DNA of 64,000 bases from Nitrososphaerota archaeon (GTDB lineage Archaea > Thermoproteota > Nitrososphaeria > Nitrososphaerales > Nitrosopumilaceae). The notes under the pieces are model-generated. The model made no database searches, was not told where the DNA came from, and was given only the letters and a program-made list of their open reading frames with translations. The position numbers and the translations under genes were made by a program. Below are positions 1 through 64,000 of this stretch, piece by piece (within the stretch, counting starts at the first letter, position 1; every line of letters begins with the position of its first letter). Location: assembly GCA_026708305.1 (NCBI GenBank), contig JAPOVD010000005.1, forward strand, positions 62,001 through 126,000, written 5' to 3'.

Positions 1-2
1 AT

Positions 3-1892
3 GATTTATACAAACTATTAAAACCAATAAAAATACAAAATAATGAAATATTATATGATCGTAGTAATAAAAACATATTAGAAAAATTAGGTGTACCGCA
101 TGTATTAACAGAAAAACACATCTCTATAGTAGGACTGGATAAAGATATTTTGTATACTTTGTTATTTAGAAAAAACATTGTTTTTAATTCTAATTCTGTA
201 GTAAAAATATTATCTAATTCATCAGGAATCAAAATCTGTAATAAATCATCAACAACTATAGGTGTTAGGATAGGACGCCCAGAAAAAGCGTCTATTCGTA
301 AAATGAAACCACCAATCCATGTCATATTTCCAACAGGTGGAGTAGGTGGTGTTTCTAGAGATATATGTAAAGCTTCACAAAAAGAAAACTTCCATACTAT
401 AATACATAATAAAATATGTTCACAATGTAATAACATATCAATTGGTATAAAATGTAAAAAATGTAATAATAAAACTAAAATCATATACTCATGTACTTTA
501 TGTAAAATACATAATGCAACTAACATATGTAAAAAATGTAAAAAACAATGCGTTGTATACTCTAACAACTATTTTTCACTTAAAAAAGAATTATTAGCAA
601 TACAAAAAACTATGGGAATTCGCGTTAAAAAACCACTCAAAGGTGTTAAAGAATTAATTGGACAAAATAAGGTAGCTGAACCACTGGAAAAAGGATTAAT
701 TAGACAAAACTTAGATCTAACAGTATTTAGAGACGGTACAATTAGATTTGATTCCACTAATTCTCCATTAACTCATTTCAAACCAAAATGGATAAATGTT
801 AGTACATCCATTCTTAAAAAACTTGGGTATGAAAAAGATATAGAAAATAAACCATTAACAAATTCCAATCAAATAATAGAATTACGTATACAGGATGTTA
901 TAATTCCATATGAATGTGGAAAATCATTAATGAAGATATCCAAATATATAGATATAGAATTAGAAAAACTATATAAAAAAAACACATTTTACAATATATC
1001 TAATGTTTATGATCTTATAGGGCATTTAATAGTTGGTTTGGCGCCACATACTTCTGTAGGCATAATTGGAAGAATAATTGGATTTACGAAAACACATACA
1101 TGCTTCGCCACTCCTAATTGGCATTCTGCTAAGCGTAGAGATGCTGACGGCGATGCAGATTCAATAATATTACTTATGGATGTATTATTAAATTTCTCTA
1201 AAAATTTTTTATCTGATAAAATTGGTGGTTTGATGGATGCACCATTATTAATACAACCATTAGTAGTCCCACATGAATCACAATCACAAGCACATAATTT
1301 AGAAATAGTAAAAAAATATCCAATATCGTTTTTTAGATCGACTATAAAAAAACAAAAAGCTACAGATGTTAAATCTGTTGAATTAATAAAATCAAAACTA
1401 GATACGGAAAAACAGTTTTATGGATACCATTATACTCATGATACCTCTATATTGAATGTATCAAAATCTCGTAGTGCATATACTTCATTAAACTCGATGT
1501 TGGATAAATTTGATCTACAAATACGAAATGCTAATATAATAAATTCTATTGACACTGACGAAATGATATCTAATTTGATAACAACTCACATTATACCTGA
1601 CATAATGGGCAATCTTAGAGCTTACACAACACAAAAATTTAGATGTACATCTTGTGGTAAAAAATATAGGAGAGTCCCGCTTTTTTTTTATTGTAATTGT
1701 GGAAATAACTTAATTCAAACTATAACAAGATCTACTGTAGAAAAGTATCTTTCCTTCGCGATTAGACTAGCAAACAAATATTCAGTCAGCCCATACATTA
1801 AAAATAGAATATCTACATTATCAGAAGAGATAGATTTTATTTTTGGGCATAAAAATAACATACAATCTATTATTTCAGATTTTATAAAATAA
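3..1892 (+). CDS. polC: DNA polymerase D large subunit DP2, 3' part
   Basis: This is the C-terminal part of the catalytic large subunit of the archaeal replicative polymerase PolD. The frame is open to the left edge, so the gene starts outside the window; about 629 residues are present. The acidic catalytic motif DADGDAD lies at nt 1140-1160, followed by the family pattern GGLMDAPLL. A CxxC-rich region (nt 418-552) and a C-terminal CxxC pair (nt 1644-1655 and 1692-1700) look like zinc ribbons, the last matching the DP2 tail that contacts the small subunit or PCNA. No intein is seen in this part. It ends two bases before the convergent glyA. Identification is firm. Confidence 0.95.
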   Translation, partial: DLYKLLKPIKIQNNEILYDRSNKNILEKLGVPHVLTEKHISIVGLDKDILYTLLFRKNIVFNSNSVVKILSNSSGIKICNKSSTTIGVRIGRPEKASIRKMKPPIHVIFPTGGVGGVSRDICKASQKENFHTIIHNKICSQCNNISIGIKCKKCNNKTKIIYSCTLCKIHNATNICKKCKKQCVVYSNNYFSLKKELLAIQKTMGIRVKKPLKGVKELIGQNKVAEPLEKGLIRQNLDLTVFRDGTIRFDSTNSPLTHFKPKWINVSTSILKKLGYEKDIENKPLTNSNQIIELRIQDVIIPYECGKSLMKISKYIDIELEKLYKKNTFYNISNVYDLIGHLIVGLAPHTSVGIIGRIIGFTKTHTCFATPNWHSAKRRDADGDADSIILLMDVLLNFSKNFLSDKIGGLMDAPLLIQPLVVPHESQSQAHNLEIVKKYPISFFRSTIKKQKATDVKSVELIKSKLDTEKQFYGYHYTHDTSILNVSKSRSAYTSLNSMLDKFDLQIRNANIINSIDTDEMISNLITTHIIPDIMGNLRAYTTQKFRCTSCGKKYRRVPLFFYCNCGNNLIQTITRSTVEKYLSFAIRLANKYSVSPYIKNRISTLSEEIDFIFGHKNNIQSIISDFIK

Positions 1893-1893
1893 T

Positions 1894-3213
1894 TTATTTA
1901 ATTTTTATATATTCATAAGCTTTGGTTTTATCATCAAAACAATATTTTACTTTTTGAAAATCATTTCTAAACATCTTTACTTTATTTTGTATTTTAACAG
2001 ATTCTTTTTTATCAATTATTACATTTTTAATGAATTCGGCAATTTGTTTCATTTCTGATTTTTTCATGCCTAATCTTGTTATCTCAGATACGCCAATTCT
2101 TATTCCTCCTGGATGAAGATAATTTCTTCCAGCTTTAATATCGCCTGGAATCAATTGCCTATTGACAATTATGTTGGATTTTTCTAACTCTTTTTCTGCT
2201 TTCCCTCCATCTGAATATTTTGATATGTCGACCACAACTTGATGTGATTTAGTAAAACCATTTTTTTCACCAAGTACATCAAAACCAAATTCATTCAATG
2301 AACAAGCTAACATCTTTGCATTTTCTATAATATCTTTTGCATATATACTTCCAAACTCTAAAGATTCTATAAAAGCTATAGTCTTAGCTGCCATATGATG
2401 AATGTGATGATTACTAGTCAATCCTGGAAATGTAGCCTTCTTTATTTTCTCAGCAAATTTATCATATGATAAAATTAAACCACCTTGTGGGCCAAATAAA
2501 GTCTTATGCGTACTCATAGTCATAGTATCGGCACCTTCTCTTAACGGATCTTGAAATTGTTTACCTGCTATTAAACCTGCTACATGTGCAGCATCATAAT
2601 TGATATGTATATTGTATTCTTTGAATATTTCTGACAATTCTTTTACTGGATGTGGAAACAAAAATAACGATCCTCCGAACATAGATAGTTTGGGAATTTT
2701 ATCTTGTTCTAATTTTTTTATTTTATGAATTGTTTTATCGATGTCTATATTCATATTGACTTTATCAAATGGAAACGAATCTATATTTAGACCATGTACT
2801 AATCCTGCAGTCCCACTATACTCTTTTTTTCCATGTGATATATGTCCACCTGAAGAAATAGGCATACATATCATTATGTCTCCAGGTAGCGTAAACGCTG
2901 AATATATTATTAGATTTGACACCACTCCTGATATTGGTCTAACATCTGCAAATTCTGCATTGTATAGTTCTTTTGCTAACTTTGCACATTCTAATTCTAC
3001 TTGATCTATATATTCACATCCTGCATATACCCTTTCTCCAGGCCATCCTTCTGCATATCTATTTGCAAAGTCAGATATTGTAGCTTCTCTAACAGCAGGA
3101 CTTGTTATATTCTCACTAGCAATCAATGGAATAGAATTGCTAAAAAAATCATTATGATTTTCTAATAACGAAAAAATCTTCTTATATTTTTCTTTATACA
3201 AAGAATTATGCAT
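1894..3213 (-). CDS. glyA: Serine hydroxymethyltransferase
   Basis: This PLP enzyme interconverts serine and glycine using a tetrahydrofolate-type one-carbon carrier in the cytoplasm. The 439 residues match the family length. Recognisable motifs are the N-terminal LIASEN (about 30-35), the substrate-region RYAEGWPG (52-59), DAAHVAGL (207-214) and the PLP-lysine motif STHKTLFGPQGG with Lys about 237. The start lies 87 bp from the divergently transcribed thermosome gene, so the two promoters share that spacer. The 3' end faces polC with almost no gap. Confidence 0.96.
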   Translation of the reverse strand: MHNSLYKEKYKKIFSLLENHNDFFSNSIPLIASENITSPAVREATISDFANRYAEGWPGERVYAGCEYIDQVELECAKLAKELYNAEFADVRPISGVVSNLIIYSAFTLPGDIMICMPISSGGHISHGKKEYSGTAGLVHGLNIDSFPFDKVNMNIDIDKTIHKIKKLEQDKIPKLSMFGGSLFLFPHPVKELSEIFKEYNIHINYDAAHVAGLIAGKQFQDPLREGADTMTMSTHKTLFGPQGGLILSYDKFAEKIKKATFPGLTSNHHIHHMAAKTIAFIESLEFGSIYAKDIIENAKMLACSLNEFGFDVLGEKNGFTKSHQVVVDISKYSDGGKAEKELEKSNIIVNRQLIPGDIKAGRNYLHPGGIRIGVSEITRLGMKKSEMKQIAEFIKNVIIDKKESVKIQNKVKMFRNDFQKVKYCFDDKTKAYEYIKIK

Positions 3214-3268
3214 TCATATAAGTAAAATTTTTTATCAATATATTTTTTTAATTTTAGTCGTGAAATAA

Positions 3269-3280
3269 GTATAAAAAAGG
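3269..3280 (+). promoter_or_regulatory. TATA box of the thermosome gene
   Basis: The element AGTATAAAAAAG sits about 27 bp upstream of the ATG at 3301. Archaeal transcription usually begins 25-27 bp past the TATA centre, so the transcript would start at or beside the start codon and be leaderless. This is inferred from position and sequence only. Confidence 0.5.
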
Positions 3281-3300
3281 GAATTTATTTTAATATATTT

Positions 3301-5067
3301 ATGAGTATACAAACCCCAAAGGGTACTTTACCTGTGGTATTACTAAAAGAAGGCGCTAATGAAACTAAAGGGCGCGAAGCACAAAAAAACAATATATCAG
3401 CTAGTAAGATTATTGCTGAAATAGTACGTTCTAGCTTGGGACCTAGAGGAATGGACAAAATGCTTGTTGATTCTTTGGGAGACGTAACAATAACAAATGA
3501 TGGAGCTACAATTCTTAAAGAAATTGATGTGCAACATCCAGCTGCTAAAATGTTAGTTGAAATTTCCAAGACTACTGATAACGAAGTGGGTGACGGTACT
3601 ACTTCTGCTGTCATATTAGCTGGTTCTTTGTTAGAAAACGCTGAATCTTTACTGAGTTTAGACGTTCATCCAACAATAATAGTTGATGGTTATAGAAAAG
3701 CTGCTAATAAAAGCAAGGAACTTTTGAGAGATATCGCAGATAAAATTCCAGCAGATGATAAATCAATTTTACTAAAAATTGCTAAGACTGCAATGCAGAC
3801 AAAGTTAGTTAGAAAAGAATCTGAAGTTCTTGCTAAAATAATAGTAAAATCAGTTCTGGCAGTAGCAGAAAAAAATGGAGATGATTATATTGTGGATGTA
3901 GACGATATAAAAGTAGAAAAAAAATCAGGAGGATCAATTAAAGATTCTAATTTAATAGATGGAATAGTTATAGATAAAGAAATTGTACATGGCGGAATGC
4001 CAAAAAAAATTGATAATGCAAAAATTGCGTTAATTAATGCTGCTCTTGAAATAAACAAAACTGAAACAGACGCTAAAATTAACATTTCTAATCCACAACA
4101 AATGAAAGCATTTCTTGATGAAGAAAATAGAATGTTAAAAAATATGGTTGATAAAATAATACAAAATAATGCTAATGTAGTATTATGTCAAAAAGGAATT
4201 GATGATATGGCTCAGCATTATTTTGCAAAATCTGGCGTGATCGCAGTTAGAAGAATAAAAGAGAGTGACATGACAAAACTAGCTAGAGCTACTGGAGCAA
4301 GAATAATAACAAATCTTGATGACTTAAATGAAAATGAATTAGGAGAGGCTGAACTTGTAGAAGAAAGATCTATTGAAGAAGACAAATGGGTTTTTATTGA
4401 AGGTTGTAAACACCCACGTTCTGTTACACTTCTACTTAGAGGCGGATCTCAGAGGGTTGTTGACGAAGTTGAACGTTCTGTGCATGATGCAATTATGGTA
4501 GTGCGAGATGTTATGGAACACCCTTCCATAGTAGCTGGAGGAGGAGCGCCTGAAACATACGCAGCAACTAAACTTAGAACATGGGCAAAAACATTAGAAG
4601 GTAGAGAGCAATTAGCTGCTGAAAAATTTGCTGATGCATTAGAATCTATACCATTAGCATTAGCAGAAAATGCTGGAATGGATTCAATAGATACGTTAGC
4701 TAATTTACGTTCAAAGCAGTTAAAAGATGAAAAATGGACAGGAATAGATGTAATGAAAAGCCGTATTGTTAACATGAAGTCTAGTGATATTGTAGAACCA
4801 TTATCAGTAAAACATCAAATAATATCTGCTGCTTCTGAAGCTGCTTGTATGATACTCAGAATAGATGATGTAATAGCCACAGCAAAATCAGCAGGTCCTC
4901 CACCAGGTGGTGAAGGTGGAATGGGCGGAATGCCTGGAATGGGCGGAATGCCTGGAATGGGCGGAATGCCTGGAATGGGCGGAATGCCTGGAATGGGCGG
5001 AATGCCTGGAATGGGCGGAATGCCTGGAATGGGCGGAATGCCTGGAATGGGCGGAATGGACATGTAG
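3301..5067 (+). CDS. Thermosome (group II chaperonin) subunit
   Basis: This is a subunit of the archaeal ATP-driven protein-folding chaperonin, which forms a double-ring cytosolic complex. ATP-binding signatures are visible: LGPRGMDKM (46-54), TNDGATIL (65-72) and GDGTT (97-101). The apical domain is central and the AGGGAPE equatorial motif lies near residue 411. The body is of usual length, but the C-terminal Gly/Met tail is long and built from seven exact hexapeptide repeats (GGMPGM) encoded by an 18-bp tandem repeat. Such flexible GGM tails project into the folding chamber in this family. It is monocistronic, with a strong TATA box upstream and a T-rich end. Confidence 0.97.
   Translation: MSIQTPKGTLPVVLLKEGANETKGREAQKNNISASKIIAEIVRSSLGPRGMDKMLVDSLGDVTITNDGATILKEIDVQHPAAKMLVEISKTTDNEVGDGTTSAVILAGSLLENAESLLSLDVHPTIIVDGYRKAANKSKELLRDIADKIPADDKSILLKIAKTAMQTKLVRKESEVLAKIIVKSVLAVAEKNGDDYIVDVDDIKVEKKSGGSIKDSNLIDGIVIDKEIVHGGMPKKIDNAKIALINAALEINKTETDAKINISNPQQMKAFLDEENRMLKNMVDKIIQNNANVVLCQKGIDDMAQHYFAKSGVIAVRRIKESDMTKLARATGARIITNLDDLNENELGEAELVEERSIEEDKWVFIEGCKHPRSVTLLLRGGSQRVVDEVERSVHDAIMVVRDVMEHPSIVAGGGAPETYAATKLRTWAKTLEGREQLAAEKFADALESIPLALAENAGMDSIDTLANLRSKQLKDEKWTGIDVMKSRIVNMKSSDIVEPLSVKHQIISAASEAACMILRIDDVIATAKSAGPPPGGEGGMGGMPGMGGMPGMGGMPGMGGMPGMGGMPGMGGMPGMGGMPGMGGMDM
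4924..5049 (+). repeat. 18-bp x 7 tandem repeat inside the thermosome gene
   Basis: Seven consecutive, apparently identical copies of GGCGGAATGCCTGGAATG encode GGMPGM repeats in the chaperonin tail. The unit is in frame, so a copy-number change would lengthen or shorten the tail without a frameshift. The block is much more GC-rich than its surroundings. Confidence 0.95.
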
Positions 5068-5084
5068 CCCTAACCCATTTTTAT

Positions 5085-5122
5085 GTTGTGTTTAATTTTT
5101 AATATTGTTTTTAACAATTTTA
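5085..5122 (+). terminator. T-rich terminator candidate after the thermosome
   Basis: The short spacer between the convergent thermosome and glnA genes holds several T-runs (TTTAATTTTTAA, TTGTTTTTAA). Archaeal termination commonly uses T-tracts without a hairpin. The call is weak because T-runs are frequent in this AT-rich DNA. Confidence 0.3.
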
Positions 5123-5123
5123 T

Positions 5124-6584
5124 TTATACATCAAAATAAAGATAAAATTCATGTGGATGCGGTCTTATTGATATTTCCCTTTGATCTTTTCGTTCCAACT
5201 CTATAATTTTATCTATCACATCATTTGAAAAAACAGGGATCAAAAATTTTCTATCACATTCTAATTCGTCCAACGCTTCTCCTAAATTTGCAGGAAGCAC
5301 ATCTATACCTTTTTTGGTTCTCTCTGTCTTTGACATTTTGAATATATCTTCACGCACCTGGTTCCCAGGCTCTATTTTTTTCTTAATTCCATCTATGCCT
5401 GCAGCCAATACTGAAGAAAAAACTAAATATGGATTAGCAGAAGGGTCTGGAGCTCTAAATTCTAATCTTTTTAAATATGAATATTTTTTATTTTTAAAAT
5501 GCTGTGGTACTCTAACTATTGCTGATCTGTTACTAGTGCTCCATGCTATATATGCAGGAGCTTCATAACCTGGAACTAGTCTGTGATAAGAGTTAGTTGT
5601 AGGGTTTGATATGGCAGTTAATGCTTTTGCATGATCAATTATGCCACCACAAAAATATCTACCAATTTGACTTAATTCATCAACATCATTTTCATCATAA
5701 AATACATTGAAATTATCTTTCCATAAACTTACATTAGTATGCATACCAGATCCCGCATCCATTGATATCGGTTTTGGCATCATAGTTGCTATTTTCTCAT
5801 ATTTCTGTGCTATATTACGTACTACAAATTTGTACGTTTGAGTTGCGTCTGCAGCATTTGTAAGGCGATCATATTTAATATCTATTTCACATTGACCAGC
5901 TGTAGCAACTTCATGATGATGATTATCACAAAGAATGCCAAAATATTCACTTAAAACATCAACACACTCATTTCGAAAAGGAGTTAGTGTATCTGATGGA
6001 GTACTTGGATAATAACCTTCTTTTAGCCCCATAGGGTACCCAGTACCATCTTCACTCCAAGGCGCTTCTTTAGATTCTATAGAATATGATTGGCCTTTAT
6101 ATGGAGTTAACACATCCCAATGAATTTTATCAAATACAAAAAATTCTACTTCTGGACCCCATAGGCTATAATCAAACATCTGTTCATTGATGTATCTTTC
6201 AGCTTTTTGCGCAATACCACGTGGATCTCTTTCTAATCTGCCTCTTTCTTTTCCCCAATATACATCACATATCAACCTAGCTGTTTTTTTATCAGTCATC
6301 CATGGTATGATTGAATACGAATTAGGATCTGGTTTTAAAATAAGATCAGAATCATCAATGCTAGTAAAACCTATGATGGACGATCCATCTAATTTTGGTA
6401 AACCATCATTCATCTGATCTGCTGTAAAAGTATTTGCAGATATTGTAGTGTGATGAAACCTACCAACTAAACTTGAGAACTGTAAATCTATGAATTTTAT
6501 GTTATCTGATTTTATTCTTGTAAAAACATCTTGGCCAGAATATTTTATCTGGGCCGCATTTCCATCAATTACTTTATATGGCAA
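5124..6584 (-). CDS. glnA: Glutamine synthetase type I
   Basis: This enzyme makes glutamine from glutamate, ammonia and ATP and is the main ammonium-assimilation route. At 486 residues it matches the dodecameric type I family. Visible signatures are GPEVEFFVFD near residue 144 (metal and glutamate site), the HHHEVATAGQ region near 220, the DAGSGMHTNVSLW ATP/metal motif, and a C-terminal RLEFRAPDPSANPYL block. I could not identify a clear adenylylation tyrosine loop. It runs convergently towards the thermosome gene and divergently from the GINS gene. Confidence 0.96.
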   Translation of the reverse strand: MPYKVIDGNAAQIKYSGQDVFTRIKSDNIKFIDLQFSSLVGRFHHTTISANTFTADQMNDGLPKLDGSSIIGFTSIDDSDLILKPDPNSYSIIPWMTDKKTARLICDVYWGKERGRLERDPRGIAQKAERYINEQMFDYSLWGPEVEFFVFDKIHWDVLTPYKGQSYSIESKEAPWSEDGTGYPMGLKEGYYPSTPSDTLTPFRNECVDVLSEYFGILCDNHHHEVATAGQCEIDIKYDRLTNAADATQTYKFVVRNIAQKYEKIATMMPKPISMDAGSGMHTNVSLWKDNFNVFYDENDVDELSQIGRYFCGGIIDHAKALTAISNPTTNSYHRLVPGYEAPAYIAWSTSNRSAIVRVPQHFKNKKYSYLKRLEFRAPDPSANPYLVFSSVLAAGIDGIKKKIEPGNQVREDIFKMSKTERTKKGIDVLPANLGEALDELECDRKFLIPVFSNDVIDKIIELERKDQREISIRPHPHEFYLYFDV

Positions 6585-6634
6585 TTTTGTATCTTAAGCT
6601 AAAGCATAATGATCCCGTCATTTAAGGATTTGTG

Positions 6635-7192
6635 ATGTCTTCAATGTCAGAAAATAAAAAAATCGACCATAATTATCTGTATGTAACAGCTCTACGTGAA
6701 ATGAATACAGAATCAATACAAGAAATTAATTCCAATTTTTATATAGATGTATCATCATTACTTGATAAAATAAAAACTGAAGAATATGACGGTATTGAAG
6801 TTAAAGTGAAAACAATGTTTATAAATATAACATTGGATATGATTTCTTTGATTATCGAGACTAGATTAGATAAAGCTATAAAGCTTAACACAGACGAAAA
6901 TTTATTGGATGTAGAACAGTGGATATTAGACAAGTATAGAAAATTCGATTCCAACACAAACATCATTATAGACGCAATAAAAAACGGTAATAACAAACTT
7001 ATTCAATCTATTTCAAATAGATTTAAAACCAAACTAGTTACCGTGAGATTTCTCCATGATCTAGACGAAATAGTAGGTTTTGATTTAAATAAATATGGGC
7101 CTTTCAAACGTGAAGATGTAGCTACTATTCCTAACAAAAACGCTCAAGTATTAATTAAGAAAAAAATAATAGAAAAAATTTATCCAAGTTAA
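6635..7192 (+). CDS. GINS complex subunit, Gins51-like
   Basis: GINS couples the MCM helicase to the replication fork. The 185-residue protein has a helical N-terminal A domain followed by a small C-terminal B domain beginning near residue 144, with the family pattern VRFLHDLDEIVGFDLNKYGP and a following DV-x-x-IP-x-x-NA. That order (A then B) is typical of Gins51/Sld5-type subunits. I chose the ATG at 6635 because AAGG at 6624-6627 is well placed as a ribosome-binding site; a GTG one codon upstream is also possible. One base separates its stop from the next gene. Confidence 0.8.
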   Translation: MSSMSENKKIDHNYLYVTALREMNTESIQEINSNFYIDVSSLLDKIKTEEYDGIEVKVKTMFINITLDMISLIIETRLDKAIKLNTDENLLDVEQWILDKYRKFDSNTNIIIDAIKNGNNKLIQSISNRFKTKLVTVRFLHDLDEIVGFDLNKYGPFKREDVATIPNKNAQVLIKKKIIEKIYPS

Positions 7193-7193
7193 C

Positions 7194-7445
7194 ATGTCCC
7201 ATCTTGATGTTGATATAGTGGATTTTATTCTATTGACAATATATCCGACAATTTCTTTATTGATAATAGAACTTATCTATAAATTCATCAAAACTAATTT
7301 AAAACACAAATTGTTATTACAGTCTAGTATGCTAATAATTTTTGGCATATCTTATTTGGTTGTAATTGAACCTCATTGGCTAACCTCCATAGTGCTATTC
7401 TCATTAGCAGCTGTATTACTATATCAGGCAAAAAATTCCAAATGA
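7194..7445 (+). CDS. Small three-helix membrane protein
   Basis: I do not recognise this 83-residue protein. It has three hydrophobic segments (roughly 8-28, 38-56 and 60-78) separated by a short Lys-rich loop, so it should be an integral membrane protein. It begins one base after the GINS stop and is probably cotranscribed with it, but there is no evidence that the two act together. Confidence 0.6.
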   Translation: MSHLDVDIVDFILLTIYPTISLLIIELIYKFIKTNLKHKLLLQSSMLIIFGISYLVVIEPHWLTSIVLFSLAAVLLYQAKNSK

Positions 7446-7490
7446 TTTTGTGTAAAATCAAAATAACAATATAATATATAATACATTACT

Positions 7491-8240
7491 ATGCATTTTT
7501 TTATGATGAAAAATCAGGTAGTGGTTATCACTGGTGCAAGTAGTGGAATTGGCTATTCTACAGCATTGCACTTATCAAAACTCAAAATGAAGATTGCTAT
7601 TGGAGCAAGAAGAACCAAAAAACTAGAAAATTTAAAAAAAAAAATGATTGAAAATGGAAGTGACGTCATATACAAAGAATTGGATGTGTCTAAAAAACAA
7701 AGTTGTAATTCATTTATTGATCATATTATAACAAAGTGGAAACGCATTGATATTTTAATAAATAACGCTGGTATAATGCCATTAAGCTTCATAAAAAATC
7801 TAAAATTTGAAGAATGGGATAGAATGATCGATGTGAATCTTAAAGGAACTTTGTATTGTACCGGATTTACAATTCCGCATATGATAAAGCAGAAATCTGG
7901 ACATATAATCAATATTTCTTCAGTAGCAGGCAAAATAGTATTTCCAGCTGGTAGCGTATATTGTGCAACAAAACATGCAATAAATGCGTTAAGTGAAGGG
8001 CTGAGACAAGAATTAAGTAGATATTCAATTAGAATAACCTCAATTGAACCTGGGGTTGTCAAAACTGAGCTTACAAATACAATTACAGACAATTCTTTGC
8101 AAAATTTTATTGAGAACAGTAAAAAAATGATTGCTCTTAAAGCTGAAGATATAGCAAATGCAATATTATTTGTTATACAAAATCCTAAACATGTTAATAT
8201 TAATGAATTATTAATCAGACCTATTTCACAAAAGCTCTAG
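7491..8240 (+). CDS. Short-chain dehydrogenase/reductase
   Basis: This is a classical SDR oxidoreductase of about 245 residues with an NAD(P)-binding Rossmann fold. The cofactor motif TGASSGIG, the structural NNAG, the catalytic Ser in ISSVAG and the YCATK catalytic Tyr/Lys motif are all present. An Arg-rich stretch after beta-2 (GARRTKK) suggests NADP(H) preference. The substrate cannot be read from sequence. The first ATG (7491) gives a five-residue N-terminal extra; ATGs at 7503 or 7506 fit the family better. Confidence 0.88.
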   Translation: MHFFMMKNQVVVITGASSGIGYSTALHLSKLKMKIAIGARRTKKLENLKKKMIENGSDVIYKELDVSKKQSCNSFIDHIITKWKRIDILINNAGIMPLSFIKNLKFEEWDRMIDVNLKGTLYCTGFTIPHMIKQKSGHIINISSVAGKIVFPAGSVYCATKHAINALSEGLRQELSRYSIRITSIEPGVVKTELTNTITDNSLQNFIENSKKMIALKAEDIANAILFVIQNPKHVNINELLIRPISQKL

Positions 8241-8380
8241 TTGATAATAATCATCACATACAGCAATTTTTTTTATAACTCATTGACAAAAATTAATCAT
8301 TTAATCATGGAGTCATGAAAAAGCATAATGCAAAATTTTTAAACTTATGAAAAACTACTGTTAAAATAATTCATGTAATC

Positions 8381-8415
8381 ATTATTAGATTGGATTATGA
8401 TAGAAATCTAATAAT
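8381..8415. repeat. 11-bp perfect inverted repeat (hairpin)
   Basis: The arms ATTATTAGATT (8381-8391) and AATCTAATAAT (8405-8415) are perfect reverse complements separated by 13 nt. The structure lies in the 205-bp spacer between the SDR gene and tRNA-Pro, 30 bp upstream of the tRNA. It could end SDR transcription or mark a control site; nothing else gene-like is seen in this spacer. Confidence 0.6.
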
Positions 8416-8445
8416 ATTTTAATATATTAATTTATTTTATAACTT

Positions 8446-8519
8446 GGGACTATAGTCTAGATTGGTATGATTCCAGCCTGGGGTGCTGGTGGTCGCAGGT
8501 TCAAATCCTGCTGGTCCCA
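8446..8519 (+). tRNA. tRNA-Pro (GGG)
   Basis: A 74-nt cloverleaf. The acceptor strands GGGACTA and TGGTCCC pair with one G-T wobble. The anticodon stem CCAGC/GCTGG encloses the loop CTGGGGT with anticodon GGG at 8480-8482. The T arm is GCAGG-TTCAAAT-CCTGC and the discriminator is A. No CCA is encoded, consistent with the cca gene nearby, and no intron is seen. Confidence 0.95.
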
Positions 8520-8539
8520 ATACATGATAAATTACGGGT

Positions 8540-9304
8540 TCATAAGTTTAAAAATTTTAAAACACGCGTAAAATTTTTTTTGTTATTATTATTCTTGTAT
8601 AGGCGTAATAACTCTATTAATTTTTCGTTGGTAATTTTACCATCGTTATTAACTTTTTTTGATATTGACGATCTTATGTACATGTATTGAATTACTGATG
8701 TTACATTTGACACTTTTCTTGTCACGCTTGCATTTTCAAAATCTAGTATTGTGGGATGATTGTTGCTAATGATTATGTGTTTTGACGCATTATTTAATTC
8801 TCCATGATCTATGTTGTATTTATCAAGAATATAGCAATCAATAAGTATCGTTTTTATTACATGATTGAAGTCATCATAGCTTACATCATCTATCCATTTA
8901 GATATTATCTCTCCATTTATATACTCCATTACAATAAAATTTTTACTACTTTCAATTATGTTAGGACCAATGTTTATATCATTTGCTATTTTTAAAAGCA
9001 GAGACTCTCTATTCATAGTCTGCTGTTGAGAATCAACACGCCTTATTTTTAGGGCGACAATTTTTTTATTTTTTTTTGCTAACGCTATTAAACCATTATG
9101 TCCTTTTCCTAGAATTGATATATTATTTATTTTTGTATTGCCAAAAAATGATATTGCTTCTATTCCTAAATGATTAATTTCAGTATATCTAGATTCTATT
9201 TGATTTTTTGTCGCAATAGGATATCCTAATATTGATACATATGGTTTTTCTAATATCTTACTAATTGGATGGAAAAATTGTTTCATCGGTAACAGCAAAT
9301 CCAT
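8540..9304 (-). CDS. Predicted Ser/Thr protein kinase, COG2112 type
   Basis: This is a small RIO/Bud32-like kinase domain protein of about 250 residues. A Gly loop (GKGHNG, about 67-72) and the catalytic Lys in ALKIRR (about 83-88) are visible, then the acidic MEYI hinge, a catalytic-loop-like YNIDHGELNNASKH and the metal-binding Asp in ILDFENAS. The HGEL/N pattern rather than HRD is characteristic of this archaeal family. Its targets are unknown. The start overlaps the end of cca by up to 44 bp (26 bp if the Met at residue 7 is used), so the two are likely translationally coupled. Confidence 0.75.
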   Translation of the reverse strand: MDLLLPMKQFFHPISKILEKPYVSILGYPIATKNQIESRYTEINHLGIEAISFFGNTKINNISILGKGHNGLIALAKKNKKIVALKIRRVDSQQQTMNRESLLLKIANDINIGPNIIESSKNFIVMEYINGEIISKWIDDVSYDDFNHVIKTILIDCYILDKYNIDHGELNNASKHIIISNNHPTILDFENASVTRKVSNVTSVIQYMYIRSSISKKVNNDGKITNEKLIELLRLYKNNNNKKNFTRVLKFLNL

Positions 9305-10583
9305 TTAACATGTTCTCAAGAGTTCGATTTTTCTTAATACTAAAATATGTGACATTGTTCCATTTTTTTATATCTTTTTTCAATCCATTAGACACTCCTG
9401 TTAATTTATTTTTTAAAAAGTTTAATAAAAACTGTCTGGCATCTGCATATTGTCTTTTTTGTAATGCTGACACATGCCCTTCATTATTAATCCACATTAA
9501 ATCAGATTTTTTAGTATTTTTTGTAATGAATTTATTACAATCTTCTTTATGAAAGACACAAGGACCATTTTTAATGTAGAGTTCATTTATTCTTCTAGTT
9601 TCTAATAATAATAATAAACATACATATTTTTTGTTTACCTTGACAGAATTTTGTAACACATTGAAGCCATATTCATTCATTTGCATAGTTAAAGCATTTA
9701 CGGTTTTCATGATTTGACCTCCTAGTATATCTGGACTTCTGTAGCTATAATAAAATTTGATAATTATTACATTTTTCCAGTTTTTTTTCTTTTTTAATGA
9801 TTTACTAATAAAATAATTAGTAGACGGCTTCCTTAAAAACGCTCTACATGTTAACGCCAATTTAGCAAAATTTTTAATTGAAATAGCAGCAGCTAAATTT
9901 CTATTAACATCAATTGGATCTATAATTGATATAGGTGTATTGAATTTTTTGTTAGTTTTTCCTATTATTTGTTTCTGTTGTAATTTCGATAATTCATTTA
10001 TCGAATTGATGAAACTCTTAAAATTATAAACTAATACCTCTGTAACATAGCCGCTAAATCCTTGCTTTAATATTTCAGAACCATATATTTCATTACTAAT
10101 TAAGAATAATTTTAATACACGAACATCGTCTTTCATTTCATCTGAAAGAAATTTCGTCATGAATTTTGTATGAAACACTGATCTATCTGCAGCACTTTTC
10201 CACGCGCCTAATTTTACATCATAACATGGTACCAAATTGATTTTAGTTTGTTTAATAATTGCTTCTATATATGGATGTTCTGAATACCTTGTATACGGAC
10301 AAAATTTTTTAAGAGACTCAAACCCTATTATTCTTGTTAATTTTATGAATTCAGATTTATCTACGTCGTTTTTGAATTTCATGAATATGTCTATATCAGC
10401 TTTTTTTGGTATCCATGTACCTTTAGCGTATGATCCTCCAAATTCGATATTTTTTATTTGTGGATATTGGGATGCATATTTTTTAATCAAATTTATTGCG
10501 GTTTCTGCAATTTCATCTTTCATATTTTTTATTTTTGTAGATGGCACTGCAATTTTCTTTATTTTTTCAATTATTTCATCCAT
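9261..10583 (-). CDS. cca: CCA-adding enzyme, archaeal class I
   Basis: This nucleotidyltransferase adds or repairs the 3' CCA of tRNA; the tRNA genes in the window encode no CCA, so it is needed. The 440-residue length is right for the archaeal class I enzyme. The polymerase-beta-type motif GGSYAKGTW starts at about residue 49, with catalytic aspartates in DIDIF (63 and 65), followed by the KINLVPCYDV block. A poly(A)-polymerase-like central domain and C-terminal tail follow. The downstream kinase gene overlaps its 3' end. Confidence 0.95.
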   Translation of the reverse strand: MDEIIEKIKKIAVPSTKIKNMKDEIAETAINLIKKYASQYPQIKNIEFGGSYAKGTWIPKKADIDIFMKFKNDVDKSEFIKLTRIIGFESLKKFCPYTRYSEHPYIEAIIKQTKINLVPCYDVKLGAWKSAADRSVFHTKFMTKFLSDEMKDDVRVLKLFLISNEIYGSEILKQGFSGYVTEVLVYNFKSFINSINELSKLQQKQIIGKTNKKFNTPISIIDPIDVNRNLAAAISIKNFAKLALTCRAFLRKPSTNYFISKSLKKKKNWKNVIIIKFYYSYRSPDILGGQIMKTVNALTMQMNEYGFNVLQNSVKVNKKYVCLLLLLETRRINELYIKNGPCVFHKEDCNKFITKNTKKSDLMWINNEGHVSALQKRQYADARQFLLNFLKNKLTGVSNGLKKDIKKWNNVTYFSIKKNRTLENMLNGFAVTDETIFPSN

Positions 10584-10695
10584 CTTAAATTATATTATTT
10601 ATTAGTATATATAGAACAATCATTAGATTTATTTATTCTACCAATAAATTTACTTTCATTATACTTCATTTTAACACTTACTGTATTTTTGTTTT

Positions 10696-10770
10696 ATGAC
10701 TAATTCAATAATTATTTTTTGTATATTACTTGTAACATTTTTACTTAGATTATTCGCATCATTCATTTAA
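10696..10770 (+). CDS. Possible hydrophobic micro-ORF (24 aa)
   Basis: An ATG-initiated 24-codon frame made almost wholly of hydrophobic residues ends directly at the TTG start of the next gene, in the same frame. It could be a tiny membrane peptide, a leader peptide or chance. The rest of this 187-bp spacer shows nothing I can name. Confidence 0.2.
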   Translation: MTNSIIIFCILLVTFLLRLFASFI

Positions 10771-11340
10771 TTGGTTAAACTAATTATATGTATAACTGGA
10801 ATGCCTGGTGCCGGGAAATCTACAATTGCAAATGGATTAAAATCCAAAGAATTTGACGTCATTAACATGGGAAATGTCATACGAGAAGCAGCTAAAAAAA
10901 AGAATTTGCCTCCTACACATAGTGCTCTTAATACCATAATGAAAAAAATGAGAAAAAAATACGGTCCAGAAATAATTGCAAAATTAATTAAAGAAAAGAT
11001 CGTTTCCTCCAATCATGACATCGTTATCATAGATGGTATACGATCATATGCAGAAGTAAATTCTCTTAAAAAATTAGCTACTACTAAAATTCTTTCAATA
11101 CATACATCTACTAATAAAAGATATGAATTATTACTTCGTCGTGGAAGATCAGATGACCCTAATTGTCGAGAATATTTTGACGAACGTGATAAACAAGAAA
11201 TTGATATTGGTGTTAGTTCTCCAATTGCTTTGGCAGACGAAAGTATTTCTAACAATGATCTTACCATTCCACAATTAATAAATGCAGCATACAACATAAT
11301 AAAAAAGTGGCATGACAAATATTCCAAATCTAAAATGTAA
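10771..11340 (+). CDS. UPF0200-type P-loop kinase-like protein
   Basis: This is an archaeal nucleotide/dephospho-CoA-kinase-like P-loop NTPase of about 189 residues. The Walker A motif GMPGAGKST lies at about 10-18 and a DGIR motif near residue 89 follows the second strand; the RRGRSDDP lid region is typical of the UPF0200 family. The natural substrate of the family is not established. Translation starts at TTG 10771 immediately after a stop codon, and no nearer ATG keeps the Walker motif. The following UPF0201 gene overlaps it by 29 bp; these two families are adjacent or fused in other archaea. Confidence 0.8.
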   Translation: MVKLIICITGMPGAGKSTIANGLKSKEFDVINMGNVIREAAKKKNLPPTHSALNTIMKKMRKKYGPEIIAKLIKEKIVSSNHDIVIIDGIRSYAEVNSLKKLATTKILSIHTSTNKRYELLLRRGRSDDPNCREYFDERDKQEIDIGVSSPIALADESISNNDLTIPQLINAAYNIIKKWHDKYSKSKM

Positions 11341-11716
11341 AATAATAGCAAGTTCGACAATTTATACATCTGAAGATCCGCAGAAAGTAAAATATTCTAT
11401 AGACAACATCATTTTAAATGCTGAAGTAAAAATAAGTTTGCATAATATCTATGCTAGATCTAATACGATAGATTCATTACTTAAAATTTATAACACCATA
11501 TTTTTTCATAATAAATATAAAATATATGAAACTAAACTTCATAACAATCTACATAATAACAATACGTGGTTATATATGAATAAACAAGCTGCATATGCTA
11601 ATTCAATTGTGTTATGTAATGATATAGATGAATCTCCACTGGGACCAATTAAAATAAGTATTTTTTCTGACGATATAATGTCACTTATAACGTGGTTGAC
11701 AAAAAAACTAAATTAG
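11312..11716 (+). CDS. UPF0201 family protein
   Basis: This 134-residue protein carries the UPF0201 (DUF54) signature: an N-terminal strand followed by SEDPQKVKYSI, and a C-terminal block MNKQAAYANSIVL then ESPLGPIKISI. The family has been proposed to be an RNA-binding, dsRBD-like fold, but its role is unproven. It overlaps the UPF0200 gene by 29 bp; the two occur as one fused protein in some Euryarchaeota, which supports a joint function. Confidence 0.8.
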   Translation: MTNIPNLKCKIIASSTIYTSEDPQKVKYSIDNIILNAEVKISLHNIYARSNTIDSLLKIYNTIFFHNKYKIYETKLHNNLHNNNTWLYMNKQAAYANSIVLCNDIDESPLGPIKISIFSDDIMSLITWLTKKLN

Positions 11717-11916
11717 TATAAATATTTAATTTCATTAATTATATGAATAGATTTTTCTACAAAATTCAACATTTTATGTTTCTTATCTTGTTCAGATTGA
11801 GGCTTTTTTAATTCAGTATTCGAATATTCATTATTAATGTACGATGTATTTCTATTATTGATCACAAGTAACATGATTACACATATAATAAATAAAACTA
11901 TTAGAATTTTGATCAT
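11713..11916 (-). CDS. Small single-pass membrane protein
   Basis: I do not recognise this 67-residue protein. Residues 1-20 form one hydrophobic segment, followed by a polar, Lys/Asn-rich tail of about 45 residues that would be soluble. It follows rnz on the minus strand and overlaps the end of the UPF0201 gene by 4 bp. Confidence 0.45.
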   Translation of the reverse strand: MIKILIVLFIICVIMLLVINNRNTSYINNEYSNTELKKPQSEQDKKHKMLNFVEKSIHIINEIKYLY

Positions 11917-11955
11917 GAATACTTGATTTCTTTCATTTCATTTTAATATAGCTAA

Positions 11956-12864
11956 TCATTCTACATCTACTACTTTGAAGTCTGCAGCGCAAATAACTTT
12001 GTGATGCACTTTTTTTGCTTCTTCTACAAATTTATTTTCGTTTTTGTACCTTGTAGAAAAATGAGTTAAAATTAATTTCTTTACATTAGCATGATTTGCA
12101 AGTAACGCAGCTTCATATGCTGTGGTATGTTGAGTTTTTATTGCTTTATACTTCATGTTGTGTAAAAATGTTGAATCAAAAATCAGATAATCGCAATTAT
12201 TAAAAAATCGTTCTAATTTTTTTGTCGGCCTAGTATCTCCAGAAATACCTATTCTTCTACTATCCTTCTTCATTTTTACAATATCTGATGCATTTACCAT
12301 TTTATTTCCTATTTTAACATTATTGCCATTTTGAAGTTCCTTCCACATATTCCCCTTTGGAACATTAAATTGCATAGCTCTAGATGGAGAAAATTTTCCA
12401 TATTTGAAAACTTTTTCTAATAAAAATGAAAATGTTCTTATCGAATGTCGTGCTTTGCAACAATTTATCTTGTACATATTTTCTTGTATTACTGTTTTTT
12501 CGTTTATTGAATTTATAAGTACTGGATAAGTTAAATTAAAATTTAATGTTTTCATATTTTCTACTATGAATTCTATTATTCCTTCTGGACCGTAAATTTC
12601 TATTGGTTTAGTTCTTTGTTGTATTGACATGGTTTGTAATAGCCCAAGTATTCCAATGCAATGATCCCCATGTAAATGTGTTATGAACAATTTCATTTTT
12701 TTATTCCATTTTAAACCTGATTTGGCATATGAAACTTGTGCATTTTCTCCAGCATCAAACATCAAGATAGTATCATCAATCTCAATACAAACGCAAGACA
12801 AATTCCTATTTATTGTAGGTCGTGATGCAGAAGTTCCTAAGAATATAATTCTCAAATCATACAT
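11956..12864 (-). CDS. rnz: Ribonuclease Z (tRNA 3' endonuclease)
   Basis: RNase Z cleaves the 3' trailer of precursor tRNAs so that CCA can be added. The 302-residue protein is a short-form enzyme. The metallo-beta-lactamase motif THLHGDH (His63, His65, Asp67, His68) is intact, as are FLGTSASRPT at the N-terminus, SGDTRP near residue 209 and the C-terminal LTHFSTRY with its metal-binding His. It follows prs on the same strand after a 25-bp gap. Confidence 0.96.
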   Translation of the reverse strand: MYDLRIIFLGTSASRPTINRNLSCVCIEIDDTILMFDAGENAQVSYAKSGLKWNKKMKLFITHLHGDHCIGILGLLQTMSIQQRTKPIEIYGPEGIIEFIVENMKTLNFNLTYPVLINSINEKTVIQENMYKINCCKARHSIRTFSFLLEKVFKYGKFSPSRAMQFNVPKGNMWKELQNGNNVKIGNKMVNASDIVKMKKDSRRIGISGDTRPTKKLERFFNNCDYLIFDSTFLHNMKYKAIKTQHTTAYEAALLANHANVKKLILTHFSTRYKNENKFVEEAKKVHHKVICAADFKVVDVE

Positions 12865-12889
12865 CTATATTCTTACATATAGATATTTT

Positions 12890-13807
12890 TTATCGTTGTA
12901 ACTTAAAATCTAATTTGTTGACTACATTTTTTATAGCCGTGTACATTATAGGTGCAATATCAATTTTTTCACAACCTTCTTTAGTACTAGTAGTTATAAT
13001 TTTTTCTACACCGGATTTAATAATTTTTTTTCTAGCATCATTAACTAGAATTGCATGTGTACAACAAACAAAAATTTTCTTACATTTATTTTTTTTTAAT
13101 ATTTTGGTAGCGTTGATGATACTATTCCCTGTACTTATTATGTCGTCAATCAAAATGATATTTTTATTATGCACATTACACAAATTATCAGAAATAATTG
13201 TAATTTCCCCAGTTGTTCTATCACGTTGTTTTTTTAATGTTAAGTATTCAGTCTTTAATAATTGCGAAAGTAATTTTGCTCTGTCGTTACCACCAAAATC
13301 AGGAGATACAATAATCAGATCTTGTAATTTTAATTTACTAACATATTTAGCTATTGCTGGCACCGCTGAAACATTAGTGATCGGAACGTTGAATTTTTTT
13401 AATGCTAAATTACTATGTATATCTAATACTATCAAAGCAGATACACCTACAGCTTCAAACAGTTTAGATAATACTTCTATGGTTGCCACTTCTCCAGGAA
13501 GAAACACTCTATCTTGCCTAGAATAACCCATATATGGTATTACCGCTACAATTAATTCTGATTGCTTTTTTATTTCATATATCAAAGATATTATTCGAAT
13601 TAGATTTGAATCTACAGGCGGATTTATAGAATGTATTATTATTACAATTTTTGCTTCTATTTTTCTTATTGTTATTTTGCTTTCTCCATCTGCAAATATT
13701 TTTAATTTATATGTAATACAATCGTAACTAAATTTTTTGGCAATTTCTAATGCTAATTGAGAAGATTCTTCGTTACTTATGATGATGTTATTATTCAATA
13801 GGTTCAA
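12890..13807 (-). CDS. prs: Ribose-phosphate pyrophosphokinase
   Basis: This enzyme makes PRPP from ribose 5-phosphate and ATP for nucleotide, histidine and tryptophan synthesis. The 305-residue protein has the family Arg-Gln-Asp-Arg ATP-region motif (YSRQDRVF) near residue 100 and the PRPP-binding loop LIDDIISTGNS near residue 223. It is transcribed in a minus-strand run with the MscS channel gene upstream (38-bp gap) and rnz downstream. Confidence 0.96.
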   Translation of the reverse strand: MNLLNNNIIISNEESSQLALEIAKKFSYDCITYKLKIFADGESKITIRKIEAKIVIIIHSINPPVDSNLIRIISLIYEIKKQSELIVAVIPYMGYSRQDRVFLPGEVATIEVLSKLFEAVGVSALIVLDIHSNLALKKFNVPITNVSAVPAIAKYVSKLKLQDLIIVSPDFGGNDRAKLLSQLLKTEYLTLKKQRDRTTGEITIISDNLCNVHNKNIILIDDIISTGNSIINATKILKKNKCKKIFVCCTHAILVNDARKKIIKSGVEKIITTSTKEGCEKIDIAPIMYTAIKNVVNKLDFKLQR

Positions 13808-13845
13808 ATTACTATCGACTGATTCTTAAATGTTGAGATATTATT

Positions 13846-15570
13846 CTATTTTGTTAGATCTCCTACTCCAAATTCTTCTATTATCTTAGATCTTGCTTCA
13901 TCCAATTTTGCTATTTCTTCAGCTTCTAATTTTTCGTCACTTTGATAAATAGTCCTAATGGGCCACGGTATCTTAATTTCGTATTTTTTGAATTCTTCAA
14001 ACATGATGATATGGATATCGCTTTTAACTTTAAATTGGTTTTTATATTCTTTTACATATATCCACATAGTAAAATCTAAAGACGAATCATTAAATTTATT
14101 AAATCGTACTACCGGTTGTTTTATGTTTATATTGATGTCTTTGTCACATCCACAACTTTGTTTATTTCGTTTTACATATGGACATTTATTTTGTCTTATA
14201 AGATGAATTCCACGATGATCTTTAATTTCTAACATTGCACGATTTCCTACTTTCATTAATATAGCTACAACTTGTTTTGGATCGTTCAAATATGAAACGC
14301 CTATATTTATAACAACTGGAAACAAGGTTGCTTCTTTGGTGTAATTAATAACTTGGTTAGATACTAGCATCTTGGTTGGTATTATTGCTAGAGATTCATT
14401 TAATGGATGTCGTACATATGTAATTCTTGGAGTAATTTTATGTACATATCCTCTATAATTACTATCTAATTTTATCATATCGTCTTCTTTTAACATTTTG
14501 TCTTTACGAATCAAAATATAAGCAAAATAATTTTCTACAGTTTCTTTTAATGCTAACCCGATTCCTAATGCTAATCCTCCAGTAGCTGTAGCTAATACCA
14601 CTAGATCTATTCCCCACCATGAAATCACTCCTATTATTGTAGACGAAAATACTATTAGCGGAATTATTTTTTTTACAGATGTAGGAATTAACTTTTTAGT
14701 TGAGCCAGGGATCTTTGATCCTGGAATCAAAATTTCAAAATTATGAGTTCTTCTTTCTTCTGCCCATGTATATCTATTGTAAATCTCTTCTATCGGAGCT
14801 CCTAATTTTAGTTTTTTACCAGATTTATTATTTCCATTAATACAATCCTTATAATATTTAAGATACTTTTTATCTTCTGAAGATCTCCAATTAGAAAAAG
14901 GGTTCTTTGTTATTTTTTTGTAACTACCAATTTGTAATCCATTGCTAGTACGAAAATTCTGTAAAAACTTTTGTCCATCAACGTGCCTTAAATGTTTTTT
15001 AAATTGCACTGTTGTTATTTCATTTGGTATTGATTTTGGTGGTACCCATTCAAACAATCTAAAAAATAATTCATCTTCGTCATCATCAAAACCTTGTTTT
15101 GCTTTCCATACATCAAAATCTTTATGTTCAAATATTGATTCATCCCTTTTATTTAATATGATAGGAACGAGTTGAGATATAGTATAGCCAATAATTAATA
15201 CATTAATTGTATTAATAATTTTAATGAATGTTCTATGCGGAGTCAATTTTTCAATTCCATTTTCCTCACGAATCTTTTTTTCATCTTCGTTAAAAGGTTC
15301 AAAAAGTTGTACATATACATTAATTGAAGATATAAGTACTAATGCAAAACATGGTAGCAACACGATACGTAAAAAATCAGCCAAGTGAGGTTTTGTATAA
15401 TTAAACCTCTTGGATCTAATCCAGAATGAAAATTTCTTATAAATTGTAGCAATTATTATCATGCCTGCTATCAAAAGTACTACTGCAATTTGAAGAGAAA
15501 TGGACGATGAAAGTAAATTGAAAACATTCTCGATTTGACCTCCTGTAATCTCTGTGATTTCATTTGTCAT
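13846..15570 (-). CDS. MscS-family mechanosensitive channel
   Basis: This is a large membrane protein (574 residues) ending in an MscS module. Transmembrane segments are visible near 25-45, 65-88 and 125-150, then a long soluble insertion (about 165-300), then two more segments at about 310-360. The pore-lining helix pattern ATATGGLALGIGLALKETV and the following beta domain (GYVHKITPRITYV) identify the family. A Cys cluster (CPYVKRNKQSCGC) near residue 465 is unusual and could bind metal. Such channels release solutes on hypo-osmotic shock. Start choice is by length only. Confidence 0.85.
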   Translation of the reverse strand: MTNEITEITGGQIENVFNLLSSSISLQIAVVLLIAGMIIIATIYKKFSFWIRSKRFNYTKPHLADFLRIVLLPCFALVLISSINVYVQLFEPFNEDEKKIREENGIEKLTPHRTFIKIINTINVLIIGYTISQLVPIILNKRDESIFEHKDFDVWKAKQGFDDDEDELFFRLFEWVPPKSIPNEITTVQFKKHLRHVDGQKFLQNFRTSNGLQIGSYKKITKNPFSNWRSSEDKKYLKYYKDCINGNNKSGKKLKLGAPIEEIYNRYTWAEERRTHNFEILIPGSKIPGSTKKLIPTSVKKIIPLIVFSSTIIGVISWWGIDLVVLATATGGLALGIGLALKETVENYFAYILIRKDKMLKEDDMIKLDSNYRGYVHKITPRITYVRHPLNESLAIIPTKMLVSNQVINYTKEATLFPVVINIGVSYLNDPKQVVAILMKVGNRAMLEIKDHRGIHLIRQNKCPYVKRNKQSCGCDKDININIKQPVVRFNKFNDSSLDFTMWIYVKEYKNQFKVKSDIHIIMFEEFKKYEIKIPWPIRTIYQSDEKLEAEEIAKLDEARSKIIEEFGVGDLTK

Positions 15571-15657
15571 TTAATTTCTATGACTGACAATAGTTAAATT
15601 GTTTTTCGTTTATCAAAAATGTTAACACTTAACAACATCAAAAACTAATTATTTGTT

Positions 15658-17004
15658 ATGCTGAGAGAAGACAAAATTAGATGTGATGATATTAAATCAC
15701 ATAAAATACAAACTTACACACTACAAAATTTTCGTAAAATACCACAAATTGAATCTATGAGTACAGAAAAACAACATGAAATCGAAATTGTAGGTAACGT
15801 GTTTCCGTTCAAGACAAATAATTATGTTATAGAACAACTTATTGATTGGAATAATACGCAAAACGATCCAATGTTTATATTAAATTTTCCGCAAAAAAAT
15901 ATGTTATCTGAAGCACACTACAAAAAAATGAAGTTTGTATTAGAAAATTATTCTGATCAGAAAGAAATCATTAATGTTGCAAACCAAATTAGAATGCAAT
16001 TAAACCCACATCCTGCAGGACAATTAGAATTTAATATTCCAAAATTATTTGATGGTACAAAATTATTAGGAATGCAACATAAATACAAAGAAACTTGTTT
16101 ATTTTTTCCAAGCCAAAGCCAAACTTGCCATGCATATTGTACTTTTTGCTTCAGATGGCCACAATTTGTTGGAATAGACGAGTTAAAATTTGCTATGAAT
16201 GAAAGCAATCAACTGATACAATACCTGCAAGAACATGATGAAATAACTGACATATTATTCACAGGTGGTGATCCTATGATAATGAAGGCAAAAATATTTT
16301 CTGCTTATATAGATGCTATATTGGAGGCAGATCTACCAAATTTGAAGTCTATACGCATCGGATCAAAAGCCATTTCATATTGGCCATATAAATTCATCAC
16401 AGATAACGATTCAGAAGATATGTTAGAAATATTTAAAAAAGTTACTGATAATAATTTACATCTCGCATTCATGGCTCATTTTAATCACTTAACAGAACTT
16501 TCTACACCGTCTGCAAAATTAGCAATTAAAAAAATCAGTGATACTGGTGCAATAATAAGGACTCAATCGCCTATTTTATCTAAAATTAATAATAACTCTG
16601 AAATGTGGTCTAAAATGTGGAATTTACAAGTTCAATTGGGATGCATTCCATATTACATGTTCGTAGTAAGAGATACTGGTGCGCAAAAATATTTTGGTAT
16701 AACTTTAGTAGAAGCATACAAAATTTTTGTAGATGCTTATAGACAAGTTAGTGGATTAGCAAGAACTGTTAGAGGACCAAGTATGTCAGCTACTCCTGGC
16801 AAAATACTTATTGATGGAATAATAACACTAAACTCGCAAAAGTTTTTGACATTGAGATTTTTACAATGCAGAAATCCAGATTTAGTTCAAAAACCATTTT
16901 ATGCTAAATACAATGAAAACGCTATGTGGATTGATGAACTACAACCGGCATTTTCGAATAAATTTTGCTTTGAATTAGATCATGTTAAAACTAAGTTTAA
17001 TTAA
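15658..17004 (+). CDS. Radical SAM protein, lysine 2,3-aminomutase-like
   Basis: The 448-residue protein has a radical SAM 4Fe-4S motif of the form C-x3-C-x2-C (CHAYCTFC) near residue 155 and the GGDP SAM-binding motif near residue 203. Its overall layout resembles the lysine 2,3-aminomutase/EF-P-lysylation family, and a Lys in the C-terminal ATPGK segment is in the right region for PLP binding. The substrate is unknown. It stands alone, divergent from the MscS channel and convergent with nothing, 68 bp before TFB. Confidence 0.75.
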   Translation: MLREDKIRCDDIKSHKIQTYTLQNFRKIPQIESMSTEKQHEIEIVGNVFPFKTNNYVIEQLIDWNNTQNDPMFILNFPQKNMLSEAHYKKMKFVLENYSDQKEIINVANQIRMQLNPHPAGQLEFNIPKLFDGTKLLGMQHKYKETCLFFPSQSQTCHAYCTFCFRWPQFVGIDELKFAMNESNQLIQYLQEHDEITDILFTGGDPMIMKAKIFSAYIDAILEADLPNLKSIRIGSKAISYWPYKFITDNDSEDMLEIFKKVTDNNLHLAFMAHFNHLTELSTPSAKLAIKKISDTGAIIRTQSPILSKINNNSEMWSKMWNLQVQLGCIPYYMFVVRDTGAQKYFGITLVEAYKIFVDAYRQVSGLARTVRGPSMSATPGKILIDGIITLNSQKFLTLRFLQCRNPDLVQKPFYAKYNENAMWIDELQPAFSNKFCFELDHVKTKFN

Positions 17005-17072
17005 CAAATTTAATCTCGATAATGATCTGTTGATTCATAAGTACCGTTATATTATAATAATCACAGGTTGAT

Positions 17073-17987
17073 ATGGTGAGAGCAAAAATAAATAAAAAAG
17101 ATAAATGCCCACGCTGCGCAAGCGATAAAGTAGTAACAGACAATGAATCAGGAGAAATGTTTTGTGCAAAATGTGGTTTTGTGTTATCTGAAAAATTACA
17201 AGAAGCTGGTCCTGAATGGCGTTCATTTACACAAGATGAACATGGAGATAGAGCAAGAGCTGGAGCTCCTACTTCATTAGCAATGCATGACATGGGCCTT
17301 GCTACTATAATCAATCCTGCAAACCGTGACGCTTCTGGGCGTCCTTTGACGGCATCTATGAAGAGCACTATAGAAAGACTACGAACATGGGATAGTAGAA
17401 GTCAAGTTCATGAACCAGTAGATCGAAATTTTAGACAAGCATTCAGTGAGTTAAATAGATTGAAAGATAAACTAGCAATCTCTGAAGCCGTAATAGAAAA
17501 AGCTGCTTATATATATAGAAAAGCACTTGATAAAGGATTAGTACGAGGAAGATCCATACCTGCATTAATGGCATCATCTCTATATGCTGCTTGTAGAGAT
17601 ACGGCTACTCCACGTAATCTTAAAGATATAGAAATAGCTGCTAATATAAAGCGTAAAGACATAGCCAGATGTTATAGACTTTTATTAAAGGAATTAGATT
17701 TGCGAATGCCTGTAACAAACTCAGTGCAATGTGTAGCTAGAATTGCTAGTAGAATTGGAATTGCAGAAAAAACAAGACGATATGCAATTCAAGTACTAAA
17801 AAACGCTCAAGATAATGAAGTTTCAGCAGGCAAAGATCCAATGGGGTTAGCAGCAGCTGCACTGTATTTGTCATGCGTTAAAACTGGCGAAGATAAAACT
17901 CAACGTGATATTGCAGAAGCAGCCAATGTAACAGAAGTCACAATACGAAATAGATACAAAGGCTTGAAAGACTCACTTAAGATGTAA
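17073..17987 (+). CDS. tfb: Transcription initiation factor TFB
   Basis: TFB bridges TBP-bound promoter DNA and RNA polymerase. The 304-residue protein has an N-terminal zinc ribbon (Cys12, 15, 31, 34), a B-reader/linker segment with GPEWRSF, and two cyclin-like repeats (about 115-200 and 210-300). A T/A-rich element TTATATTATA lies about 22 bp before the ATG, so the mRNA may have almost no leader. Nitrososphaerota often carry several TFB paralogues; only this one is in the window. Confidence 0.97.
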   Translation: MVRAKINKKDKCPRCASDKVVTDNESGEMFCAKCGFVLSEKLQEAGPEWRSFTQDEHGDRARAGAPTSLAMHDMGLATIINPANRDASGRPLTASMKSTIERLRTWDSRSQVHEPVDRNFRQAFSELNRLKDKLAISEAVIEKAAYIYRKALDKGLVRGRSIPALMASSLYAACRDTATPRNLKDIEIAANIKRKDIARCYRLLLKELDLRMPVTNSVQCVARIASRIGIAEKTRRYAIQVLKNAQDNEVSAGKDPMGLAAAALYLSCVKTGEDKTQRDIAEAANVTEVTIRNRYKGLKDSLKM

Positions 17988-18057
17988 TGTCTTTCAACGA
18001 GAATATTTTTTTATATTAATAACAGACTTAAAATATTAATTACATAATAAATCATTA

Positions 18058-18603
18058 TTGAATGCCACTGACGTATTAAAGAAAGATCATGTTGAAATTA
18101 GAAGATTTGAAAAAATTATAGCAAAGTGTTCATTACTTCTCTATAAAAAAAACAACGTACCCATAAAAGACTTGGAGAAAATATCTTTCATAATATCAGA
18201 ATTTCTTGATGCTATACATTATACTAGAGAAGAAAATTCTTACTTTGCATGTGTATCTAGTTATGACATATTACAAAAAGAAATTAGAACATTTTTAATT
18301 GAACATGAATTTAGTCGTCGAATATCGCAAAAAATTATGCTGTACCTACAAAGCATGAAAAATGGTAATGACGAAAAAGAAAAATTAGCAAGATTTCTAA
18401 AAACTTATTCAATTTACTTAAATGATCATTTGGCAAAAGAAAGTAAATTTTTTGACCATGCACAAAAAGTGTTGTCAGTAGAAGAAGAAGCAGCAATGTT
18501 AGAACAATTCCAATCTTTTGTATTGATAACCACTAAAATCAATGAAATTATCAAACAAATTGGATACTTAGAAAACCAAAGTTGGTATAAAAATAATTCT
18601 TGA
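18058..18603 (+). CDS. Hemerythrin (HHE) domain protein
   Basis: The 181-residue protein begins with a TTG codon and the typical helix-one pattern LKKDHVEIRRFE (His about 11), followed by a second helix with IHYTREE (His about 54, Glu about 58), EHEF near 80 and NDHLAKES near 121. This His/Glu spacing fits a di-iron hemerythrin fold that binds oxygen or nitric oxide or stores iron. It follows TFB by 70 bp. Which ligand it uses cannot be told from sequence. Confidence 0.75.
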   Translation: MNATDVLKKDHVEIRRFEKIIAKCSLLLYKKNNVPIKDLEKISFIISEFLDAIHYTREENSYFACVSSYDILQKEIRTFLIEHEFSRRISQKIMLYLQSMKNGNDEKEKLARFLKTYSIYLNDHLAKESKFFDHAQKVLSVEEEAAMLEQFQSFVLITTKINEIIKQIGYLENQSWYKNNS

Positions 18604-18651
18604 ATCTTTTGTAGTTTGGTTTTGTTGTATATTTGCCTTAATTGATAAAAA

Positions 18652-18747
18652 TCATAATGTAATTTTTTGTGTATGTATTTTTTTTATGTGGTTTTGAATT
18701 AAATGAATATTACTGAATAATTCGCCACAAAGTGGACATTTTTCCAT
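18652..18747 (-). CDS. 31-residue C2H2 zinc-finger micro-protein
   Basis: An ATG-started frame of 31 codons encodes a single classical C2H2 finger: Cys4-x2-Cys7-x12-His20-x4-His25, with the conserved Phe at 11 and a Leu/Ile at 16-17. Nothing else is encoded before or after it. Isolated C2H2 fingers of this size are plausible in archaea as nucleic-acid-binding proteins. It lies in the 228-bp gap between the hemerythrin gene and the next membrane ORF. It was found by reading the minus strand and is supported only by the motif. Confidence 0.6.
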   Translation of the reverse strand: MEKCPLCGELFSNIHLIQNHIKKIHTQKITL

Positions 18748-18831
18748 TAAAAAGGAAAAATATTATTAATATATATAAATATTAGCATCTTACTGCAATA
18801 AACTAATATATTTTTCATATGTTTTTTACTT

Positions 18832-19011
18832 GTGGCCTCAAAACAAATTTCATTATATACATCTATACCAATGATGTTGGTAGGGTTTATAGTTGTGTTA
18901 TTATCAACTCCTGAAGTTTCTATGCATGATACAATTGAGTTTGTAGGGTATTTGATTGGAATTACTGGTTGTATATTCTTTATAGCAGGATTGTTTTATA
19001 AACACGAATAA
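18832..19011 (+). CDS. 59-residue membrane protein
   Basis: A GTG-started frame encodes 59 residues with two hydrophobic helices (about 12-26 and 37-55) joined by a short loop (TPEVSMHD) and ending in a polar YKHE tail. It ends 9 bp before queE and could be cotranscribed with it. I do not recognise a family. The alternative ATG at about residue 14 would remove part of helix one. Confidence 0.5.
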   Translation: MASKQISLYTSIPMMLVGFIVVLLSTPEVSMHDTIEFVGYLIGITGCIFFIAGLFYKHE

Positions 19012-19020
19012 GTTATTTAA

Positions 19021-19764
19021 ATGCAGAAGCAAAACTTGATAAATAGAAATTTAAAAGTACGATTATTTGAAATATTTACATCACTTGAAGGTGAAGGAAT
19101 ACTTTATGGTACTAAGACATTATTTGTGAGACTGGCAGGATGCCCATTTTCGTGTTTTTATTGTGATACGATGCCTGCATTACCAAGTGATTCTGGAATT
19201 GAATATGGTATTGAAGAAGCACGTAAATTAATAGATTCAAAGTTGGAGCATAATACTTATAAAGTAAATTTCACTGGAGGTGAACCACTAATGCAACACG
19301 AAGCTGTTATTGAATTGGCCAAGCATATACAATTAAAACAAATACCAACGTATCTAGAATCATCATGCTTTGATTTTAGTAAATTTGTACAATTGATTCC
19401 ATATATGAATTATATTAAAATAGAATTCAAAACACAAGATTCGCAATTTGTAAACCAAAAAAATTATGTACATATACTACAAAACGAATTAATGTGTTTG
19501 AAGACTTCCATAGATAAGAATAAATGTCCATACATCAAAATACTCATAACATCTAAAACTTGCAAATCGGAATTTACAAAACTATTAAGATCGATTTTCA
19601 ATATAAACGGAATAAATAATATTTCAGGTTTCGTATTACAACCAGTGCATGGAACTGGAAAACCTAAATTAGAAAAACTATTGAAATTTTATGATTTAGT
19701 ATATGCATATTATAAAGAAGTTAGAATAATACCACAATTACATAAATTCATGGACGTATCATAA
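19021..19764 (+). CDS. queE: 7-carboxy-7-deazaguanine synthase
   Basis: QueE is a radical SAM enzyme that contracts 6-carboxytetrahydropterin to 7-carboxy-7-deazaguanine on the way to preQ0, the precursor of archaeosine in archaeal tRNA. The 247-residue protein shows FTSLEGEG near residue 20, a CxxxCxxC cluster motif (CPFSCFYC, about 41-48) and NFTGGEP near 85. It is followed by folE after 43 bp, and queC is nearby on the other strand, so preQ0 genes are grouped here. Confidence 0.93.
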   Translation: MQKQNLINRNLKVRLFEIFTSLEGEGILYGTKTLFVRLAGCPFSCFYCDTMPALPSDSGIEYGIEEARKLIDSKLEHNTYKVNFTGGEPLMQHEAVIELAKHIQLKQIPTYLESSCFDFSKFVQLIPYMNYIKIEFKTQDSQFVNQKNYVHILQNELMCLKTSIDKNKCPYIKILITSKTCKSEFTKLLRSIFNINGINNISGFVLQPVHGTGKPKLEKLLKFYDLVYAYYKEVRIIPQLHKFMDVS

Positions 19765-19807
19765 TTACTATCTTCAACTTAAAATACGATGTCATTTTTT
19801 AAAAAAT

Positions 19808-20353
19808 ATGGATAAAGCAAGAGTACAAAGACTTATTCGCGAATTAATAGTTGAGTTGGGAGAAGATCCAACAAGAGAAGGATTAAAAAAAACACCAGAA
19901 AGAGTAGCTAACATGTATGATGAAATTTATTGTGGTTATAATTCAAATTCTGATTTATCATTAAAATTTTCAGAAAATTCAAATGTTGTTATAGCCAAAG
20001 ACATACAATTTTATTCTATGTGCGAACATCACATGTTGCCATTTTTTGGTAAAACTACAATAGTTTATCATCCAGATAAGAAAGTATTTGGTATTTCAAA
20101 ACTTATACGTCTCGTAGAAAAATATTCACGTAGACTACAAATACAAGAAAGATTAACAAACGATATTGCAAACGAACTGTATGGTCATAATGTTAGAGGC
20201 GTAATAGTCATTATAAATGCTGAACATTTATGCATGAGAATGAGAGGTGTGAAAAATGAATCTAAATTAACAACTATAACAAGAAGAGGGATTTATGAAG
20301 ATGATCAGGAGAACATTACTTCGATGATAAGAAGATCTGCATATGATTTTTAA
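19808..20353 (+). CDS. folE: GTP cyclohydrolase I (FolE type)
   Basis: This enzyme converts GTP to 7,8-dihydroneopterin triphosphate, feeding preQ0 and possibly pterin synthesis. The 181-residue protein carries the zinc-site MCEHHMLPF near residue 75, GISKLIRLVEKYSRRLQIQERLT, and the C-terminal CMRMRGV and TTITRRG motifs. Many archaea use the unrelated MptA enzyme; a bacterial-type FolE is known in Nitrososphaerota. Position next to queE supports the deazaguanine role. Confidence 0.95.
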   Translation: MDKARVQRLIRELIVELGEDPTREGLKKTPERVANMYDEIYCGYNSNSDLSLKFSENSNVVIAKDIQFYSMCEHHMLPFFGKTTIVYHPDKKVFGISKLIRLVEKYSRRLQIQERLTNDIANELYGHNVRGVIVIINAEHLCMRMRGVKNESKLTTITRRGIYEDDQENITSMIRRSAYDF

Positions 20354-20375
20354 ATAGTAATATTAAACACAAATT

Positions 20376-20615
20376 ATGACATCGCACAATAATATCCATA
20401 TTCCAAGTGAATCATTTCCTAATTGGATTTGGTATGCACTAGAATTTTTTATAGTGTTATCGATATCTGCATTAACAGCCAATGAACTCTCCAAAATAAT
20501 TAATAACTATGAAATTACTGAAACTATTAATAATTGGATTTTCTGGAGTACCATTGGAAGTATATTCATTTTATGGTACATTATAATCAGAAGATTCGTT
20601 ATTAAGAGAATATAA
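20376..20615 (+). CDS. Small two-helix membrane protein
   Basis: An unrecognised 79-residue protein with two hydrophobic segments (about 18-36 and 54-71) and basic C-terminal residues. It follows folE by 22 bp and is convergent with queC. No family can be assigned. Confidence 0.5.
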   Translation: MTSHNNIHIPSESFPNWIWYALEFFIVLSISALTANELSKIINNYEITETINNWIFWSTIGSIFILWYIIIRRFVIKRI

Positions 20616-20628
20616 TGTTTTTATTCAA

Positions 20629-21309
20629 TTACATATATCTAGTTTTATCAGTTATATTTGTCTTTGAAAAAGCAATCTTACGATTATTACAAGATTCACA
20701 TTTGCCACAATGAAATTTAAAACCATAGTAACAGCTCCATGTTTCAAAAATAACGTTTCCTAAATATTTATGGCCTTCTGACAGTAATTTACTTTTTGTA
20801 TAGTTATTTTGGAAAGGAGACCATATAGTGAGTTTTTTCCTTAAACCAGATTTGATCCCATCTGATTCTGCTTGATTCAAAGCATCTTCAAATTTTTTTG
20901 TGAATTTTGGTCTACAATCTGGATAATTTATATCGTCTTTATGAGCACCATATGCCACTATCGATGCCCCAATTTTAAATGCCCATGCTGATGCTATTGA
21001 TAAAAAAATTGCGTTACGTATTGGAACAACAACAGAATAATTAAATTTATTTGGAATAACTTCCTCATTATAACTAGTCAGAACGTTAGTATTATTGTAT
21101 ATGTCTTTCATAAATTCAATATTTATAATTTTATGATCTTTTAATTTCAAAACTCTGGTCAATTTTTTTGATATAGTAGCTTCTTTTCTATTTGCACGTT
21201 GTCCATACGAAAATGTTATTCCATATAATTCATATTCTTTTAAATGTATGCACATGCAAGTTGAATCTAATCCGCCACTAAAAATAATTACGCATTTATT
21301 TAGATCCAT
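20629..21309 (-). CDS. queC: 7-cyano-7-deazaguanine synthase
   Basis: QueC turns 7-carboxy-7-deazaguanine, ammonia and ATP into preQ0. The 226-residue protein has the PP-loop SGGLDST (about 11-17), SYGQRANRK near 34-42 and a C-terminal zinc site CGKCESC. It lies 11 bp downstream of thrB on the same strand and is convergent with folE's neighbour, completing the preQ0 set queE-folE-queC except for queD, which is not in the window. Confidence 0.95.
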   Translation of the reverse strand: MDLNKCVIIFSGGLDSTCMCIHLKEYELYGITFSYGQRANRKEATISKKLTRVLKLKDHKIINIEFMKDIYNNTNVLTSYNEEVIPNKFNYSVVVPIRNAIFLSIASAWAFKIGASIVAYGAHKDDINYPDCRPKFTKKFEDALNQAESDGIKSGLRKKLTIWSPFQNNYTKSKLLSEGHKYLGNVIFETWSCYYGFKFHCGKCESCNNRKIAFSKTNITDKTRYM

Positions 21310-21320
21310 TTTGTTTCCTT

Positions 21321-22238
21321 TTACTTTAGAGCACCTTTACTAGGTTTACATATTATAGTATTACATTTTACATTTTCTTCATTGAAACTCTTTTTCATTG
21401 CATAACAAATTTTTTTTAATTCTGATGACTTATCAGCAACAGCAATTATTGTTGGCCCTGCACCGCTTATAGAAGCTCCAAATGCACCAGCCTTGATAGC
21501 ACTTGTTTTTACTTTTAAAAAACCTGGTATTAATTTTTTTCTAGATTCTTCTATTATTCGATCGTTCATAGATTCTCCAATTGTTTTAATATTATTATTC
21601 ATAAAACCATATACCATTTGTGTTGCGTTAGACAAATTATATATGCTATCTTTTAATTTAATTTTAGACGGCATTACATTTCTTGCAAGCTTAGTTTTTT
21701 GATCTGCTATCTTAATTTCTGGTATTGCTAAACATAGTCTAAGATTCTGTGGAGGAGTTACAGTAAAAACATTCAAAGGATTATTTTTAACTATCACAAA
21801 ACCTCCTAGTATAGACGCTGCAACATTATCATAGTGTATTGTCCCTGAGCTAGCTTTTTCACCCAACCCTGCAAATTTTATTAATGAATTTGAATCTAAG
21901 TTTAATTTAAATAATTTATTAAACCCAATTGCTGCTGCTGCCGCTGACGCCGCACTACTTCCCATACCGAAGCCTATTGGAACACCTTTCTTCAGATATA
22001 TTGATACTCCGTCATTGATTCCAAACTCTTTTTTCATACATCTTATTGTTATGGTAGCTGTATTTCTTTTATTGATTAGAACTTTGTTGACATTGATCAT
22101 TTTGACTCCCGAATCATTTTTTCTACATATTTTTATTTCATCATAAAATGCATCTATTGCCAAACCAAAAACATCAAAACCTGGACCTAAATTAGCTGTT
22201 GATGACGGTGCTTTAACAACTACACTTGAAATTTTCAT
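21321..22238 (-). CDS. thrB: Homoserine kinase
   Basis: This GHMP kinase phosphorylates homoserine in threonine synthesis. The 305-residue protein begins with the family motif PSSTANLGPGFD, has the ATP loop PIGFGMGSSAASA (about 86-98) and the C-terminal GAFGASISGAGPT motif. Its start overlaps the end of the GPN-loop gene by 4 bp, and queC follows by 11 bp, so three minus-strand genes form one unit. Aspartate kinase for the same pathway is at 41.1 kb. Confidence 0.94.
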   Translation of the reverse strand: MKISSVVVKAPSSTANLGPGFDVFGLAIDAFYDEIKICRKNDSGVKMINVNKVLINKRNTATITIRCMKKEFGINDGVSIYLKKGVPIGFGMGSSAASAAAAAIGFNKLFKLNLDSNSLIKFAGLGEKASSGTIHYDNVAASILGGFVIVKNNPLNVFTVTPPQNLRLCLAIPEIKIADQKTKLARNVMPSKIKLKDSIYNLSNATQMVYGFMNNNIKTIGESMNDRIIEESRKKLIPGFLKVKTSAIKAGAFGASISGAGPTIIAVADKSSELKKICYAMKKSFNEENVKCNTIICKPSKGALK

Positions 22239-22986
22239 GATTCTAAATTCATCATTCTATTTATCGTAACTTCTAAATCTGAGAATCCAAAATTTTTTAT
22301 ATTTGAGATCGGTAATATTTCATTAAATAATCCATCCATATTCAGGCTACGTAAAATTGATGTGGTTAAAGTATATTTTTCATTATTTAATTCGTTTGAA
22401 ATTTGTTGTTCAAGTTTGCTTGGCTCATTTGACCATTTTAAAATTTTTTCTAATTTATTTTGGATTAAATCAATTTTTGTTAATACATTGGGTGTTGGTA
22501 TATTAAGACGTAATCTTATGGATGCAACTAAAAGTGAAACAGAAACAAAATTGTTGGGTGTATCTACTATGCTTCCATAGTATACAAAAATATTCATCTT
22601 TTCATCAGCTTGTAAATTTTCTATTAAAAAAGGACTGCTATTTCTATATACAAATAGCTCAATTTGTCCAGGAGTATCTATTATTAAAAATTTTGGGTTT
22701 ATTGAATCAACATCTGATTGTAATTTGCAGATGTTAGTTGCCATTATATATGTTACCATTATCGAAGCTCCATTTGGACCTAAATTATATTGTTTCATTA
22801 TCATTGAAGTGTCCACACATATTTTCTTATGTCTATATCACAATTATATGGTAAATTTTTTACATCAGGATCTAAATTCAATACAGATGTAAAAAACTCA
22901 TACTTTTTATAATGTTCATAGATATTTGATACTAGTACTGATTTTCCAGATCTAGCTGTTCCTGTCACAAATATATTTTTCAACAT
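22235..22986 (-). pseudogene. GPN-loop GTPase, frame-broken (frameshift at about 22,810-22,820)
   Basis: Two overlapping frames together make one GPN-loop GTPase of about 254 residues. The first frame (22986 to 22801, ATG start) holds the P-loop GTARSGKS and NLPYNCDIDIRKYV, then stops. The second frame (from about 22816, only a GTG start) continues with MIMKQYNLGPNG, which contains the Gly-Pro-Asn motif, then DTPGQIELF and TKIDL. The break falls at a GTGTG dinucleotide run; removing two bases or adding one joins the frames exactly. A real disruption, a sequence error or programmed frameshifting are all possible. The protein is otherwise intact and its gene overlaps thrB by 4 bp. Confidence 0.8.
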
Positions 22987-23016
22987 AATTTCTTTATGAG
23001 CGCTTATATTTGAATC

Positions 23017-24039
23017 ATGAAAAAATATGGAGTGAACTGGAAATTATTATCCATAATTGCAAGTGTTTTTCCGTTTTTAATTATTATTTTTCAATTCAAT
23101 ATAGGATTAGAAGATATTTTTTCAGTTGGCATTATGCCATTTATTTTAGCATCATTATTCATTATTATAAGGCTGTTTATCCAAGGAATAAAATTTAATT
23201 ATGTATTAGTTTCGTTTTTTGGAAAAATTGATAACACGTGGAAAATAATACTAATACGTATTGGAAGTGAATTTGTTACATTCACCACTCCTATGTTTGT
23301 AGGTGGAGAAATAGTACGAATAGCTTGGTTAAAGAAGAGAAAAGTCCCTACTGGAAAAGCTTCATGGTTAATTATAATCGAAATAATTACTGAAATAATG
23401 GCTGCTGGAATTTTTGCTATAATATCTGGATTGTTTGCACTTATACAAGGTTCTCTGTTTATTGGTTCATTAATATTATTTACTAGCATTCCAGTGATGT
23501 CTATATGGATAATATTGTTTTTTTTCTCATCAAAAAGAATATTTCAAATACCTAATTTCATATCTACAATTATTATCAAGTTTGGTAAAAAAAAAGGAGA
23601 AAAATATATTAATAAGACTAATAAATGGATAAAAGACATTTGTATAATAAGTAAATATAACCTAAAAACAAATAAGACAAAAAAAACATTTGTTGTGGCT
23701 TTCATATTGTCATTTGCAGCATGGTCTTTTTACGGAGTTTCTTTTATATTTATAGCTGATTCTATAAATTACAAAATAAATGTATTTGATTCAATATTAG
23801 CTGTTATGGCATCTAATACTATTGGAAATGTGCCAATAACAATTGGTGGTTCTGGACTTGCTGAATTGGGATTATGGGCGTATCTAGAAAACTATGATAC
23901 GCTTGATTTTAGATCATCTGAGAATAAAATGCTATGGAACGGAATCATAATTTGGAGAGTATCTACTTATCATGTACCAATATCAATAAGCTGGCTTCTG
24001 CTAGTTAAATTGGCATTAAGTAAATACACAAATAAATAA
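23017..24039 (+). CDS. UPF0104 / flippase-like membrane protein
   Basis: This 340-residue integral membrane protein has about eight hydrophobic helices and the motifs of the lysylphosphatidylglycerol-synthetase transmembrane (UPF0104) family: FTTPMFVGGEIVR near residue 88 and the late IGNVPITIGGSGLAELGL near 268. Archaeal members stand alone without the synthetase domain and are presumed to move or modify lipids or lipid-linked sugars. A glycosyltransferase gene is nearby on the other strand. Substrate unknown. Confidence 0.75.
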   Translation: MKKYGVNWKLLSIIASVFPFLIIIFQFNIGLEDIFSVGIMPFILASLFIIIRLFIQGIKFNYVLVSFFGKIDNTWKIILIRIGSEFVTFTTPMFVGGEIVRIAWLKKRKVPTGKASWLIIIEIITEIMAAGIFAIISGLFALIQGSLFIGSLILFTSIPVMSIWIILFFFSSKRIFQIPNFISTIIIKFGKKKGEKYINKTNKWIKDICIISKYNLKTNKTKKTFVVAFILSFAAWSFYGVSFIFIADSINYKINVFDSILAVMASNTIGNVPITIGGSGLAELGLWAYLENYDTLDFRSSENKMLWNGIIIWRVSTYHVPISISWLLLVKLALSKYTNK

Positions 24040-24084
24040 ACTTGTTATTTCATTAACGTGCATTAAATTTGTTACTAGTAATAA

Positions 24085-24369
24085 TTACATCTTTTCTTTA
24101 CTTTTTTTACTACGTTGCCACCAATTTAAATACTCGTACTGTTTGTCTTCTCTAGTTGTGTTCCTATTATTTAGTTTGTCATGCATATCATTTATTTGTT
24201 CTCTAGTTGCATACAAACCACATTTTTTACAAATAAAATGTTTTGTTACTACATCAAACTTCATTATAAATGATGATTTATTAATAGATTCAGTAACTTC
24301 AACTTCTGTTTTGTTTTGTTCATATAAGATTTTTTTTGCTTTTGAAATACATTCTGGACAGTTTGGCAA
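24085..24369 (-). CDS. Zinc-ribbon protein, probably a truncated reading
   Basis: The TTG-started frame encodes 94 residues with two Cys pairs, CPEC near the N-terminus and CKKC near residue 50, consistent with one zinc ribbon, plus a charged C-terminus. The same frame continues upstream past a single TAA (24376-24378) into an ATG-started segment ending PLCGKAFMEKSTL, so the true gene may be about 123 codons interrupted by a stop. No function is assigned. Confidence 0.55.
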   Translation of the reverse strand: MPNCPECISKAKKILYEQNKTEVEVTESINKSSFIMKFDVVTKHFICKKCGLYATREQINDMHDKLNNRNTTREDKQYEYLNWWQRSKKSKEKM

Positions 24370-24375
24370 TACTTT

Positions 24376-24456
24376 TTAAAGTGTGCTTTTTTCCATAAAA
24401 GCCTTACCACAAAGTGGTATTATTTTACGTAGCATGTTTGTATATTCATCATCCAT
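24376..24456 (-). CDS. Upstream in-frame segment of the zinc-ribbon gene (26 aa)
   Basis: An ATG-started 26-codon frame ends with a half zinc-finger-like LCGKAF and a TAA, three codons before and in frame with the TTG of the zinc-ribbon gene. It may be the real N-terminus of that protein, cut by a nonsense codon, or a short leader. It is only supported by its motif and frame. Confidence 0.35.
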   Translation of the reverse strand: MDDEYTNMLRKIIPLCGKAFMEKSTL

Positions 24457-24521
24457 TATGTCAGTTTGCCCATCGAAATAAACATGCACGTAAGATTCGA
24501 TAATAACATTTATTATCTTTT

Positions 24522-25748
24522 CTACAACATATTTTTAATTATTTTAGCAGTATTTTCAGCTCCATTACCTACAAAATTTCTAGAAAATTTATCTATATTT
24601 TCTAAATATCTATTCAAATTCTCTTTTATGTTTATTACGGCTTTGATAACTTGTTTTTCATTATTAGCTAATATTCCTAACCCTTTTTCTTCTATCCATC
24701 TTAGCTGATTTGTATGTTCATCATATACAGGAATACCAATTATCGGTTTTTTGTTAATACCTACAATTTCTCCTATTATAGTATGAGAACCATTAACTAC
24801 TACATAATCACATAAATTCAATACAAGCTGTTTTTCATATTCAGATAAATAACCGACTTTGATTTCTTTCCATTCGATTTTTTTATCAATAGCATCTTCT
24901 ATGGTATACCTTTCACCATTTTTACTAATTACGCAATCTATATTTTTATCATTTTGAGCGTATGATGTTATCCTCTTCTCACACTTCATCTTGTCATCGT
25001 TGAATATGTTGTCATATCTTTTACCAGTAAATTCATTAGTTGATTTATTACCTGTGCGCATCCAATACCCAAATTTGTTTCCAACTAATAATTTGCTTAT
25101 TGGAATATTTTTATTTTCAATATTTATTTTATTTGCAAAATGTCCTACGTACATAATTTTATGTTTAATCTTTTTAGGAAAATTTAAATTATATTCACAA
25201 ATTGTATATGGCGGCGGTGAATCTGCAACTAATATTTTGTCAGCTTTCAAAATTTGTTTCGAAATAAAAATTAATGATGGATAAAAATAAAAGTGTGATT
25301 TCCATAATTTTGGCATAAATTGATTTGTAATAAAAACGCTTTTTATACAGCGTTTTTTAGCTACTACGTTAGAACCTACATCGCCATCATTTATAACTAA
25401 ATCAAATTTTTTTTTATCATAAAGTTTTGCTTCTGCATTTAAATAACTTATGATTTGATTTAGTAATGACGGTTTATTTGATATGGGTAACAATAAATTA
25501 AGTAATGATAAAAATACACTTGGGCCTTTTTTACCATCTATAGGCATAGGCATAGGTACTTCGTGTATTAATTCTTTTGTATGTGGAAATTTTTTGATTA
25601 GTTTTTTATATATATGATCCATACTTATAAAATGAATTTGAAAATTATTTTTGTCCATGTATTTTGATAATTCATTATTTAGAATCATCATTCTTTGGTA
25701 ATGCCCATTTCCCCATGGATATATAAACTCGCCAATTTTTTTTATCAT
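24522..25748 (-). CDS. Glycosyltransferase, GT28/UDPGT-like
   Basis: The 408-residue protein has the two-domain GT-B appearance: an N-terminal Rossmann half starting YPWGNGHYQRM (equivalent to the GxGH motif of this clan) and a C-terminal half with VVVNGSHTIIGEIVGINKKPIIGIP, the nucleotide-sugar-binding pattern. No transmembrane segment is clear. The acceptor is unknown; surface polysaccharide, glycolipid or archaellin/S-layer glycosylation are possible. Its start overlaps the THUMP-protein gene by 4 bp. Confidence 0.65.
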   Translation of the reverse strand: MIKKIGEFIYPWGNGHYQRMMILNNELSKYMDKNNFQIHFISMDHIYKKLIKKFPHTKELIHEVPMPMPIDGKKGPSVFLSLLNLLLPISNKPSLLNQIISYLNAEAKLYDKKKFDLVINDGDVGSNVVAKKRCIKSVFITNQFMPKLWKSHFYFYPSLIFISKQILKADKILVADSPPPYTICEYNLNFPKKIKHKIMYVGHFANKINIENKNIPISKLLVGNKFGYWMRTGNKSTNEFTGKRYDNIFNDDKMKCEKRITSYAQNDKNIDCVISKNGERYTIEDAIDKKIEWKEIKVGYLSEYEKQLVLNLCDYVVVNGSHTIIGEIVGINKKPIIGIPVYDEHTNQLRWIEEKGLGILANNEKQVIKAVINIKENLNRYLENIDKFSRNFVGNGAENTAKIIKNML

Positions 25749-26824
25749 TTTAATTTATCTAAGATCTTATGCATGTCATATGTTTCATTATTAACAATAA
25801 TTTTTTTTCTATTTTGGAATGCCTTATTAGCAATATTCTCATGAATAGAATTTTGAATAGTCTTATTGATTTTTAATTTTGTAAGTTTTTTTATTTCTTT
25901 TTTCAGTGATTCGTTAATGATTAAATCATGTAATGATAACACAGGATTCATTTTTTTTTTATAAATATTTTTCATAATATAATCGATGACATTCATGGGC
26001 ACCACATTTGGTGGTAATGGTAATTGTACCCATTTTATATTATTTTTTTGAGCTATTTTAACAGAGATTATGTTAGATACTAAAATAAAATCAATAGAAT
26101 TCATTTTTCTATCTAATTTAAAAAATTCTAATTCTATTTTTTCTTTTGGTACCTTGGAAATTATTTTATTAACTAATTTTGTTGTTTTTATTAAATCTTT
26201 ATAACTTTGGTAACAAGCAATTATTTTAACATCAAATCCAGCTTTAATACATTTTATACATATGATAAATGATATTTCATTATAGACGCAACATAATATT
26301 CTAGTCTTTTGAGCGTTATAAGGACTTCCTCCAACTCCATCATCAACAAATATACATATGTATGCATTTGATTTCGTTAGATGTGAAACAATTATTTTAT
26401 CACATTCATTTTCATTAGCAGGTTTTATGTTTCTATTTTTAATTTTTTCTATAATGGATGATGTAGCAGCTATTTCGATATCTTTTGAAATATATTTTGA
26501 ATTATTTTTATCTACTTTTATATAAAATTTTTCGTTATTTAATAATAGATCTGAAGTTATTTTAGTAATTTCATTAACAACTACATCGAATTCATTGTCT
26601 ACTTTCCTAGCAATTGCTACTTTATTTATTCCAGTTAACATGCATATGGAAGACGATGCAAATACTGGATCATTTGCATGTATTATGATTATTTTCTCAT
26701 CTGTTATTATTTTAGTAAATTTCTGATTTTTGATTTTAAGAATTTTTCTTATGTTGTCTTTTAATATATTTAACTTATTTTGAGAATAAACGGATGGAAA
26801 AACAACTATACATGAATTGTACAT
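25745..26824 (-). CDS. THUMP-domain protein, ThiI-like without a PP-loop
   Basis: The 359-residue protein has an N-terminal region resembling a THUMP RNA-binding domain (CMLTGINKVAIARKV, then FYIKVDKNN) followed by a Rossmann-like half. Where ThiI has its SGGxDS PP-loop, this protein has VDDGVGGSPYNAQK, so ATP-dependent thiolation by the usual chemistry is doubtful. It may be a modified tRNA-binding or modification factor specific to this lineage. It is the first gene of a minus-strand pair with the glycosyltransferase. Confidence 0.5.
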   Translation of the reverse strand: MYNSCIVVFPSVYSQNKLNILKDNIRKILKIKNQKFTKIITDEKIIIIHANDPVFASSSICMLTGINKVAIARKVDNEFDVVVNEITKITSDLLLNNEKFYIKVDKNNSKYISKDIEIAATSSIIEKIKNRNIKPANENECDKIIVSHLTKSNAYICIFVDDGVGGSPYNAQKTRILCCVYNEISFIICIKCIKAGFDVKIIACYQSYKDLIKTTKLVNKIISKVPKEKIELEFFKLDRKMNSIDFILVSNIISVKIAQKNNIKWVQLPLPPNVVPMNVIDYIMKNIYKKKMNPVLSLHDLIINESLKKEIKKLTKLKINKTIQNSIHENIANKAFQNRKKIIVNNETYDMHKILDKLK

Positions 26825-26899
26825 GATCTTACTTTTACTTGGTTGCTTATAATTTTAAAATTATAATAATTTATAAAACATGTTTGTTAAATTTATTAA

Positions 26900-27613
26900 A
26901 TGTTAACAGAATTACAAATACAAAAATTAAATGACGAGCTAAAAGATCCAATAGAATTAATAAAATGGGCAAACCATGAATTTTCTCCAAAACTTGCTTT
27001 TGCTTCTAGCTTTGGCGCAGAAGATGTAGTTGTAATTGATATGTTGATGCAAATAGATAAAAATATTAGAATATTTACATTGGATACTGGTAGATTAAAT
27101 CAAGAAACTTATGATGTGATAGATGCAATACGAAATAAGTATAACATACATATTGAAGTAACTTTTCCAGACGCTCATGAAGTCATAGAAATGACACATA
27201 AATACGGCACCAATCTTTTTTACAAAAATAAAGATAATAGGAAGTTATGTTGTGGCATAAGAAAGGTTAATCCATTAAATAAAATTTTATCTACGTTAGA
27301 TTGTTGGGTTACTGGAATTAGAAATGATCAAACTAATAATCGAAATGAATCTAGAGCCATTGAGATAGATGAACAGCATAACGACATGATAAAAGTTAAT
27401 CCTATAATAACATGGAATTGGAAAACTACATGGAATTACATTAAATCAAATAATCTTGTGTATAATAAATTACACGATTTGGGTTATCCTAGCATTGGAT
27501 GCGAGCCATGTACACGTGCAATAAAAACAGGTGAAAATCTTAGAGCTGGTAGATGGTGGTGGGAAAAAGAATCAGACAAAGAATGTGGCTTGCATATGGA
27601 CCATACTAAATAG
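26900..27613 (+). CDS. cysH: APS/PAPS reductase
   Basis: This enzyme reduces activated sulfate to sulfite. The 237-residue protein has FASSFGAEDVV (about 34-44), TLDTGRL (about 62-68), a Cys pair KLCCGIRK near residue 117 and a second pair GCEPC near 203. Those four cysteines bind a 4Fe-4S cluster and usually indicate preference for APS rather than PAPS. The catalytic C-terminal ECGLH is present. The ATP sulfurylase gene starts 2 bp after its stop, making a minimal assimilatory pair. Confidence 0.92.
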   Translation: MLTELQIQKLNDELKDPIELIKWANHEFSPKLAFASSFGAEDVVVIDMLMQIDKNIRIFTLDTGRLNQETYDVIDAIRNKYNIHIEVTFPDAHEVIEMTHKYGTNLFYKNKDNRKLCCGIRKVNPLNKILSTLDCWVTGIRNDQTNNRNESRAIEIDEQHNDMIKVNPIITWNWKTTWNYIKSNNLVYNKLHDLGYPSIGCEPCTRAIKTGENLRAGRWWWEKESDKECGLHMDHTK

Positions 27614-27614
27614 A

Positions 27615-28751
27615 TTGTCTAATCAAAGTATTGATCCGCACGGAGGAAAATTGATAAACCGTATTTCGAAAAATCCTCGTACTAAGGATTTACTACAAGT
27701 AGAGATAAATTCAGAATTGGCTAATGACGTTGAAAATATAGCTGATGGTATCTTTAGTCCATTAGAAGGATTTATGAATGAAAGTGAACTTGAAAGTGTA
27801 GTACAAAATGGTAATTTACCTAACGGTTTGTCATGGACAATCCCCATAATATTAGACGTGGACAAGGCTACAGCAGAACAAATGAAGGACTCTCAAGATG
27901 TGCTTCTTAAAATAAAGCATAACAACATAGCAATTTTGCACGTTGATGAAATTTATACATTCGATAAGAAAAAAGTAATGGAAAAAGTTTATCGAACTAC
28001 TGATCCTAATCATCCAGGAGTTATGAAAACCTCTTTAATGAAAAATTTCTTAATAGGTGGTAAAATAGAATATTTAAAACGACTAAATGAACCAAATAGA
28101 ATTTATAGGAAAACTCCTACAGAAACTAGAAACTTATTTAATAGTTTGCATTGGAAGTCAATAGTAGCATTTCAAACTCGAAATCCACCACATATTGCAC
28201 ATGAAATGATGCAAAAAACAGCTTTAGTGAATCATGATGGATTGTTTATAAACCCATTAATAGGAAAGAAAAAAACTGGAGATTTTACGGACGAAATTAT
28301 AATTAAATCTTATGAAATATTGACAAATCAATACTATGCAAAAAAAACATGTGAGCTTGCCACGTTGCATACTGATATGAAATATGCAGGGCCAAAAGAA
28401 GCAATACATCATGCAATAATGAGACAAAATTATGGATGTACACATATAATAATAGGTAGAGATCATGCTGGGGTTGGAAATTATTATAAACCATTTGAAG
28501 CTCAGGAGATATTTGGTCAATATGATGACATTAAAATAAAACCTATTTTTTTTCCAACTTTTTTTTATTGTGGTGCATGTTTATCTTTTACTAACTCAAA
28601 AGTATGTCCGCATAGCATAGAAAATAGAGAACAAATAAGCGGTACTAAACTTAGACAAATCTTAACTAAGAAAATCATGCCATCTAAATACATAATGAGA
28701 CCAGAAATATCTAAAATAATAATAAGCGCAAAATTTCCATTTATGGATTAG
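27615..28751 (+). CDS. sat: Sulfate adenylyltransferase (ATP sulfurylase)
   Basis: Sat activates sulfate to APS for the neighbouring reductase. Motifs are PHGGKLINR at the N-terminus, the active-site FQTRNPPHIAHE and NPLIGKKKTGDF, and GRDHAGVG near residue 280. I placed the start at TTG 27615, directly after cysH, because homologues begin just before PHGGKL; an upstream ATG at 27531 would add 28 residues read out of frame through cysH. The protein is then 378 residues, a normal length for the monofunctional enzyme. Confidence 0.92.
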   Translation: MSNQSIDPHGGKLINRISKNPRTKDLLQVEINSELANDVENIADGIFSPLEGFMNESELESVVQNGNLPNGLSWTIPIILDVDKATAEQMKDSQDVLLKIKHNNIAILHVDEIYTFDKKKVMEKVYRTTDPNHPGVMKTSLMKNFLIGGKIEYLKRLNEPNRIYRKTPTETRNLFNSLHWKSIVAFQTRNPPHIAHEMMQKTALVNHDGLFINPLIGKKKTGDFTDEIIIKSYEILTNQYYAKKTCELATLHTDMKYAGPKEAIHHAIMRQNYGCTHIIIGRDHAGVGNYYKPFEAQEIFGQYDDIKIKPIFFPTFFYCGACLSFTNSKVCPHSIENREQISGTKLRQILTKKIMPSKYIMRPEISKIIISAKFPFMD

Positions 28752-28784
28752 ATTTTTATTTAAAATATTGTTTATTCATTATGA

Positions 28785-29438
28785 ATGATATGTTATTTTT
28801 TTATTTTATTATTAATTCCTATTTGTCTTGCTAATGGACAAGAACAATTAAATCCATCATTAATGATATACGAAAAAGACATCCAATATTGGAATTTTAA
28901 ACATCAAGACGAAGATACTAAAATTAAGTTAGATGCACCTCACTCCATAAGTTGGCAAATTTCTTTACTTAATAATCTTGTTTATGATGCCGATACCGAC
29001 ACAATAATTAGATTTTATGATGAGAATAATGAAAATAAATTTATTGAAATAGGAATGGGTGGTAATGAAAAAAATAAATTTTGGGTAGGTGTATGGTTGC
29101 CAGAACATCAATATTTGATTCCGTACAAAAAATTAAATCGAGGGTGGTTTGAAGATAAAAATATAATTATTACATATAGCGAACGTTCTGGTTTAACGGT
29201 TAATAATGGAGAAAGAATAGTATTATATAACTTAGACATAGGAAAATTTTCTATACTATACTATGATCTAAGTGCAACATCTAATAATAGTGTAACAAAT
29301 GTAAAATCTGGTAGTATGAAACTTGAAATAATGTCAGGGGATCCAGCAAAAAACCAATTCCATTTATTCCCCTTCTATCTTGTAGGATCAATTGGTTGCA
29401 TGATGGTTTTGTTATTATTAATTAAGAAGCGTTCTTGA
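28785..29438 (+). CDS. Predicted membrane-anchored extracytoplasmic protein
   Basis: The 217-residue protein starts with a short signal peptide (hydrophobic 1-15, then a small-residue site near ANGQE), has a soluble domain rich in Asp, Asn and Trp, and ends with one transmembrane segment (about 193-212) followed by KKRS. That layout puts the domain outside the cell, held by its C-terminus. I do not recognise the domain; the beta-rich pattern could be carbohydrate-binding. Its end overlaps nth by 17 bp, tail to tail. Confidence 0.55.
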   Translation: MICYFFILLLIPICLANGQEQLNPSLMIYEKDIQYWNFKHQDEDTKIKLDAPHSISWQISLLNNLVYDADTDTIIRFYDENNENKFIEIGMGGNEKNKFWVGVWLPEHQYLIPYKKLNRGWFEDKNIIITYSERSGLTVNNGERIVLYNLDIGKFSILYYDLSATSNNSVTNVKSGSMKLEIMSGDPAKNQFHLFPFYLVGSIGCMMVLLLLIKKRS

Positions 29439-30084
29439 TACCGTTATATTTACATAATCTTTGTAGTTTGCATCTATCACATAATGGAGAAATAGGCAAA
29501 CATACATTTTGTCCATAAATCACAAACATCTCATTTATTTTGTTCCAATTTTTTTTTGGTATTATATTCATTAATTCAAGTTCGGTTTTTTCCGCATTTT
29601 TTGTCTCAAGTAAACCTAATCTATTAGAAATCCTATGTACATGCGTATCTACAGGAATTGCAGATTTGTTAAATGCATAAACTAAAACACAATTAGCAGT
29701 TTTTCTTCCAACTCCTGGTAATCTAATCAACTTTTCTATGCTAGAAGGAACTTCGTCATTATATTCTTCATGTATGATCCTTGATATTTCTATGATCCTC
29801 TTAGATTTTAGATGGTAAAAACCAATTGATTTTATTAATTTTTCTATTGTTGATATATCTGCATTAGCTAAAGTTTTTGGGGTTTTATACATAGAAAATA
29901 ATTTTTTAGCTATTTTTAATGTATTCTTGTCTTTACTTCTAGCAGAAAGAACCGTAGTAATTAAAATGTTAAAAGGATCACTATTACTAATATCGTGAAT
30001 TTTATTTAATGTGGTTTGTTTATTAGATCTAATTGTATCTAATGTTTCATGCATCAGCTTAAAAATATTGTTTATATTCAACAA
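29422..30084 (-). CDS. nth: Endonuclease III
   Basis: This DNA glycosylase/AP lyase removes oxidised pyrimidines. The 220-residue protein has the helix-hairpin-helix LPGVGRKTANCVL with the catalytic Lys (about 124), the catalytic Asp in PVDTHVHRISNR, and a C-terminal 4Fe-4S cluster of the Cys-x6-Cys-x2-Cys-x5-Cys form. All key residues are present. It is convergent with the secreted-protein gene. Confidence 0.95.
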   Translation of the reverse strand: MLNINNIFKLMHETLDTIRSNKQTTLNKIHDISNSDPFNILITTVLSARSKDKNTLKIAKKLFSMYKTPKTLANADISTIEKLIKSIGFYHLKSKRIIEISRIIHEEYNDEVPSSIEKLIRLPGVGRKTANCVLVYAFNKSAIPVDTHVHRISNRLGLLETKNAEKTELELMNIIPKKNWNKINEMFVIYGQNVCLPISPLCDRCKLQRLCKYNGIKNAS

Positions 30085-30135
30085 TAAAATTCAAATAATC
30101 AAACATTATATTAATTAAGTTATTATTGTAACGTA

Positions 30136-31302
30136 TTGGACTTAACAGAATACGAAAAAGATGCATTAGATGGTAAGAAAGGAGAAACGTTAGAAATAGC
30201 ATATAGAATACTAACTGCTGTAGGTGAAGCTATGGGATCTGATAGGCTGATACCAATTAGATGGACGCATGTTTCTGGAGTTAATTATAATACAATAGGA
30301 GATGCAGGAGAAGAATTTTTATCAAAATTCAGTGAAAATGCAAATGTACGTATTATGACCACATTAAATCCAACTGGTTATGATATTGATAAAATACAAA
30401 ATTATGATTTGGACGAAAATTTCATAAGTAAGCAAGAAAGCATAAATAATTCATATAAAAAAATGGGCGTTATTCCAACGTTTTCATGTATTCCTTATGA
30501 GCTATATGGATTACCGGCTCAAAATACTCAAGTATCGTTTGCAGAAAGTAATGCTGCTATACATGCTAATTCAGTTGATTTTCTTAAAACTAATAAAGAA
30601 AGTGCGTTTAGTGCATTAGCTAGTGCAATTACTGGCAAGAGCATTTATTCAAATATAAGACAACAAAACTTGGATACGCCTGAAATCTCAATACGGTGTA
30701 AATTTAATATACAAAACGAACTTGAATGTGGAATCTTGGGATATTTTGCAGGGCAAACTTCGAAAAAATTTGTTAATATAGATGGCTTATATGAAATAGA
30801 TCAAATTGAAACAAAATCATTGTGTGGAGGAATAGGAACTTCTGGACAATGCATTAAGTATACACTAAATGAATCAAAAAAACCTAAAGAGAAAATAGAT
30901 TTTGACAAAAAAGATTTTCAAAATATATATGACGAATTGAACACATCTGAAAACGGCGATGTGATAGTTTTAGGCAGTCCGCAATTAGGAATGAGAGAAT
31001 TATCAAATCTGTCATGTATGTTAAACAATAAGAAATTTACAAAACCTTGCATGATCTTTTGTCCACGTACAGTAAAAAATCAAGCGAGTGTACTGGGCTA
31101 TAATAACAAATTAGAACATGCTGGATGCGAAATACTTTCAAATTGTTGTGCTTGTTTTACTCCATTATTGACTAGGAAAAATATAGATTCTGTTATAACT
31201 AATAGTGTTAAAGGTTCATATTATCTAAAACACAAAAACAAATTACACACAAATATTAAATCATTAAAAAATATAATAGATGAAAACACAAAAATTAATT
31301 AA
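30136..31302 (+). CDS. Aconitase X catalytic subunit (phosphomevalonate dehydratase large)
   Basis: The 388-residue protein matches the aconitase X catalytic domain (DUF521). The family's Cys ligands are visible in TFSCIPY (about 118), SLCGGIGTSGQC and CPRTVKNQ. In archaea this enzyme with its small subunit dehydrates mevalonate 5-phosphate to trans-anhydromevalonate phosphate, part of the archaeal mevalonate pathway that feeds ether-lipid isoprenoids. It begins with TTG. The small-subunit gene overlaps it by 23 bp. Confidence 0.88.
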   Translation: MDLTEYEKDALDGKKGETLEIAYRILTAVGEAMGSDRLIPIRWTHVSGVNYNTIGDAGEEFLSKFSENANVRIMTTLNPTGYDIDKIQNYDLDENFISKQESINNSYKKMGVIPTFSCIPYELYGLPAQNTQVSFAESNAAIHANSVDFLKTNKESAFSALASAITGKSIYSNIRQQNLDTPEISIRCKFNIQNELECGILGYFAGQTSKKFVNIDGLYEIDQIETKSLCGGIGTSGQCIKYTLNESKKPKEKIDFDKKDFQNIYDELNTSENGDVIVLGSPQLGMRELSNLSCMLNNKKFTKPCMIFCPRTVKNQASVLGYNNKLEHAGCEILSNCCACFTPLLTRKNIDSVITNSVKGSYYLKHKNKLHTNIKSLKNIIDENTKIN

Positions 31303-31657
31303 AAAATTCATAATTAGAGGTGCTATAAAAGGCATTGTTATGAAATCTAACGTCCCAATTAATTTTTTAAGTTTTATAGATACAAAAAAAGGCATAGTCC
31401 AAGATTCTAAAAGCAATATTTTCAAACAATCAATTAAGAATAAAATTCTTGTTTTTCCATATGCCGTAGGTAGTAGTGTTGGTGCATATTCAATTTATTC
31501 TCTTAAATCTAATGATGTGATGCCCAATGCAATGTTATGTAAAAACGTAGATCTTATAGTATCATCTGGATGTGCAATGGCAAATATACCGTTAGCAATA
31601 ATATCTGATAAGATCTATGATAAACTACAAATTGGTGATAAATTATGCATCAACTAA
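31280..31657 (+). CDS. Aconitase X swivel subunit (phosphomevalonate dehydratase small)
   Basis: The 125-residue protein is the swivel domain (DUF126) that pairs with the upstream catalytic subunit. Characteristic patterns are IIRGAIKGIV at the N-terminus, FPYAVGSSVGAYSIY in the middle and SSGCAMANIPLAI near the end. The 23-bp overlap implies coupled synthesis of the two subunits. The phosphomevalonate decarboxylase of the pathway is not in the window. Confidence 0.88.
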   Translation: MKTQKLIKKFIIRGAIKGIVMKSNVPINFLSFIDTKKGIVQDSKSNIFKQSIKNKILVFPYAVGSSVGAYSIYSLKSNDVMPNAMLCKNVDLIVSSGCAMANIPLAIISDKIYDKLQIGDKLCIN

Positions 31658-31692
31658 TTGAATTTGGATCTGTGATCTAATATCATCTTTAT

Positions 31693-33597
31693 TTATATTA
31701 CATCAATTATATGGCTTTTTCCAGAAGGGAGAGCTTGTATTATTTCATCTAATTTTATTTTATTGTTCATATAGCTTTTACTAAATTCGTATTGTATTTT
31801 TTTTGCCATTTCGGAAATATCCTCACCTGTAGGCGCAATAATTACATAACGCTTGCATTTATTTATTATTACATGAGGAGGACCAGAAATAACTATTACA
31901 TTATTACCGTCTAATAATTCAATGCCTATAGCTAATTTTAGTTCTGATGTTTTCACATAATTGCGTTTTCCTTCTATTTGGAATGAACCTTTAGATAAAA
32001 ATTGACCACTAGGCGCTGATTTTTTAATTTGTGTTGAATTTACCCAATACACATTTAACCCATGAGTAGATTCTCTCCACGCTCTACTAAAGCAAGCTGT
32101 CATGTTAGCAACTTCAATTATAGAATCTTCATGTGCATTAATACCATCTTTTAAAATAAAAAAAGGCGAACCAAAAATATCTGCATGAAAAACAATGTCA
32201 TTTCTTGTTAAATGTTTTCTAATGATTATTGAATTTGATGAAGTATCTTTGCCACCTATTGCCAATAATCCTTCATGAGTATAAAACCACCTGTATCTTT
32301 CAAACCATTTTTTTTTCCTAATTTTTTCAAATGAAACATTATTTCGAATTTTTGTTGCTTGATTTTTTATTTTTATTAATTCTTTTTCGGTTTTGTTCTT
32401 AGCATTTTCAATTGATTTTATTGATTGGATTTGTTTCTTAGATTCATCATAAATTGTTGAAATTATTGAATGAAGAGACATGTTTTCCTTTACTTTGATT
32501 TTTTTATTGTTTATCTTTAAAAACTTGATATTTTTTTCTTTATTTATGTAGACTTGGTATTTATCAAATGTTTTCTGGATTTTCTGATCATTAATGTTTA
32601 TTATCCCATTTTTTATACAATTTGATAGTGTTTTTGCCAATTCAGTCATAGCAAAAAATTTTGTTTTCACAATTTCTATGGCATTAGATTGTTCTTTTAA
32701 TCTGTTTTTTAATTCTTCGTATTTATTTTCTACTTTTGTAGTTTTATTAAATTTATTTTCTTCTATAAATTTTTTAGTAAATATGTAATCCATCCCTTCA
32801 TTGATACCTGATACCTTTTTTATTGTATTTGTGAGTTGTGTTTCAACAGGAATTATATCTAATTCATTATTTTCATCTTCGATTACAGTAGTTTTATGCT
32901 CTCCATTTATTATAATATACAAAATTTTTTTGATGGAATTGAACAACATGTTTATTTCATCGTTGCTTAAGTCATTACAATTCCTTTTAGGATCTATTTT
33001 AGATAATACTAAAATTATGTGTACATATTTATGAGGTATTCTATAATTAATGCCAATAAATTTTGCAATATTTGTTTTGGCATTTTTAATGTCTGCTGTT
33101 AGCTCTTTTAGATTCATTTCTAAAACATTAGAAAAATTCTTGGGCGGGTATTCGTATTTTGAACCTACATATAATTGTCTATGACGTGAATTTATGGAAT
33201 GTAACAACGCCAAAATTTTCATTTCATCATCGCATAAAATTATGTTTCCGCCACCAAAAAATTCTAAAATTAATTTTGTTATTTTTTCATGATTATGAAA
33301 TGTGATACAAATTATTCTTTCTAATTCTATTTGATCTATCTTACCAAATTTATATCTGATTATGTCTGTACGTAATCGTTTTAATAATTTATTTGGGACT
33401 ATGTTGGTGATCTTTGTGCTGGTGATCCAAATTCCAAATGTTGACAAAACTAAATATATGTCAGACTTTTCTGTATGGTGAAGTTTAAATAACAATGCAC
33501 TTTCGTTGATACTATATATATTACTAACATAATACCCGCTTGCCAACTTGTTTATATACTTTGTTATATATTGTAATTCGATACCTGTTATTGCCAA
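31693..33597 (-). CDS. rqcH: RqcH/NFACT family protein
   Basis: NFACT proteins act in ribosome-associated quality control by adding Ala tails to stalled nascent chains and are found in all three domains. The 634-residue protein has the NFACT-N region at 1-200 (GIWITSTKI, LEFFGGGNIILCD), a helical/coiled-coil middle with many Lys-rich stretches, and the NFACT-R domain near 430-560 (WFERYRWFYTHEGLLAIGGKD, DIVFHADIFGSP). It stands alone on the minus strand. The assignment of tailing activity is by homology. Confidence 0.85.
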   Translation of the reverse strand: MAITGIELQYITKYINKLASGYYVSNIYSINESALLFKLHHTEKSDIYLVLSTFGIWITSTKITNIVPNKLLKRLRTDIIRYKFGKIDQIELERIICITFHNHEKITKLILEFFGGGNIILCDDEMKILALLHSINSRHRQLYVGSKYEYPPKNFSNVLEMNLKELTADIKNAKTNIAKFIGINYRIPHKYVHIILVLSKIDPKRNCNDLSNDEINMLFNSIKKILYIIINGEHKTTVIEDENNELDIIPVETQLTNTIKKVSGINEGMDYIFTKKFIEENKFNKTTKVENKYEELKNRLKEQSNAIEIVKTKFFAMTELAKTLSNCIKNGIININDQKIQKTFDKYQVYINKEKNIKFLKINNKKIKVKENMSLHSIISTIYDESKKQIQSIKSIENAKNKTEKELIKIKNQATKIRNNVSFEKIRKKKWFERYRWFYTHEGLLAIGGKDTSSNSIIIRKHLTRNDIVFHADIFGSPFFILKDGINAHEDSIIEVANMTACFSRAWRESTHGLNVYWVNSTQIKKSAPSGQFLSKGSFQIEGKRNYVKTSELKLAIGIELLDGNNVIVISGPPHVIINKCKRYVIIAPTGEDISEMAKKIQYEFSKSYMNNKIKLDEIIQALPSGKSHIIDVI

Positions 33598-33678
33598 TAG
33601 ATTTTATTTTATATCGTCTTATTTTTATGTACTATTGCTAAAGATTTTAAACCAGGTTTATCGTATGAAATTGGACGT

Positions 33679-34059
33679 ATGGTTAAACATATCAAAAAAA
33701 AAAATAATAGAAAGATTGGGAACAATAATGAAGATAAAAAAAATAACGACTTTGCAAATATTGATATAAATAAAAAATTTGTTGATAAGTTATTTTGGAT
33801 TAGAGTTTGTATGGCATCTATAGGCGGATTGATGGCAACGTTACTGTTTGAGCCTGTGGAGGGGGAAGAACGTAGATGGTTATCTATATTGTTATTATTA
33901 GTTATTTTTATAATATCTATCATAATTGCCAAATTGTTCAAAATACAATTTCCTAAATCTGAACAGAAAAAGCTAATAACCACTGGAATAGGTAGTTATG
34001 TCTTCATTTACTTATTTGTATGGATATTAACTTATACTCTTTTACATGTTAAAACTTAA
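33679..34059 (+). CDS. Small membrane protein, possibly EMC6-like
   Basis: The 126-residue protein has a polar, Lys/Asn-rich N-terminus of about 40 residues and three hydrophobic segments (about 45-62, 70-88, 103-121). Length and helix layout recall the archaeal EMC6-like insertase-related family, but I cannot confirm it by motif. It lies directly upstream of cbiT (12-bp gap), although a functional link to cobalamin is not implied. Confidence 0.5.
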   Translation: MVKHIKKKNNRKIGNNNEDKKNNDFANIDINKKFVDKLFWIRVCMASIGGLMATLLFEPVEGEERRWLSILLLLVIFIISIIIAKLFKIQFPKSEQKKLITTGIGSYVFIYLFVWILTYTLLHVKT

Positions 34060-34071
34060 CCTAACAAATCT

Positions 34072-34680
34072 ATGGGGGATGCTGAATCAAAAATGTGGAA
34101 GTATAGAACTCCTGGAATACCTGATGAAAATTTTTTGCGTAATGTTCATGTTCCAATAACAAAAGAAGAAATACGTGTAATCCAAATTAGCAAATCTCAA
34201 CTGCGTCAAGGTTACATTGTTTATGATGTTGGCTGTGGCAGTGGATCTTTAACTGTAGAGGCTGCACTACAAATTGGAAAAACGGGAAGAGTATATTCTA
34301 TTGACATAAACTCAGAGGCAATAAAATTAACAAAACAAAATATTGCAAAATTTGGTCTAACTAATGTACATACTATAGATGGAAATGCAAAATATATGTT
34401 AGATACATTACCAAATTGTGATGTAATTTTTATTGGTGGCACTGGTGTAGATGCTGTGCAAATAATAGAAATATGTTATAAAAAACTAAAACCAAATGGA
34501 AAAATAATCATGGGCACAATATTAATAGAAACCTTATCTATAGCATTACAAACTATGAAGAAATTATCCATGTCTGTAGATTTAACACAAGTAATAATTT
34601 CAAAAAGTAGACAAATCTCTACCGGTACAATGATGTCATCTAGAAACCCTGTTACTATTATTTCTGCTACTAAATCTTAA
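34072..34680 (+). CDS. cbiT: Cobalt-precorrin-6B/7 C15-methyltransferase (decarboxylating)
   Basis: CbiT methylates C15 and decarboxylates ring C acetate in the cobalt-early cobalamin pathway. The 202-residue protein is a Rossmann methyltransferase with the SAM motif VYDVGCGSGSLTVE (about 50-63), an acidic DINSEA and FIGGTG near 122. It heads the run cbiT-cbiL-cbiF; spacing to cbiL is 15 bp. Confidence 0.9.
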   Translation: MGDAESKMWKYRTPGIPDENFLRNVHVPITKEEIRVIQISKSQLRQGYIVYDVGCGSGSLTVEAALQIGKTGRVYSIDINSEAIKLTKQNIAKFGLTNVHTIDGNAKYMLDTLPNCDVIFIGGTGVDAVQIIEICYKKLKPNGKIIMGTILIETLSIALQTMKKLSMSVDLTQVIISKSRQISTGTMMSSRNPVTIISATKS

Positions 34681-34695
34681 TTTAATTAGCTGTTT

Positions 34696-35430
34696 ATGAC
34701 ACAAGTTGTGATGTACGAATTAACATGTGTTGGATGCGGTCCTGGAGATCCTGATTTATTGACAATTAAAGCTGTTGATGCCATAAAAAAAGCTGATATA
34801 ATAATATGCCCAACTTCCAAAACTGGTAAAACCAGTATGGCTTTATCTATAATTTCCAAATTTTTGTTAAAAAGAAAACCCAAGATTGTAAATTTAGTTT
34901 TTCCAATGGTGACAAATAAACGCGTTTTAGATGAATCATGGGATAAAAATTCTAAAATCTTGATTGACTACGTTTTGTCCGGAAAAAATACTATATACAT
35001 AACAATAGGAGATCCTCATTTATATAGCACTTGGATATACATGCATAAAAAATTAGAACAAAATTACCCTCAAATCAAAATTAAAGTTATTCCTGGAATT
35101 ACATCAATATTTACTTTTGCAGCAAAAGCCAAAATTGGAATAGGAGAAGCAGGAGATAAAATAGCTATTATTCCATCTTGTTATGACTTGTCTACGATAC
35201 AAGATATAGCAAAAAATTGTGACACGCTTGCGTTTCTTAAAGATGGACGACATTTTGGAAAAATAATAAAAATATTATCACAAGCTGGATTTTCAGAAGA
35301 TTCCAAATTTATCATAGGGCAAGATCTTGACACTGAAAAAGAAATAATACGAAAGACAACTCTTGGTAAAATAACCAAAGATACGTTAACAACCAAATAT
35401 TTTTCAATAATGGTGGTAAAACGTGCATAA
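34696..35430 (+). CDS. cbiL: Cobalt-precorrin-2 C20-methyltransferase
   Basis: This tetrapyrrole methylase adds a methyl group at C20. The 244-residue protein starts with the family motif VGCGPGDPDLLTIKA, has ICPTSKTGK instead of the usual glycine-rich GY/S motif, and VIPGITSIFTFAAK near residue 132. The next gene overlaps by 8 bp. The first ATG (34696) and one five codons on (34711) are both possible starts. It shares a 44-nt identical stretch with cbiF. Confidence 0.85.
   Translation: MTQVVMYELTCVGCGPGDPDLLTIKAVDAIKKADIIICPTSKTGKTSMALSIISKFLLKRKPKIVNLVFPMVTNKRVLDESWDKNSKILIDYVLSGKNTIYITIGDPHLYSTWIYMHKKLEQNYPQIKIKVIPGITSIFTFAAKAKIGIGEAGDKIAIIPSCYDLSTIQDIAKNCDTLAFLKDGRHFGKIIKILSQAGFSEDSKFIIGQDLDTEKEIIRKTTLGKITKDTLTTKYFSIMVVKRA
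34729..34772 (+). repeat. 44-nt direct repeat, copy 1 (in cbiL)
   Basis: The stretch from GTTGGATGCGG to CAATTAAAGC is identical to 35441-35484 in cbiF. It encodes the shared methylase N-terminal motif. Identity at all wobble positions is more than protein constraint requires. Confidence 0.9.
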
Positions 35431-36187
35431 AGTATACTTCGTTGGATGCGGTCCTGGAGATCCTGATTTATTGACAATTAAAGCCATGAAGTTAATAAAA
35501 TCAGCAGATGTTGTTGTTTATTCTGGTTCTTTAATACCATCAAAAATAATAGATCTATGTCAAAGATGCAAATTATATGATGCATCTAAACTTGTACGAG
35601 AAGAAATTTTTGATTTGCTTCTTAATGCAGCACAACAAAACAAACTGGTGGTAAGATTACATGATGGAGATCCAACAATATATGGAGCTATAAAAGAACA
35701 AATTGATAATTTAGCCAAACGCAATGTAGCATCTGAAATAATCCCTGGAATTACGTCATTTCTTGCTTCTGCAGCAGCATTAGGAGTTCAATTAACACTA
35801 CCAGGAATAACTCAAACTATCATAATCACCAGAGCAGAATCTAGAACTAAAGTACCAACAAAAGAAAAAATATCAAATCTCGCAATTCATAATGCCACAA
35901 TGATTTTTTATCTTAGTATACATCTTTTATCTTACGTAATAAAACAAGTCATTGATGGTGGTTATAAACAATCTACGCCTGTAGCTATTATATATAGAGC
36001 CAGTTGGGATGACCAAAAAATAATTATTGGTAAATTAAGTAATATATTGCAAAAGATGCAACATGAAAAAATTACTAAAACTGCTATAATCATAATTGGA
36101 GATGTTATATGCCCACAACATTATGAATATACAAAATTATACGATCGTAGATTCACACATAGTTTTCGTAAATCAAAATTAGTATAA
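35423..36187 (+). CDS. cbiF: Cobalt-precorrin-4 C11-methyltransferase
   Basis: CbiF methylates C11. The 254-residue protein begins VYFVGCGPGDPDLLTIKA, has VVYSGSLIP (about 32-40), RLHDGDP near 74 and IIPGITSFLASAAALG near 108, all typical of this methylase. It overlaps cbiL by 8 bp and ends the cluster. The C-terminal residues after 235 are basic and unremarkable. Confidence 0.9.
   Translation: MHKVYFVGCGPGDPDLLTIKAMKLIKSADVVVYSGSLIPSKIIDLCQRCKLYDASKLVREEIFDLLLNAAQQNKLVVRLHDGDPTIYGAIKEQIDNLAKRNVASEIIPGITSFLASAAALGVQLTLPGITQTIIITRAESRTKVPTKEKISNLAIHNATMIFYLSIHLLSYVIKQVIDGGYKQSTPVAIIYRASWDDQKIIIGKLSNILQKMQHEKITKTAIIIIGDVICPQHYEYTKLYDRRFTHSFRKSKLV
35441..35484 (+). repeat. 44-nt direct repeat, copy 2 (in cbiF)
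   Basis: Identical to 34729-34772, 712 bp upstream. See the cbiL copy. Confidence 0.9.
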
Positions 36188-36241
36188 TATTTAGATTCTA
36201 TAAAATAATTAAGTCAAAAAGAAATTAAATGATTGAACATT

Positions 36242-36541
36242 CTAGTCTACTAGATCTGTCCAACCTTTTACGAAGACTGAATTCTTGTATAATGGAACTG
36301 GTTGTCCTACTGTGAAATCCATTGGCCTCATCCAAAATATTGCTTTTGTTGGACATACACCAATACACGCTCCATCTGAAATACATCTTTCTGGGTAAAA
36401 GACAAATGCTTTTCCTCTTTTCCAGCCTTCTACTGGTTTTACTCTTAACACATCTGGTCCCAAACTTGTGCATATTTCAACACATAATGCGCATCCAATA
36501 CACATTTGTTCACTAATGTCGGGTAATATTGCTACTGGCAT
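36242..36541 (-). CDS. Two-cluster ferredoxin
   Basis: The 99-residue protein has two cysteine groups. The first is Cys-x2-Cys-x2-Cys-x3-Cys-like (CIGCALCVEIC, about 14-24) and the second CISDGACIGVCP near residue 53-64, where an insertion widens the first spacing. This matches an 8Fe ferredoxin with a possible 3Fe-4S or altered site. It would carry electrons at low potential in the cytoplasm. It is convergent with cbiF and stands alone. Confidence 0.85.
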   Translation of the reverse strand: MPVAILPDISEQMCIGCALCVEICTSLGPDVLRVKPVEGWKRGKAFVFYPERCISDGACIGVCPTKAIFWMRPMDFTVGQPVPLYKNSVFVKGWTDLVD

Positions 36542-36649
36542 TGTAATAATGATGTGTACTGGTATTAATATAACTTACCCATAAAATGCTAATTATAACG
36601 GCGTTAGAAAATTATAATGGTGTTAACTTTTTAAAAGTTTACTGTTTCT

Positions 36650-37171
36650 TCACTTGATATACACATTGTGTAATTTTTTTGGTTTGATAATATATGTTCC
36701 AATAATTGATAATGTGAAGCTATATTCATCTTCAGAATCAACATTACTTGATAACAGAATCATTGATTTTGATATTTTAGCTAATGATGTTAACAACATT
36801 ATGGTAGTAGTGATTTTTATTCCGGAATCATTACTGAATACATTATTGAAGCTATTTAACGAATCAATTATCAATAAACATTTTTGTTTAGCAAGTTTCA
36901 ATGATATGTTCTTAATATTGTCTATAGTGGCTTTATTAGTTGGTTGTATTATAGTCACACTTTTTTCTTGTCTTAATATGCCTGATTTAACGTAGCCACT
37001 ATAAAGAAGGTCGCAATCTACATAAATTATTTCATAATTCATAACTTTGATTAATTTATCAATAAAATTAATTTTGGTAAATGGATTTTTGTAATATATA
37101 TTAATTATATTTGAATGCGCTAGGTTGCTTATTTTTTTTATGTCGCTATCCACATAATTTTTATCATACAC
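36650..37171 (-). CDS. RecA/KaiC-like protein with degenerate P-loop
   Basis: I do not recognise a named family for this 173-residue protein. The layout resembles a RecA-fold ATPase: NIINIYYKNPFTKINF sits where a Walker A loop is expected but lacks the Gly and GK[ST] residues, and KCLLIIDSLNSF is a good Walker B strand. It may therefore bind but not hydrolyse nucleotide, or act as a structural partner. It is divergent from the class V aminotransferase gene with 26 bp between starts. Confidence 0.45.
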   Translation of the reverse strand: MYDKNYVDSDIKKISNLAHSNIINIYYKNPFTKINFIDKLIKVMNYEIIYVDCDLLYSGYVKSGILRQEKSVTIIQPTNKATIDNIKNISLKLAKQKCLLIIDSLNSFNNVFSNDSGIKITTTIMLLTSLAKISKSMILLSSNVDSEDEYSFTLSIIGTYIIKPKKLHNVYIK

Positions 37172-37197
37172 ATGTTATATGCTATTTTGAAAATAAT

Positions 37198-38334
37198 ATG
37201 AATTTTTATGAAAAGATTTTGTATGACTTTCCACGCAAAAAAGTCTACATGAATAACGCATCAGTATCTTTGATGCCACATTCTTGCATTGAAAAAATGA
37301 GAAACTTTCTTATCTCATATAATGAATTAGGACCTGATTCTATGCATTCAGAACAGTTCATAACAGAACAACTAATAAAAACTAGAAAAACAATTTCTAA
37401 ATTATTAAATTGTTCCATTAATAAAATTATCTTAACTCAAAGTACCACTGATGGGGTGAATATGGTAGCTAATGGTTTGAAATTTAAAACACGATCTAAT
37501 GTAATATTACGAGGCTTGAATCATGAACATCATGCAAATTATTATCCATGGTTAAAATTACGTAATAAGACTAAAATAAGCAATTTGAAGGTCAATGAAA
37601 ATGGGTTTTTTGATATGGAGCAACTTGTAGAACAAGCAAACAAAAACACAAATTTGGTTGTATTAAGCCATGCATTATATAATACAGGTGCCATTATGCC
37701 CATAAATGAAGTGGGTGATATGCTTGAAAAAAAAAACGTGCCTTATTTTATTGACGCAGCACAAACAATCGGATGCGTAGAATTTAACGTCAATAAATGT
37801 AAATGTACTTTTGCGTCTTTCAACGGATCTAAATGGTTATGTGGGCCTATGGGGACAGGAATATTTTACTGTGGTAATCCAGAATTACTACAACCAACTA
37901 ATATTGGAGGAGAATCAGTAATTCTATTTCAAAATAAATTGGTTTATAAAGATGTACCAAATAAATTTCAAGCTGGTTTTCGCAATTACGTTGGATTTAT
38001 AGGGTTAAATGAATCAGCTAACTATCTTCTGAAATTAGGAATCAGTAAAATACGAAAAATTACTATCAAATTGGCAAATTTATTACGTAATGAATTATCT
38101 AAAATTAAAACTATTACTCTATATGGCCCTGAAGATCCCAACATGCGAAATAGTATTGTCTCGTTTAATATAGATGGATTAGATCCTAAATTTGTAGTTG
38201 CCAAATTAGAAAAACAACGAATTATTCTTGCAGTACGTGAAATATATGATAAAAAGATTATTAGAATTTCACCACATTTTTTTAATAATGAAAATGAAGT
38301 AATGAAAGTTGTAGAAGCTATCAAACAATTATGA
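37198..38334 (+). CDS. Class V PLP aminotransferase (cysteine desulfurase/epimerase-like)
   Basis: The PLP fold is clear: TQSTTDGVNMVANGL near residue 84, GLNHEHHANYYPW, the DAAQTIG cofactor-Asp motif near 187 and FNGSKWLCGPMGTG with the PLP-Lys near 213. The active-site Cys loop of group II desulfurases is not obvious, so it may be a lyase or epimerase rather than a sulfur donor. I chose ATG 37198, which gives 378 residues and begins as the family does; the longer frame from 37111 would overlap the divergent gene. Confidence 0.75.
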   Translation: MNFYEKILYDFPRKKVYMNNASVSLMPHSCIEKMRNFLISYNELGPDSMHSEQFITEQLIKTRKTISKLLNCSINKIILTQSTTDGVNMVANGLKFKTRSNVILRGLNHEHHANYYPWLKLRNKTKISNLKVNENGFFDMEQLVEQANKNTNLVVLSHALYNTGAIMPINEVGDMLEKKNVPYFIDAAQTIGCVEFNVNKCKCTFASFNGSKWLCGPMGTGIFYCGNPELLQPTNIGGESVILFQNKLVYKDVPNKFQAGFRNYVGFIGLNESANYLLKLGISKIRKITIKLANLLRNELSKIKTITLYGPEDPNMRNSIVSFNIDGLDPKFVVAKLEKQRIILAVREIYDKKIIRISPHFFNNENEVMKVVEAIKQL

Positions 38335-38439
38335 ATCAAATTCCTATTTTTAATAATGATGAAATATTTGCAAATTTAGTTTTGTATATTAAAATAATAC
38401 AAAACCATAGACTTTACTATTAAATATCATTAACAATAT

Positions 38440-38940
38440 TTGTCTATATTGACAAAACTTGGTGATATTTGGAGAACATTTCACGGTAAAATAATCAGAC
38501 GGCCTACTAATTTCTCGTGGGTTATTACAGATAAATTAGCTGGTTGTGGTATGCCTACATCTAAACAAGAAATAAATTGGATTATGGAACAAGGCATCAA
38601 ATCAATAATTAATATGACTGAGAACACTTTACCAGAATCTTGGTTAAATAACATGCATTATTTACACATGCCTACAGCAGATCGTAGCGCGCCTAATATT
38701 GAAAAAATAGATATTGTTGTAGATTTTATAAATGAAAAATTAAATAATCAAATACCAGTTATGGTTCATTGTGCTGCTGGAATTGGTAGAACTGGAACTA
38801 TATTAGCTTGTTATTTAATTAAATACTTAAATTATTCAGCCACGGATGCAATAAAAAAAATTAGGAATTACAGACCAGGATCTATACAATCTGAATCTCA
38901 AGAAATAGCAATAAATCTATACGAAAAATATGTAAAATAA
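38440..38940 (+). CDS. Dual-specificity/tyrosine protein phosphatase
   Basis: The 166-residue protein starts with TTG and carries the Cys-phosphatase loop HCAAGIGRTG (HCx5R, Cys about 108), preceded by a TADRSAP general-acid region near 77-83. That identifies an archaeal DSP-type phosphatase acting on phosphotyrosine or phosphoserine. Target proteins are unknown; the COG2112 kinase in this window is one of few candidate partners. Confidence 0.85.
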   Translation: MSILTKLGDIWRTFHGKIIRRPTNFSWVITDKLAGCGMPTSKQEINWIMEQGIKSIINMTENTLPESWLNNMHYLHMPTADRSAPNIEKIDIVVDFINEKLNNQIPVMVHCAAGIGRTGTILACYLIKYLNYSATDAIKKIRNYRPGSIQSESQEIAINLYEKYVK

Positions 38941-38942
38941 AA

Positions 38943-39095
38943 TTATTCTGGTATTGACTGTGTTTCTAGTTTGCCATTTTCTATCTTGATAAATAGATAT
39001 CTATTATCCTTAAAAATTAATGTTATTCCGCCTTCTTTGTCTGGATCTTCTATTTCTAATAGCTCTTGTCCCCTTAAACCATCGTATTTTGCCAT
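38943..39095 (-). CDS. 50-residue hypothetical protein
   Basis: An ATG-started frame of 50 codons in the gap after the phosphatase gene encodes a mostly charged, probably beta-rich protein (MAKYDGLRGQELLEIEDPD..., then GITLIFKDNRYLFIKIENG). It is not a shadow of another gene and has sensible composition. The next minus-strand gene starts 595 bp upstream (39690) and ends 31 bp before it. No family is recognised. Confidence 0.45.
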   Translation of the reverse strand: MAKYDGLRGQELLEIEDPDKEGGITLIFKDNRYLFIKIENGKLETQSIPE

Positions 39096-39126
39096 ATGAT
39101 AATGTAGATAATTACCGTTTTATATC

Positions 39127-39690
39127 CTAATTGATTATGATTTGTATTTCCTGTGAACGCTTTTTGATGTAATCTTCTTCTATATAATCATGTTTTTGCC
39201 ATGTTGCATATATATCTACTAAAATATTGTGAGTTCCAATTCTTAATTCTGATGATTTTAAAACCAAAATCTCATCAAAATAAAAAAATTCTTTGATTAT
39301 TTCATCCTCATGTAATTTAATATATGAATTAAAATTTTTGATTATTTGAACCCACACTCGCTTTTTTTCAGACGGATTTACTAATTTTGGATTTCTAGTC
39401 CAAAAAAATGTGGCTTTTCTATATGAATTTATGGGCTTTCCTATTTCTCGTTTTTTTATACCGATTTTGATTGTTTTTATACCATATTTTATTTTTAGTT
39501 GCGTGTCATTTTTATTATATGCATCTGTCCAATTTTTTTCATTAAACATATTGCGTATTAAACCATCTATAGCAAATTTTACATTCAATATGATTTCTTC
39601 ATCAGAATTAAAGTATTTTTTATTTATAGACAAATTTATGTCTGAAATTAAACTTTTCATGACTTTTATTATATAATGATTTATATCCAT
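39127..39690 (-). CDS. Hypothetical protein, 187 aa
   Basis: I do not recognise this protein. It is soluble, rich in Lys, Ile and Asn, with no Cys cluster or membrane segment. A conserved-looking core is ATFFWTRNPKLVNPSEKKRVWVQI near the middle followed by IGTHNILVDIYATWQKHDYIEEDYIKKRSQEIQI, which looks like a beta-strand pair and a helix. It is divergent from rpoL. Confidence 0.55.
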   Translation of the reverse strand: MDINHYIIKVMKSLISDINLSINKKYFNSDEEIILNVKFAIDGLIRNMFNEKNWTDAYNKNDTQLKIKYGIKTIKIGIKKREIGKPINSYRKATFFWTRNPKLVNPSEKKRVWVQIIKNFNSYIKLHEDEIIKEFFYFDEILVLKSSELRIGTHNILVDIYATWQKHDYIEEDYIKKRSQEIQIIIN

Positions 39691-39711
39691 AATAAATCAT
39701 TTTTTAATTAC

Positions 39712-39993
39712 ATGAATGTTGATGTGATAGATTCTGGTAGCAATGAAATTTGTTTATCTATAAAAAAATTTGATATCGGCATTTTATACATGATACAGAA
39801 CGAACTATTAAAAGATGTTCAATTTGCAGGAGTTATCATAAAGCATCCATTAACTAACGAATGTTGGATGCGTGTGAAATCATCTGATTCTAAACCAATT
39901 TCTAAAATTATTGAAGCTATTGACAAAGCTATATCTGTAGTAAATAAAATATCAAATATTTTTAAGAAAGTAGAAAATGAGGACAAATTGTAA
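39712..39993 (+). CDS. rpoL: RNA polymerase subunit L
   Basis: RpoL (Rpb11/AC19-like) dimerises with RpoD in polymerase assembly. I chose ATG 39712, giving 93 residues; an upstream ATG at 39676 would add 12 residues without family support. The signature is the strand-turn QNELLKDVQFAGVIIKHPLTNECWMRV followed by a long helix (KPISKIIEAIDKAISVVNKI). It overlaps tfs by one base (TAATG) and starts a polymerase/clamp run. Confidence 0.8.
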   Translation: MNVDVIDSGSNEICLSIKKFDIGILYMIQNELLKDVQFAGVIIKHPLTNECWMRVKSSDSKPISKIIEAIDKAISVVNKISNIFKKVENEDKL

Positions 39994-40295
39994 TGAAATT
40001 TTGTCCTACTTGTGATGTTAGATTAAAAACAATTAATGAAGAACTAAAGTGTATCAAGTGTGGATATATAGAAACTAAATCTCAAATAAACAAAGACCTG
40101 ATTCATCCAAAATCAGATTTCAACATATTTGAAGATGAAGAAAACATTTCGTTACCTACAATTGATATTAAATGTGAAAAATGTAACAATGTTAAAGCTG
40201 TTTGGTGGATGTTACAAACAAGAAGTGCTGATGAACCTACTACGCAATTTTATCGATGCACAAAATGTAATTATACGTGGCGTGATTACTCATAG
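39993..40295 (+). CDS. tfs: Transcription factor S (TFIIS/RPC-like)
   Basis: TFS stimulates RNA cleavage by stalled RNA polymerase. The 100-residue protein has an N-terminal zinc ribbon (CPTC, CIKC) and a C-terminal TFIIS-type ribbon (CEKC, CTKC) with the acidic-tip motif RSADEPTTQFY, in which the adjacent Asp-Glu dyad that reaches the polymerase active site is present. It sits between rpoL and pcn. Confidence 0.93.
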   Translation: MKFCPTCDVRLKTINEELKCIKCGYIETKSQINKDLIHPKSDFNIFEDEENISLPTIDIKCEKCNNVKAVWWMLQTRSADEPTTQFYRCTKCNYTWRDYS

Positions 40296-40315
40296 AAATT
40301 GAATAACTAACAAAT

Positions 40316-41071
40316 ATGAATAAATTGTCATTTTCAGCTAAAACTAACGGTTCTGATAGTCTAAAAGCAATAATTTCTGCTATATCGACACTGGTTGAAG
40401 AAGCTACATTTGTGGCTACTGCTGAAGGAATAACGTTTAGAGGCATGGATCCATCTCATGTAGCACTAATAGATATTTCGTGGCCAAATTCCACTTTTGA
40501 AAAATATCAATGTGATGACGACATAAAATTCGGAGTACGTATAGATGAATTTTCAAAATTAGTAAAACGAGCTAACAAAAAAGACAGTATTGAAATTGGA
40601 ATTTCTAACGAAAACATGCTAGTTGTGCAAGTGGGAAATAGTAAAAAATACAAAATTAGATTAATAGAAAGCTCATCTACTGACACCCCATTACCTAAAA
40701 TATCATATGATGCAAAAATAGAATTGAACTCATCAATATTAGACAAAATATTAGGTGATGTGCAAGTTGTTTCTGATTATCTAACTATCAAATCATTCTC
40801 TCCTAATGTTGAATTTTCAGGAAAAGGCGATCTAGGGGAAGTTACAATAAGTATGGAAAAAAAAGAAAATGAAATCATGGAAGTAATTTCCAAAGATGTA
40901 GTAATAGGCACGTATAGTTTAGAATATCTTAATCCAGTAGTTAAAGCAGTTGGGACTACTGCAAATTCAATAACTTGCGAATATTCTACAGCTAAGCCAT
41001 TAAGAATGGAATTTAAAATAACTAATATTGGTCGTATACATTTTTATCTTGCACCTAGAGTAGAAAACTAA
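40316..41071 (+). CDS. pcn: Proliferating cell nuclear antigen (sliding clamp)
   Basis: PCNA is the ring-shaped processivity clamp for PolD and other replication and repair proteins. The 251-residue protein shows EGITFRGMDPSHVALIDI (about 36-54), an interdomain linker around 118-127 and the C-terminal LAPRVEN tail. It fits the homotrimeric archaeal form; a single gene is seen here. It lies downstream of tfs by 20 bp. Confidence 0.96.
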   Translation: MNKLSFSAKTNGSDSLKAIISAISTLVEEATFVATAEGITFRGMDPSHVALIDISWPNSTFEKYQCDDDIKFGVRIDEFSKLVKRANKKDSIEIGISNENMLVVQVGNSKKYKIRLIESSSTDTPLPKISYDAKIELNSSILDKILGDVQVVSDYLTIKSFSPNVEFSGKGDLGEVTISMEKKENEIMEVISKDVVIGTYSLEYLNPVVKAVGTTANSITCEYSTAKPLRMEFKITNIGRIHFYLAPRVEN

Positions 41072-41106
41072 ACGCATTTAAAAGAACAATATTAATAATT
41101 GTTAAT

Positions 41107-42501
41107 TTGAAGATTGTAATAAAATTAGACGGATGTTCAATATCAACATCTAAGAACATTAAAATAATATGCCAATATTTGAAAAAACTATCTAAAAAAA
41201 ATAAAATAATTATAGTTTGTGCAGCCATAAATAAAACTACTGATGATTTAATCAAAATAGCTAAACTAGTTGAATCTAGAGATCAAAAATCTATAAATTC
41301 ATTAATATCAAAGATAATTAAAACACATAAAAAAATATCTAGAGAATCAATCAACAAAAAATCTATACTTGATAAATTGCTTGATAAATTAGATAAGGAT
41401 TTTGATGATCTTAAAAAATTTTTATATAGTGTGTGCATTATTGGTGAAATCACATCTCGTTCATTAGATTACCTAATTTCATTTGGAGAAAAATTATCCA
41501 TAAATGTGATTTCTTATACTTTGACAAATCTAAATTGTAGATCTTTTCCGTTGACTGGAAAAGAAGTAGGAATAGTTACTGATTCTAATTTTGGTAAATC
41601 AAATTTACTAATAAATACTACTGAACTTAATGTCTCTAAAAAAATCCAATCGTTATTAGGAAGAAAATTAACACCAGTAGTAGGTGGATTTGCAGGAGCT
41701 GATCAATACGGTCACATTACAACTTTTGGAAGACGAGGATCAGATTATACGGCTACAATCATAGCATCGTGTATACATGCTAATGAGATTTGGATTATGG
41801 GTAATAGTAATGGATTAATGACAGCTGATCCCACTATTACAAATAAATCAAGTGTTTTAAAGGAAGTATCTTACGCAGAAGCTACAGAAATGAATATTTT
41901 TGGTAAAAAGCAAATCCATCCACGCGCGTTTGAACCGTTAATGAAAGATAAAATTCCAATGCGTATAAGAAACGCATTAGACATGCATAATACTGGTACT
42001 TACATATCATCAGCATCCAAGCTAGATGTAAAAAAACCAGTTAAATGTATTAGTACAATTAAACACAATGGTTTGATAGACATACGTGGAAGCATGATTG
42101 GATTACAAGGTACAGCAGCTAAGATATTTGCAACTTTGGCTCATGCAGGAGTCAATGTGATGATGATTTCGCAAAATCCATCAGAATCTAGCATATCTAT
42201 TATTGTTCAAAAGACAGATATTGATAAAGCTGTTCATTCGTTAGAAATAAATTTGTTGGGCAAACTAGTCAAAAATATTGATGTCACAACAGATGTTGCA
42301 ATAATTGCGTTGATTGGATCTAGCATGCGTGGTACAGTAGGAATAGCATCTAAAGTATTTAATGTTATTTCTAATAATAATGTTAATGTTGTGATGATAG
42401 TGCAAGGTTCATCAGAATTAAATTTATCATTCGTAATTAGTGATATGGATTGTGATGTAATTGTAAGATCATTACATGATGAATTTAATTTATCCAATTG
42501 A
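41107..42501 (+). CDS. lysC: Aspartate kinase
   Basis: This enzyme begins the aspartate-family pathway (Lys, Met, Thr). The 464-residue protein has a C-terminal pair of ACT-like regulatory domains (ISMIGLQG-like IDIRGSMIGLQGTAAKI near 320 and IALIGSSMRGTVGIASKVF near 397), so feedback inhibition is likely. The N-terminal KFGGTS motif is weakened to KLDGCS (about 6-11). It starts with TTG; cbiH overlaps its stop by four bases. Confidence 0.85.
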   Translation: MKIVIKLDGCSISTSKNIKIICQYLKKLSKKNKIIIVCAAINKTTDDLIKIAKLVESRDQKSINSLISKIIKTHKKISRESINKKSILDKLLDKLDKDFDDLKKFLYSVCIIGEITSRSLDYLISFGEKLSINVISYTLTNLNCRSFPLTGKEVGIVTDSNFGKSNLLINTTELNVSKKIQSLLGRKLTPVVGGFAGADQYGHITTFGRRGSDYTATIIASCIHANEIWIMGNSNGLMTADPTITNKSSVLKEVSYAEATEMNIFGKKQIHPRAFEPLMKDKIPMRIRNALDMHNTGTYISSASKLDVKKPVKCISTIKHNGLIDIRGSMIGLQGTAAKIFATLAHAGVNVMMISQNPSESSISIIVQKTDIDKAVHSLEINLLGKLVKNIDVTTDVAIIALIGSSMRGTVGIASKVFNVISNNNVNVVMIVQGSSELNLSFVISDMDCDVIVRSLHDEFNLSN

Positions 42502-43316
42502 AAAATTACTTTAGAACAAAAAATAAATTACATAGAATCAAATTTTTCACATTGCAAGGTAAATTGTATATAGTAGGAATTGGACCAGGAAGTCATGATC
42601 ATATGACATTTTATGCTAAAAAAATAATTAATGAAAGTGATACAATTGTAGGATATGAAACATATGTGAATTTAGTTAATGATCTAATACGTGGAAAAGA
42701 TGTTTATAGATATGCAATGACACAAGAAGTTGATAGAGCACAACAATGTATCAAACTAGCAAAAAGTGGCAAAATTGTATCGCTGATTTCTAGTGGTGAT
42801 CCAGGCATTTATGGAATGGCTGGATTAATTTATGAAATACTTGCAGAATCGAAATGGGATCCGCAAAATGACATAACCGTAGAAATAGTTCCTGGTATTT
42901 CTGCATTGAATTCATGTTCATCATTAATAGGTTCTCCACTAATGACTGATTTTGCAGTATTAAGTATGAGTGATCTTCTCGTTCCCTGGGAAATAATAAC
43001 CAAAAGAGTTGAAGCTGCTGCCAAGGGAGATTTCGTGATAGTGATTTATAACCCATCAAGTAAGCGACGAACACATCAAATTAAAGACACAAGACAAATA
43101 CTGCTTAAATATCGATCTCCCAATACTCCTGTTGCAATTATTAAAGGTGCATATAGAGAATCAGAAAAAATTATCATAACTAATCTACAAAACCTAAATA
43201 ATGAATATAACAACTTAGGAATGATTAGCACAGTGATTATTGGAAACTCAAGTACATATAATTATAAAAATTTGATTATTAATCCGCGTGGTTATAAATC
43301 AAAATATACTTTATAG
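42498..43316 (+). CDS. cbiH: Cobalt-precorrin-3B C17-methyltransferase
   Basis: This methylase catalyses ring contraction-linked methylation at C17. The 272-residue frame contains KLYIVGIGPGSHDHM, GDPGIYGMAG, EIVPGISALNS and FVIVIYNPSSKRR, all typical of CobJ/CbiH. The first TTG (42498) overlaps lysC; a TTG at 42552 starts just before KLYIVG and fits the family better, giving 254 residues. The other cobalamin genes are 7-8 kb away. Confidence 0.9.
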   Translation: MKNYFRTKNKLHRIKFFTLQGKLYIVGIGPGSHDHMTFYAKKIINESDTIVGYETYVNLVNDLIRGKDVYRYAMTQEVDRAQQCIKLAKSGKIVSLISSGDPGIYGMAGLIYEILAESKWDPQNDITVEIVPGISALNSCSSLIGSPLMTDFAVLSMSDLLVPWEIITKRVEAAAKGDFVIVIYNPSSKRRTHQIKDTRQILLKYRSPNTPVAIIKGAYRESEKIIITNLQNLNNEYNNLGMISTVIIGNSSTYNYKNLIINPRGYKSKYTL

Positions 43317-43321
43317 TAAAA

Positions 43322-44350
43322 TCAATAATTTTTATTTATTATTTCAATTATGTCTTGATCTAGTTTTAATTTATTTCGAATTGGTTGTATGATTTTAAGT
43401 AAATAATAACAAGTAGATGATTTTAAGTCCATAGGATGAATTTTTTTCTCTGCGAAATCTATTTCCATTTCTTCATAATTATAATATGTTATATTGCCAC
43501 CAAATTTTATTGGTCTCTCTATTATGATTTCACTAAATTCGTGGAAAATTATGTTTTTCATAATTTCTAACAAAGGATTACTAATTATATTTCCGCTTTC
43601 GCACCAAGCTCTCTTTATTTTACTTTTTATCAGATTGTCTGAATCATGTATGAATATGCCTGAATTTATATCAGACTTGCTCATTTTATTTACATTACTT
43701 AATTTAGATAATTTTAAACTAGATAAAATTTGATGATGCACTGCAATTGGTTTTTTCCAATTTAGTTTTGGAAATATTTCTCTGACTACCATGTGTATTT
43801 TACGTTGATCCATTCCAGAATGAGCTATATCTATATCTAAAGCATGGATATCAGTGGCTTGCATTGACGAATAAAGTAATTTTGCTACATCTATTTTTTC
43901 TTTTTCAGATCTTCCCATTATAGTTATAGTTCTAATTGCCCGTGGCAAAGATAAATTTTTAGTCAATCTAACTAAATCTAACCAATACTCACTTTGTGTT
44001 CTGTAAAAATCAGATCCGAGAATTATTTTTGCTTCTGGACAAACAATATTAAATGCTTTTTCATAATATTTAGAAATCTTTGTTATTTCTGATAAATTTC
44101 CTATTTTATCATTAATTAGCGTATGCCAATCAGCTAGAAAAATGTTACATTTTATACCGGCTTGTATGAAATCATTTACTTTAAAACCTATTAATATTAA
44201 ACTTCCTAAATGTAAAAACCCTGATATTTCGAGTCCTATGTAATGTTTGGGTTGGTTGTTAGTTTTTAATAATTCTAACAATTCTATATCTGTAATTACT
44301 TCATTAGTAGGAGGTAATTTTATGATATCGATTTTTTTTGTAATGTCCAA
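43322..44350 (-). CDS. tyrS: Tyrosyl-tRNA synthetase
   Basis: This charges tRNA-Tyr. The 342-residue archaeal-type enzyme has FLHLGS (about 45-50) in place of HIGH, a nearby SDFYRTQSEYW block, and KMSKSD near residue 223. The long bacterial anticodon-binding tail is absent, as expected for archaea. It is the last gene of a minus-strand run and is convergent with cbiH with a 5-bp gap. Confidence 0.95.
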   Translation of the reverse strand: MDITKKIDIIKLPPTNEVITDIELLELLKTNNQPKHYIGLEISGFLHLGSLILIGFKVNDFIQAGIKCNIFLADWHTLINDKIGNLSEITKISKYYEKAFNIVCPEAKIILGSDFYRTQSEYWLDLVRLTKNLSLPRAIRTITIMGRSEKEKIDVAKLLYSSMQATDIHALDIDIAHSGMDQRKIHMVVREIFPKLNWKKPIAVHHQILSSLKLSKLSNVNKMSKSDINSGIFIHDSDNLIKSKIKRAWCESGNIISNPLLEIMKNIIFHEFSEIIIERPIKFGGNITYYNYEEMEIDFAEKKIHPMDLKSSTCYYLLKIIQPIRNKLKLDQDIIEIINKNY

Positions 44351-44385
44351 TACCCTGCTTTACTTTTACCATATAAATACATGCT

Positions 44386-44988
44386 TTATTGTTTGATACT
44401 TTTTCTCTGTTTTGTACTTAAATAAAACGCATGTGAGCTAATTAGAAAAGCAGCCAAAAACATTTTTGTAGCAAATATTAGATTCCAAGGTCTATCTGAA
44501 TCTGGATATGAAATAGTTAAAGAATCTATATCTAGAATTTCATTATTTATTATGCCTGCTGTTATTTGAGAATTTAATACAGCAAAATTGTATAGCACTT
44601 CATAGAGGCTTATTATAGAAAATCCTAAAAGCATAAGTTGCAGTAATGACATTTTCCATGAATCGATTATGACTGTACGTTTCCATCCTATCCTTGAAAC
44701 ACAATACCAAGAAATTATGCTGGAAAAAAATAACCATGTAGTAAGTTTGGCAAAATTTTTAAAAGGCACTTCTGTTTTTACTAATACTTCGCCCATGACA
44801 TATGCATCATTTTCTTGCCATTCTACAAACATTTGTAAAGTTCCATATAACATGATTGTAGTCATGATGAAAGACGAAATATAAAATATATATAAAAATA
44901 CTTTATAACCTGGTTCATTTTTTTGTAAATGTTTGATCATGTTGCGATTGCTTAAATTGGCATATAAAAATTGATTGGACAATATCAA
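44386..44988 (-). CDS. Four-helix membrane protein, unknown
   Basis: The 200-residue protein has hydrophobic segments near 30-50, 82-100, 113-138 and 167-188, with a short basic C-terminus. A DSLTISYPDSDRPWN extracytoplasmic loop lies before the last helix. I do not recognise a family. It is 35 bp upstream of tyrS on the same strand. Confidence 0.55.
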   Translation of the reverse strand: MILSNQFLYANLSNRNMIKHLQKNEPGYKVFLYIFYISSFIMTTIMLYGTLQMFVEWQENDAYVMGEVLVKTEVPFKNFAKLTTWLFFSSIISWYCVSRIGWKRTVIIDSWKMSLLQLMLLGFSIISLYEVLYNFAVLNSQITAGIINNEILDIDSLTISYPDSDRPWNLIFATKMFLAAFLISSHAFYLSTKQRKSIKQ

Positions 44989-45015
44989 ATTGGCATCATA
45001 GAAGAAGATAGTCTG

Positions 45016-45348
45016 TTAATAATTGTTTTGTTGTCTTTCACGATTTATGCAATTCTTTTTTTTATATTCTTTCACTATATCATTTGGATTTAAATCTAGT
45101 TCCATTGAAGCTTGTATCACAAAATGCCATATGTCTATGAGTTCTTCTTTTGCTTTTTCAATATTAAAAGTTGTTGGTTTTTTCCACCATTTCCAATTTG
45201 TTATTCGTTGTAATTCTATTGCTTCGTGTATTATTGCTATGCATAACATTGATATTTTTTCTTCCATTGTATTTGGATATCTTGATAAGTCCATCAACGA
45301 CGATAATTCTTTTTGTAATGAAAAAATAGATTCTAACTTATCCTTCAT
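45016..45348 (-). CDS. All-alpha NTP pyrophosphatase / dUTPase-like
   Basis: The 110-residue helical protein has EAIELQRITNWKWW near residue 43 and KEELIDIWHFVIQASMEL near 66-83, the acid-rich metal-binding helices of the dimeric dUTPase/MazG-like superfamily. It would hydrolyse dUTP or another non-canonical NTP. Which nucleotide it cleans cannot be decided here. It lies 24 bp downstream of the PfkB-kinase gene. Confidence 0.75.
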   Translation of the reverse strand: MKDKLESIFSLQKELSSLMDLSRYPNTMEEKISMLCIAIIHEAIELQRITNWKWWKKPTTFNIEKAKEELIDIWHFVIQASMELDLNPNDIVKEYKKKNCINRERQQNNY

Positions 45349-45372
45349 TTCTAATTTTTATAACTGTTCACC

Positions 45373-46269
45373 TTATAATTCTTGAGTCATATTTTCGTAT
45401 TTTTTAACTCTATCTATGATTTGATTTTTTTGTAAGCTTAAAAGTTTTGAGATTCCGTAGTCTTCTACTACAAACGAACCTAAAATACTGCCACATAACA
45501 ATCCTTTTTTTATTGTTTTCATGTTGATATTTTTTGTATTAGATAAATACCCCATCATGCCACCACCCAAACAGTCTCCAGCTCCAGTAGGGTCTTTAAT
45601 ATTTTCTATTGGAAATGCGGCTAGAGGATATATAATATCTTCATGAAATAAAATTGCTCCATGTTCTCCTTTTTTAATTATAACGTAATCAGTTCCGAAT
45701 TCAATAATTTTTTTTGCGCATTTAACTAAATTGTATTCTTTGGTTAATAATCTAGCTTCTTCATCATTAATAGCTACAATATTAGAATTCTTCATCATTT
45801 TAATTACTGACAATTTTTTTGTTGATATCCAATATTCTATAGTATCACACATTGATAACTTTATATTATCAAAGTTACGCAACACTTGGATATTCTGATC
45901 AGGATCATTATTAGCTAAATAAATAAATTCTGATTTTTTATATTCGTCTGGAATTTTTGGATTAAAATCTCTTAAAACGTTTAATTCTGTTTTTAGAGTT
46001 TTTCTCTTACTTAAGGTTATGTCATATTCTCCATCATATCTAAATGTCTTTCCTTTTTTCTTGATTAAACCATTTGTATTAATATATTTTTTTAATGTAT
46101 TATGATAACTATCTGGAAAATCTCTTCCTACAACTGCAATTATACCAGTTTCTGAAAAAAAACTTGCTGAGATACTAGAAAATGTTGCAGCGCCTCCTAA
46201 TACTTCATATAATATTGATGCTGGTGTTCTTATTGTATCTAGTGCAATAGAACCAAAAATAGTTAGCAA
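45373..46269 (-). CDS. PfkB-family sugar/nucleoside kinase
   Basis: The 298-residue ribokinase-fold protein has an N-terminal GSIALDTIRTP, GGAATFSSISASF, the anion-hole motif DPTGAGDCLGGGMMGY near residue 226-241 with catalytic Asp, and NDEEARLL. The substrate could be a sugar, nucleoside or a cofactor precursor. The TTG start at 46269 lies within a 14-bp inverted repeat shared with the upstream spacer. Confidence 0.85.
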   Translation of the reverse strand: MLTIFGSIALDTIRTPASILYEVLGGAATFSSISASFFSETGIIAVVGRDFPDSYHNTLKKYINTNGLIKKKGKTFRYDGEYDITLSKRKTLKTELNVLRDFNPKIPDEYKKSEFIYLANNDPDQNIQVLRNFDNIKLSMCDTIEYWISTKKLSVIKMMKNSNIVAINDEEARLLTKEYNLVKCAKKIIEFGTDYVIIKKGEHGAILFHEDIIYPLAAFPIENIKDPTGAGDCLGGGMMGYLSNTKNINMKTIKKGLLCGSILGSFVVEDYGISKLLSLQKNQIIDRVKKYENMTQEL

Positions 46270-46355
46270 TATAATATTACATAAATACCATATATAAATA
46301 AAATTGCATTTTATATTAATATCCTATACTACTAAATTGTGTTGCTAACTATTTT
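46256..46355. repeat. 14-bp inverted repeat around the pfkB-kinase start
   Basis: The arm AAAATAGTTAGCAA (46256-46269, covering the TTG start read on the minus strand) recurs as its reverse complement TTGCTAACTATTTT at 46342-46355, with 72 nt between. The remaining 46270-46477 spacer is AT-rich and shows no gene, only A/T runs. Confidence 0.7.
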
Positions 46356-46477
46356 ATTTAATGAAAAAATTACTGTTTAATAGCCATATAAACAATTATA
46401 ATTTTTTCATGTTTTACAATATATAATTATGTACAATTCAAGAGCTTATTTAAAAACACATTTGATTATTGTTTCTA

Positions 46478-46660
46478 TTAACTTAGAAAGTTACAAATTT
46501 TACAATTAGAGATTATCCGTCCATCTAAATGATTAAAGTGTGTTTTACATTTTTTACAAGTATGATGCATATCAAAATATCCATCTTCTTCTGTTTTTCC
46601 AATTTTTTTTGAATCTAAAAATTGATTTTTACACACTATACAATGACAGCCACATTTCAT
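46478..46660 (-). CDS. Cys-rich zinc-ribbon micro-protein (60 aa)
   Basis: The 60-residue protein has Cys3, Cys5, then CIVC, CKKC and CKIC, giving eight cysteines and four His in 60 residues. This can bind two zinc ions. No DNA-binding basic patch or signal peptide is seen. It sits among other small zinc-type proteins. Confidence 0.6.
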   Translation of the reverse strand: MKCGCHCIVCKNQFLDSKKIGKTEEDGYFDMHHTCKKCKTHFNHLDGRIISNCKICNFLS

Positions 46661-46710
46661 ATAATATTAAAATATATTTACTAATATATTATTGATGACT
46701 AAATACTTGT

Positions 46711-46863
46711 ATGAGAAAGAGAAAAATACCAATTGAACTTGATGATCACTATAAACGTTTTGGAAAAGAACCATGGGAAGTAACATATGGTGAAATTTGT
46801 TCCATATGCAATACAAGAATAGATGAATATGGATTGTGTTCTTGTGGGTCTAATGGTGACTAA
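46711..46863 (+). CDS. 50-residue zinc-ribbon micro-protein
   Basis: An ATG-started frame encodes a basic N-terminus (MRKRKIPIE) followed by CSIC near residue 30 and CSCGS near 43, one probable zinc ribbon. It is divergent from the 46478 gene. The motif makes it likely to be translated, though it is too short for homology judgement. Confidence 0.6.
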   Translation: MRKRKIPIELDDHYKRFGKEPWEVTYGEICSICNTRIDEYGLCSCGSNGD

Positions 46864-46940
46864 TTCGTGGTTTCTGACATGATGAAAATTTTTTTTATAT
46901 AACTTATATATGACATATAAAAAATTATTTATGTGATCGT

Positions 46941-47159
46941 ATGAATCAAAGTCTAGTTGTAAAAAATGCTATAAATGTTTGTCTAGAAAACGGATTTACA
47001 AATAAACAAGACATATACACAAAAGTTGTAGATGATTTAGGCGTCCCTCGTCCAACTGTGCGAAGAGTAGCACGTGATTTACGAAATGAATTAATTAGAA
47101 AAATCCAAATTTTACAATCTGAATCTAAAACAACTGAGAAAGTTAAAGAAACAAATTGA
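46941..47159 (+). CDS. Small winged-helix DNA-binding-like protein
   Basis: The 72-residue protein has a predicted three-helix core with NGFTNKQDIYTKVVDDLGVPRPTVRRVARDLRNEL, which reads as a helix-turn-helix with a basic recognition helix, and a charged tail. It could be a small transcription regulator. A TATA-like TTTTTTATATAA stretch lies about 40 bp upstream, followed by a weak TTATAT(5)ATATAA inverted repeat that could be its operator; both are low-complexity AT sequence. Confidence 0.65.
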   Translation: MNQSLVVKNAINVCLENGFTNKQDIYTKVVDDLGVPRPTVRRVARDLRNELIRKIQILQSESKTTEKVKETN

Positions 47160-47205
47160 CGTACATATTATCAAATAATTTTTAATTGTATATGTATGTA
47201 TAATA

Positions 47206-47307
47206 TTATAAATTTTTACAATGGGTACATGTCTCTTCTTTGTGATTGCTTTTACAACTTGGGCAACTTACTGCACCACCAAAATGGCATTTACAATCAC
47301 AAATCAT
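47206..47307 (-). CDS. 33-residue Cys-rich micro-protein
   Basis: An ATG-started frame of 33 codons has CDCKC (3-7), CPSC (15-18) and CTHC (27-30), plus His8, His22 and His29, which would fold around one or two metal ions. It was found by reading the minus strand between the winged-helix and FMN-reductase genes. The cysteine spacing is the only evidence. Confidence 0.55.
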   Translation of the reverse strand: MICDCKCHFGGAVSCPSCKSNHKEETCTHCKNL

Positions 47308-47361
47308 AAACACTTTAATTTTAAATAATAATTAATATTTTGTTTTTATTGATGTAATCTT

Positions 47362-47901
47362 CTATTGTATTTTTTTAGCTAATGTTAGTGTAGTATCTGC
47401 TAGATCTTTTAATCTATTTTTATATTCATTAAATATGATTTGATCTTCTTTTATCATTTCTGAGCTCATGTATACTGCTTTTGGATTAGTAATTACTTTA
47501 AAGTACGTCATTAATTGAACAAGTAATGTATGAACATTAATGAATCCTATTTTACCTGCAGCCATAATTGCTAGCCCTGCAACTTTTCCATTTGTGTTTT
47601 TGTAGTCTATAAATTCAAATAAATTTTTTAATGCTGAACTAAAAAACGAATTATATATTGGTGAACCAATAAACCAAATATCTGACTTTATCATGATTTC
47701 TATTGCAAGTCTAGTATCTTCGTTGTATGATCTATCATTGCCACGATATGTTTCTATATTGACTTTAGATAAATCCAAGAATTTTGTATTTTGAGATTTT
47801 TTTTTTATATGATCATAAATAAATTTCATCATTATTCTAGTATTGGATGTGGATCTTGGGCTTCCTGACACAATAGCTATATTCAAGATGTTATCACTCA
47901 T
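47362..47901 (-). CDS. NADPH-dependent FMN reductase family
   Basis: The 179-residue flavodoxin-like protein has the phosphate-loop GSPRSTSNTR near residue 14, SPIYNSFFSSALKNLFE near 78 (flavin-binding), and AAGKIG near 113. It fits the NAD(P)H-dependent flavin or quinone reductases. The physiological acceptor is unknown. The tRNA-Arg gene lies 36 bp upstream on the same strand. Confidence 0.85.
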   Translation of the reverse strand: MSDNILNIAIVSGSPRSTSNTRIMMKFIYDHIKKKSQNTKFLDLSKVNIETYRGNDRSYNEDTRLAIEIMIKSDIWFIGSPIYNSFFSSALKNLFEFIDYKNTNGKVAGLAIMAAGKIGFINVHTLLVQLMTYFKVITNPKAVYMSSEMIKEDQIIFNEYKNRLKDLADTTLTLAKKIQ

Positions 47902-47937
47902 TAAGGTTTTTAACTAAAATATATATCATGTTATATT

Positions 47938-48031
47938 CGGGCTAGGAGGGCCTCGATCCCTCGACCTGTAACTTAGGAGGTTACCACGCTATCCGTATTC
48001 GCATCAAATTTAGATTCTGCGCCACAAGCCC
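47938..48031 (-). tRNA. tRNA-Arg (CCT) with a D-loop insertion
   Basis: The gene reads on the minus strand. The anticodon arm GTAAC-CTCCTAA-GTTAC gives anticodon CCT. The acceptor strands are GGGCTTG and CTAGCCC (one T-T mismatch) and the T arm is GAGGG-ATCGAGG-CCCTC. The D stem GCGC/GCGT is interrupted in its loop by about 20 extra bases, so the gene is 94 bp instead of about 74. That insertion is most likely an intron at a non-canonical position, as known in this phylum; the exact splice points are not resolved. Confidence 0.8.
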
Positions 48032-48106
48032 AATAAAAAACATTTTGATTATTTAATAATATTTGCCATCAAAATTTAATATTGTATTCCATTTGTAACT
48101 AATTAT

Positions 48107-48178
48107 GGGTCGATGGTCTAGTGGTATGATGTTGCCTCGACACGGCAATGATCGAGAGTTCAAATCTCTCTCGACCCA
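48107..48178 (+). tRNA. tRNA-Val (GAC) with C at position 33
   Basis: A 72-nt cloverleaf without intron. Acceptor GGGTCGA pairs perfectly with TCGACCC, the anticodon stem is TTGCC/GGCAA, and the T arm GAGAG-TTCAAAT-CTCTC is normal. The anticodon loop reads TCGACAC, so anticodon GAC is preceded by C instead of the near-universal U33. Confidence 0.9.
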
Positions 48179-48188
48179 TTAAATATAA

Positions 48189-48680
48189 TTATAATGAAGC
48201 TTCAAAATTTTTTTCTACAATACTCCATGCATTTTCTAATGTTATCGTTCCTTCTGCAGTAAATCTTACATTTTCGTTATTAATGATGTCATAATACTTC
48301 TTCTCTATATTCTCTGAAAATGTTAATCTAAATATATGAGTCAATGGTATTTCTGTGTTTGGATAAAATGCAGCTCTCCCTGGCATAGCAATGTCTTCAG
48401 TAGAATATTGGCCATTTCCAATTAATACATTATCTGCAAACAATTTGTATGCTATTAGAGGTACAGTAAAAGTTTTGTCTGTGGGGTTATGCACTAAAAA
48501 CGTAATTTGTAATTTAACATATCTCTCTACTGTATTTATATCCATTACTTTTATTTCTGTTAAACGAATTTTAGCTTGTTGTAATTTTGGATTATCTAAA
48601 CTTGCGTAATATATTATTCCTATTAAAATAGCAATTAAACCTCCTATCGCAACAAAAATGATTATTCGTCCTTGAAACAT
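48189..48680 (-). CDS. LEA14/WHy-like membrane-anchored protein
   Basis: The 163-residue protein has one N-terminal transmembrane helix (about 6-26) and a C-terminal beta domain with the WHy/LEA type 2 pattern: VKLQITFLVHNPTDKTFTVPLIAYKLFADNVLIGNG. Such domains are linked to desiccation or osmotic stress in archaea. The domain would lie outside the membrane. It is divergent from the next CopD-like gene. Confidence 0.65.
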   Translation of the reverse strand: MFQGRIIIFVAIGGLIAILIGIIYYASLDNPKLQQAKIRLTEIKVMDINTVERYVKLQITFLVHNPTDKTFTVPLIAYKLFADNVLIGNGQYSTEDIAMPGRAAFYPNTEIPLTHIFRLTFSENIEKKYYDIINNENVRFTAEGTITLENAWSIVEKNFEASL

Positions 48681-48757
48681 CAGCTATTCTGTTATTATTT
48701 TATTGCTAAAAAGTGTTGTTAAATTTAAATTAAAACATTGGTAATTTTATACTTGTA

Positions 48758-49237
48758 TTGGCAATAGAGTACGCAATAATTACATGGATACATCTAATAG
48801 CCGCATCGATCTGGCTAGGAGGTTCCATATTTATTGGCGTAGTGATGGCTCCAATATTAAAAGAAATTTTTGACTCTCAAAAACGCCTGCAAATTATGAT
48901 AAAAATAGGAAAAAGATTTAATAAAATAGCAATGCCAGCTTTTGTAATACTAATTATAACAGGAATATATAAAGCACATCCATTTTTAACTGCACCTGAT
49001 ATCATGTTTACTACTAATTATGGCTATTTGTTATTAATAAAAATAATTCTAGTTGTTTTACTAGCATTGTCATTTATAATCCATATTAAAATGATCAACA
49101 ATGAGCTGCTTTTATCAAAACAAAATGATTTACAAATTCAAAATCTTAGAAAAAAAATAGTCAATTTGGGAAAATTAATTCTATTTATTTCTGTTATAAT
49201 CTTTTTTATAGCATCGTTATTGGATGAAGGACTATAA
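48758..49237 (+). CDS. CopD/DUF2269-like membrane protein
   Basis: The 159-residue protein has four hydrophobic segments (about 4-28, 55-75, 88-110 and 133-152) and the motif WIHLIAASIWLGGS near the start, seen in the CopD copper-resistance membrane domain. Its start is TTG. Metal transport is not proven. nadM follows after 62 bp. Confidence 0.65.
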   Translation: MAIEYAIITWIHLIAASIWLGGSIFIGVVMAPILKEIFDSQKRLQIMIKIGKRFNKIAMPAFVILIITGIYKAHPFLTAPDIMFTTNYGYLLLIKIILVVLLALSFIIHIKMINNELLLSKQNDLQIQNLRKKIVNLGKLILFISVIIFFIASLLDEGL

Positions 49238-49299
49238 TCATCAATTTAAATACATTAAAAATAATAAAGGAATTTAAGCTAATTATTAAGATCATTATT

Positions 49300-49788
49300 A
49301 TGAAAGGATTTTTTATAGGTAGGTTCCAACCATTTCACTTAGGACATGTTCACGCAATAGAATTTGCATTGACAAAAGTTGATATGTTATACATCGGAAT
49401 TGGAAGCTCTAATAAAAAAAACGAAATACGAAACCCATTTAGTGCAATTGAAAGAAAAAAAATGATTTTATCATCAATAGACAAATCTTTATTACGCAGA
49501 ATCAAAATTTATTATATTCCTGATTTTAATGATCACGCAAAATGGATTGAAACAATAAATTTAATAGTCCCAAAATTTGATTTGGTATTTTCGAATGATA
49601 AGTCTACAGTATCTATATTTTCTACAATATCAAAAATTTCAAAAATTAAATTAAAAGATCGGCTAATACTATCTGGTACAAACATCAGAGATAAAATTAT
49701 ACATAATGAACAATGGAAAGAATTAGTACCAGAAGGAACAAAAAAAATATTACACACGATCAATTTTAAAAATAGATTCATTCTTTAA
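49300..49788 (+). CDS. nadM: Nicotinamide-nucleotide adenylyltransferase
   Basis: NadM forms NAD from NMN and ATP. The 162-residue protein has the nucleotidyltransferase motif GRFQPFHLGH (about 7-16) and the late SGTNIRDKI (ISxTxIR-type) motif. It matches the archaeal hexameric enzyme in length. It is in a plus-strand run with the aminotransferase and FKBP genes. Confidence 0.92.
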   Translation: MKGFFIGRFQPFHLGHVHAIEFALTKVDMLYIGIGSSNKKNEIRNPFSAIERKKMILSSIDKSLLRRIKIYYIPDFNDHAKWIETINLIVPKFDLVFSNDKSTVSIFSTISKISKIKLKDRLILSGTNIRDKIIHNEQWKELVPEGTKKILHTINFKNRFIL

Positions 49789-49826
49789 TTATAAATAATG
49801 GTATTACAGATTTAGATCGATCTTCA

Positions 49827-50978
49827 TTGGAATATTTGACCATGCTTCCAGGACCAACTAATGTACCAGAACGTGTAACAAAAGCTATGATTACCCGCAT
49901 GATAAATCATCGTGGGCATGATTTTGTGGAATTATATGAGGATATAATCAAAAAGACAAAACATGTTTTCCAAACAAACGGAGACATTGTTGTCTTATCT
50001 GCATCAGGAACTGGCGCCGTAGAAGCATCGGTGGTAAACCTTATTAAAAAAGGAGATAAAGTAATTATCCCTGTTAATGGCGAATTTAGTAACAGATTAT
50101 CTCAAATGCTTGAATTGCACGGTGCAAATACTATTAAGCTTGTTACTCCGCCTGGAGAAAATGCCACTTTTGATAAGGTAAAAGAAGCTTTTGACAATAA
50201 TCCTGACGTGAAAGCATTTTATGTTGTTCATAATGAAACATCTACTGGAACTCAAATCAAATATCTTGATAAAATTTCAAATTTAACATCTCGAAATAAT
50301 TGTTATTATATTGTAGATTCAGTTTCATTGTTAGGAGGAGCTGAACTACCTGTTGATAAATGGAATATTGATGTATGTGTTACCGGATCACAGAAAGCTT
50401 TAGCTACTCCTCCAGGCATATCGATAATTTCTGTAAATGAAAGAACAAAAAAATACATGATCGATAATCCACCTAACACAATGTATTTTAATTTACCAAG
50501 ATACTTTCATTACTACTCAAAATCTAAAGAAACTCCATTCACTCCATCCATACCAATTTTATATGCATATCAAGAAGCATTATCCATAATACTGGAAGAA
50601 GGACTTGATAAAAGAATAAAACGGCATAAAATATGTTCTGATACTTTGTATTCCAGCATGATTGCAATGGGCTTTAAACCATTTGCCAAAGAAGAAGATA
50701 GATCTATCTCAATCATCGCATTAAATTATTTGGATGGTTTAGAAGATAAAATATTTAGAAATACACTTGAAAAAAATTTTAAAGTGTTGGTAGCTGGAGG
50801 ATTCGGAGATCTAAAAGGAAAAGTGTTTAGAATAGGATGTATGGGAGAAATTGGTAAATATCATGTTATGAGAACCATCTCTTCTATATTTTCTACTCTC
50901 AATATGATGGGTTATGAAATTAATTCTTCATCATTTGAAATTGCTAGAAAAAAACTTGATGAACTTAATGCAATTTAA
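49827..50978 (+). CDS. Alanine/serine-glyoxylate type aminotransferase (class V)
   Basis: The 383-residue PLP enzyme starts TTG and reads LPGPTNVPERV, SASGTGAVEASVVNL (about 62-76), VDSVSLLGG and the PLP-lysine motif TGSQKALATPPG near residue 191. It fits the alanine-glyoxylate or serine-pyruvate aminotransferases. It would link glycine, serine and C2 metabolism. The gene follows nadM by 38 bp and precedes FKBP by 39 bp. Confidence 0.85.
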   Translation: MEYLTMLPGPTNVPERVTKAMITRMINHRGHDFVELYEDIIKKTKHVFQTNGDIVVLSASGTGAVEASVVNLIKKGDKVIIPVNGEFSNRLSQMLELHGANTIKLVTPPGENATFDKVKEAFDNNPDVKAFYVVHNETSTGTQIKYLDKISNLTSRNNCYYIVDSVSLLGGAELPVDKWNIDVCVTGSQKALATPPGISIISVNERTKKYMIDNPPNTMYFNLPRYFHYYSKSKETPFTPSIPILYAYQEALSIILEEGLDKRIKRHKICSDTLYSSMIAMGFKPFAKEEDRSISIIALNYLDGLEDKIFRNTLEKNFKVLVAGGFGDLKGKVFRIGCMGEIGKYHVMRTISSIFSTLNMMGYEINSSSFEIARKKLDELNAI

Positions 50979-51017
50979 CATGTTAATTAATATAAGGAAA
51001 TTCTAGAATTATTAACA

Positions 51018-51725
51018 TTGACATTTACTAAGAATTCATTAATTCTAATCAATTATACTGCGAAAGTAAAGGATACAGGAGAAGTATTCGAAACAACTTT
51101 GGAAGAAGAAGCTAAAAAACACAATTTTTATGACACCAATATAATTTATCGTCCAAAATTAGTTGCAATAGGAGAATTGTGGGTCATTAAAGGACTTGAT
51201 GAAGAATTAATAAATACTAATGTTGGTGACAAAACCACTATAGAAATATCTCCTGACAAGGGATTTGGGATTCGAGATCCTGGAAAAGTTCGTATGATGC
51301 CTTTGAGAAAACTTGGAGATAATGCTGACAAAGCTTCTGTAGGAGATGTAATTGAAATAGATAATAGGAAAGGAATTGTCCGTTTTATAGGTTCTGGAAG
51401 AGTTCAAGTAGATTTCAATCACAGATTTGCTGGGAAAAAAATAATTTATGATGTAAATATTTTAAAATTATTAGATACAGATGATGGCAAGATTTTGTCT
51501 ATATTACAAAGGCACATTAACATACCAGAGTCAAAACTAATATTTAAAAAAATAAATTTGGATATATTGAATATATATATACATGAATCTATATTTAGAT
51601 TAGAAGGACTACAAATAATCAAGTATTTAATTAAATCTGAAATTTTTAAGTTCGTTTCATCAATACGCGAAATAAACTTCATAGAAAAACATATTAAAAA
51701 TACAGATTTAAAACAGAAAAAGTAG
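51018..51725 (+). CDS. FKBP-type peptidyl-prolyl isomerase, long archaeal form
   Basis: The 235-residue protein starts TTG and has an FKBP domain with LINYTAKVKDTGEVFETT, a flap insertion (about 70-130) and VDFNHRFAGK near 134-143, matching the long FKBP/SlyD-like archaeal form with chaperone activity. A C-terminal domain of about 85 residues follows. Its stop is directly followed by egsA on the other strand with no gap. Confidence 0.85.
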   Translation: MTFTKNSLILINYTAKVKDTGEVFETTLEEEAKKHNFYDTNIIYRPKLVAIGELWVIKGLDEELINTNVGDKTTIEISPDKGFGIRDPGKVRMMPLRKLGDNADKASVGDVIEIDNRKGIVRFIGSGRVQVDFNHRFAGKKIIYDVNILKLLDTDDGKILSILQRHINIPESKLIFKKINLDILNIYIHESIFRLEGLQIIKYLIKSEIFKFVSSIREINFIEKHIKNTDLKQKK

Positions 51726-52769
51726 TTATATCACTAGTGTGCTTTTTGCAAGCTTGGATGCTTTTTTTTCGTTCATATCGAATTCTTTTAGTATTGTATA
51801 TCGTTCAGGACGCAATCCTTGTGCTATTGTTAATGCTTTAACCAATGTTTTTGGTTTTATACCTATTTGTTTTGCTGTAGTAGGAGCGCCTACTTCTATT
51901 AATGCTTGAGCTATCTTTTTCCAATTTTGGCCTTGCAGCTTTGCCATCATTATTGAACCTAGGCCGCATTTTTCTCCGTGTAAACCTATTCCTGGAGCTA
52001 TCATATCTAAAGCATGTGAAAATAAATGCTCTGAGCCAGAGCAAGGTCTACTACTACCAGCAATGCATGACGCTACTCCTGCACTGATTAATGCTTCTAC
52101 TATTATTCTAACATTAAAACCATTTTTGGCAAAGTTTTTAGTGTTCTCCATTAATATTTTGGAGCTCATATAAGATAAATTAGCTGCATATTCGCCAAAA
52201 TATTCGCCGTTTTTGTCTCTACCTAATTTCCAGTCATGGATAGCTATGATATTGGCAATTAAATCTCCACATCCGCTTGCTAGTAGTCTTTTTGGAGCTC
52301 TTTTTATTATATCTATATCTACAAAAACTCCAAGCGGAGCATTCGCAATTATAGAATACGGCCTATTTCCACTAATTGATACAAATGGGCTTGCAATCCC
52401 ATCATGAGATGCAGATGTAGGCATGCTAATAAATTGTTTAGACAATTTAAATGAGATCATTTTAGCAATATCTACAGATCGACCTCCTCCAATACCAATT
52501 ATCATTTTACTTTTATCCAAACTAATTTTTTTTTGTAGGATGTTAATTGATTCAAAGTTATTATTTGTTGCAATATGCCAACGACATTGTATATTTGAAT
52601 GTGATAATATTTTCATAACTTCTTCTTGTATCATATTTTTAACATATTTGCCGGATATTATTGAAATTTTTTTAGTGTTACTAATTGAATGTAAAAATTT
52701 TTCTAAATTGTTAATTATTTTTTCTCCTATTACAATTAATCTAGGTAGCTCCATTGCATGAAATTGCAT
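51726..52769 (-). CDS. egsA: sn-Glycerol-1-phosphate dehydrogenase
   Basis: This enzyme reduces dihydroxyacetone phosphate to glycerol-1-phosphate, the first committed step of archaeal ether-lipid backbones. The 347-residue protein has GIGGGRSVDIAKM near residue 92, MPTSASHDGIASPF and a metal-site region with SRPCSGSEHLFSHALD and GLHGEKCGLGSIMMA. Its presence is a strong archaeal marker. It is divergent from psmB. Confidence 0.95.
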   Translation of the reverse strand: MQFHAMELPRLIVIGEKIINNLEKFLHSISNTKKISIISGKYVKNMIQEEVMKILSHSNIQCRWHIATNNNFESINILQKKISLDKSKMIIGIGGGRSVDIAKMISFKLSKQFISMPTSASHDGIASPFVSISGNRPYSIIANAPLGVFVDIDIIKRAPKRLLASGCGDLIANIIAIHDWKLGRDKNGEYFGEYAANLSYMSSKILMENTKNFAKNGFNVRIIVEALISAGVASCIAGSSRPCSGSEHLFSHALDMIAPGIGLHGEKCGLGSIMMAKLQGQNWKKIAQALIEVGAPTTAKQIGIKPKTLVKALTIAQGLRPERYTILKEFDMNEKKASKLAKSTLVI

Positions 52770-52801
52770 ATTGAAAAATTACATTCACTAAAAATAAAAA
52801 G

Positions 52802-52840
52802 TTATTTAAAAGGGGACACAACATTGATGAGTTAAAGGTG
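52802..52840 (+). promoter_or_regulatory. TATA box and ribosome-binding site of psmB
   Basis: TTATTTAAAA at 52802-52811 is a good archaeal TATA box; transcription would begin near 52832. AAAGGTG at 52834-52840 is a Shine-Dalgarno-like site 5 bp before the TTG at 52846, supporting that codon as the start. Confidence 0.5.
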
Positions 52841-52845
52841 TACTT

Positions 52846-53475
52846 TTGTCTAATAATATTAAAGAAAAAATACTGCATGGGACTACCACTGTTGGAATAA
52901 AAGCAAAAGATGGTGTGGTGCTTTGTGCTGATATGCGTGCTAGTGCAGGCTATTTTATAGCTAATAATAACACCATGAAAATACAAAAAATAGATGATCA
53001 CGCAGCCATGACTATTGCAGGTGGTGTTGCAGATGCACAAAATATAACTGATATACTAAGATATCATGCAGGAATCTATAAAGTCACTAAAGATGAACCA
53101 ATACCAATAAAGTCACTTACTAGATTAACTTCATTAATTTTTCATCAAAATAGAGGTTATCCATTTATAGCTGATATATTGGTTGGTGGATATGATAAAA
53201 ACGGTCCTTCTTTGTATAACATTGATATGTTTGGATCTGCGGAGGAAAAAACATATGTTACTACTGGAAGCGGTTCTCCTGTAGCTTATGGCATTTTGGA
53301 AAATGAATATGTAAATTCTATGAATGTTGAAGATGCAAAAAAAATAGCTTTACGAGCAGTTCAAGCTGCGATCACTAGGAATATTGGAACTGGAGATGGA
53401 ATAAATATTTCAATAATCAATAGCGATGGTTATAAGCTTTTAACAAACGAACAGAAAAAATCAACATTATTATGA
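52846..53475 (+). CDS. psmB: Proteasome beta subunit
   Basis: This is an active catalytic subunit of the archaeal 20S proteasome. A 12-residue propeptide ends HG before Thr13, which becomes the N-terminal nucleophile after cleavage. Counting from that Thr, Asp17 and Lys33 of the active site are present, as is the GSGSPVAYG motif. The 209-residue precursor is of normal size. It begins with TTG. aCPSF1 follows 15 bp later. Confidence 0.96.
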   Translation: MSNNIKEKILHGTTTVGIKAKDGVVLCADMRASAGYFIANNNTMKIQKIDDHAAMTIAGGVADAQNITDILRYHAGIYKVTKDEPIPIKSLTRLTSLIFHQNRGYPFIADILVGGYDKNGPSLYNIDMFGSAEEKTYVTTGSGSPVAYGILENEYVNSMNVEDAKKIALRAVQAAITRNIGTGDGINISIINSDGYKLLTNEQKKSTLL

Positions 53476-53490
53476 TAGATGTGTGGTTGA

Positions 53491-55425
53491 ATGCAGAAAA
53501 AAATTCAACAAAAAGAAATCCAAACAAATCAAGACATCATGTCAACAATTTTACAAAATATACCTAAAGAATCTAATGTTATCAAAATAGACTATGAAGG
53601 TCCTAAGATAGCACTTTACACAAACTCACCAAAGTATCTATTAGAAAACAATGAAATAATTTCTAATCTTGTTAATATCATCAAAAAAAGAATAATTATA
53701 AGAACTGATGAATCGATTAGAAAGCTTGAAGAAGAAGCCAAACAAATTATAACAAATAATGTTCCTAAAGATGCTAACTTACAGAGTATGTTTTTTGATA
53801 ATGCTATAGGTGAAGTCTCTATAGAAGTGAAAAGACCGTGGTTACTACATAAAAATACGCAATTCAATATTTCTGAAATAACTGAAAAATGTGGTTGGAG
53901 ATTAAGAATAAGAAAAGCTGCTACAAAAACATCTTCTATTATACAAACAATTAATTACAATCTGAAAATATCTTCCTCAGATAGAAGTAAGCAGCTTAAA
54001 CAAATAGGTGAAAAAATCTTTAGGCCTAGACTGTCTCAAAAATCTGAAGTATCATTATTAACTCTAGGTGGTTTCGGACAAGTAGGTAGATCATGTATGT
54101 TATTGATGACACAAGAAAGCAAAATTTTGATAGATTGCGGAGTAAATCCTGGAGCTCGTAACCCTACAGAATCATTTCCTAGATTAGATTGGGCTAATGT
54201 AACATTGGATGACTTGGACGCAATAGTTATTAGCCATGCTCATTTGGATCATACAGGCTTTCTTCCGGTGCTTTGTAAATATGGTTATAAAGGACCCATT
54301 TATTGCACAGAACCTACACTTCCTATGATGAATCTAATACAACTAGATGCAATTAAAGTGGCTGCTGCACAAGGAAAATCTCCAATATACTCAGAACGTG
54401 ATGTAAAACAAATTATGAAACAAACAATAACTATACCGTATAGCACTGTAACAGATATAGCTCCAGATATTAAACTTGTTTTATCAAACGCAGGTCACAT
54501 ATTAGGATCTTCTACATGTCATTTTCATATTGGAAATGGTGATCATAATTTTGTCTATACTGGTGATATAAAATATGGTAGAAGCATGCTCTTCGAAAGT
54601 GCCAGTTGGAATTATCCTAGAGTTGAAACACTTCTTATAGAAAGTACTTATGGTGCAAAAGAAGATGTACAACCTACAAGACAAGAAGTAGAATCTGCAT
54701 TTATTAACGCAATAAATACTACATTGGTTGATGGTGGTAAAATACTTATTCCTATTCCTGCAGTAGGACGCGCGCAAGAAATTATGATGGTGATAGATCA
54801 ATACATGAAATCTGGCGAAATGGTAGAATCCCCAGTATTTATGGAAGGAATGATATCTGAAGCATCTGCAATCCATGAATCATATCCTGAGTATTTAGCA
54901 CATGAACTTAAACAAAAAATTTTAGAAACTGATAATAATCCTTTTGGTTCTGAATATTTCACAAACATAGAACATCCAGATGCAAGAGAAGAACCACTAC
55001 GAGAAAATAATCCATGTATAATAATTGCTACATCTGGTATGCTTGAAGGAGGTCCTGTGTTGGAATATTTCAAGAATATCGCACCCATACAAAAAAATAA
55101 AATTTTATTCGTTTCGTATCAAGTTAATGGTACTCTTGGAAGACGTGTATTAGACGGTGCTAAACAAGTTTCCTTGATTGGTAAAAATGGTAAAATTGAA
55201 GTTTCTAATATAAATTGTACCATAGAAAAACTAGATGGTTTTAGTGGGCATAGTGATTATAACCAACTAATATCATTTGTGCATAAATTACGACCCAAAC
55301 TTAGAAGAGTACTAGTAAACCATGGAGAAAGAAAAAAGTCAGAAAATTTATCCATGTCAATACGTAGAATGTTTAGAATTCCAACTCATTATCCTCAGAT
55401 ACAAGAAGCAATTAAACTATTTTAA
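53491..55425 (+). CDS. aCPSF1, beta-CASP ribonuclease with KH domains
   Basis: aCPSF1 is an archaeal homologue of CPSF73 that cuts mRNA 3' ends and ends transcription at U-tracts. The 644-residue protein has two N-terminal KH-type domains (about 1-160), then a metallo-beta-lactamase domain with SHAHLDHTGF near residue 247 and the beta-CASP domain with TSGMLEGGP and a final FSGHSDY and VNHGE. All catalytic motifs are intact. Its role fits a genome that appears to rely on T-tract terminators. Confidence 0.93.
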   Translation: MQKKIQQKEIQTNQDIMSTILQNIPKESNVIKIDYEGPKIALYTNSPKYLLENNEIISNLVNIIKKRIIIRTDESIRKLEEEAKQIITNNVPKDANLQSMFFDNAIGEVSIEVKRPWLLHKNTQFNISEITEKCGWRLRIRKAATKTSSIIQTINYNLKISSSDRSKQLKQIGEKIFRPRLSQKSEVSLLTLGGFGQVGRSCMLLMTQESKILIDCGVNPGARNPTESFPRLDWANVTLDDLDAIVISHAHLDHTGFLPVLCKYGYKGPIYCTEPTLPMMNLIQLDAIKVAAAQGKSPIYSERDVKQIMKQTITIPYSTVTDIAPDIKLVLSNAGHILGSSTCHFHIGNGDHNFVYTGDIKYGRSMLFESASWNYPRVETLLIESTYGAKEDVQPTRQEVESAFINAINTTLVDGGKILIPIPAVGRAQEIMMVIDQYMKSGEMVESPVFMEGMISEASAIHESYPEYLAHELKQKILETDNNPFGSEYFTNIEHPDAREEPLRENNPCIIIATSGMLEGGPVLEYFKNIAPIQKNKILFVSYQVNGTLGRRVLDGAKQVSLIGKNGKIEVSNINCTIEKLDGFSGHSDYNQLISFVHKLRPKLRRVLVNHGERKKSENLSMSIRRMFRIPTHYPQIQEAIKLF

Positions 55426-55692
55426 TTTATTATTAGGCCTCCAAATCTTAACATTTGGAGGCGTGATGATAATTCTTTCATCTCCTAATCTTACCATATC
55501 TCCATCAAAATTTTTTATAAATGAATATAGCTCATCGATCGCTTTACGTAATCCATCAATATTTTTTTGTGCTAAGGGCGTAATTCTTAAAATTAATATT
55601 ATTTTATTTTGAATATCATTTTTTAATGAATAAATATCGTCTAATTCTCTTAATGTAATTGCTTTTAGATAGGTCGGCTCTTGTTTTTGCAT
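55417..55692 (-). CDS. sepF: SepF-like cell-division protein
   Basis: The 91-residue protein resembles archaeal SepF (DUF552): YLKAITLRELDDIYSLKNDI, then IILILRITPLAQKNIDGLRKAIDELYSFIK and MVRLGDERIIITPP. SepF anchors FtsZ to the membrane in several archaeal and bacterial groups. The N-terminus here is short and lacks a clear membrane-targeting helix. It overlaps the end of aCPSF1 by 9 bp, tail to tail. Confidence 0.8.
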   Translation of the reverse strand: MQKQEPTYLKAITLRELDDIYSLKNDIQNKIILILRITPLAQKNIDGLRKAIDELYSFIKNFDGDMVRLGDERIIITPPNVKIWRPNNKLK

Positions 55693-55752
55693 TAATTGAG
55701 GTTATGATATAATTTGAAAAGTATTACTTGTCAATTAGTATTTACATATATG

Positions 55753-56754
55753 TCAAAGACTGATTCTATATTTAGCGTATGAAGATTTGTTTGTATATTT
55801 GATATTAATTTCTTTTATATTTTCAAACTTGAAAACTACATTTGCATCTTTATTTATTGGTGCGTCTGAGTAACGTAATATTATTTGTGATGCTATCCTC
55901 TTGTAGTGATCTAATTTATTTCCACGTAATAAAGCTGTTGGTCCCATATGATCTCTTACATAAAATAAAGCATCTCTTGATAACATTAGTGATTCTATAA
56001 TTTCATTTTCTTTTTTATCCCTTCCTACAATTAATCTATTTGACAAGTCGAATCTAAAATGTCTTCCTACCTTTAAAAGTTCTATATCATTCATTGTCGG
56101 ATTTTTTACATATTTAAACAAATCTCGAATTTTTTGTGCAAACAATTTGTCTGTTAATAAACACCCTCCTCCTGCATTAGGAGGATTATTAATTTCAAAT
56201 TTCTTGGCTAATCTTAATTGTGACTTTCTTGTTCGTCCTCTAATACCATTTAAATCATTTCTTGTTATCAGTCCGTTTTTTTCAGGATTTGTTTTAGGTA
56301 ACAATTTTCCAGACAAAGGCCTGACAATTTTACCAACTAAATTAGATTCATTTTCAATAATTTTTAGTGCTTTCTTATGTTGACTCATTGGTCTTTGTCC
56401 CAATACTTCTCCAGAAATAATGAATTCTGCATTTATTTCTTTCATATATTTTTTGGCAGATTTAAACATCATAGACCTACAATCTATACAAGGATTCATA
56501 CCAGATCCAAATTTGTATTTTGGATTTTGTAGCATCTTTATGTACTCGTCTCCTAAATATACTGTTTTTAAATCAACTCCTAGATCGTCAGCTTTTTTTC
56601 TAATTTCGGAACCGCAACCTTTTCCACAATCAAAATCACAAAATGGTGTTTTTATAGCAACCGCTATCACATCAAATTTTTTTTGCATGATTTTCACTGC
56701 TAGTTGACTATCTAAACCTCCTGATAATAAAGCAATGATCTTCTTCTTACTCAT
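55753..56754 (-). CDS. PP-loop tRNA-thiolation-like enzyme (MnmA/ThiI-type)
   Basis: The 333-residue protein begins with the PP-loop ALLSGGLDSQLAV (about 8-20), then a Cys-rich stretch FCDFDCGKGCG, and a CIDCR motif near residue 88. It therefore can activate a tRNA base by adenylation and thiolate or modify it, as in the archaeal relatives of MnmA. The C-terminal half (DHMGPTALLRG and below) is not one I can place. It is divergent from the M24 peptidase gene. Confidence 0.7.
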   Translation of the reverse strand: MSKKKIIALLSGGLDSQLAVKIMQKKFDVIAVAIKTPFCDFDCGKGCGSEIRKKADDLGVDLKTVYLGDEYIKMLQNPKYKFGSGMNPCIDCRSMMFKSAKKYMKEINAEFIISGEVLGQRPMSQHKKALKIIENESNLVGKIVRPLSGKLLPKTNPEKNGLITRNDLNGIRGRTRKSQLRLAKKFEINNPPNAGGGCLLTDKLFAQKIRDLFKYVKNPTMNDIELLKVGRHFRFDLSNRLIVGRDKKENEIIESLMLSRDALFYVRDHMGPTALLRGNKLDHYKRIASQIILRYSDAPINKDANVVFKFENIKEINIKYTNKSSYAKYRISL

Positions 56755-56825
56755 GATCAGACAATTACATCACTTGACATTATAAAACTTTACAAACTTA
56801 GATTAAATAAAATAACTGGTTCAGA

Positions 56826-57875
56826 ATGGAAAAAAGAAGAAAAAATCTCATAAATAACGTATTACAGGTAGGTTGTGACGCACTAGTGTCTTTTTTACCT
56901 GAAAACATTTTTTATATGACTGGATTTTGGGGAGAAAGTATAGCTATACTAAAAAAAACATTGGAAACAATAATCATAACCTCAGAATTAGAAGAAAGTC
57001 GCGCAAAAAAAGAATCAATAAATTGTATCGTGAAATCCACAAAAGGCAACACTATAAAATCATTATTGCCAATCATATCAAATTGTAGTGCTTGTATTGA
57101 TTGTGATATTCCAGAAATATTAAAAAACTCACCATTAAAAATAACTAAATCAACTAAGCCTTTTACTAATTCACGTTTAATAAAAGATCAAAATGAATTA
57201 AATATACTCAAACAGGCTTCGAAAAAAATTGATAACTTATTTGAGATGTGTACAAATGAAGTACATATAGGACAAACAGAATTTGAATTACAATCTATAT
57301 TAATGTGTAAAGCTATGCAACAAAAAATGTTTGATACGGGTTATAAATTCACCACTAACCCATTGATTATTGCTAGCGGTCCAAACTCTGCATTTCCTCA
57401 TTCGCAGATTACAAATAGAAAATTCAAAAAAGGAGATTTAATTGTGGTGGATCTTACATTGAGATACAAAGGCTACATTTCAGATGCTACGCGTACATTT
57501 GGTTTAGGCAAAATCTCAAACAAGGCAAAAGAAATTTATGACATAGTAAAAATCTCTCAATCTAAAGGAATAGATAAAGTACAAGATGGGATAATGTGTA
57601 GTTCAATAGACTCAGTATGTAGAAAATACATCCAATCATGTGGTTATGAAAAATTCTTTATACATTCTACTGGACATGGTATAGGTATAGATGTACATGA
57701 ATCGCCAATAATATCTACTAACAATAATGAAAAATTGGATAGTAATATGGTAATTACAATTGAACCTGGTATTTACTTGCCTGGAAAATTTGGAGTTCGC
57801 ATCGAAGATTCCCTTATTGTTGATAATCCAAATACATTATTACATAACTTCACAAAAGATCTTCTAATTCTATAA
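56826..57875 (+). CDS. M24 metallopeptidase (Xaa-Pro aminopeptidase-like)
   Basis: The 349-residue protein has a creatinase-like N-terminal domain (1-120) and the pita-bread M24 fold with its metal ligands in VDLTLRYKGYISDATRTF, the catalytic His region HSTGHGIGIDVHE, TIEPGIYL and GVRIEDS. All five expected ligands are seen. It would remove N-terminal residues before proline. Its stop meets that of coaBC directly. Confidence 0.92.
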   Translation: MEKRRKNLINNVLQVGCDALVSFLPENIFYMTGFWGESIAILKKTLETIIITSELEESRAKKESINCIVKSTKGNTIKSLLPIISNCSACIDCDIPEILKNSPLKITKSTKPFTNSRLIKDQNELNILKQASKKIDNLFEMCTNEVHIGQTEFELQSILMCKAMQQKMFDTGYKFTTNPLIIASGPNSAFPHSQITNRKFKKGDLIVVDLTLRYKGYISDATRTFGLGKISNKAKEIYDIVKISQSKGIDKVQDGIMCSSIDSVCRKYIQSCGYEKFFIHSTGHGIGIDVHESPIISTNNNEKLDSNMVITIEPGIYLPGKFGVRIEDSLIVDNPNTLLHNFTKDLLIL

Positions 57876-59117
57876 CTAATTGCTAATATTTTTAATTATT
57901 GTTCGTATGATTGTTTTTGCTATATTTGTTTTAGTGGTCAAGCCAGTAGTAATAATTGAATTGTTACTTATTATAACAACATCATTATAATCAGAATTAT
58001 TATTACCTACCATCATTCTACCTATGTCGTTAGCTACAATCATATTAGAATCAGATTCAAGCATTTTTTGTCTAGCCTTTTTTATTAGTGTGGTTTTAGA
58101 AACACATGATTCAGCTTTGAAACCAACTAAAAAAACATCGTTTTGAATTTTTTTTATCTGATCAATGATCTTAATATTCTTCTTAAGTTTTAACGTTAGT
58201 TTATCTGATTTGATTTTATGCTTAATAATGTTATTAGGTTTATAGTCAGAAACAGCAGCAGATAAAATAACAACATCAATTCTATTTTTCATTTTTTTTT
58301 TTATTTCCTTGAACATTTCATCTGATGTATCAACCTGTATTACATTTACATTGTCTGGAGGCTCGATTTGAGTATGTCCACATATCAATGTTACATTTGC
58401 ATTTTGTTCTGCAAGCTCCTTAGCAAGTAGTATTCCAGTTTTACCAGTGCTATTATTTGTAATTATTTTTATTGGATCTATGTATTCTATAGTTGAACCT
58501 GCAGTAATTAAAAAACATTTATTTTTTAAAGCAGATTTCTGTTGGGTTTTATCAATTACATATTTTGTCATTTCTTCAGGTTCTATAATTTTAGCTTTGT
58601 CTTCATTGATTCTGGGCGATAAAATATTTATCTTTTTATTCAACAAATTGATATTTTTTATCACTGCAATGTTGTTATACATGGATTCATGCATGGCTAA
58701 AGCCATAAATATGGGCGTGTTTGAGCCTAATCCTACCATTAATATTGTTGATAATATACTATCTGATATGCCATTTGCTAATTTACCTATAATATTGGCA
58801 GTTGTGGGGTAAACTATTATCAAATCTGATTTACTATAATCTGCTAATTTTATATGCTCTAATTCTCCAGTAAGTTTTGTCACTGGAACATTACCAGTAG
58901 CCCATTTTAAATAATCAGGACTTAATAATTTGGTAGCAGACTTACTCATAACGCACACTACATTAGCACCATGTCGCATCAATAATCTTGCTAGTTCAAT
59001 GGATTTGTATGCAGCTACGCTTCCACATATACATAATATTATTTTTTTATTTTCTAGCTCGTTGCCACATGTATTAACTATATCATATGATGGATGATGA
59101 TAATTAATATCTTTCAA
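57876..59117 (-). CDS. coaBC: Phosphopantothenoylcysteine decarboxylase/synthase
   Basis: This bifunctional protein couples cysteine to 4'-phosphopantothenate and decarboxylates the product to 4'-phosphopantetheine. The 413 residues split into the flavoprotein domain (ICGSVAAYKSIELARLL, catalytic His in TGELEHIKLADYS) and the CTP-dependent synthetase domain (TAGSTIEYIDPIKIITNNSTGK from about 205, KIKSDKLTLKL). It overlaps panB by 4 bp and is the last gene of the CoA operon. Confidence 0.95.
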   Translation of the reverse strand: MKDINYHHPSYDIVNTCGNELENKKIILCICGSVAAYKSIELARLLMRHGANVVCVMSKSATKLLSPDYLKWATGNVPVTKLTGELEHIKLADYSKSDLIIVYPTTANIIGKLANGISDSILSTILMVGLGSNTPIFMALAMHESMYNNIAVIKNINLLNKKINILSPRINEDKAKIIEPEEMTKYVIDKTQQKSALKNKCFLITAGSTIEYIDPIKIITNNSTGKTGILLAKELAEQNANVTLICGHTQIEPPDNVNVIQVDTSDEMFKEIKKKMKNRIDVVILSAAVSDYKPNNIIKHKIKSDKLTLKLKKNIKIIDQIKKIQNDVFLVGFKAESCVSKTTLIKKARQKMLESDSNMIVANDIGRMMVGNNNSDYNDVVIISNNSIITTGLTTKTNIAKTIIRTIIKNISN

Positions 59118-59944
59118 AATTTATGTTTATGCCATTTTTGTAATTTTTCATACTCTGATTGCTTCATAGAAAACCAATTATCTGAGGTTGGAAACTTACA
59201 ATTTTCTACTTCATTCTTATACATTTTGATTGCTTTTATTATTTCACTAGATAGAGTTAAATATTTTTTTACAAATTTGAATTTTGGTTTATCATATAAA
59301 CCAAGCATGTCGTGAATCACTAATATTTGTCCATCGCAATGTATACCGGAGCCTATTCCTATAGTTGGTATGTTTAACATTTTAGTTATTATTCTTGTAA
59401 CTTCGTGATTTACCATTTCTAATATTATGCAAATTGCTCCAGACTCTTCAAGTAATTTTGCATCTTCTATGAGATTTATCGCTTCGTTTTTGGTACGACC
59501 TTTTATCTTGTTTTTTTTATTAATCATGGTTTGTGGTTGTAATCCTAGATGTCCAACAACTTGAATATTTTTTTTAGTCATAGATTTTATAATACTTGTA
59601 ATGCCAGATCCACCTTCAAGCTTTACTGCATTTGCACCAGATCTAATGAGCTTACGTGAATTACGGATCGCTTGGTCTGTATTATTATATGTGCCAAAAG
59701 GCATATCAGAAACAACAATTGCATTTTTGGTTGCCTTACTTACAGCTCTTGTGAATAAACACATGTCGTTCATCGTCACTGGTATTGTATTATTATAACC
59801 TAACATAACTACCCCTGCACTGTCTCCTACTAAAATAATATCAATCCCTGCTTGATCGCATAAGGACGCCATGGTGTAATCATAACTTGTGATTGCTGAT
59901 ATTTTTCTTGTTTTGTTCAGTATGTTCAGAATAGATCTATTCAT
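59114..59944 (-). CDS. panB: 3-methyl-2-oxobutanoate hydroxymethyltransferase
   Basis: PanB makes ketopantoate from ketoisovalerate. The 276-residue TIM-barrel protein has SYDYTMASLCDQAGIDIILVGDS near the start (metal Asp), VKLEGG near 107, HLGLQPQ near 131 and EMVNHEVTR with the catalytic Glu near 175. It overlaps the upstream synthetase gene by 8 bp. Archaeal CoA synthesis uses this enzyme together with pantoate kinase. Confidence 0.95.
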   Translation of the reverse strand: MNRSILNILNKTRKISAITSYDYTMASLCDQAGIDIILVGDSAGVVMLGYNNTIPVTMNDMCLFTRAVSKATKNAIVVSDMPFGTYNNTDQAIRNSRKLIRSGANAVKLEGGSGITSIIKSMTKKNIQVVGHLGLQPQTMINKKNKIKGRTKNEAINLIEDAKLLEESGAICIILEMVNHEVTRIITKMLNIPTIGIGSGIHCDGQILVIHDMLGLYDKPKFKFVKKYLTLSSEIIKAIKMYKNEVENCKFPTSDNWFSMKQSEYEKLQKWHKHKF

Positions 59945-60716
59945 GATTAATTACATTTTTTATGAGATTATTATTAATTTGTAATACGGAGAGATCTATA
60001 TTTTTTTTATTATTAAAAACCGTAACTATTCTTTTTAAATACTTTGTATCCTTATTTGATAATTCTTTACTTATATTAACTAAATATTTAATTCCACGCA
60101 CCACGTTGTCTATTATAGTTATGTCTGCAGTTTGTGATGTTCGTGAAAATGGATTTAGATCAAATGTAATTACGGTTTTTCCAAGTTGTTTTAATTTTAT
60201 ACATCTGTCACCATCTTCTAGTGGTACTAAAACTACATCAGCTTTATAAATACCATTTTCATCTACCACCCTCCTCATACTTTCTAAATTATTAATTTGT
60301 TTCAGCGATTTTTTCTTAACTCCTAATATTTCTTTTGCGCCTTCTTTTTGTAGAAGATTCGCAATTATTTTTTTTCTTTTTGTACTATGATAAAATAAGT
60401 TAACCTCTAATTTTGCATTCAATATATTAGATAATTCTATTATCTCTTTAGAACATAATGCAGCGATATTCCCATTTATTGAAATTATTGGAAATTTTGC
60501 AAGAAATAAAGTAGCAGAAGCTGTTTTCATGGCATTTTTAGCATTATTAGTTGTACTTTCTCCTAATAAATAGTCAAAAGCTTCGCCTCTGCCATGTGCT
60601 ATTAATCCTTGGTTTGACACAATACCTTTGTTGAATCCATCTGCAAGTTTTTCTCTAATTAGTAACGACTTCAATCTTGGATGGTTTTTTGGTATTGCTA
60701 TTTTTTTTATTTGCAA
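59937..60716 (-). CDS. 4-phosphopantoate--beta-alanine ligase
   Basis: This is the archaeal phosphopantothenate synthetase (DUF137), which joins phosphopantoate and beta-alanine, replacing the bacterial panC-coaA order. The 259-residue protein has HPRLKSLLIREKLADGF, GLIAHGRGEAFDYLLGE and DLNPFSRTSQTADITIIDN, all typical. It starts 1 bp after the pantoate kinase stop. Confidence 0.92.
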   Translation of the reverse strand: MQIKKIAIPKNHPRLKSLLIREKLADGFNKGIVSNQGLIAHGRGEAFDYLLGESTTNNAKNAMKTASATLFLAKFPIISINGNIAALCSKEIIELSNILNAKLEVNLFYHSTKRKKIIANLLQKEGAKEILGVKKKSLKQINNLESMRRVVDENGIYKADVVLVPLEDGDRCIKLKQLGKTVITFDLNPFSRTSQTADITIIDNVVRGIKYLVNISKELSNKDTKYLKRIVTVFNNKKNIDLSVLQINNNLIKNVINHE

Positions 60717-60717
60717 T

Positions 60718-61608
60718 TTATTTTATTCTAGCTCCTGTTTTATTTATTTTTGATTTTATTATCGTACATTGGTATTTTTTCATAATTTCACAAACCTTTT
60801 TTTCCATGTTTTGGTGTATTATAGAAAATATTGTTTCTCCAAAAAGTGCTATACCGCATTTAATATTATACTTATGTAATTCATGAATTATTAATTCCAT
60901 TCTTGGCGTAATTATATTCATACATTTAGCAAACTTTAACGACATATCTTGAAATTCATCACTGCTTCTTGTGTTTTTAAATCTGTTTATCATGACTGTT
61001 CCTAAATTAGACATTTTTTTACTTTGTTTGATTAGCTTTTTGGTATTTATTGGAGATAAACAACCTATTATCACTATTGCAGAATTATCTGTTTGTATTT
61101 TTTTAACTAAACCTATTCCTGGAGCTCCACATTTAGTACGTATTTCGAAGCCGCCATAAAATGTAGCTAAAACATCTCCTAAACCTGTCTTACATATTAT
61201 TTCAGCTTTATGTGCTATTCTACTAGCTTCTATTCTTGAAATTTTGTAATTAAATGCTTTGTTTAATGCCAAAGAAAGTGATAACGCTACTGCCCCGCTA
61301 CATCCCAAACCGTATCCTATTGGTATTGTTATATTGTGTTTAATGTCTACAAAAAAGCATTTTTTAGTTAATTTGAGAAATTCGTTTATTATGAATTCTG
61401 ATACTCTATTATCATCTGATTTATAACCTATATTATTTATACGAACTATAGTTTTTGTGCTGTATTTGACTACAACTGATGTAGTTATGCCATGTTCAAT
61501 AGAAAATCCTGCTCCTGTCGATCCTATTAATTCTGGTTTCGTGTGGTTTATCTCTGGTTTGAAAAAACCTGTTATGTGAGCAGGACAAAACGCAATAGCT
61601 TTCATCAT
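60718..61608 (-). CDS. Pantoate kinase
   Basis: This GHMP kinase phosphorylates pantoate. The 296-residue protein shows the N-terminal AFCPAHITGFF, the ATP loop PIGYGLGCSGAVALSLS near residue 96 and GIALFGETIFSI in the C-terminal half. Pantoate kinase is diagnostic for the archaeal CoA route. It is the first gene of the operon, divergent from the PhoU-type regulator with 62 bp between them. Confidence 0.9.
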   Translation of the reverse strand: MMKAIAFCPAHITGFFKPEINHTKPELIGSTGAGFSIEHGITTSVVVKYSTKTIVRINNIGYKSDDNRVSEFIINEFLKLTKKCFFVDIKHNITIPIGYGLGCSGAVALSLSLALNKAFNYKISRIEASRIAHKAEIICKTGLGDVLATFYGGFEIRTKCGAPGIGLVKKIQTDNSAIVIIGCLSPINTKKLIKQSKKMSNLGTVMINRFKNTRSSDEFQDMSLKFAKCMNIITPRMELIIHELHKYNIKCGIALFGETIFSIIHQNMEKKVCEIMKKYQCTIIKSKINKTGARIK

Positions 61609-61670
61609 TTAAAATTTAAACTCAATTAAAAATATAAAAATATGGTTTAAATTAATTATACTAATTTAAA

Positions 61671-62654
61671 TTGACCAAATTCATTAGGAAATTACAAAAA
61701 ATAGGAAATAGTATTTTGGTTTCATTACCAAAAGAATGGATTGATGAAAACGATTTATCCAAAAGCAATGAAATTGAATTAGAAACAAATCATAATAATA
61801 TATCTATAACAATAAACAAAAACACTCATGTTTCAAAAGAAGTAATTATCTCTTATCCAATGAAAACTGAAGGAAACATCGTTGCAAGCATAATAGGCGC
61901 GTATTTATTAGGATATGATCTAATTAAAATAAGAAGCGATGTCATCATTATTCCAACTGACGATCGTGAAAAAATACGTAATTCTATGAGAAGATTGGTT
62001 GGAATGGAAATAGTAGAAGAAGGACCATCTAACATTGATTTACAATTTTTATTAGACAGTACAACATTAAATCCGGAAAAAATATTGAAACGAATTAGTA
62101 CAATAGAATTAGGAATGTTTAACACTGTTCTATTAGGATTCTCATTAAATGATACAACTAATCTACATTCTTTGTCTACTAGTGATGATGAAGTAGATAG
62201 ACAATATTTTCTATTGGTACGACTAATTCGTACTATTATAATGGATAGAAATTTGGCAAATAAATTTAATTTAGAAAACATTGACATTTTGGATTATAGA
62301 ATAGCTGCTCATATATTAGAAACAACAGGTGATGTTATAGTTGATTTAGCAAATTTGTTAATAAATACAACTCTGACAAGAAATGATCTAAAAAAAGTTT
62401 ATGATCTAACAAGATATTTTGGTTTAGTAGAACAAAAATCAATAAATGCTTTTATACTAAACGATAGAAATCTTGCTATAGAAGCAACTAAATTATATAA
62501 TCAATATCAAAATCAAATTTATGATATTAAATACTTGTTAGAAAATAAAAAACAAATACCACTAGACTATTTAGACATTATTTATACGTTTGAAAAAATA
62601 ATAAGATCATGGATAGATATTGCAGATCTTGTAAAACCTAATTATAATAACTAG
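61671..62654 (+). CDS. AbrB-PhoU phosphate-uptake-type regulator
   Basis: The 327-residue protein starts with TTG and has an N-terminal SpoVT/AbrB-type DNA-binding fold (KLQKIGNSILVSLPKEWIDENDL) followed by two PhoU-like helical repeats. Archaeal proteins of this form regulate phosphate uptake. No pst transporter genes are in the window, so its targets are unknown. Confidence 0.8.
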   Translation: MTKFIRKLQKIGNSILVSLPKEWIDENDLSKSNEIELETNHNNISITINKNTHVSKEVIISYPMKTEGNIVASIIGAYLLGYDLIKIRSDVIIIPTDDREKIRNSMRRLVGMEIVEEGPSNIDLQFLLDSTTLNPEKILKRISTIELGMFNTVLLGFSLNDTTNLHSLSTSDDEVDRQYFLLVRLIRTIIMDRNLANKFNLENIDILDYRIAAHILETTGDVIVDLANLLINTTLTRNDLKKVYDLTRYFGLVEQKSINAFILNDRNLAIEATKLYNQYQNQIYDIKYLLENKKQIPLDYLDIIYTFEKIIRSWIDIADLVKPNYNN

Positions 62655-63175
62655 TTATAAAATTGATTATAAAATAATACTGCACATATTGTTTTAGAAT
62701 CAGTAATCTCTTTATTCTTTATCATTTTCATTATGGCATTGAATTTAATTTTTTGGACATTTGTGATTTTACAATCTATTTGTGTGTTAGTTTTATGCAA
62801 TTTTGATGCTACATAACAACGAATTAATTCTGTGCTATATCCTATTGATGAATAATACGAAAACATATGGGTCATGTTTCTAGATTTGTAGCCTGTTTCT
62901 TCTTCTAATTCTCGTATTGCACATTCTTCTGGCTGTTCATTTTTTTCAATTGTGCCAGCAGGCACTTCTAAAATGTCTTTCTCTATTGAAGCTCTATACT
63001 GTTTTACCATTATCAAATGATCTTTATCTATTGCTAACACTGAAACAGAACCATTATGTTTAACAATGTCTATTTTTTTTGTTTCACCATTTAACAACAA
63101 TTTATATTTATTTATTTCAAAAATATTATTAGAATAGATGTTATTTTTTGATATTATTTTTTTGCATTTATACAT
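62651..63175 (-). CDS. Nudix hydrolase (ADP-ribose pyrophosphatase-like)
   Basis: The 174-residue protein has a complete Nudix box, GTIEKNEQPEECAIRELEEE then TGY, near residue 95-117, preceded by a V-x-x-KQYR motif typical of ADP-ribose hydrolases. It would clear ADP-ribose or a related nucleoside diphosphate. It overlaps the end of the PhoU gene by 4 bp, tail to tail. Confidence 0.9.
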   Translation of the reverse strand: MYKCKKIISKNNIYSNNIFEINKYKLLLNGETKKIDIVKHNGSVSVLAIDKDHLIMVKQYRASIEKDILEVPAGTIEKNEQPEECAIRELEEETGYKSRNMTHMFSYYSSIGYSTELIRCYVASKLHKTNTQIDCKITNVQKIKFNAIMKMIKNKEITDSKTICAVLFYNQFYN

Positions 63176-63266
63176 GCTCTTTTTGTTATCGACACATATT
63201 ATATACTTAGTAGCAAAAATATGCTTTATTGATACCTATATAAAATGTGAAGCGAATTTTTAAATA

Positions 63267-63629
63267 ATGAATAATGAAATATCTGTACCCAAAGAAATAA
63301 GACAAATTATGTTGTCTGATGCACAAGAAACCTTTCTTGGAACAAAAAAAGGCGCCATCAAACAATACCGTTATGGTAATTTACATATACGTGAATACGA
63401 CGAATTTTTTTTGGTGCATGTAGATAAAAAAGATCCACGTAAAGATCCAATAGGACATTTGATTTTTGACGCTACTGAAGTACTAAGTGGTTTGTTATTT
63501 TCATTTATTGGTAACAAATTAACTGGAGCCATATTGAAAAAAAACAAAGGTAAGCACAACTTATTTCAGTTCTTATCGTCATTAATATTCGGCTATGTTG
63601 GTTATAATTTAACAAAAAAGTTAAGATAA
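63267..63629 (+). CDS. Hypothetical protein with a membrane-type segment
   Basis: The 120-residue protein has a polar N-terminus with FLGTKKGAIKQYRYGNLHIREYDEF and two weak hydrophobic stretches (about 72-86 and 101-115), the last followed by basic residues. I do not recognise a family. It precedes the AarF gene by 1 bp and may share its transcript. Confidence 0.5.
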   Translation: MNNEISVPKEIRQIMLSDAQETFLGTKKGAIKQYRYGNLHIREYDEFFLVHVDKKDPRKDPIGHLIFDATEVLSGLLFSFIGNKLTGAILKKNKGKHNLFQFLSSLIFGYVGYNLTKKLR

Positions 63630-63630
63630 A

Positions 63631-64000
63631 GTGGAATACACAATATTTAGAATTATTAAAGTAATTTTTAAAATTTTACCAATAATACTGATATTCAAAA
63701 ATGATAGGAATGACTGGATCAAAAAACACGGTAGTAATATTAATATCAAAAAATATAATAAACATGCGAATTCTATTTTGCATACTTTCATATCTCTAGG
63801 ACCTGCTTATATCAAGTTGGGACAATGGCTTTCATCACGCGCTGACATTTTGCCACAACCATATTTGTCCATACTTTCAAATTTGCAGGATAAAATCCCA
63901 CCTGATCCATTTTATAAAATTAAATCAATAATAGAAAACGAGATAGGGAAAAATAAATTTGATTATATTTTTCCACATGCTATATCTGGAGCATCATTAG
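63631..64000 (+). CDS. AarF/UbiB-family kinase, 5' part
   Basis: A GTG-started frame runs off the right edge (123 codons seen). The family motif LGPAYIKLGQWLSSRADILP, with its Lys and Gln, lies near residue 55-74, then QDKIPPDP. AarF/UbiB proteins are atypical kinases linked to isoprenoid quinone or lipid homeostasis in membranes. The start is supported by the spacing from the previous stop; the rest lies outside the window. Confidence 0.88.
   Translation, partial: MEYTIFRIIKVIFKILPIILIFKNDRNDWIKKHGSNINIKKYNKHANSILHTFISLGPAYIKLGQWLSSRADILPQPYLSILSNLQDKIPPDPFYKIKSIIENEIGKNKFDYIFPHAISGASL

What the first reader, a model, noticed from the sequence alone, without database searches (positions are those of the whole stretch)
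22235..22986. Frame-broken GPN-loop GTPase at a GT dinucleotide run
The P-loop half and the half carrying the Gly-Pro-Asn motif lie in different frames that overlap by 16 bp. Joining them at the GTGTG run (about 22,816-22,821) restores a full-length protein without losing conserved residues. The gene is embedded in a tight operon and its family is highly conserved in archaea, so loss would be surprising. Sequence error, a recent mutation or programmed frameshifting are the options.
Basis: partly seen in the sequence, partly recalled or inferred. Interest (0 to 1): 0.55.

Follow-up and report, generated by a model that had tools for sequence, protein, structure and literature searches.

The report
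Broken GPN-loop GTPase gene, probable pseudogene
The only copy of a GTPase gene that nearly all related archaea keep intact is interrupted here by two extra bases and also carries unusual changes at conserved positions, so it looks like a recently inactivated gene, although one sequencing error at this spot cannot be excluded without the raw reads.

Summary
On the minus strand a 61-aa frame (22801-22986, P-loop) and a 193-aa frame (22235-22816, GPN motif) match consecutive parts of Pfam ATP_bind_1 and overlap by 16 bp. Compared with two congeners and two other relatives, this copy has two extra bases (one more TG in TGTGTG, 22814-22819). No second GPN gene was found. Among 213 genomes of the order (>=90% complete) with a match, only this one has two pieces.

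No other clear mid-gene break appeared among 149 congener proteins tested on 367 kb of this genome. No slippery heptamer, fold or conserved break supports programmed frameshifting.

Best reading: a young, lineage-specific pseudogene in a small-genome Nitrosopumilaceae archaeon (about 0.6). An isolated sequence error stays open (about 0.3). Loss is plausible: deleting the Sulfolobus gene did not affect growth.

The parts
22801..22986 (-). N-terminal fragment of the GPN-loop GTPase gene (61 aa: P-loop and NLDP motif), ends in TGA just after the break
   Evidence: ORF; PF03029 positions 1-51, E 2.1e-12
22235..22816 (-). C-terminal fragment (193-aa open frame: GPN, DTPGQ, TKID motifs), frame -1 relative to the first part
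   Evidence: ORF; PF03029 positions 54-237, E 5.5e-28
22814..22819 (-). TGTGTG, one TG unit longer than in the four relatives aligned: the frame-breaking insertion
   Evidence: DNA alignment with two congeners and two other relatives; position
21321..22238 (-). Intact homoserine kinase gene downstream, overlapping the end of the GPN frame; same neighbours in 34 of 36 same-family relatives (the other two, G008 and G021, lack both)
   Evidence: NCBIfam homoserine kinase; adjacency read by eye from coordinates

Best explanation
This is the single GPN-loop GTPase gene of a small-genome (0.84 Mb) Nitrosopumilaceae archaeon, recently inactivated in this lineage by duplication of a TG unit (two extra bases) after codon 57. 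Shown: the two-base difference, single copy in the assembly, unbroken frames in both congeners and nearly all relatives searched, and excess change at invariant residues in the main test. Inferred: that the bases are real in the organism; that selection was relaxed; and that translation yields a 61-aa P-loop stub ending at 22801 while the downstream 193-aa frame is at most poorly translated, so the cell has no complete GPN GTPase. The downstream homoserine kinase gene is intact and presumably still expressed.
For: Only one GPN gene found in the genome: the third match is translation initiation factor aIF-2. 213 of 221 genomes of the order (>=90% complete) have a match at E<=1e-9; by eye on the table each of the other 212 has one match, E 1.1e-48 or better, and G000 alone has two. 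Both congeners carry the gene in one frame; the G002 copy (79% complete draft, not) is divided by contig ends. Changes in this genome, not in G001, at columns invariant in the outgroups: GPN 8 of 72, five with a negative BLOSUM62 score (G12R, G41D, D79Y, D136Y, T230K), against 6 of 246, one negative, in homoserine kinase, CoaBC and aspartokinase (one-sided Fisher p 0.0045 and 0.0026). Changes in G001 only: 2 of 72 in GPN, 4 of 246 in the controls. SaGPN also has G, D, Y, G, D at the positions of G12, D79, Y99, G117, D136 (alignment). No other clear mid-gene frame break among 149 G001 proteins tested against 367 kb of this genome. Deleting saGPN did not affect growth of S. acidocaldarius (PMC10746158, section read).
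Against: No reads or second isolate of the species were available. There is only one lesion and the 193-aa frame is otherwise open. Over the C-terminal part the amino-acid divergence on this branch is not an outlier (of 66 window frames compared, itself included, 16 have a higher ratio and 20 a higher dN). A further 9 of the 72 columns are changed in both this genome and G001, a rate like that of homoserine kinase (10 of 84), so part of the change belongs to the genus. With 80 named genomes the contrast with homoserine kinase weakens (7 of 66 against 2 of 80, p 0.08) and vanishes at a 98% threshold that also counts changes shared by the genus (11 of 87 against 11 of 103, p 0.82). The hallmark residues (P-loop GK, GPN, DTPGQ, TKID) are kept. 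A survey of frame breaks expects isolated, BLAST-confirmed cases to be sequencing errors rather than true indels (PMC3711429, passages).
Confidence: 0.6

Rival explanations
1. An isolated sequencing or assembly error (one extra TG in a short dinucleotide run) in an intact, working gene; the unusual residues are ordinary fast evolution of this lineage.
For: Single lesion, no further stops, hallmark motifs kept; branch-wide divergence not an outlier; invariant-site contrast weak or absent in some designs; expectation stated in PMC3711429.
Against: The one clear break found in the sample (1 of 149 congener proteins tested) falls in a gene that also has an excess of radical changes at invariant sites. 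TGTGTG is short and occurs 8 times in the window.
Confidence: 0.3
2. Programmed -1 frameshifting or transcriptional slippage makes a full-length protein from the two frames.
For: The second frame is open and overlaps the first by 16 bp; a -1 shift would be needed, at the cost of one extra residue; an A-AAA stretch lies just upstream (by eye).
Against: Seen only in this genome; no X XXY YYZ heptamer by eye; the longest A run at the site is four; the predicted fold of 96 bases around and downstream is no better than shuffles (z 0.19).
Confidence: 0.04
3. A working two-piece GTPase: stub and C-terminal part are translated separately (GTG at 22816 as start) and act together.
For: A GTG lies exactly at the start of the second frame and that frame is open for 193 codons.
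Against: No GGTG- or GGAG-like start signal just upstream of the GTG (by eye); no other genome shows two pieces; the P-loop stub has an arginine where all compared relatives have glycine.
Confidence: 0.04

Closest known systems
Archaeal GPN-loop GTPase SaGPN (Saci_1281, PDB 7ZHF/7ZHK)
   Same: Closest solved relative of the congener protein (E 2.2e-45); Walker A, NLDP, GPN, DTPGQ and K-D motifs are all present across the two window fragments.
   Different: SaGPN is one open frame; here it is broken after codon 57, and G12, D79, Y99, G117 and D136, all kept in SaGPN, are changed.
GPN genes of the two congeners (G001 = WTHC01 CO36406bin_13; G002 = JAHRAP01 MEX2-MAG6)
   Same: Same place next to homoserine kinase; DNA with short flanks 73% and 78% identical; 9 of 72 outgroup-invariant columns are changed in both G001 and the window.
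   Different: One open frame, two bases fewer at the junction; 2 of 72 columns changed only in G001 against 8 changed only in the window.
Singleton frameshifted genes / recent pseudogenes in prokaryotic surveys (GeneTack, PMC3711429)
   Same: A break seen in one genome, confirmed by homology on both sides, no recoding signal.
   Different: Here the gene is single-copy and nearly universal in its order, and an excess of changes at invariant sites accompanies the break in the main test.

Membership tests
Archaeal GPN-loop GTPase (PF03029) | Match to the family profile above the curated cut-off | tested here: met
   Both fragments exceed 27 bits (98.8 and 47.8) and cover consecutive profile positions
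Archaeal GPN-loop GTPase (PF03029) | Walker A GxxxxGK[ST] and GPN motif | tested here: met
   GTARSGKS in the first fragment and GPN in the second; the glycine at position 12, invariant in the relatives compared, is replaced
Archaeal GPN-loop GTPase (PF03029) | One continuous reading frame of about 250 codons | tested here: not met
   Two frames, break at 22814-22819
Archaeal GPN-loop GTPase (PF03029) | GTP binding and hydrolysis, dimer formation | not testable with these tools
   needs protein
Pseudogene | Disabling lesion relative to intact orthologues | tested here: met
   Two extra bases, premature stop after 61 codons; unbroken in both congeners
Pseudogene | Relaxed selection | tested here: inconclusive
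   8 of 72 against 6 of 246 in controls, p 0.0045; weaker or absent in other designs
Pseudogene | Lesion present in the organism, not only in the assembly | not testable with these tools
   no reads or second isolate held
Programmed frameshifting gene | Break conserved among relatives | tested here: not met
   Only this genome has two pieces among 213 with a match
Programmed frameshifting gene | Slippery sequence and stimulatory structure | tested here: not met
   No X XXY YYZ heptamer by eye; fold z-score 0.19

The most novel reading that the evidence does not exclude
The GPN GTPase of this archaeon still works as two separately translated polypeptides, or through a so far undescribed frame change at the TGTGTG run, with the unusual residues as compensating changes.
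Probability: 0.06. Interest if true: 0.6.

Novelty: new member of a known kind. Interest (0 to 1): 0.27.

Why it matters
If the break is real, this is a natural loss of the single GPN-loop GTPase in a family known (from general knowledge) for ammonia-oxidising archaea, where nearly every other genome searched keeps it. It would show that the protein, whose archaeal role is unclear and whose eukaryotic relatives serve RNA polymerase II maturation (PMC10746158 abstract), is dispensable in at least one lineage. Archaellin is not detected in this genome or its two congeners, yet the congeners keep an unbroken GPN, so loss of motility alone would not explain the loss. If the break is an error, it is a correction to one genome record.

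Tried and rejected
Branch-specific dN/dS with a codon model (the 66 frames with 90 or more compared codons were ranked): synonymous sites are saturated on this branch, so omega cannot date the inactivation. Only relative non-synonymous distances were read, for the C-terminal part alone, and they do not single out this gene.

An intact second copy: rejected. The only further match in the genome is translation initiation factor aIF-2.

Other apparent breaks. In the window, the suspects other than GPN (6 of 7 from G001, 5 of 6 from G002) were judged from the alignments to be differences near gene ends or frames that are probably not genes. In the wider sample, four G001-based suspects other than GPN were upstream extensions or, in one case, two overlapping genes that I take for the primase subunits (recalled, no call). 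One G002-based suspect (37177, near the N-terminus of frame 36653-37171) was looked at only at protein level and is most likely a different start. Suspects in the reverse direction (7, 2) concern the congeners' sequences; of these only L110:9718-10125 was inspected. A protein counted as tested only with identity of at least 45% and half of its length matched.

Broader invariant-site tests gave the same direction with varying strength; window 8 of 62 in GPN and 1 of 72 in homoserine kinase, next highest relative 6 of 62 in GPN; against aspartokinase 3 of 84 p 0.054, against homoserine kinase p 0.012, pooled p 0.0053, two-sided. GPN 8 of 74, homoserine kinase 2 of 88, aspartokinase 3 of 86. One search is given under evidence against. 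Dropped rows: L006 and L012 were not found by my motif filter (28 of 30 loci used). In one search the GPN set used 26 of 29 loci (L050, L071, L073 not recovered) and the homoserine kinase set 29 of 29. In one search, 80 of 80 loci gave GPN and 75 of 80 gave homoserine kinase of sufficient length. In one search the CoaBC outgroups include two genomes from other families of the order (L246, L247).

A first search with the C-terminal half alone in genome contigs found nothing. Viral contigs gave nothing. PADLOC gave nothing. Papers: no text found for the congener isolate names. (at least two of GPN-loop, Thaumarchaeota, pseudogene; 47 papers, 10 listed) lists none that mentions GPN-loop. One search lists 9 papers with both 'GPN-loop GTPase' and 'archaea', of which I read parts of one.

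Full report
WHAT IS THERE. On the minus strand of the window a 61-codon frame (22801-22986) is followed by a 193-codon frame (22235-22816) shifted by one, with a 16-bp overlap. Pfam ATP_bind_1 (PF03029, the GPN-loop GTPase family) aligns to the first at model positions 1-51 and to the second at 54-237 (one search gives 51-237 for the second). So this is one gene in two frames and not two genes. The best NCBIfam model of both fragments is the same (NF010340, GTPase PRK13768); both score below its whole-protein cut-off of 293 bits, as does the congener protein (282.7).

WHAT CHANGED. The DNA alignment with the two congeners and two further relatives shows a length difference at the junction: the window reads TGTGTG where the others have one TG fewer (position 22814-22819). 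With short flanks the window copy is 73% identical to the G001 copy and 78% to the G002 copy. Both congeners have the gene in one frame; the G002 copy is divided by contig ends.

HOW UNUSUAL. The genome (836,782 bases, 9 contigs, 95.5% complete) showed no second GPN gene: the third profile match is translation initiation factor aIF-2. In the order, 213 of 221 genomes at least 90% complete have a match at E<=1e-9. Reading the table by eye, this genome is the only one with two matches; the eight without a match are drafts of about 20 to 720 contigs, and all 32 single-contig genomes have the gene. In the same family the gene lies next to homoserine kinase in 34 of 36 relatives. The two others (G008, G021) lack both, as expected from an assembly gap (coordinates, compared by eye). 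The homoserine kinase in the window is intact.

ERROR OR DECAY: FRAME BREAKS ELSEWHERE. If the assembly were rich in indel errors, other genes should be broken. I compared proteins of the congeners with the window and with further stretches, 366,872 bases of this genome in all. Of 149 G001 proteins tested, five were flagged: the GPN gene and four that on inspection were upstream extensions or, in one case, two overlapping genes. Of 65 G002 proteins tested, two were flagged: GPN and one near a gene start (37177), which I judged to be a different start without DNA-level inspection. So the break is the only clear one in the sample. The sample is about 44% of the genome, and only genes with a fetched congener counterpart of sufficient similarity could be tested.

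ERROR OR DECAY: CONSERVED RESIDUES. In the alignment the P-loop reads GTARSGKS where all compared relatives have glycine instead of R; NLDPG has become NLDPD; and two conserved aspartates are tyrosines. I counted columns invariant in relatives outside the genus, changed in the window and unchanged in G001. GPN has 8 of 72 (25 outgroups), homoserine kinase 1 of 84 (27), CoaBC 2 of 67 (21, two of them from other families of the order), aspartokinase 3 of 95 (21). Pooled controls are 6 of 246; one-sided Fisher p 0.0045. Changes with a negative BLOSUM62 score are 5 against 1 (p 0.0026). Changes in G001 only are 2 of 72 in GPN and 4 of 246 in the controls. Columns changed in both are 9, 10, 2 and 4. 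At a 95% threshold the window-only figures are 10 of 103 against 14 of 371 (p 0.019).

RESULTS AGAINST. The invariant-site idea arose after seeing the alignment, the controls are three genes of my choice, and the p-values are one-sided. Other designs are weaker. Leave-one-out with 80 named genomes gives 7 of 66 for GPN against 2 of 80 for homoserine kinase (p 0.08), and at a 98% threshold 11 of 87 against 11 of 103 (p 0.82), because many of those changes are shared by the genus. Amino-acid divergence of the C-terminal part on this branch is not extreme: of 66 window frames, itself included, 16 have a higher ratio and 20 a higher dN. The motif residues named in the SaGPN paper (P-loop lysine, the aspartate of NLD, GPN, the DTPGQ aspartate, K and D of TKID) are kept. 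A survey of frame breaks in prokaryotes (PMC3711429, passages seen) expects BLAST-confirmed singletons to be sequencing errors rather than true indels. I therefore give the pseudogene 0.6 and error 0.3.

RECODING. A -1 shift would be needed. Around the site the zero-frame codons read AGA AAA TAT GTG TGG; no X XXY YYZ heptamer is present and the longest A run is four (by eye). The 96 bases around and downstream of the site fold no better than shuffles (z 0.19). No other genome shares the break. Programmed frameshifting is unlikely.

FUNCTION AND CONSEQUENCE. In S. [quoted passage not shown] abstract and sections 5, 6, 8, 11 read). Loss is therefore plausible in an archaeon that does not swim. 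Archaellin was not detected in this genome or in either congener, but the congeners keep GPN, so lack of archaella is at most permissive. That the organism is host-associated or streamlined is only suggested by its genome size and was not tested.

VERDICT. A single break, seen in this genome only, in its sole GPN-loop GTPase gene: most likely a young pseudogene, with an isolated sequence error as the main rival.

Noticed in passing
L130:525-1144 (G001:C6): The congener's counterpart of G000 frame L110:9718-10125 (136 aa) is itself in two frames, with 17 residues matched twice, as if a partial duplication broke it in G001 and not in this genome.
   Followed up: partly
G000, G001, G002: No archaellin (PF01917) match in any of the three genomes of the genus, while 11 of 37 genomes searched have one at E<=0.001.
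   Followed up: no
G105, G136, G159, G164, G021, G080, G205, G230: Eight draft genomes of the order, 90-98% complete, show no GPN match at E<=1e-9; gaps or further losses were not distinguished, except that G021 also lacks the neighbouring homoserine kinase.
   Followed up: no
G029:C57:7820-8533, G067:C18:62314-63018, G045:C1:39865-40560: GPN matches lie in unusually long open frames (555, 453 and 392 codons against about 255), possibly extended or fused proteins.
   Followed up: no
window 36653-37255: The G002 counterpart aligns upstream of the window frame 36653-37171 through an in-frame TAA at 37177; probably a different start, otherwise a truncated N-terminus.
   Followed up: partly
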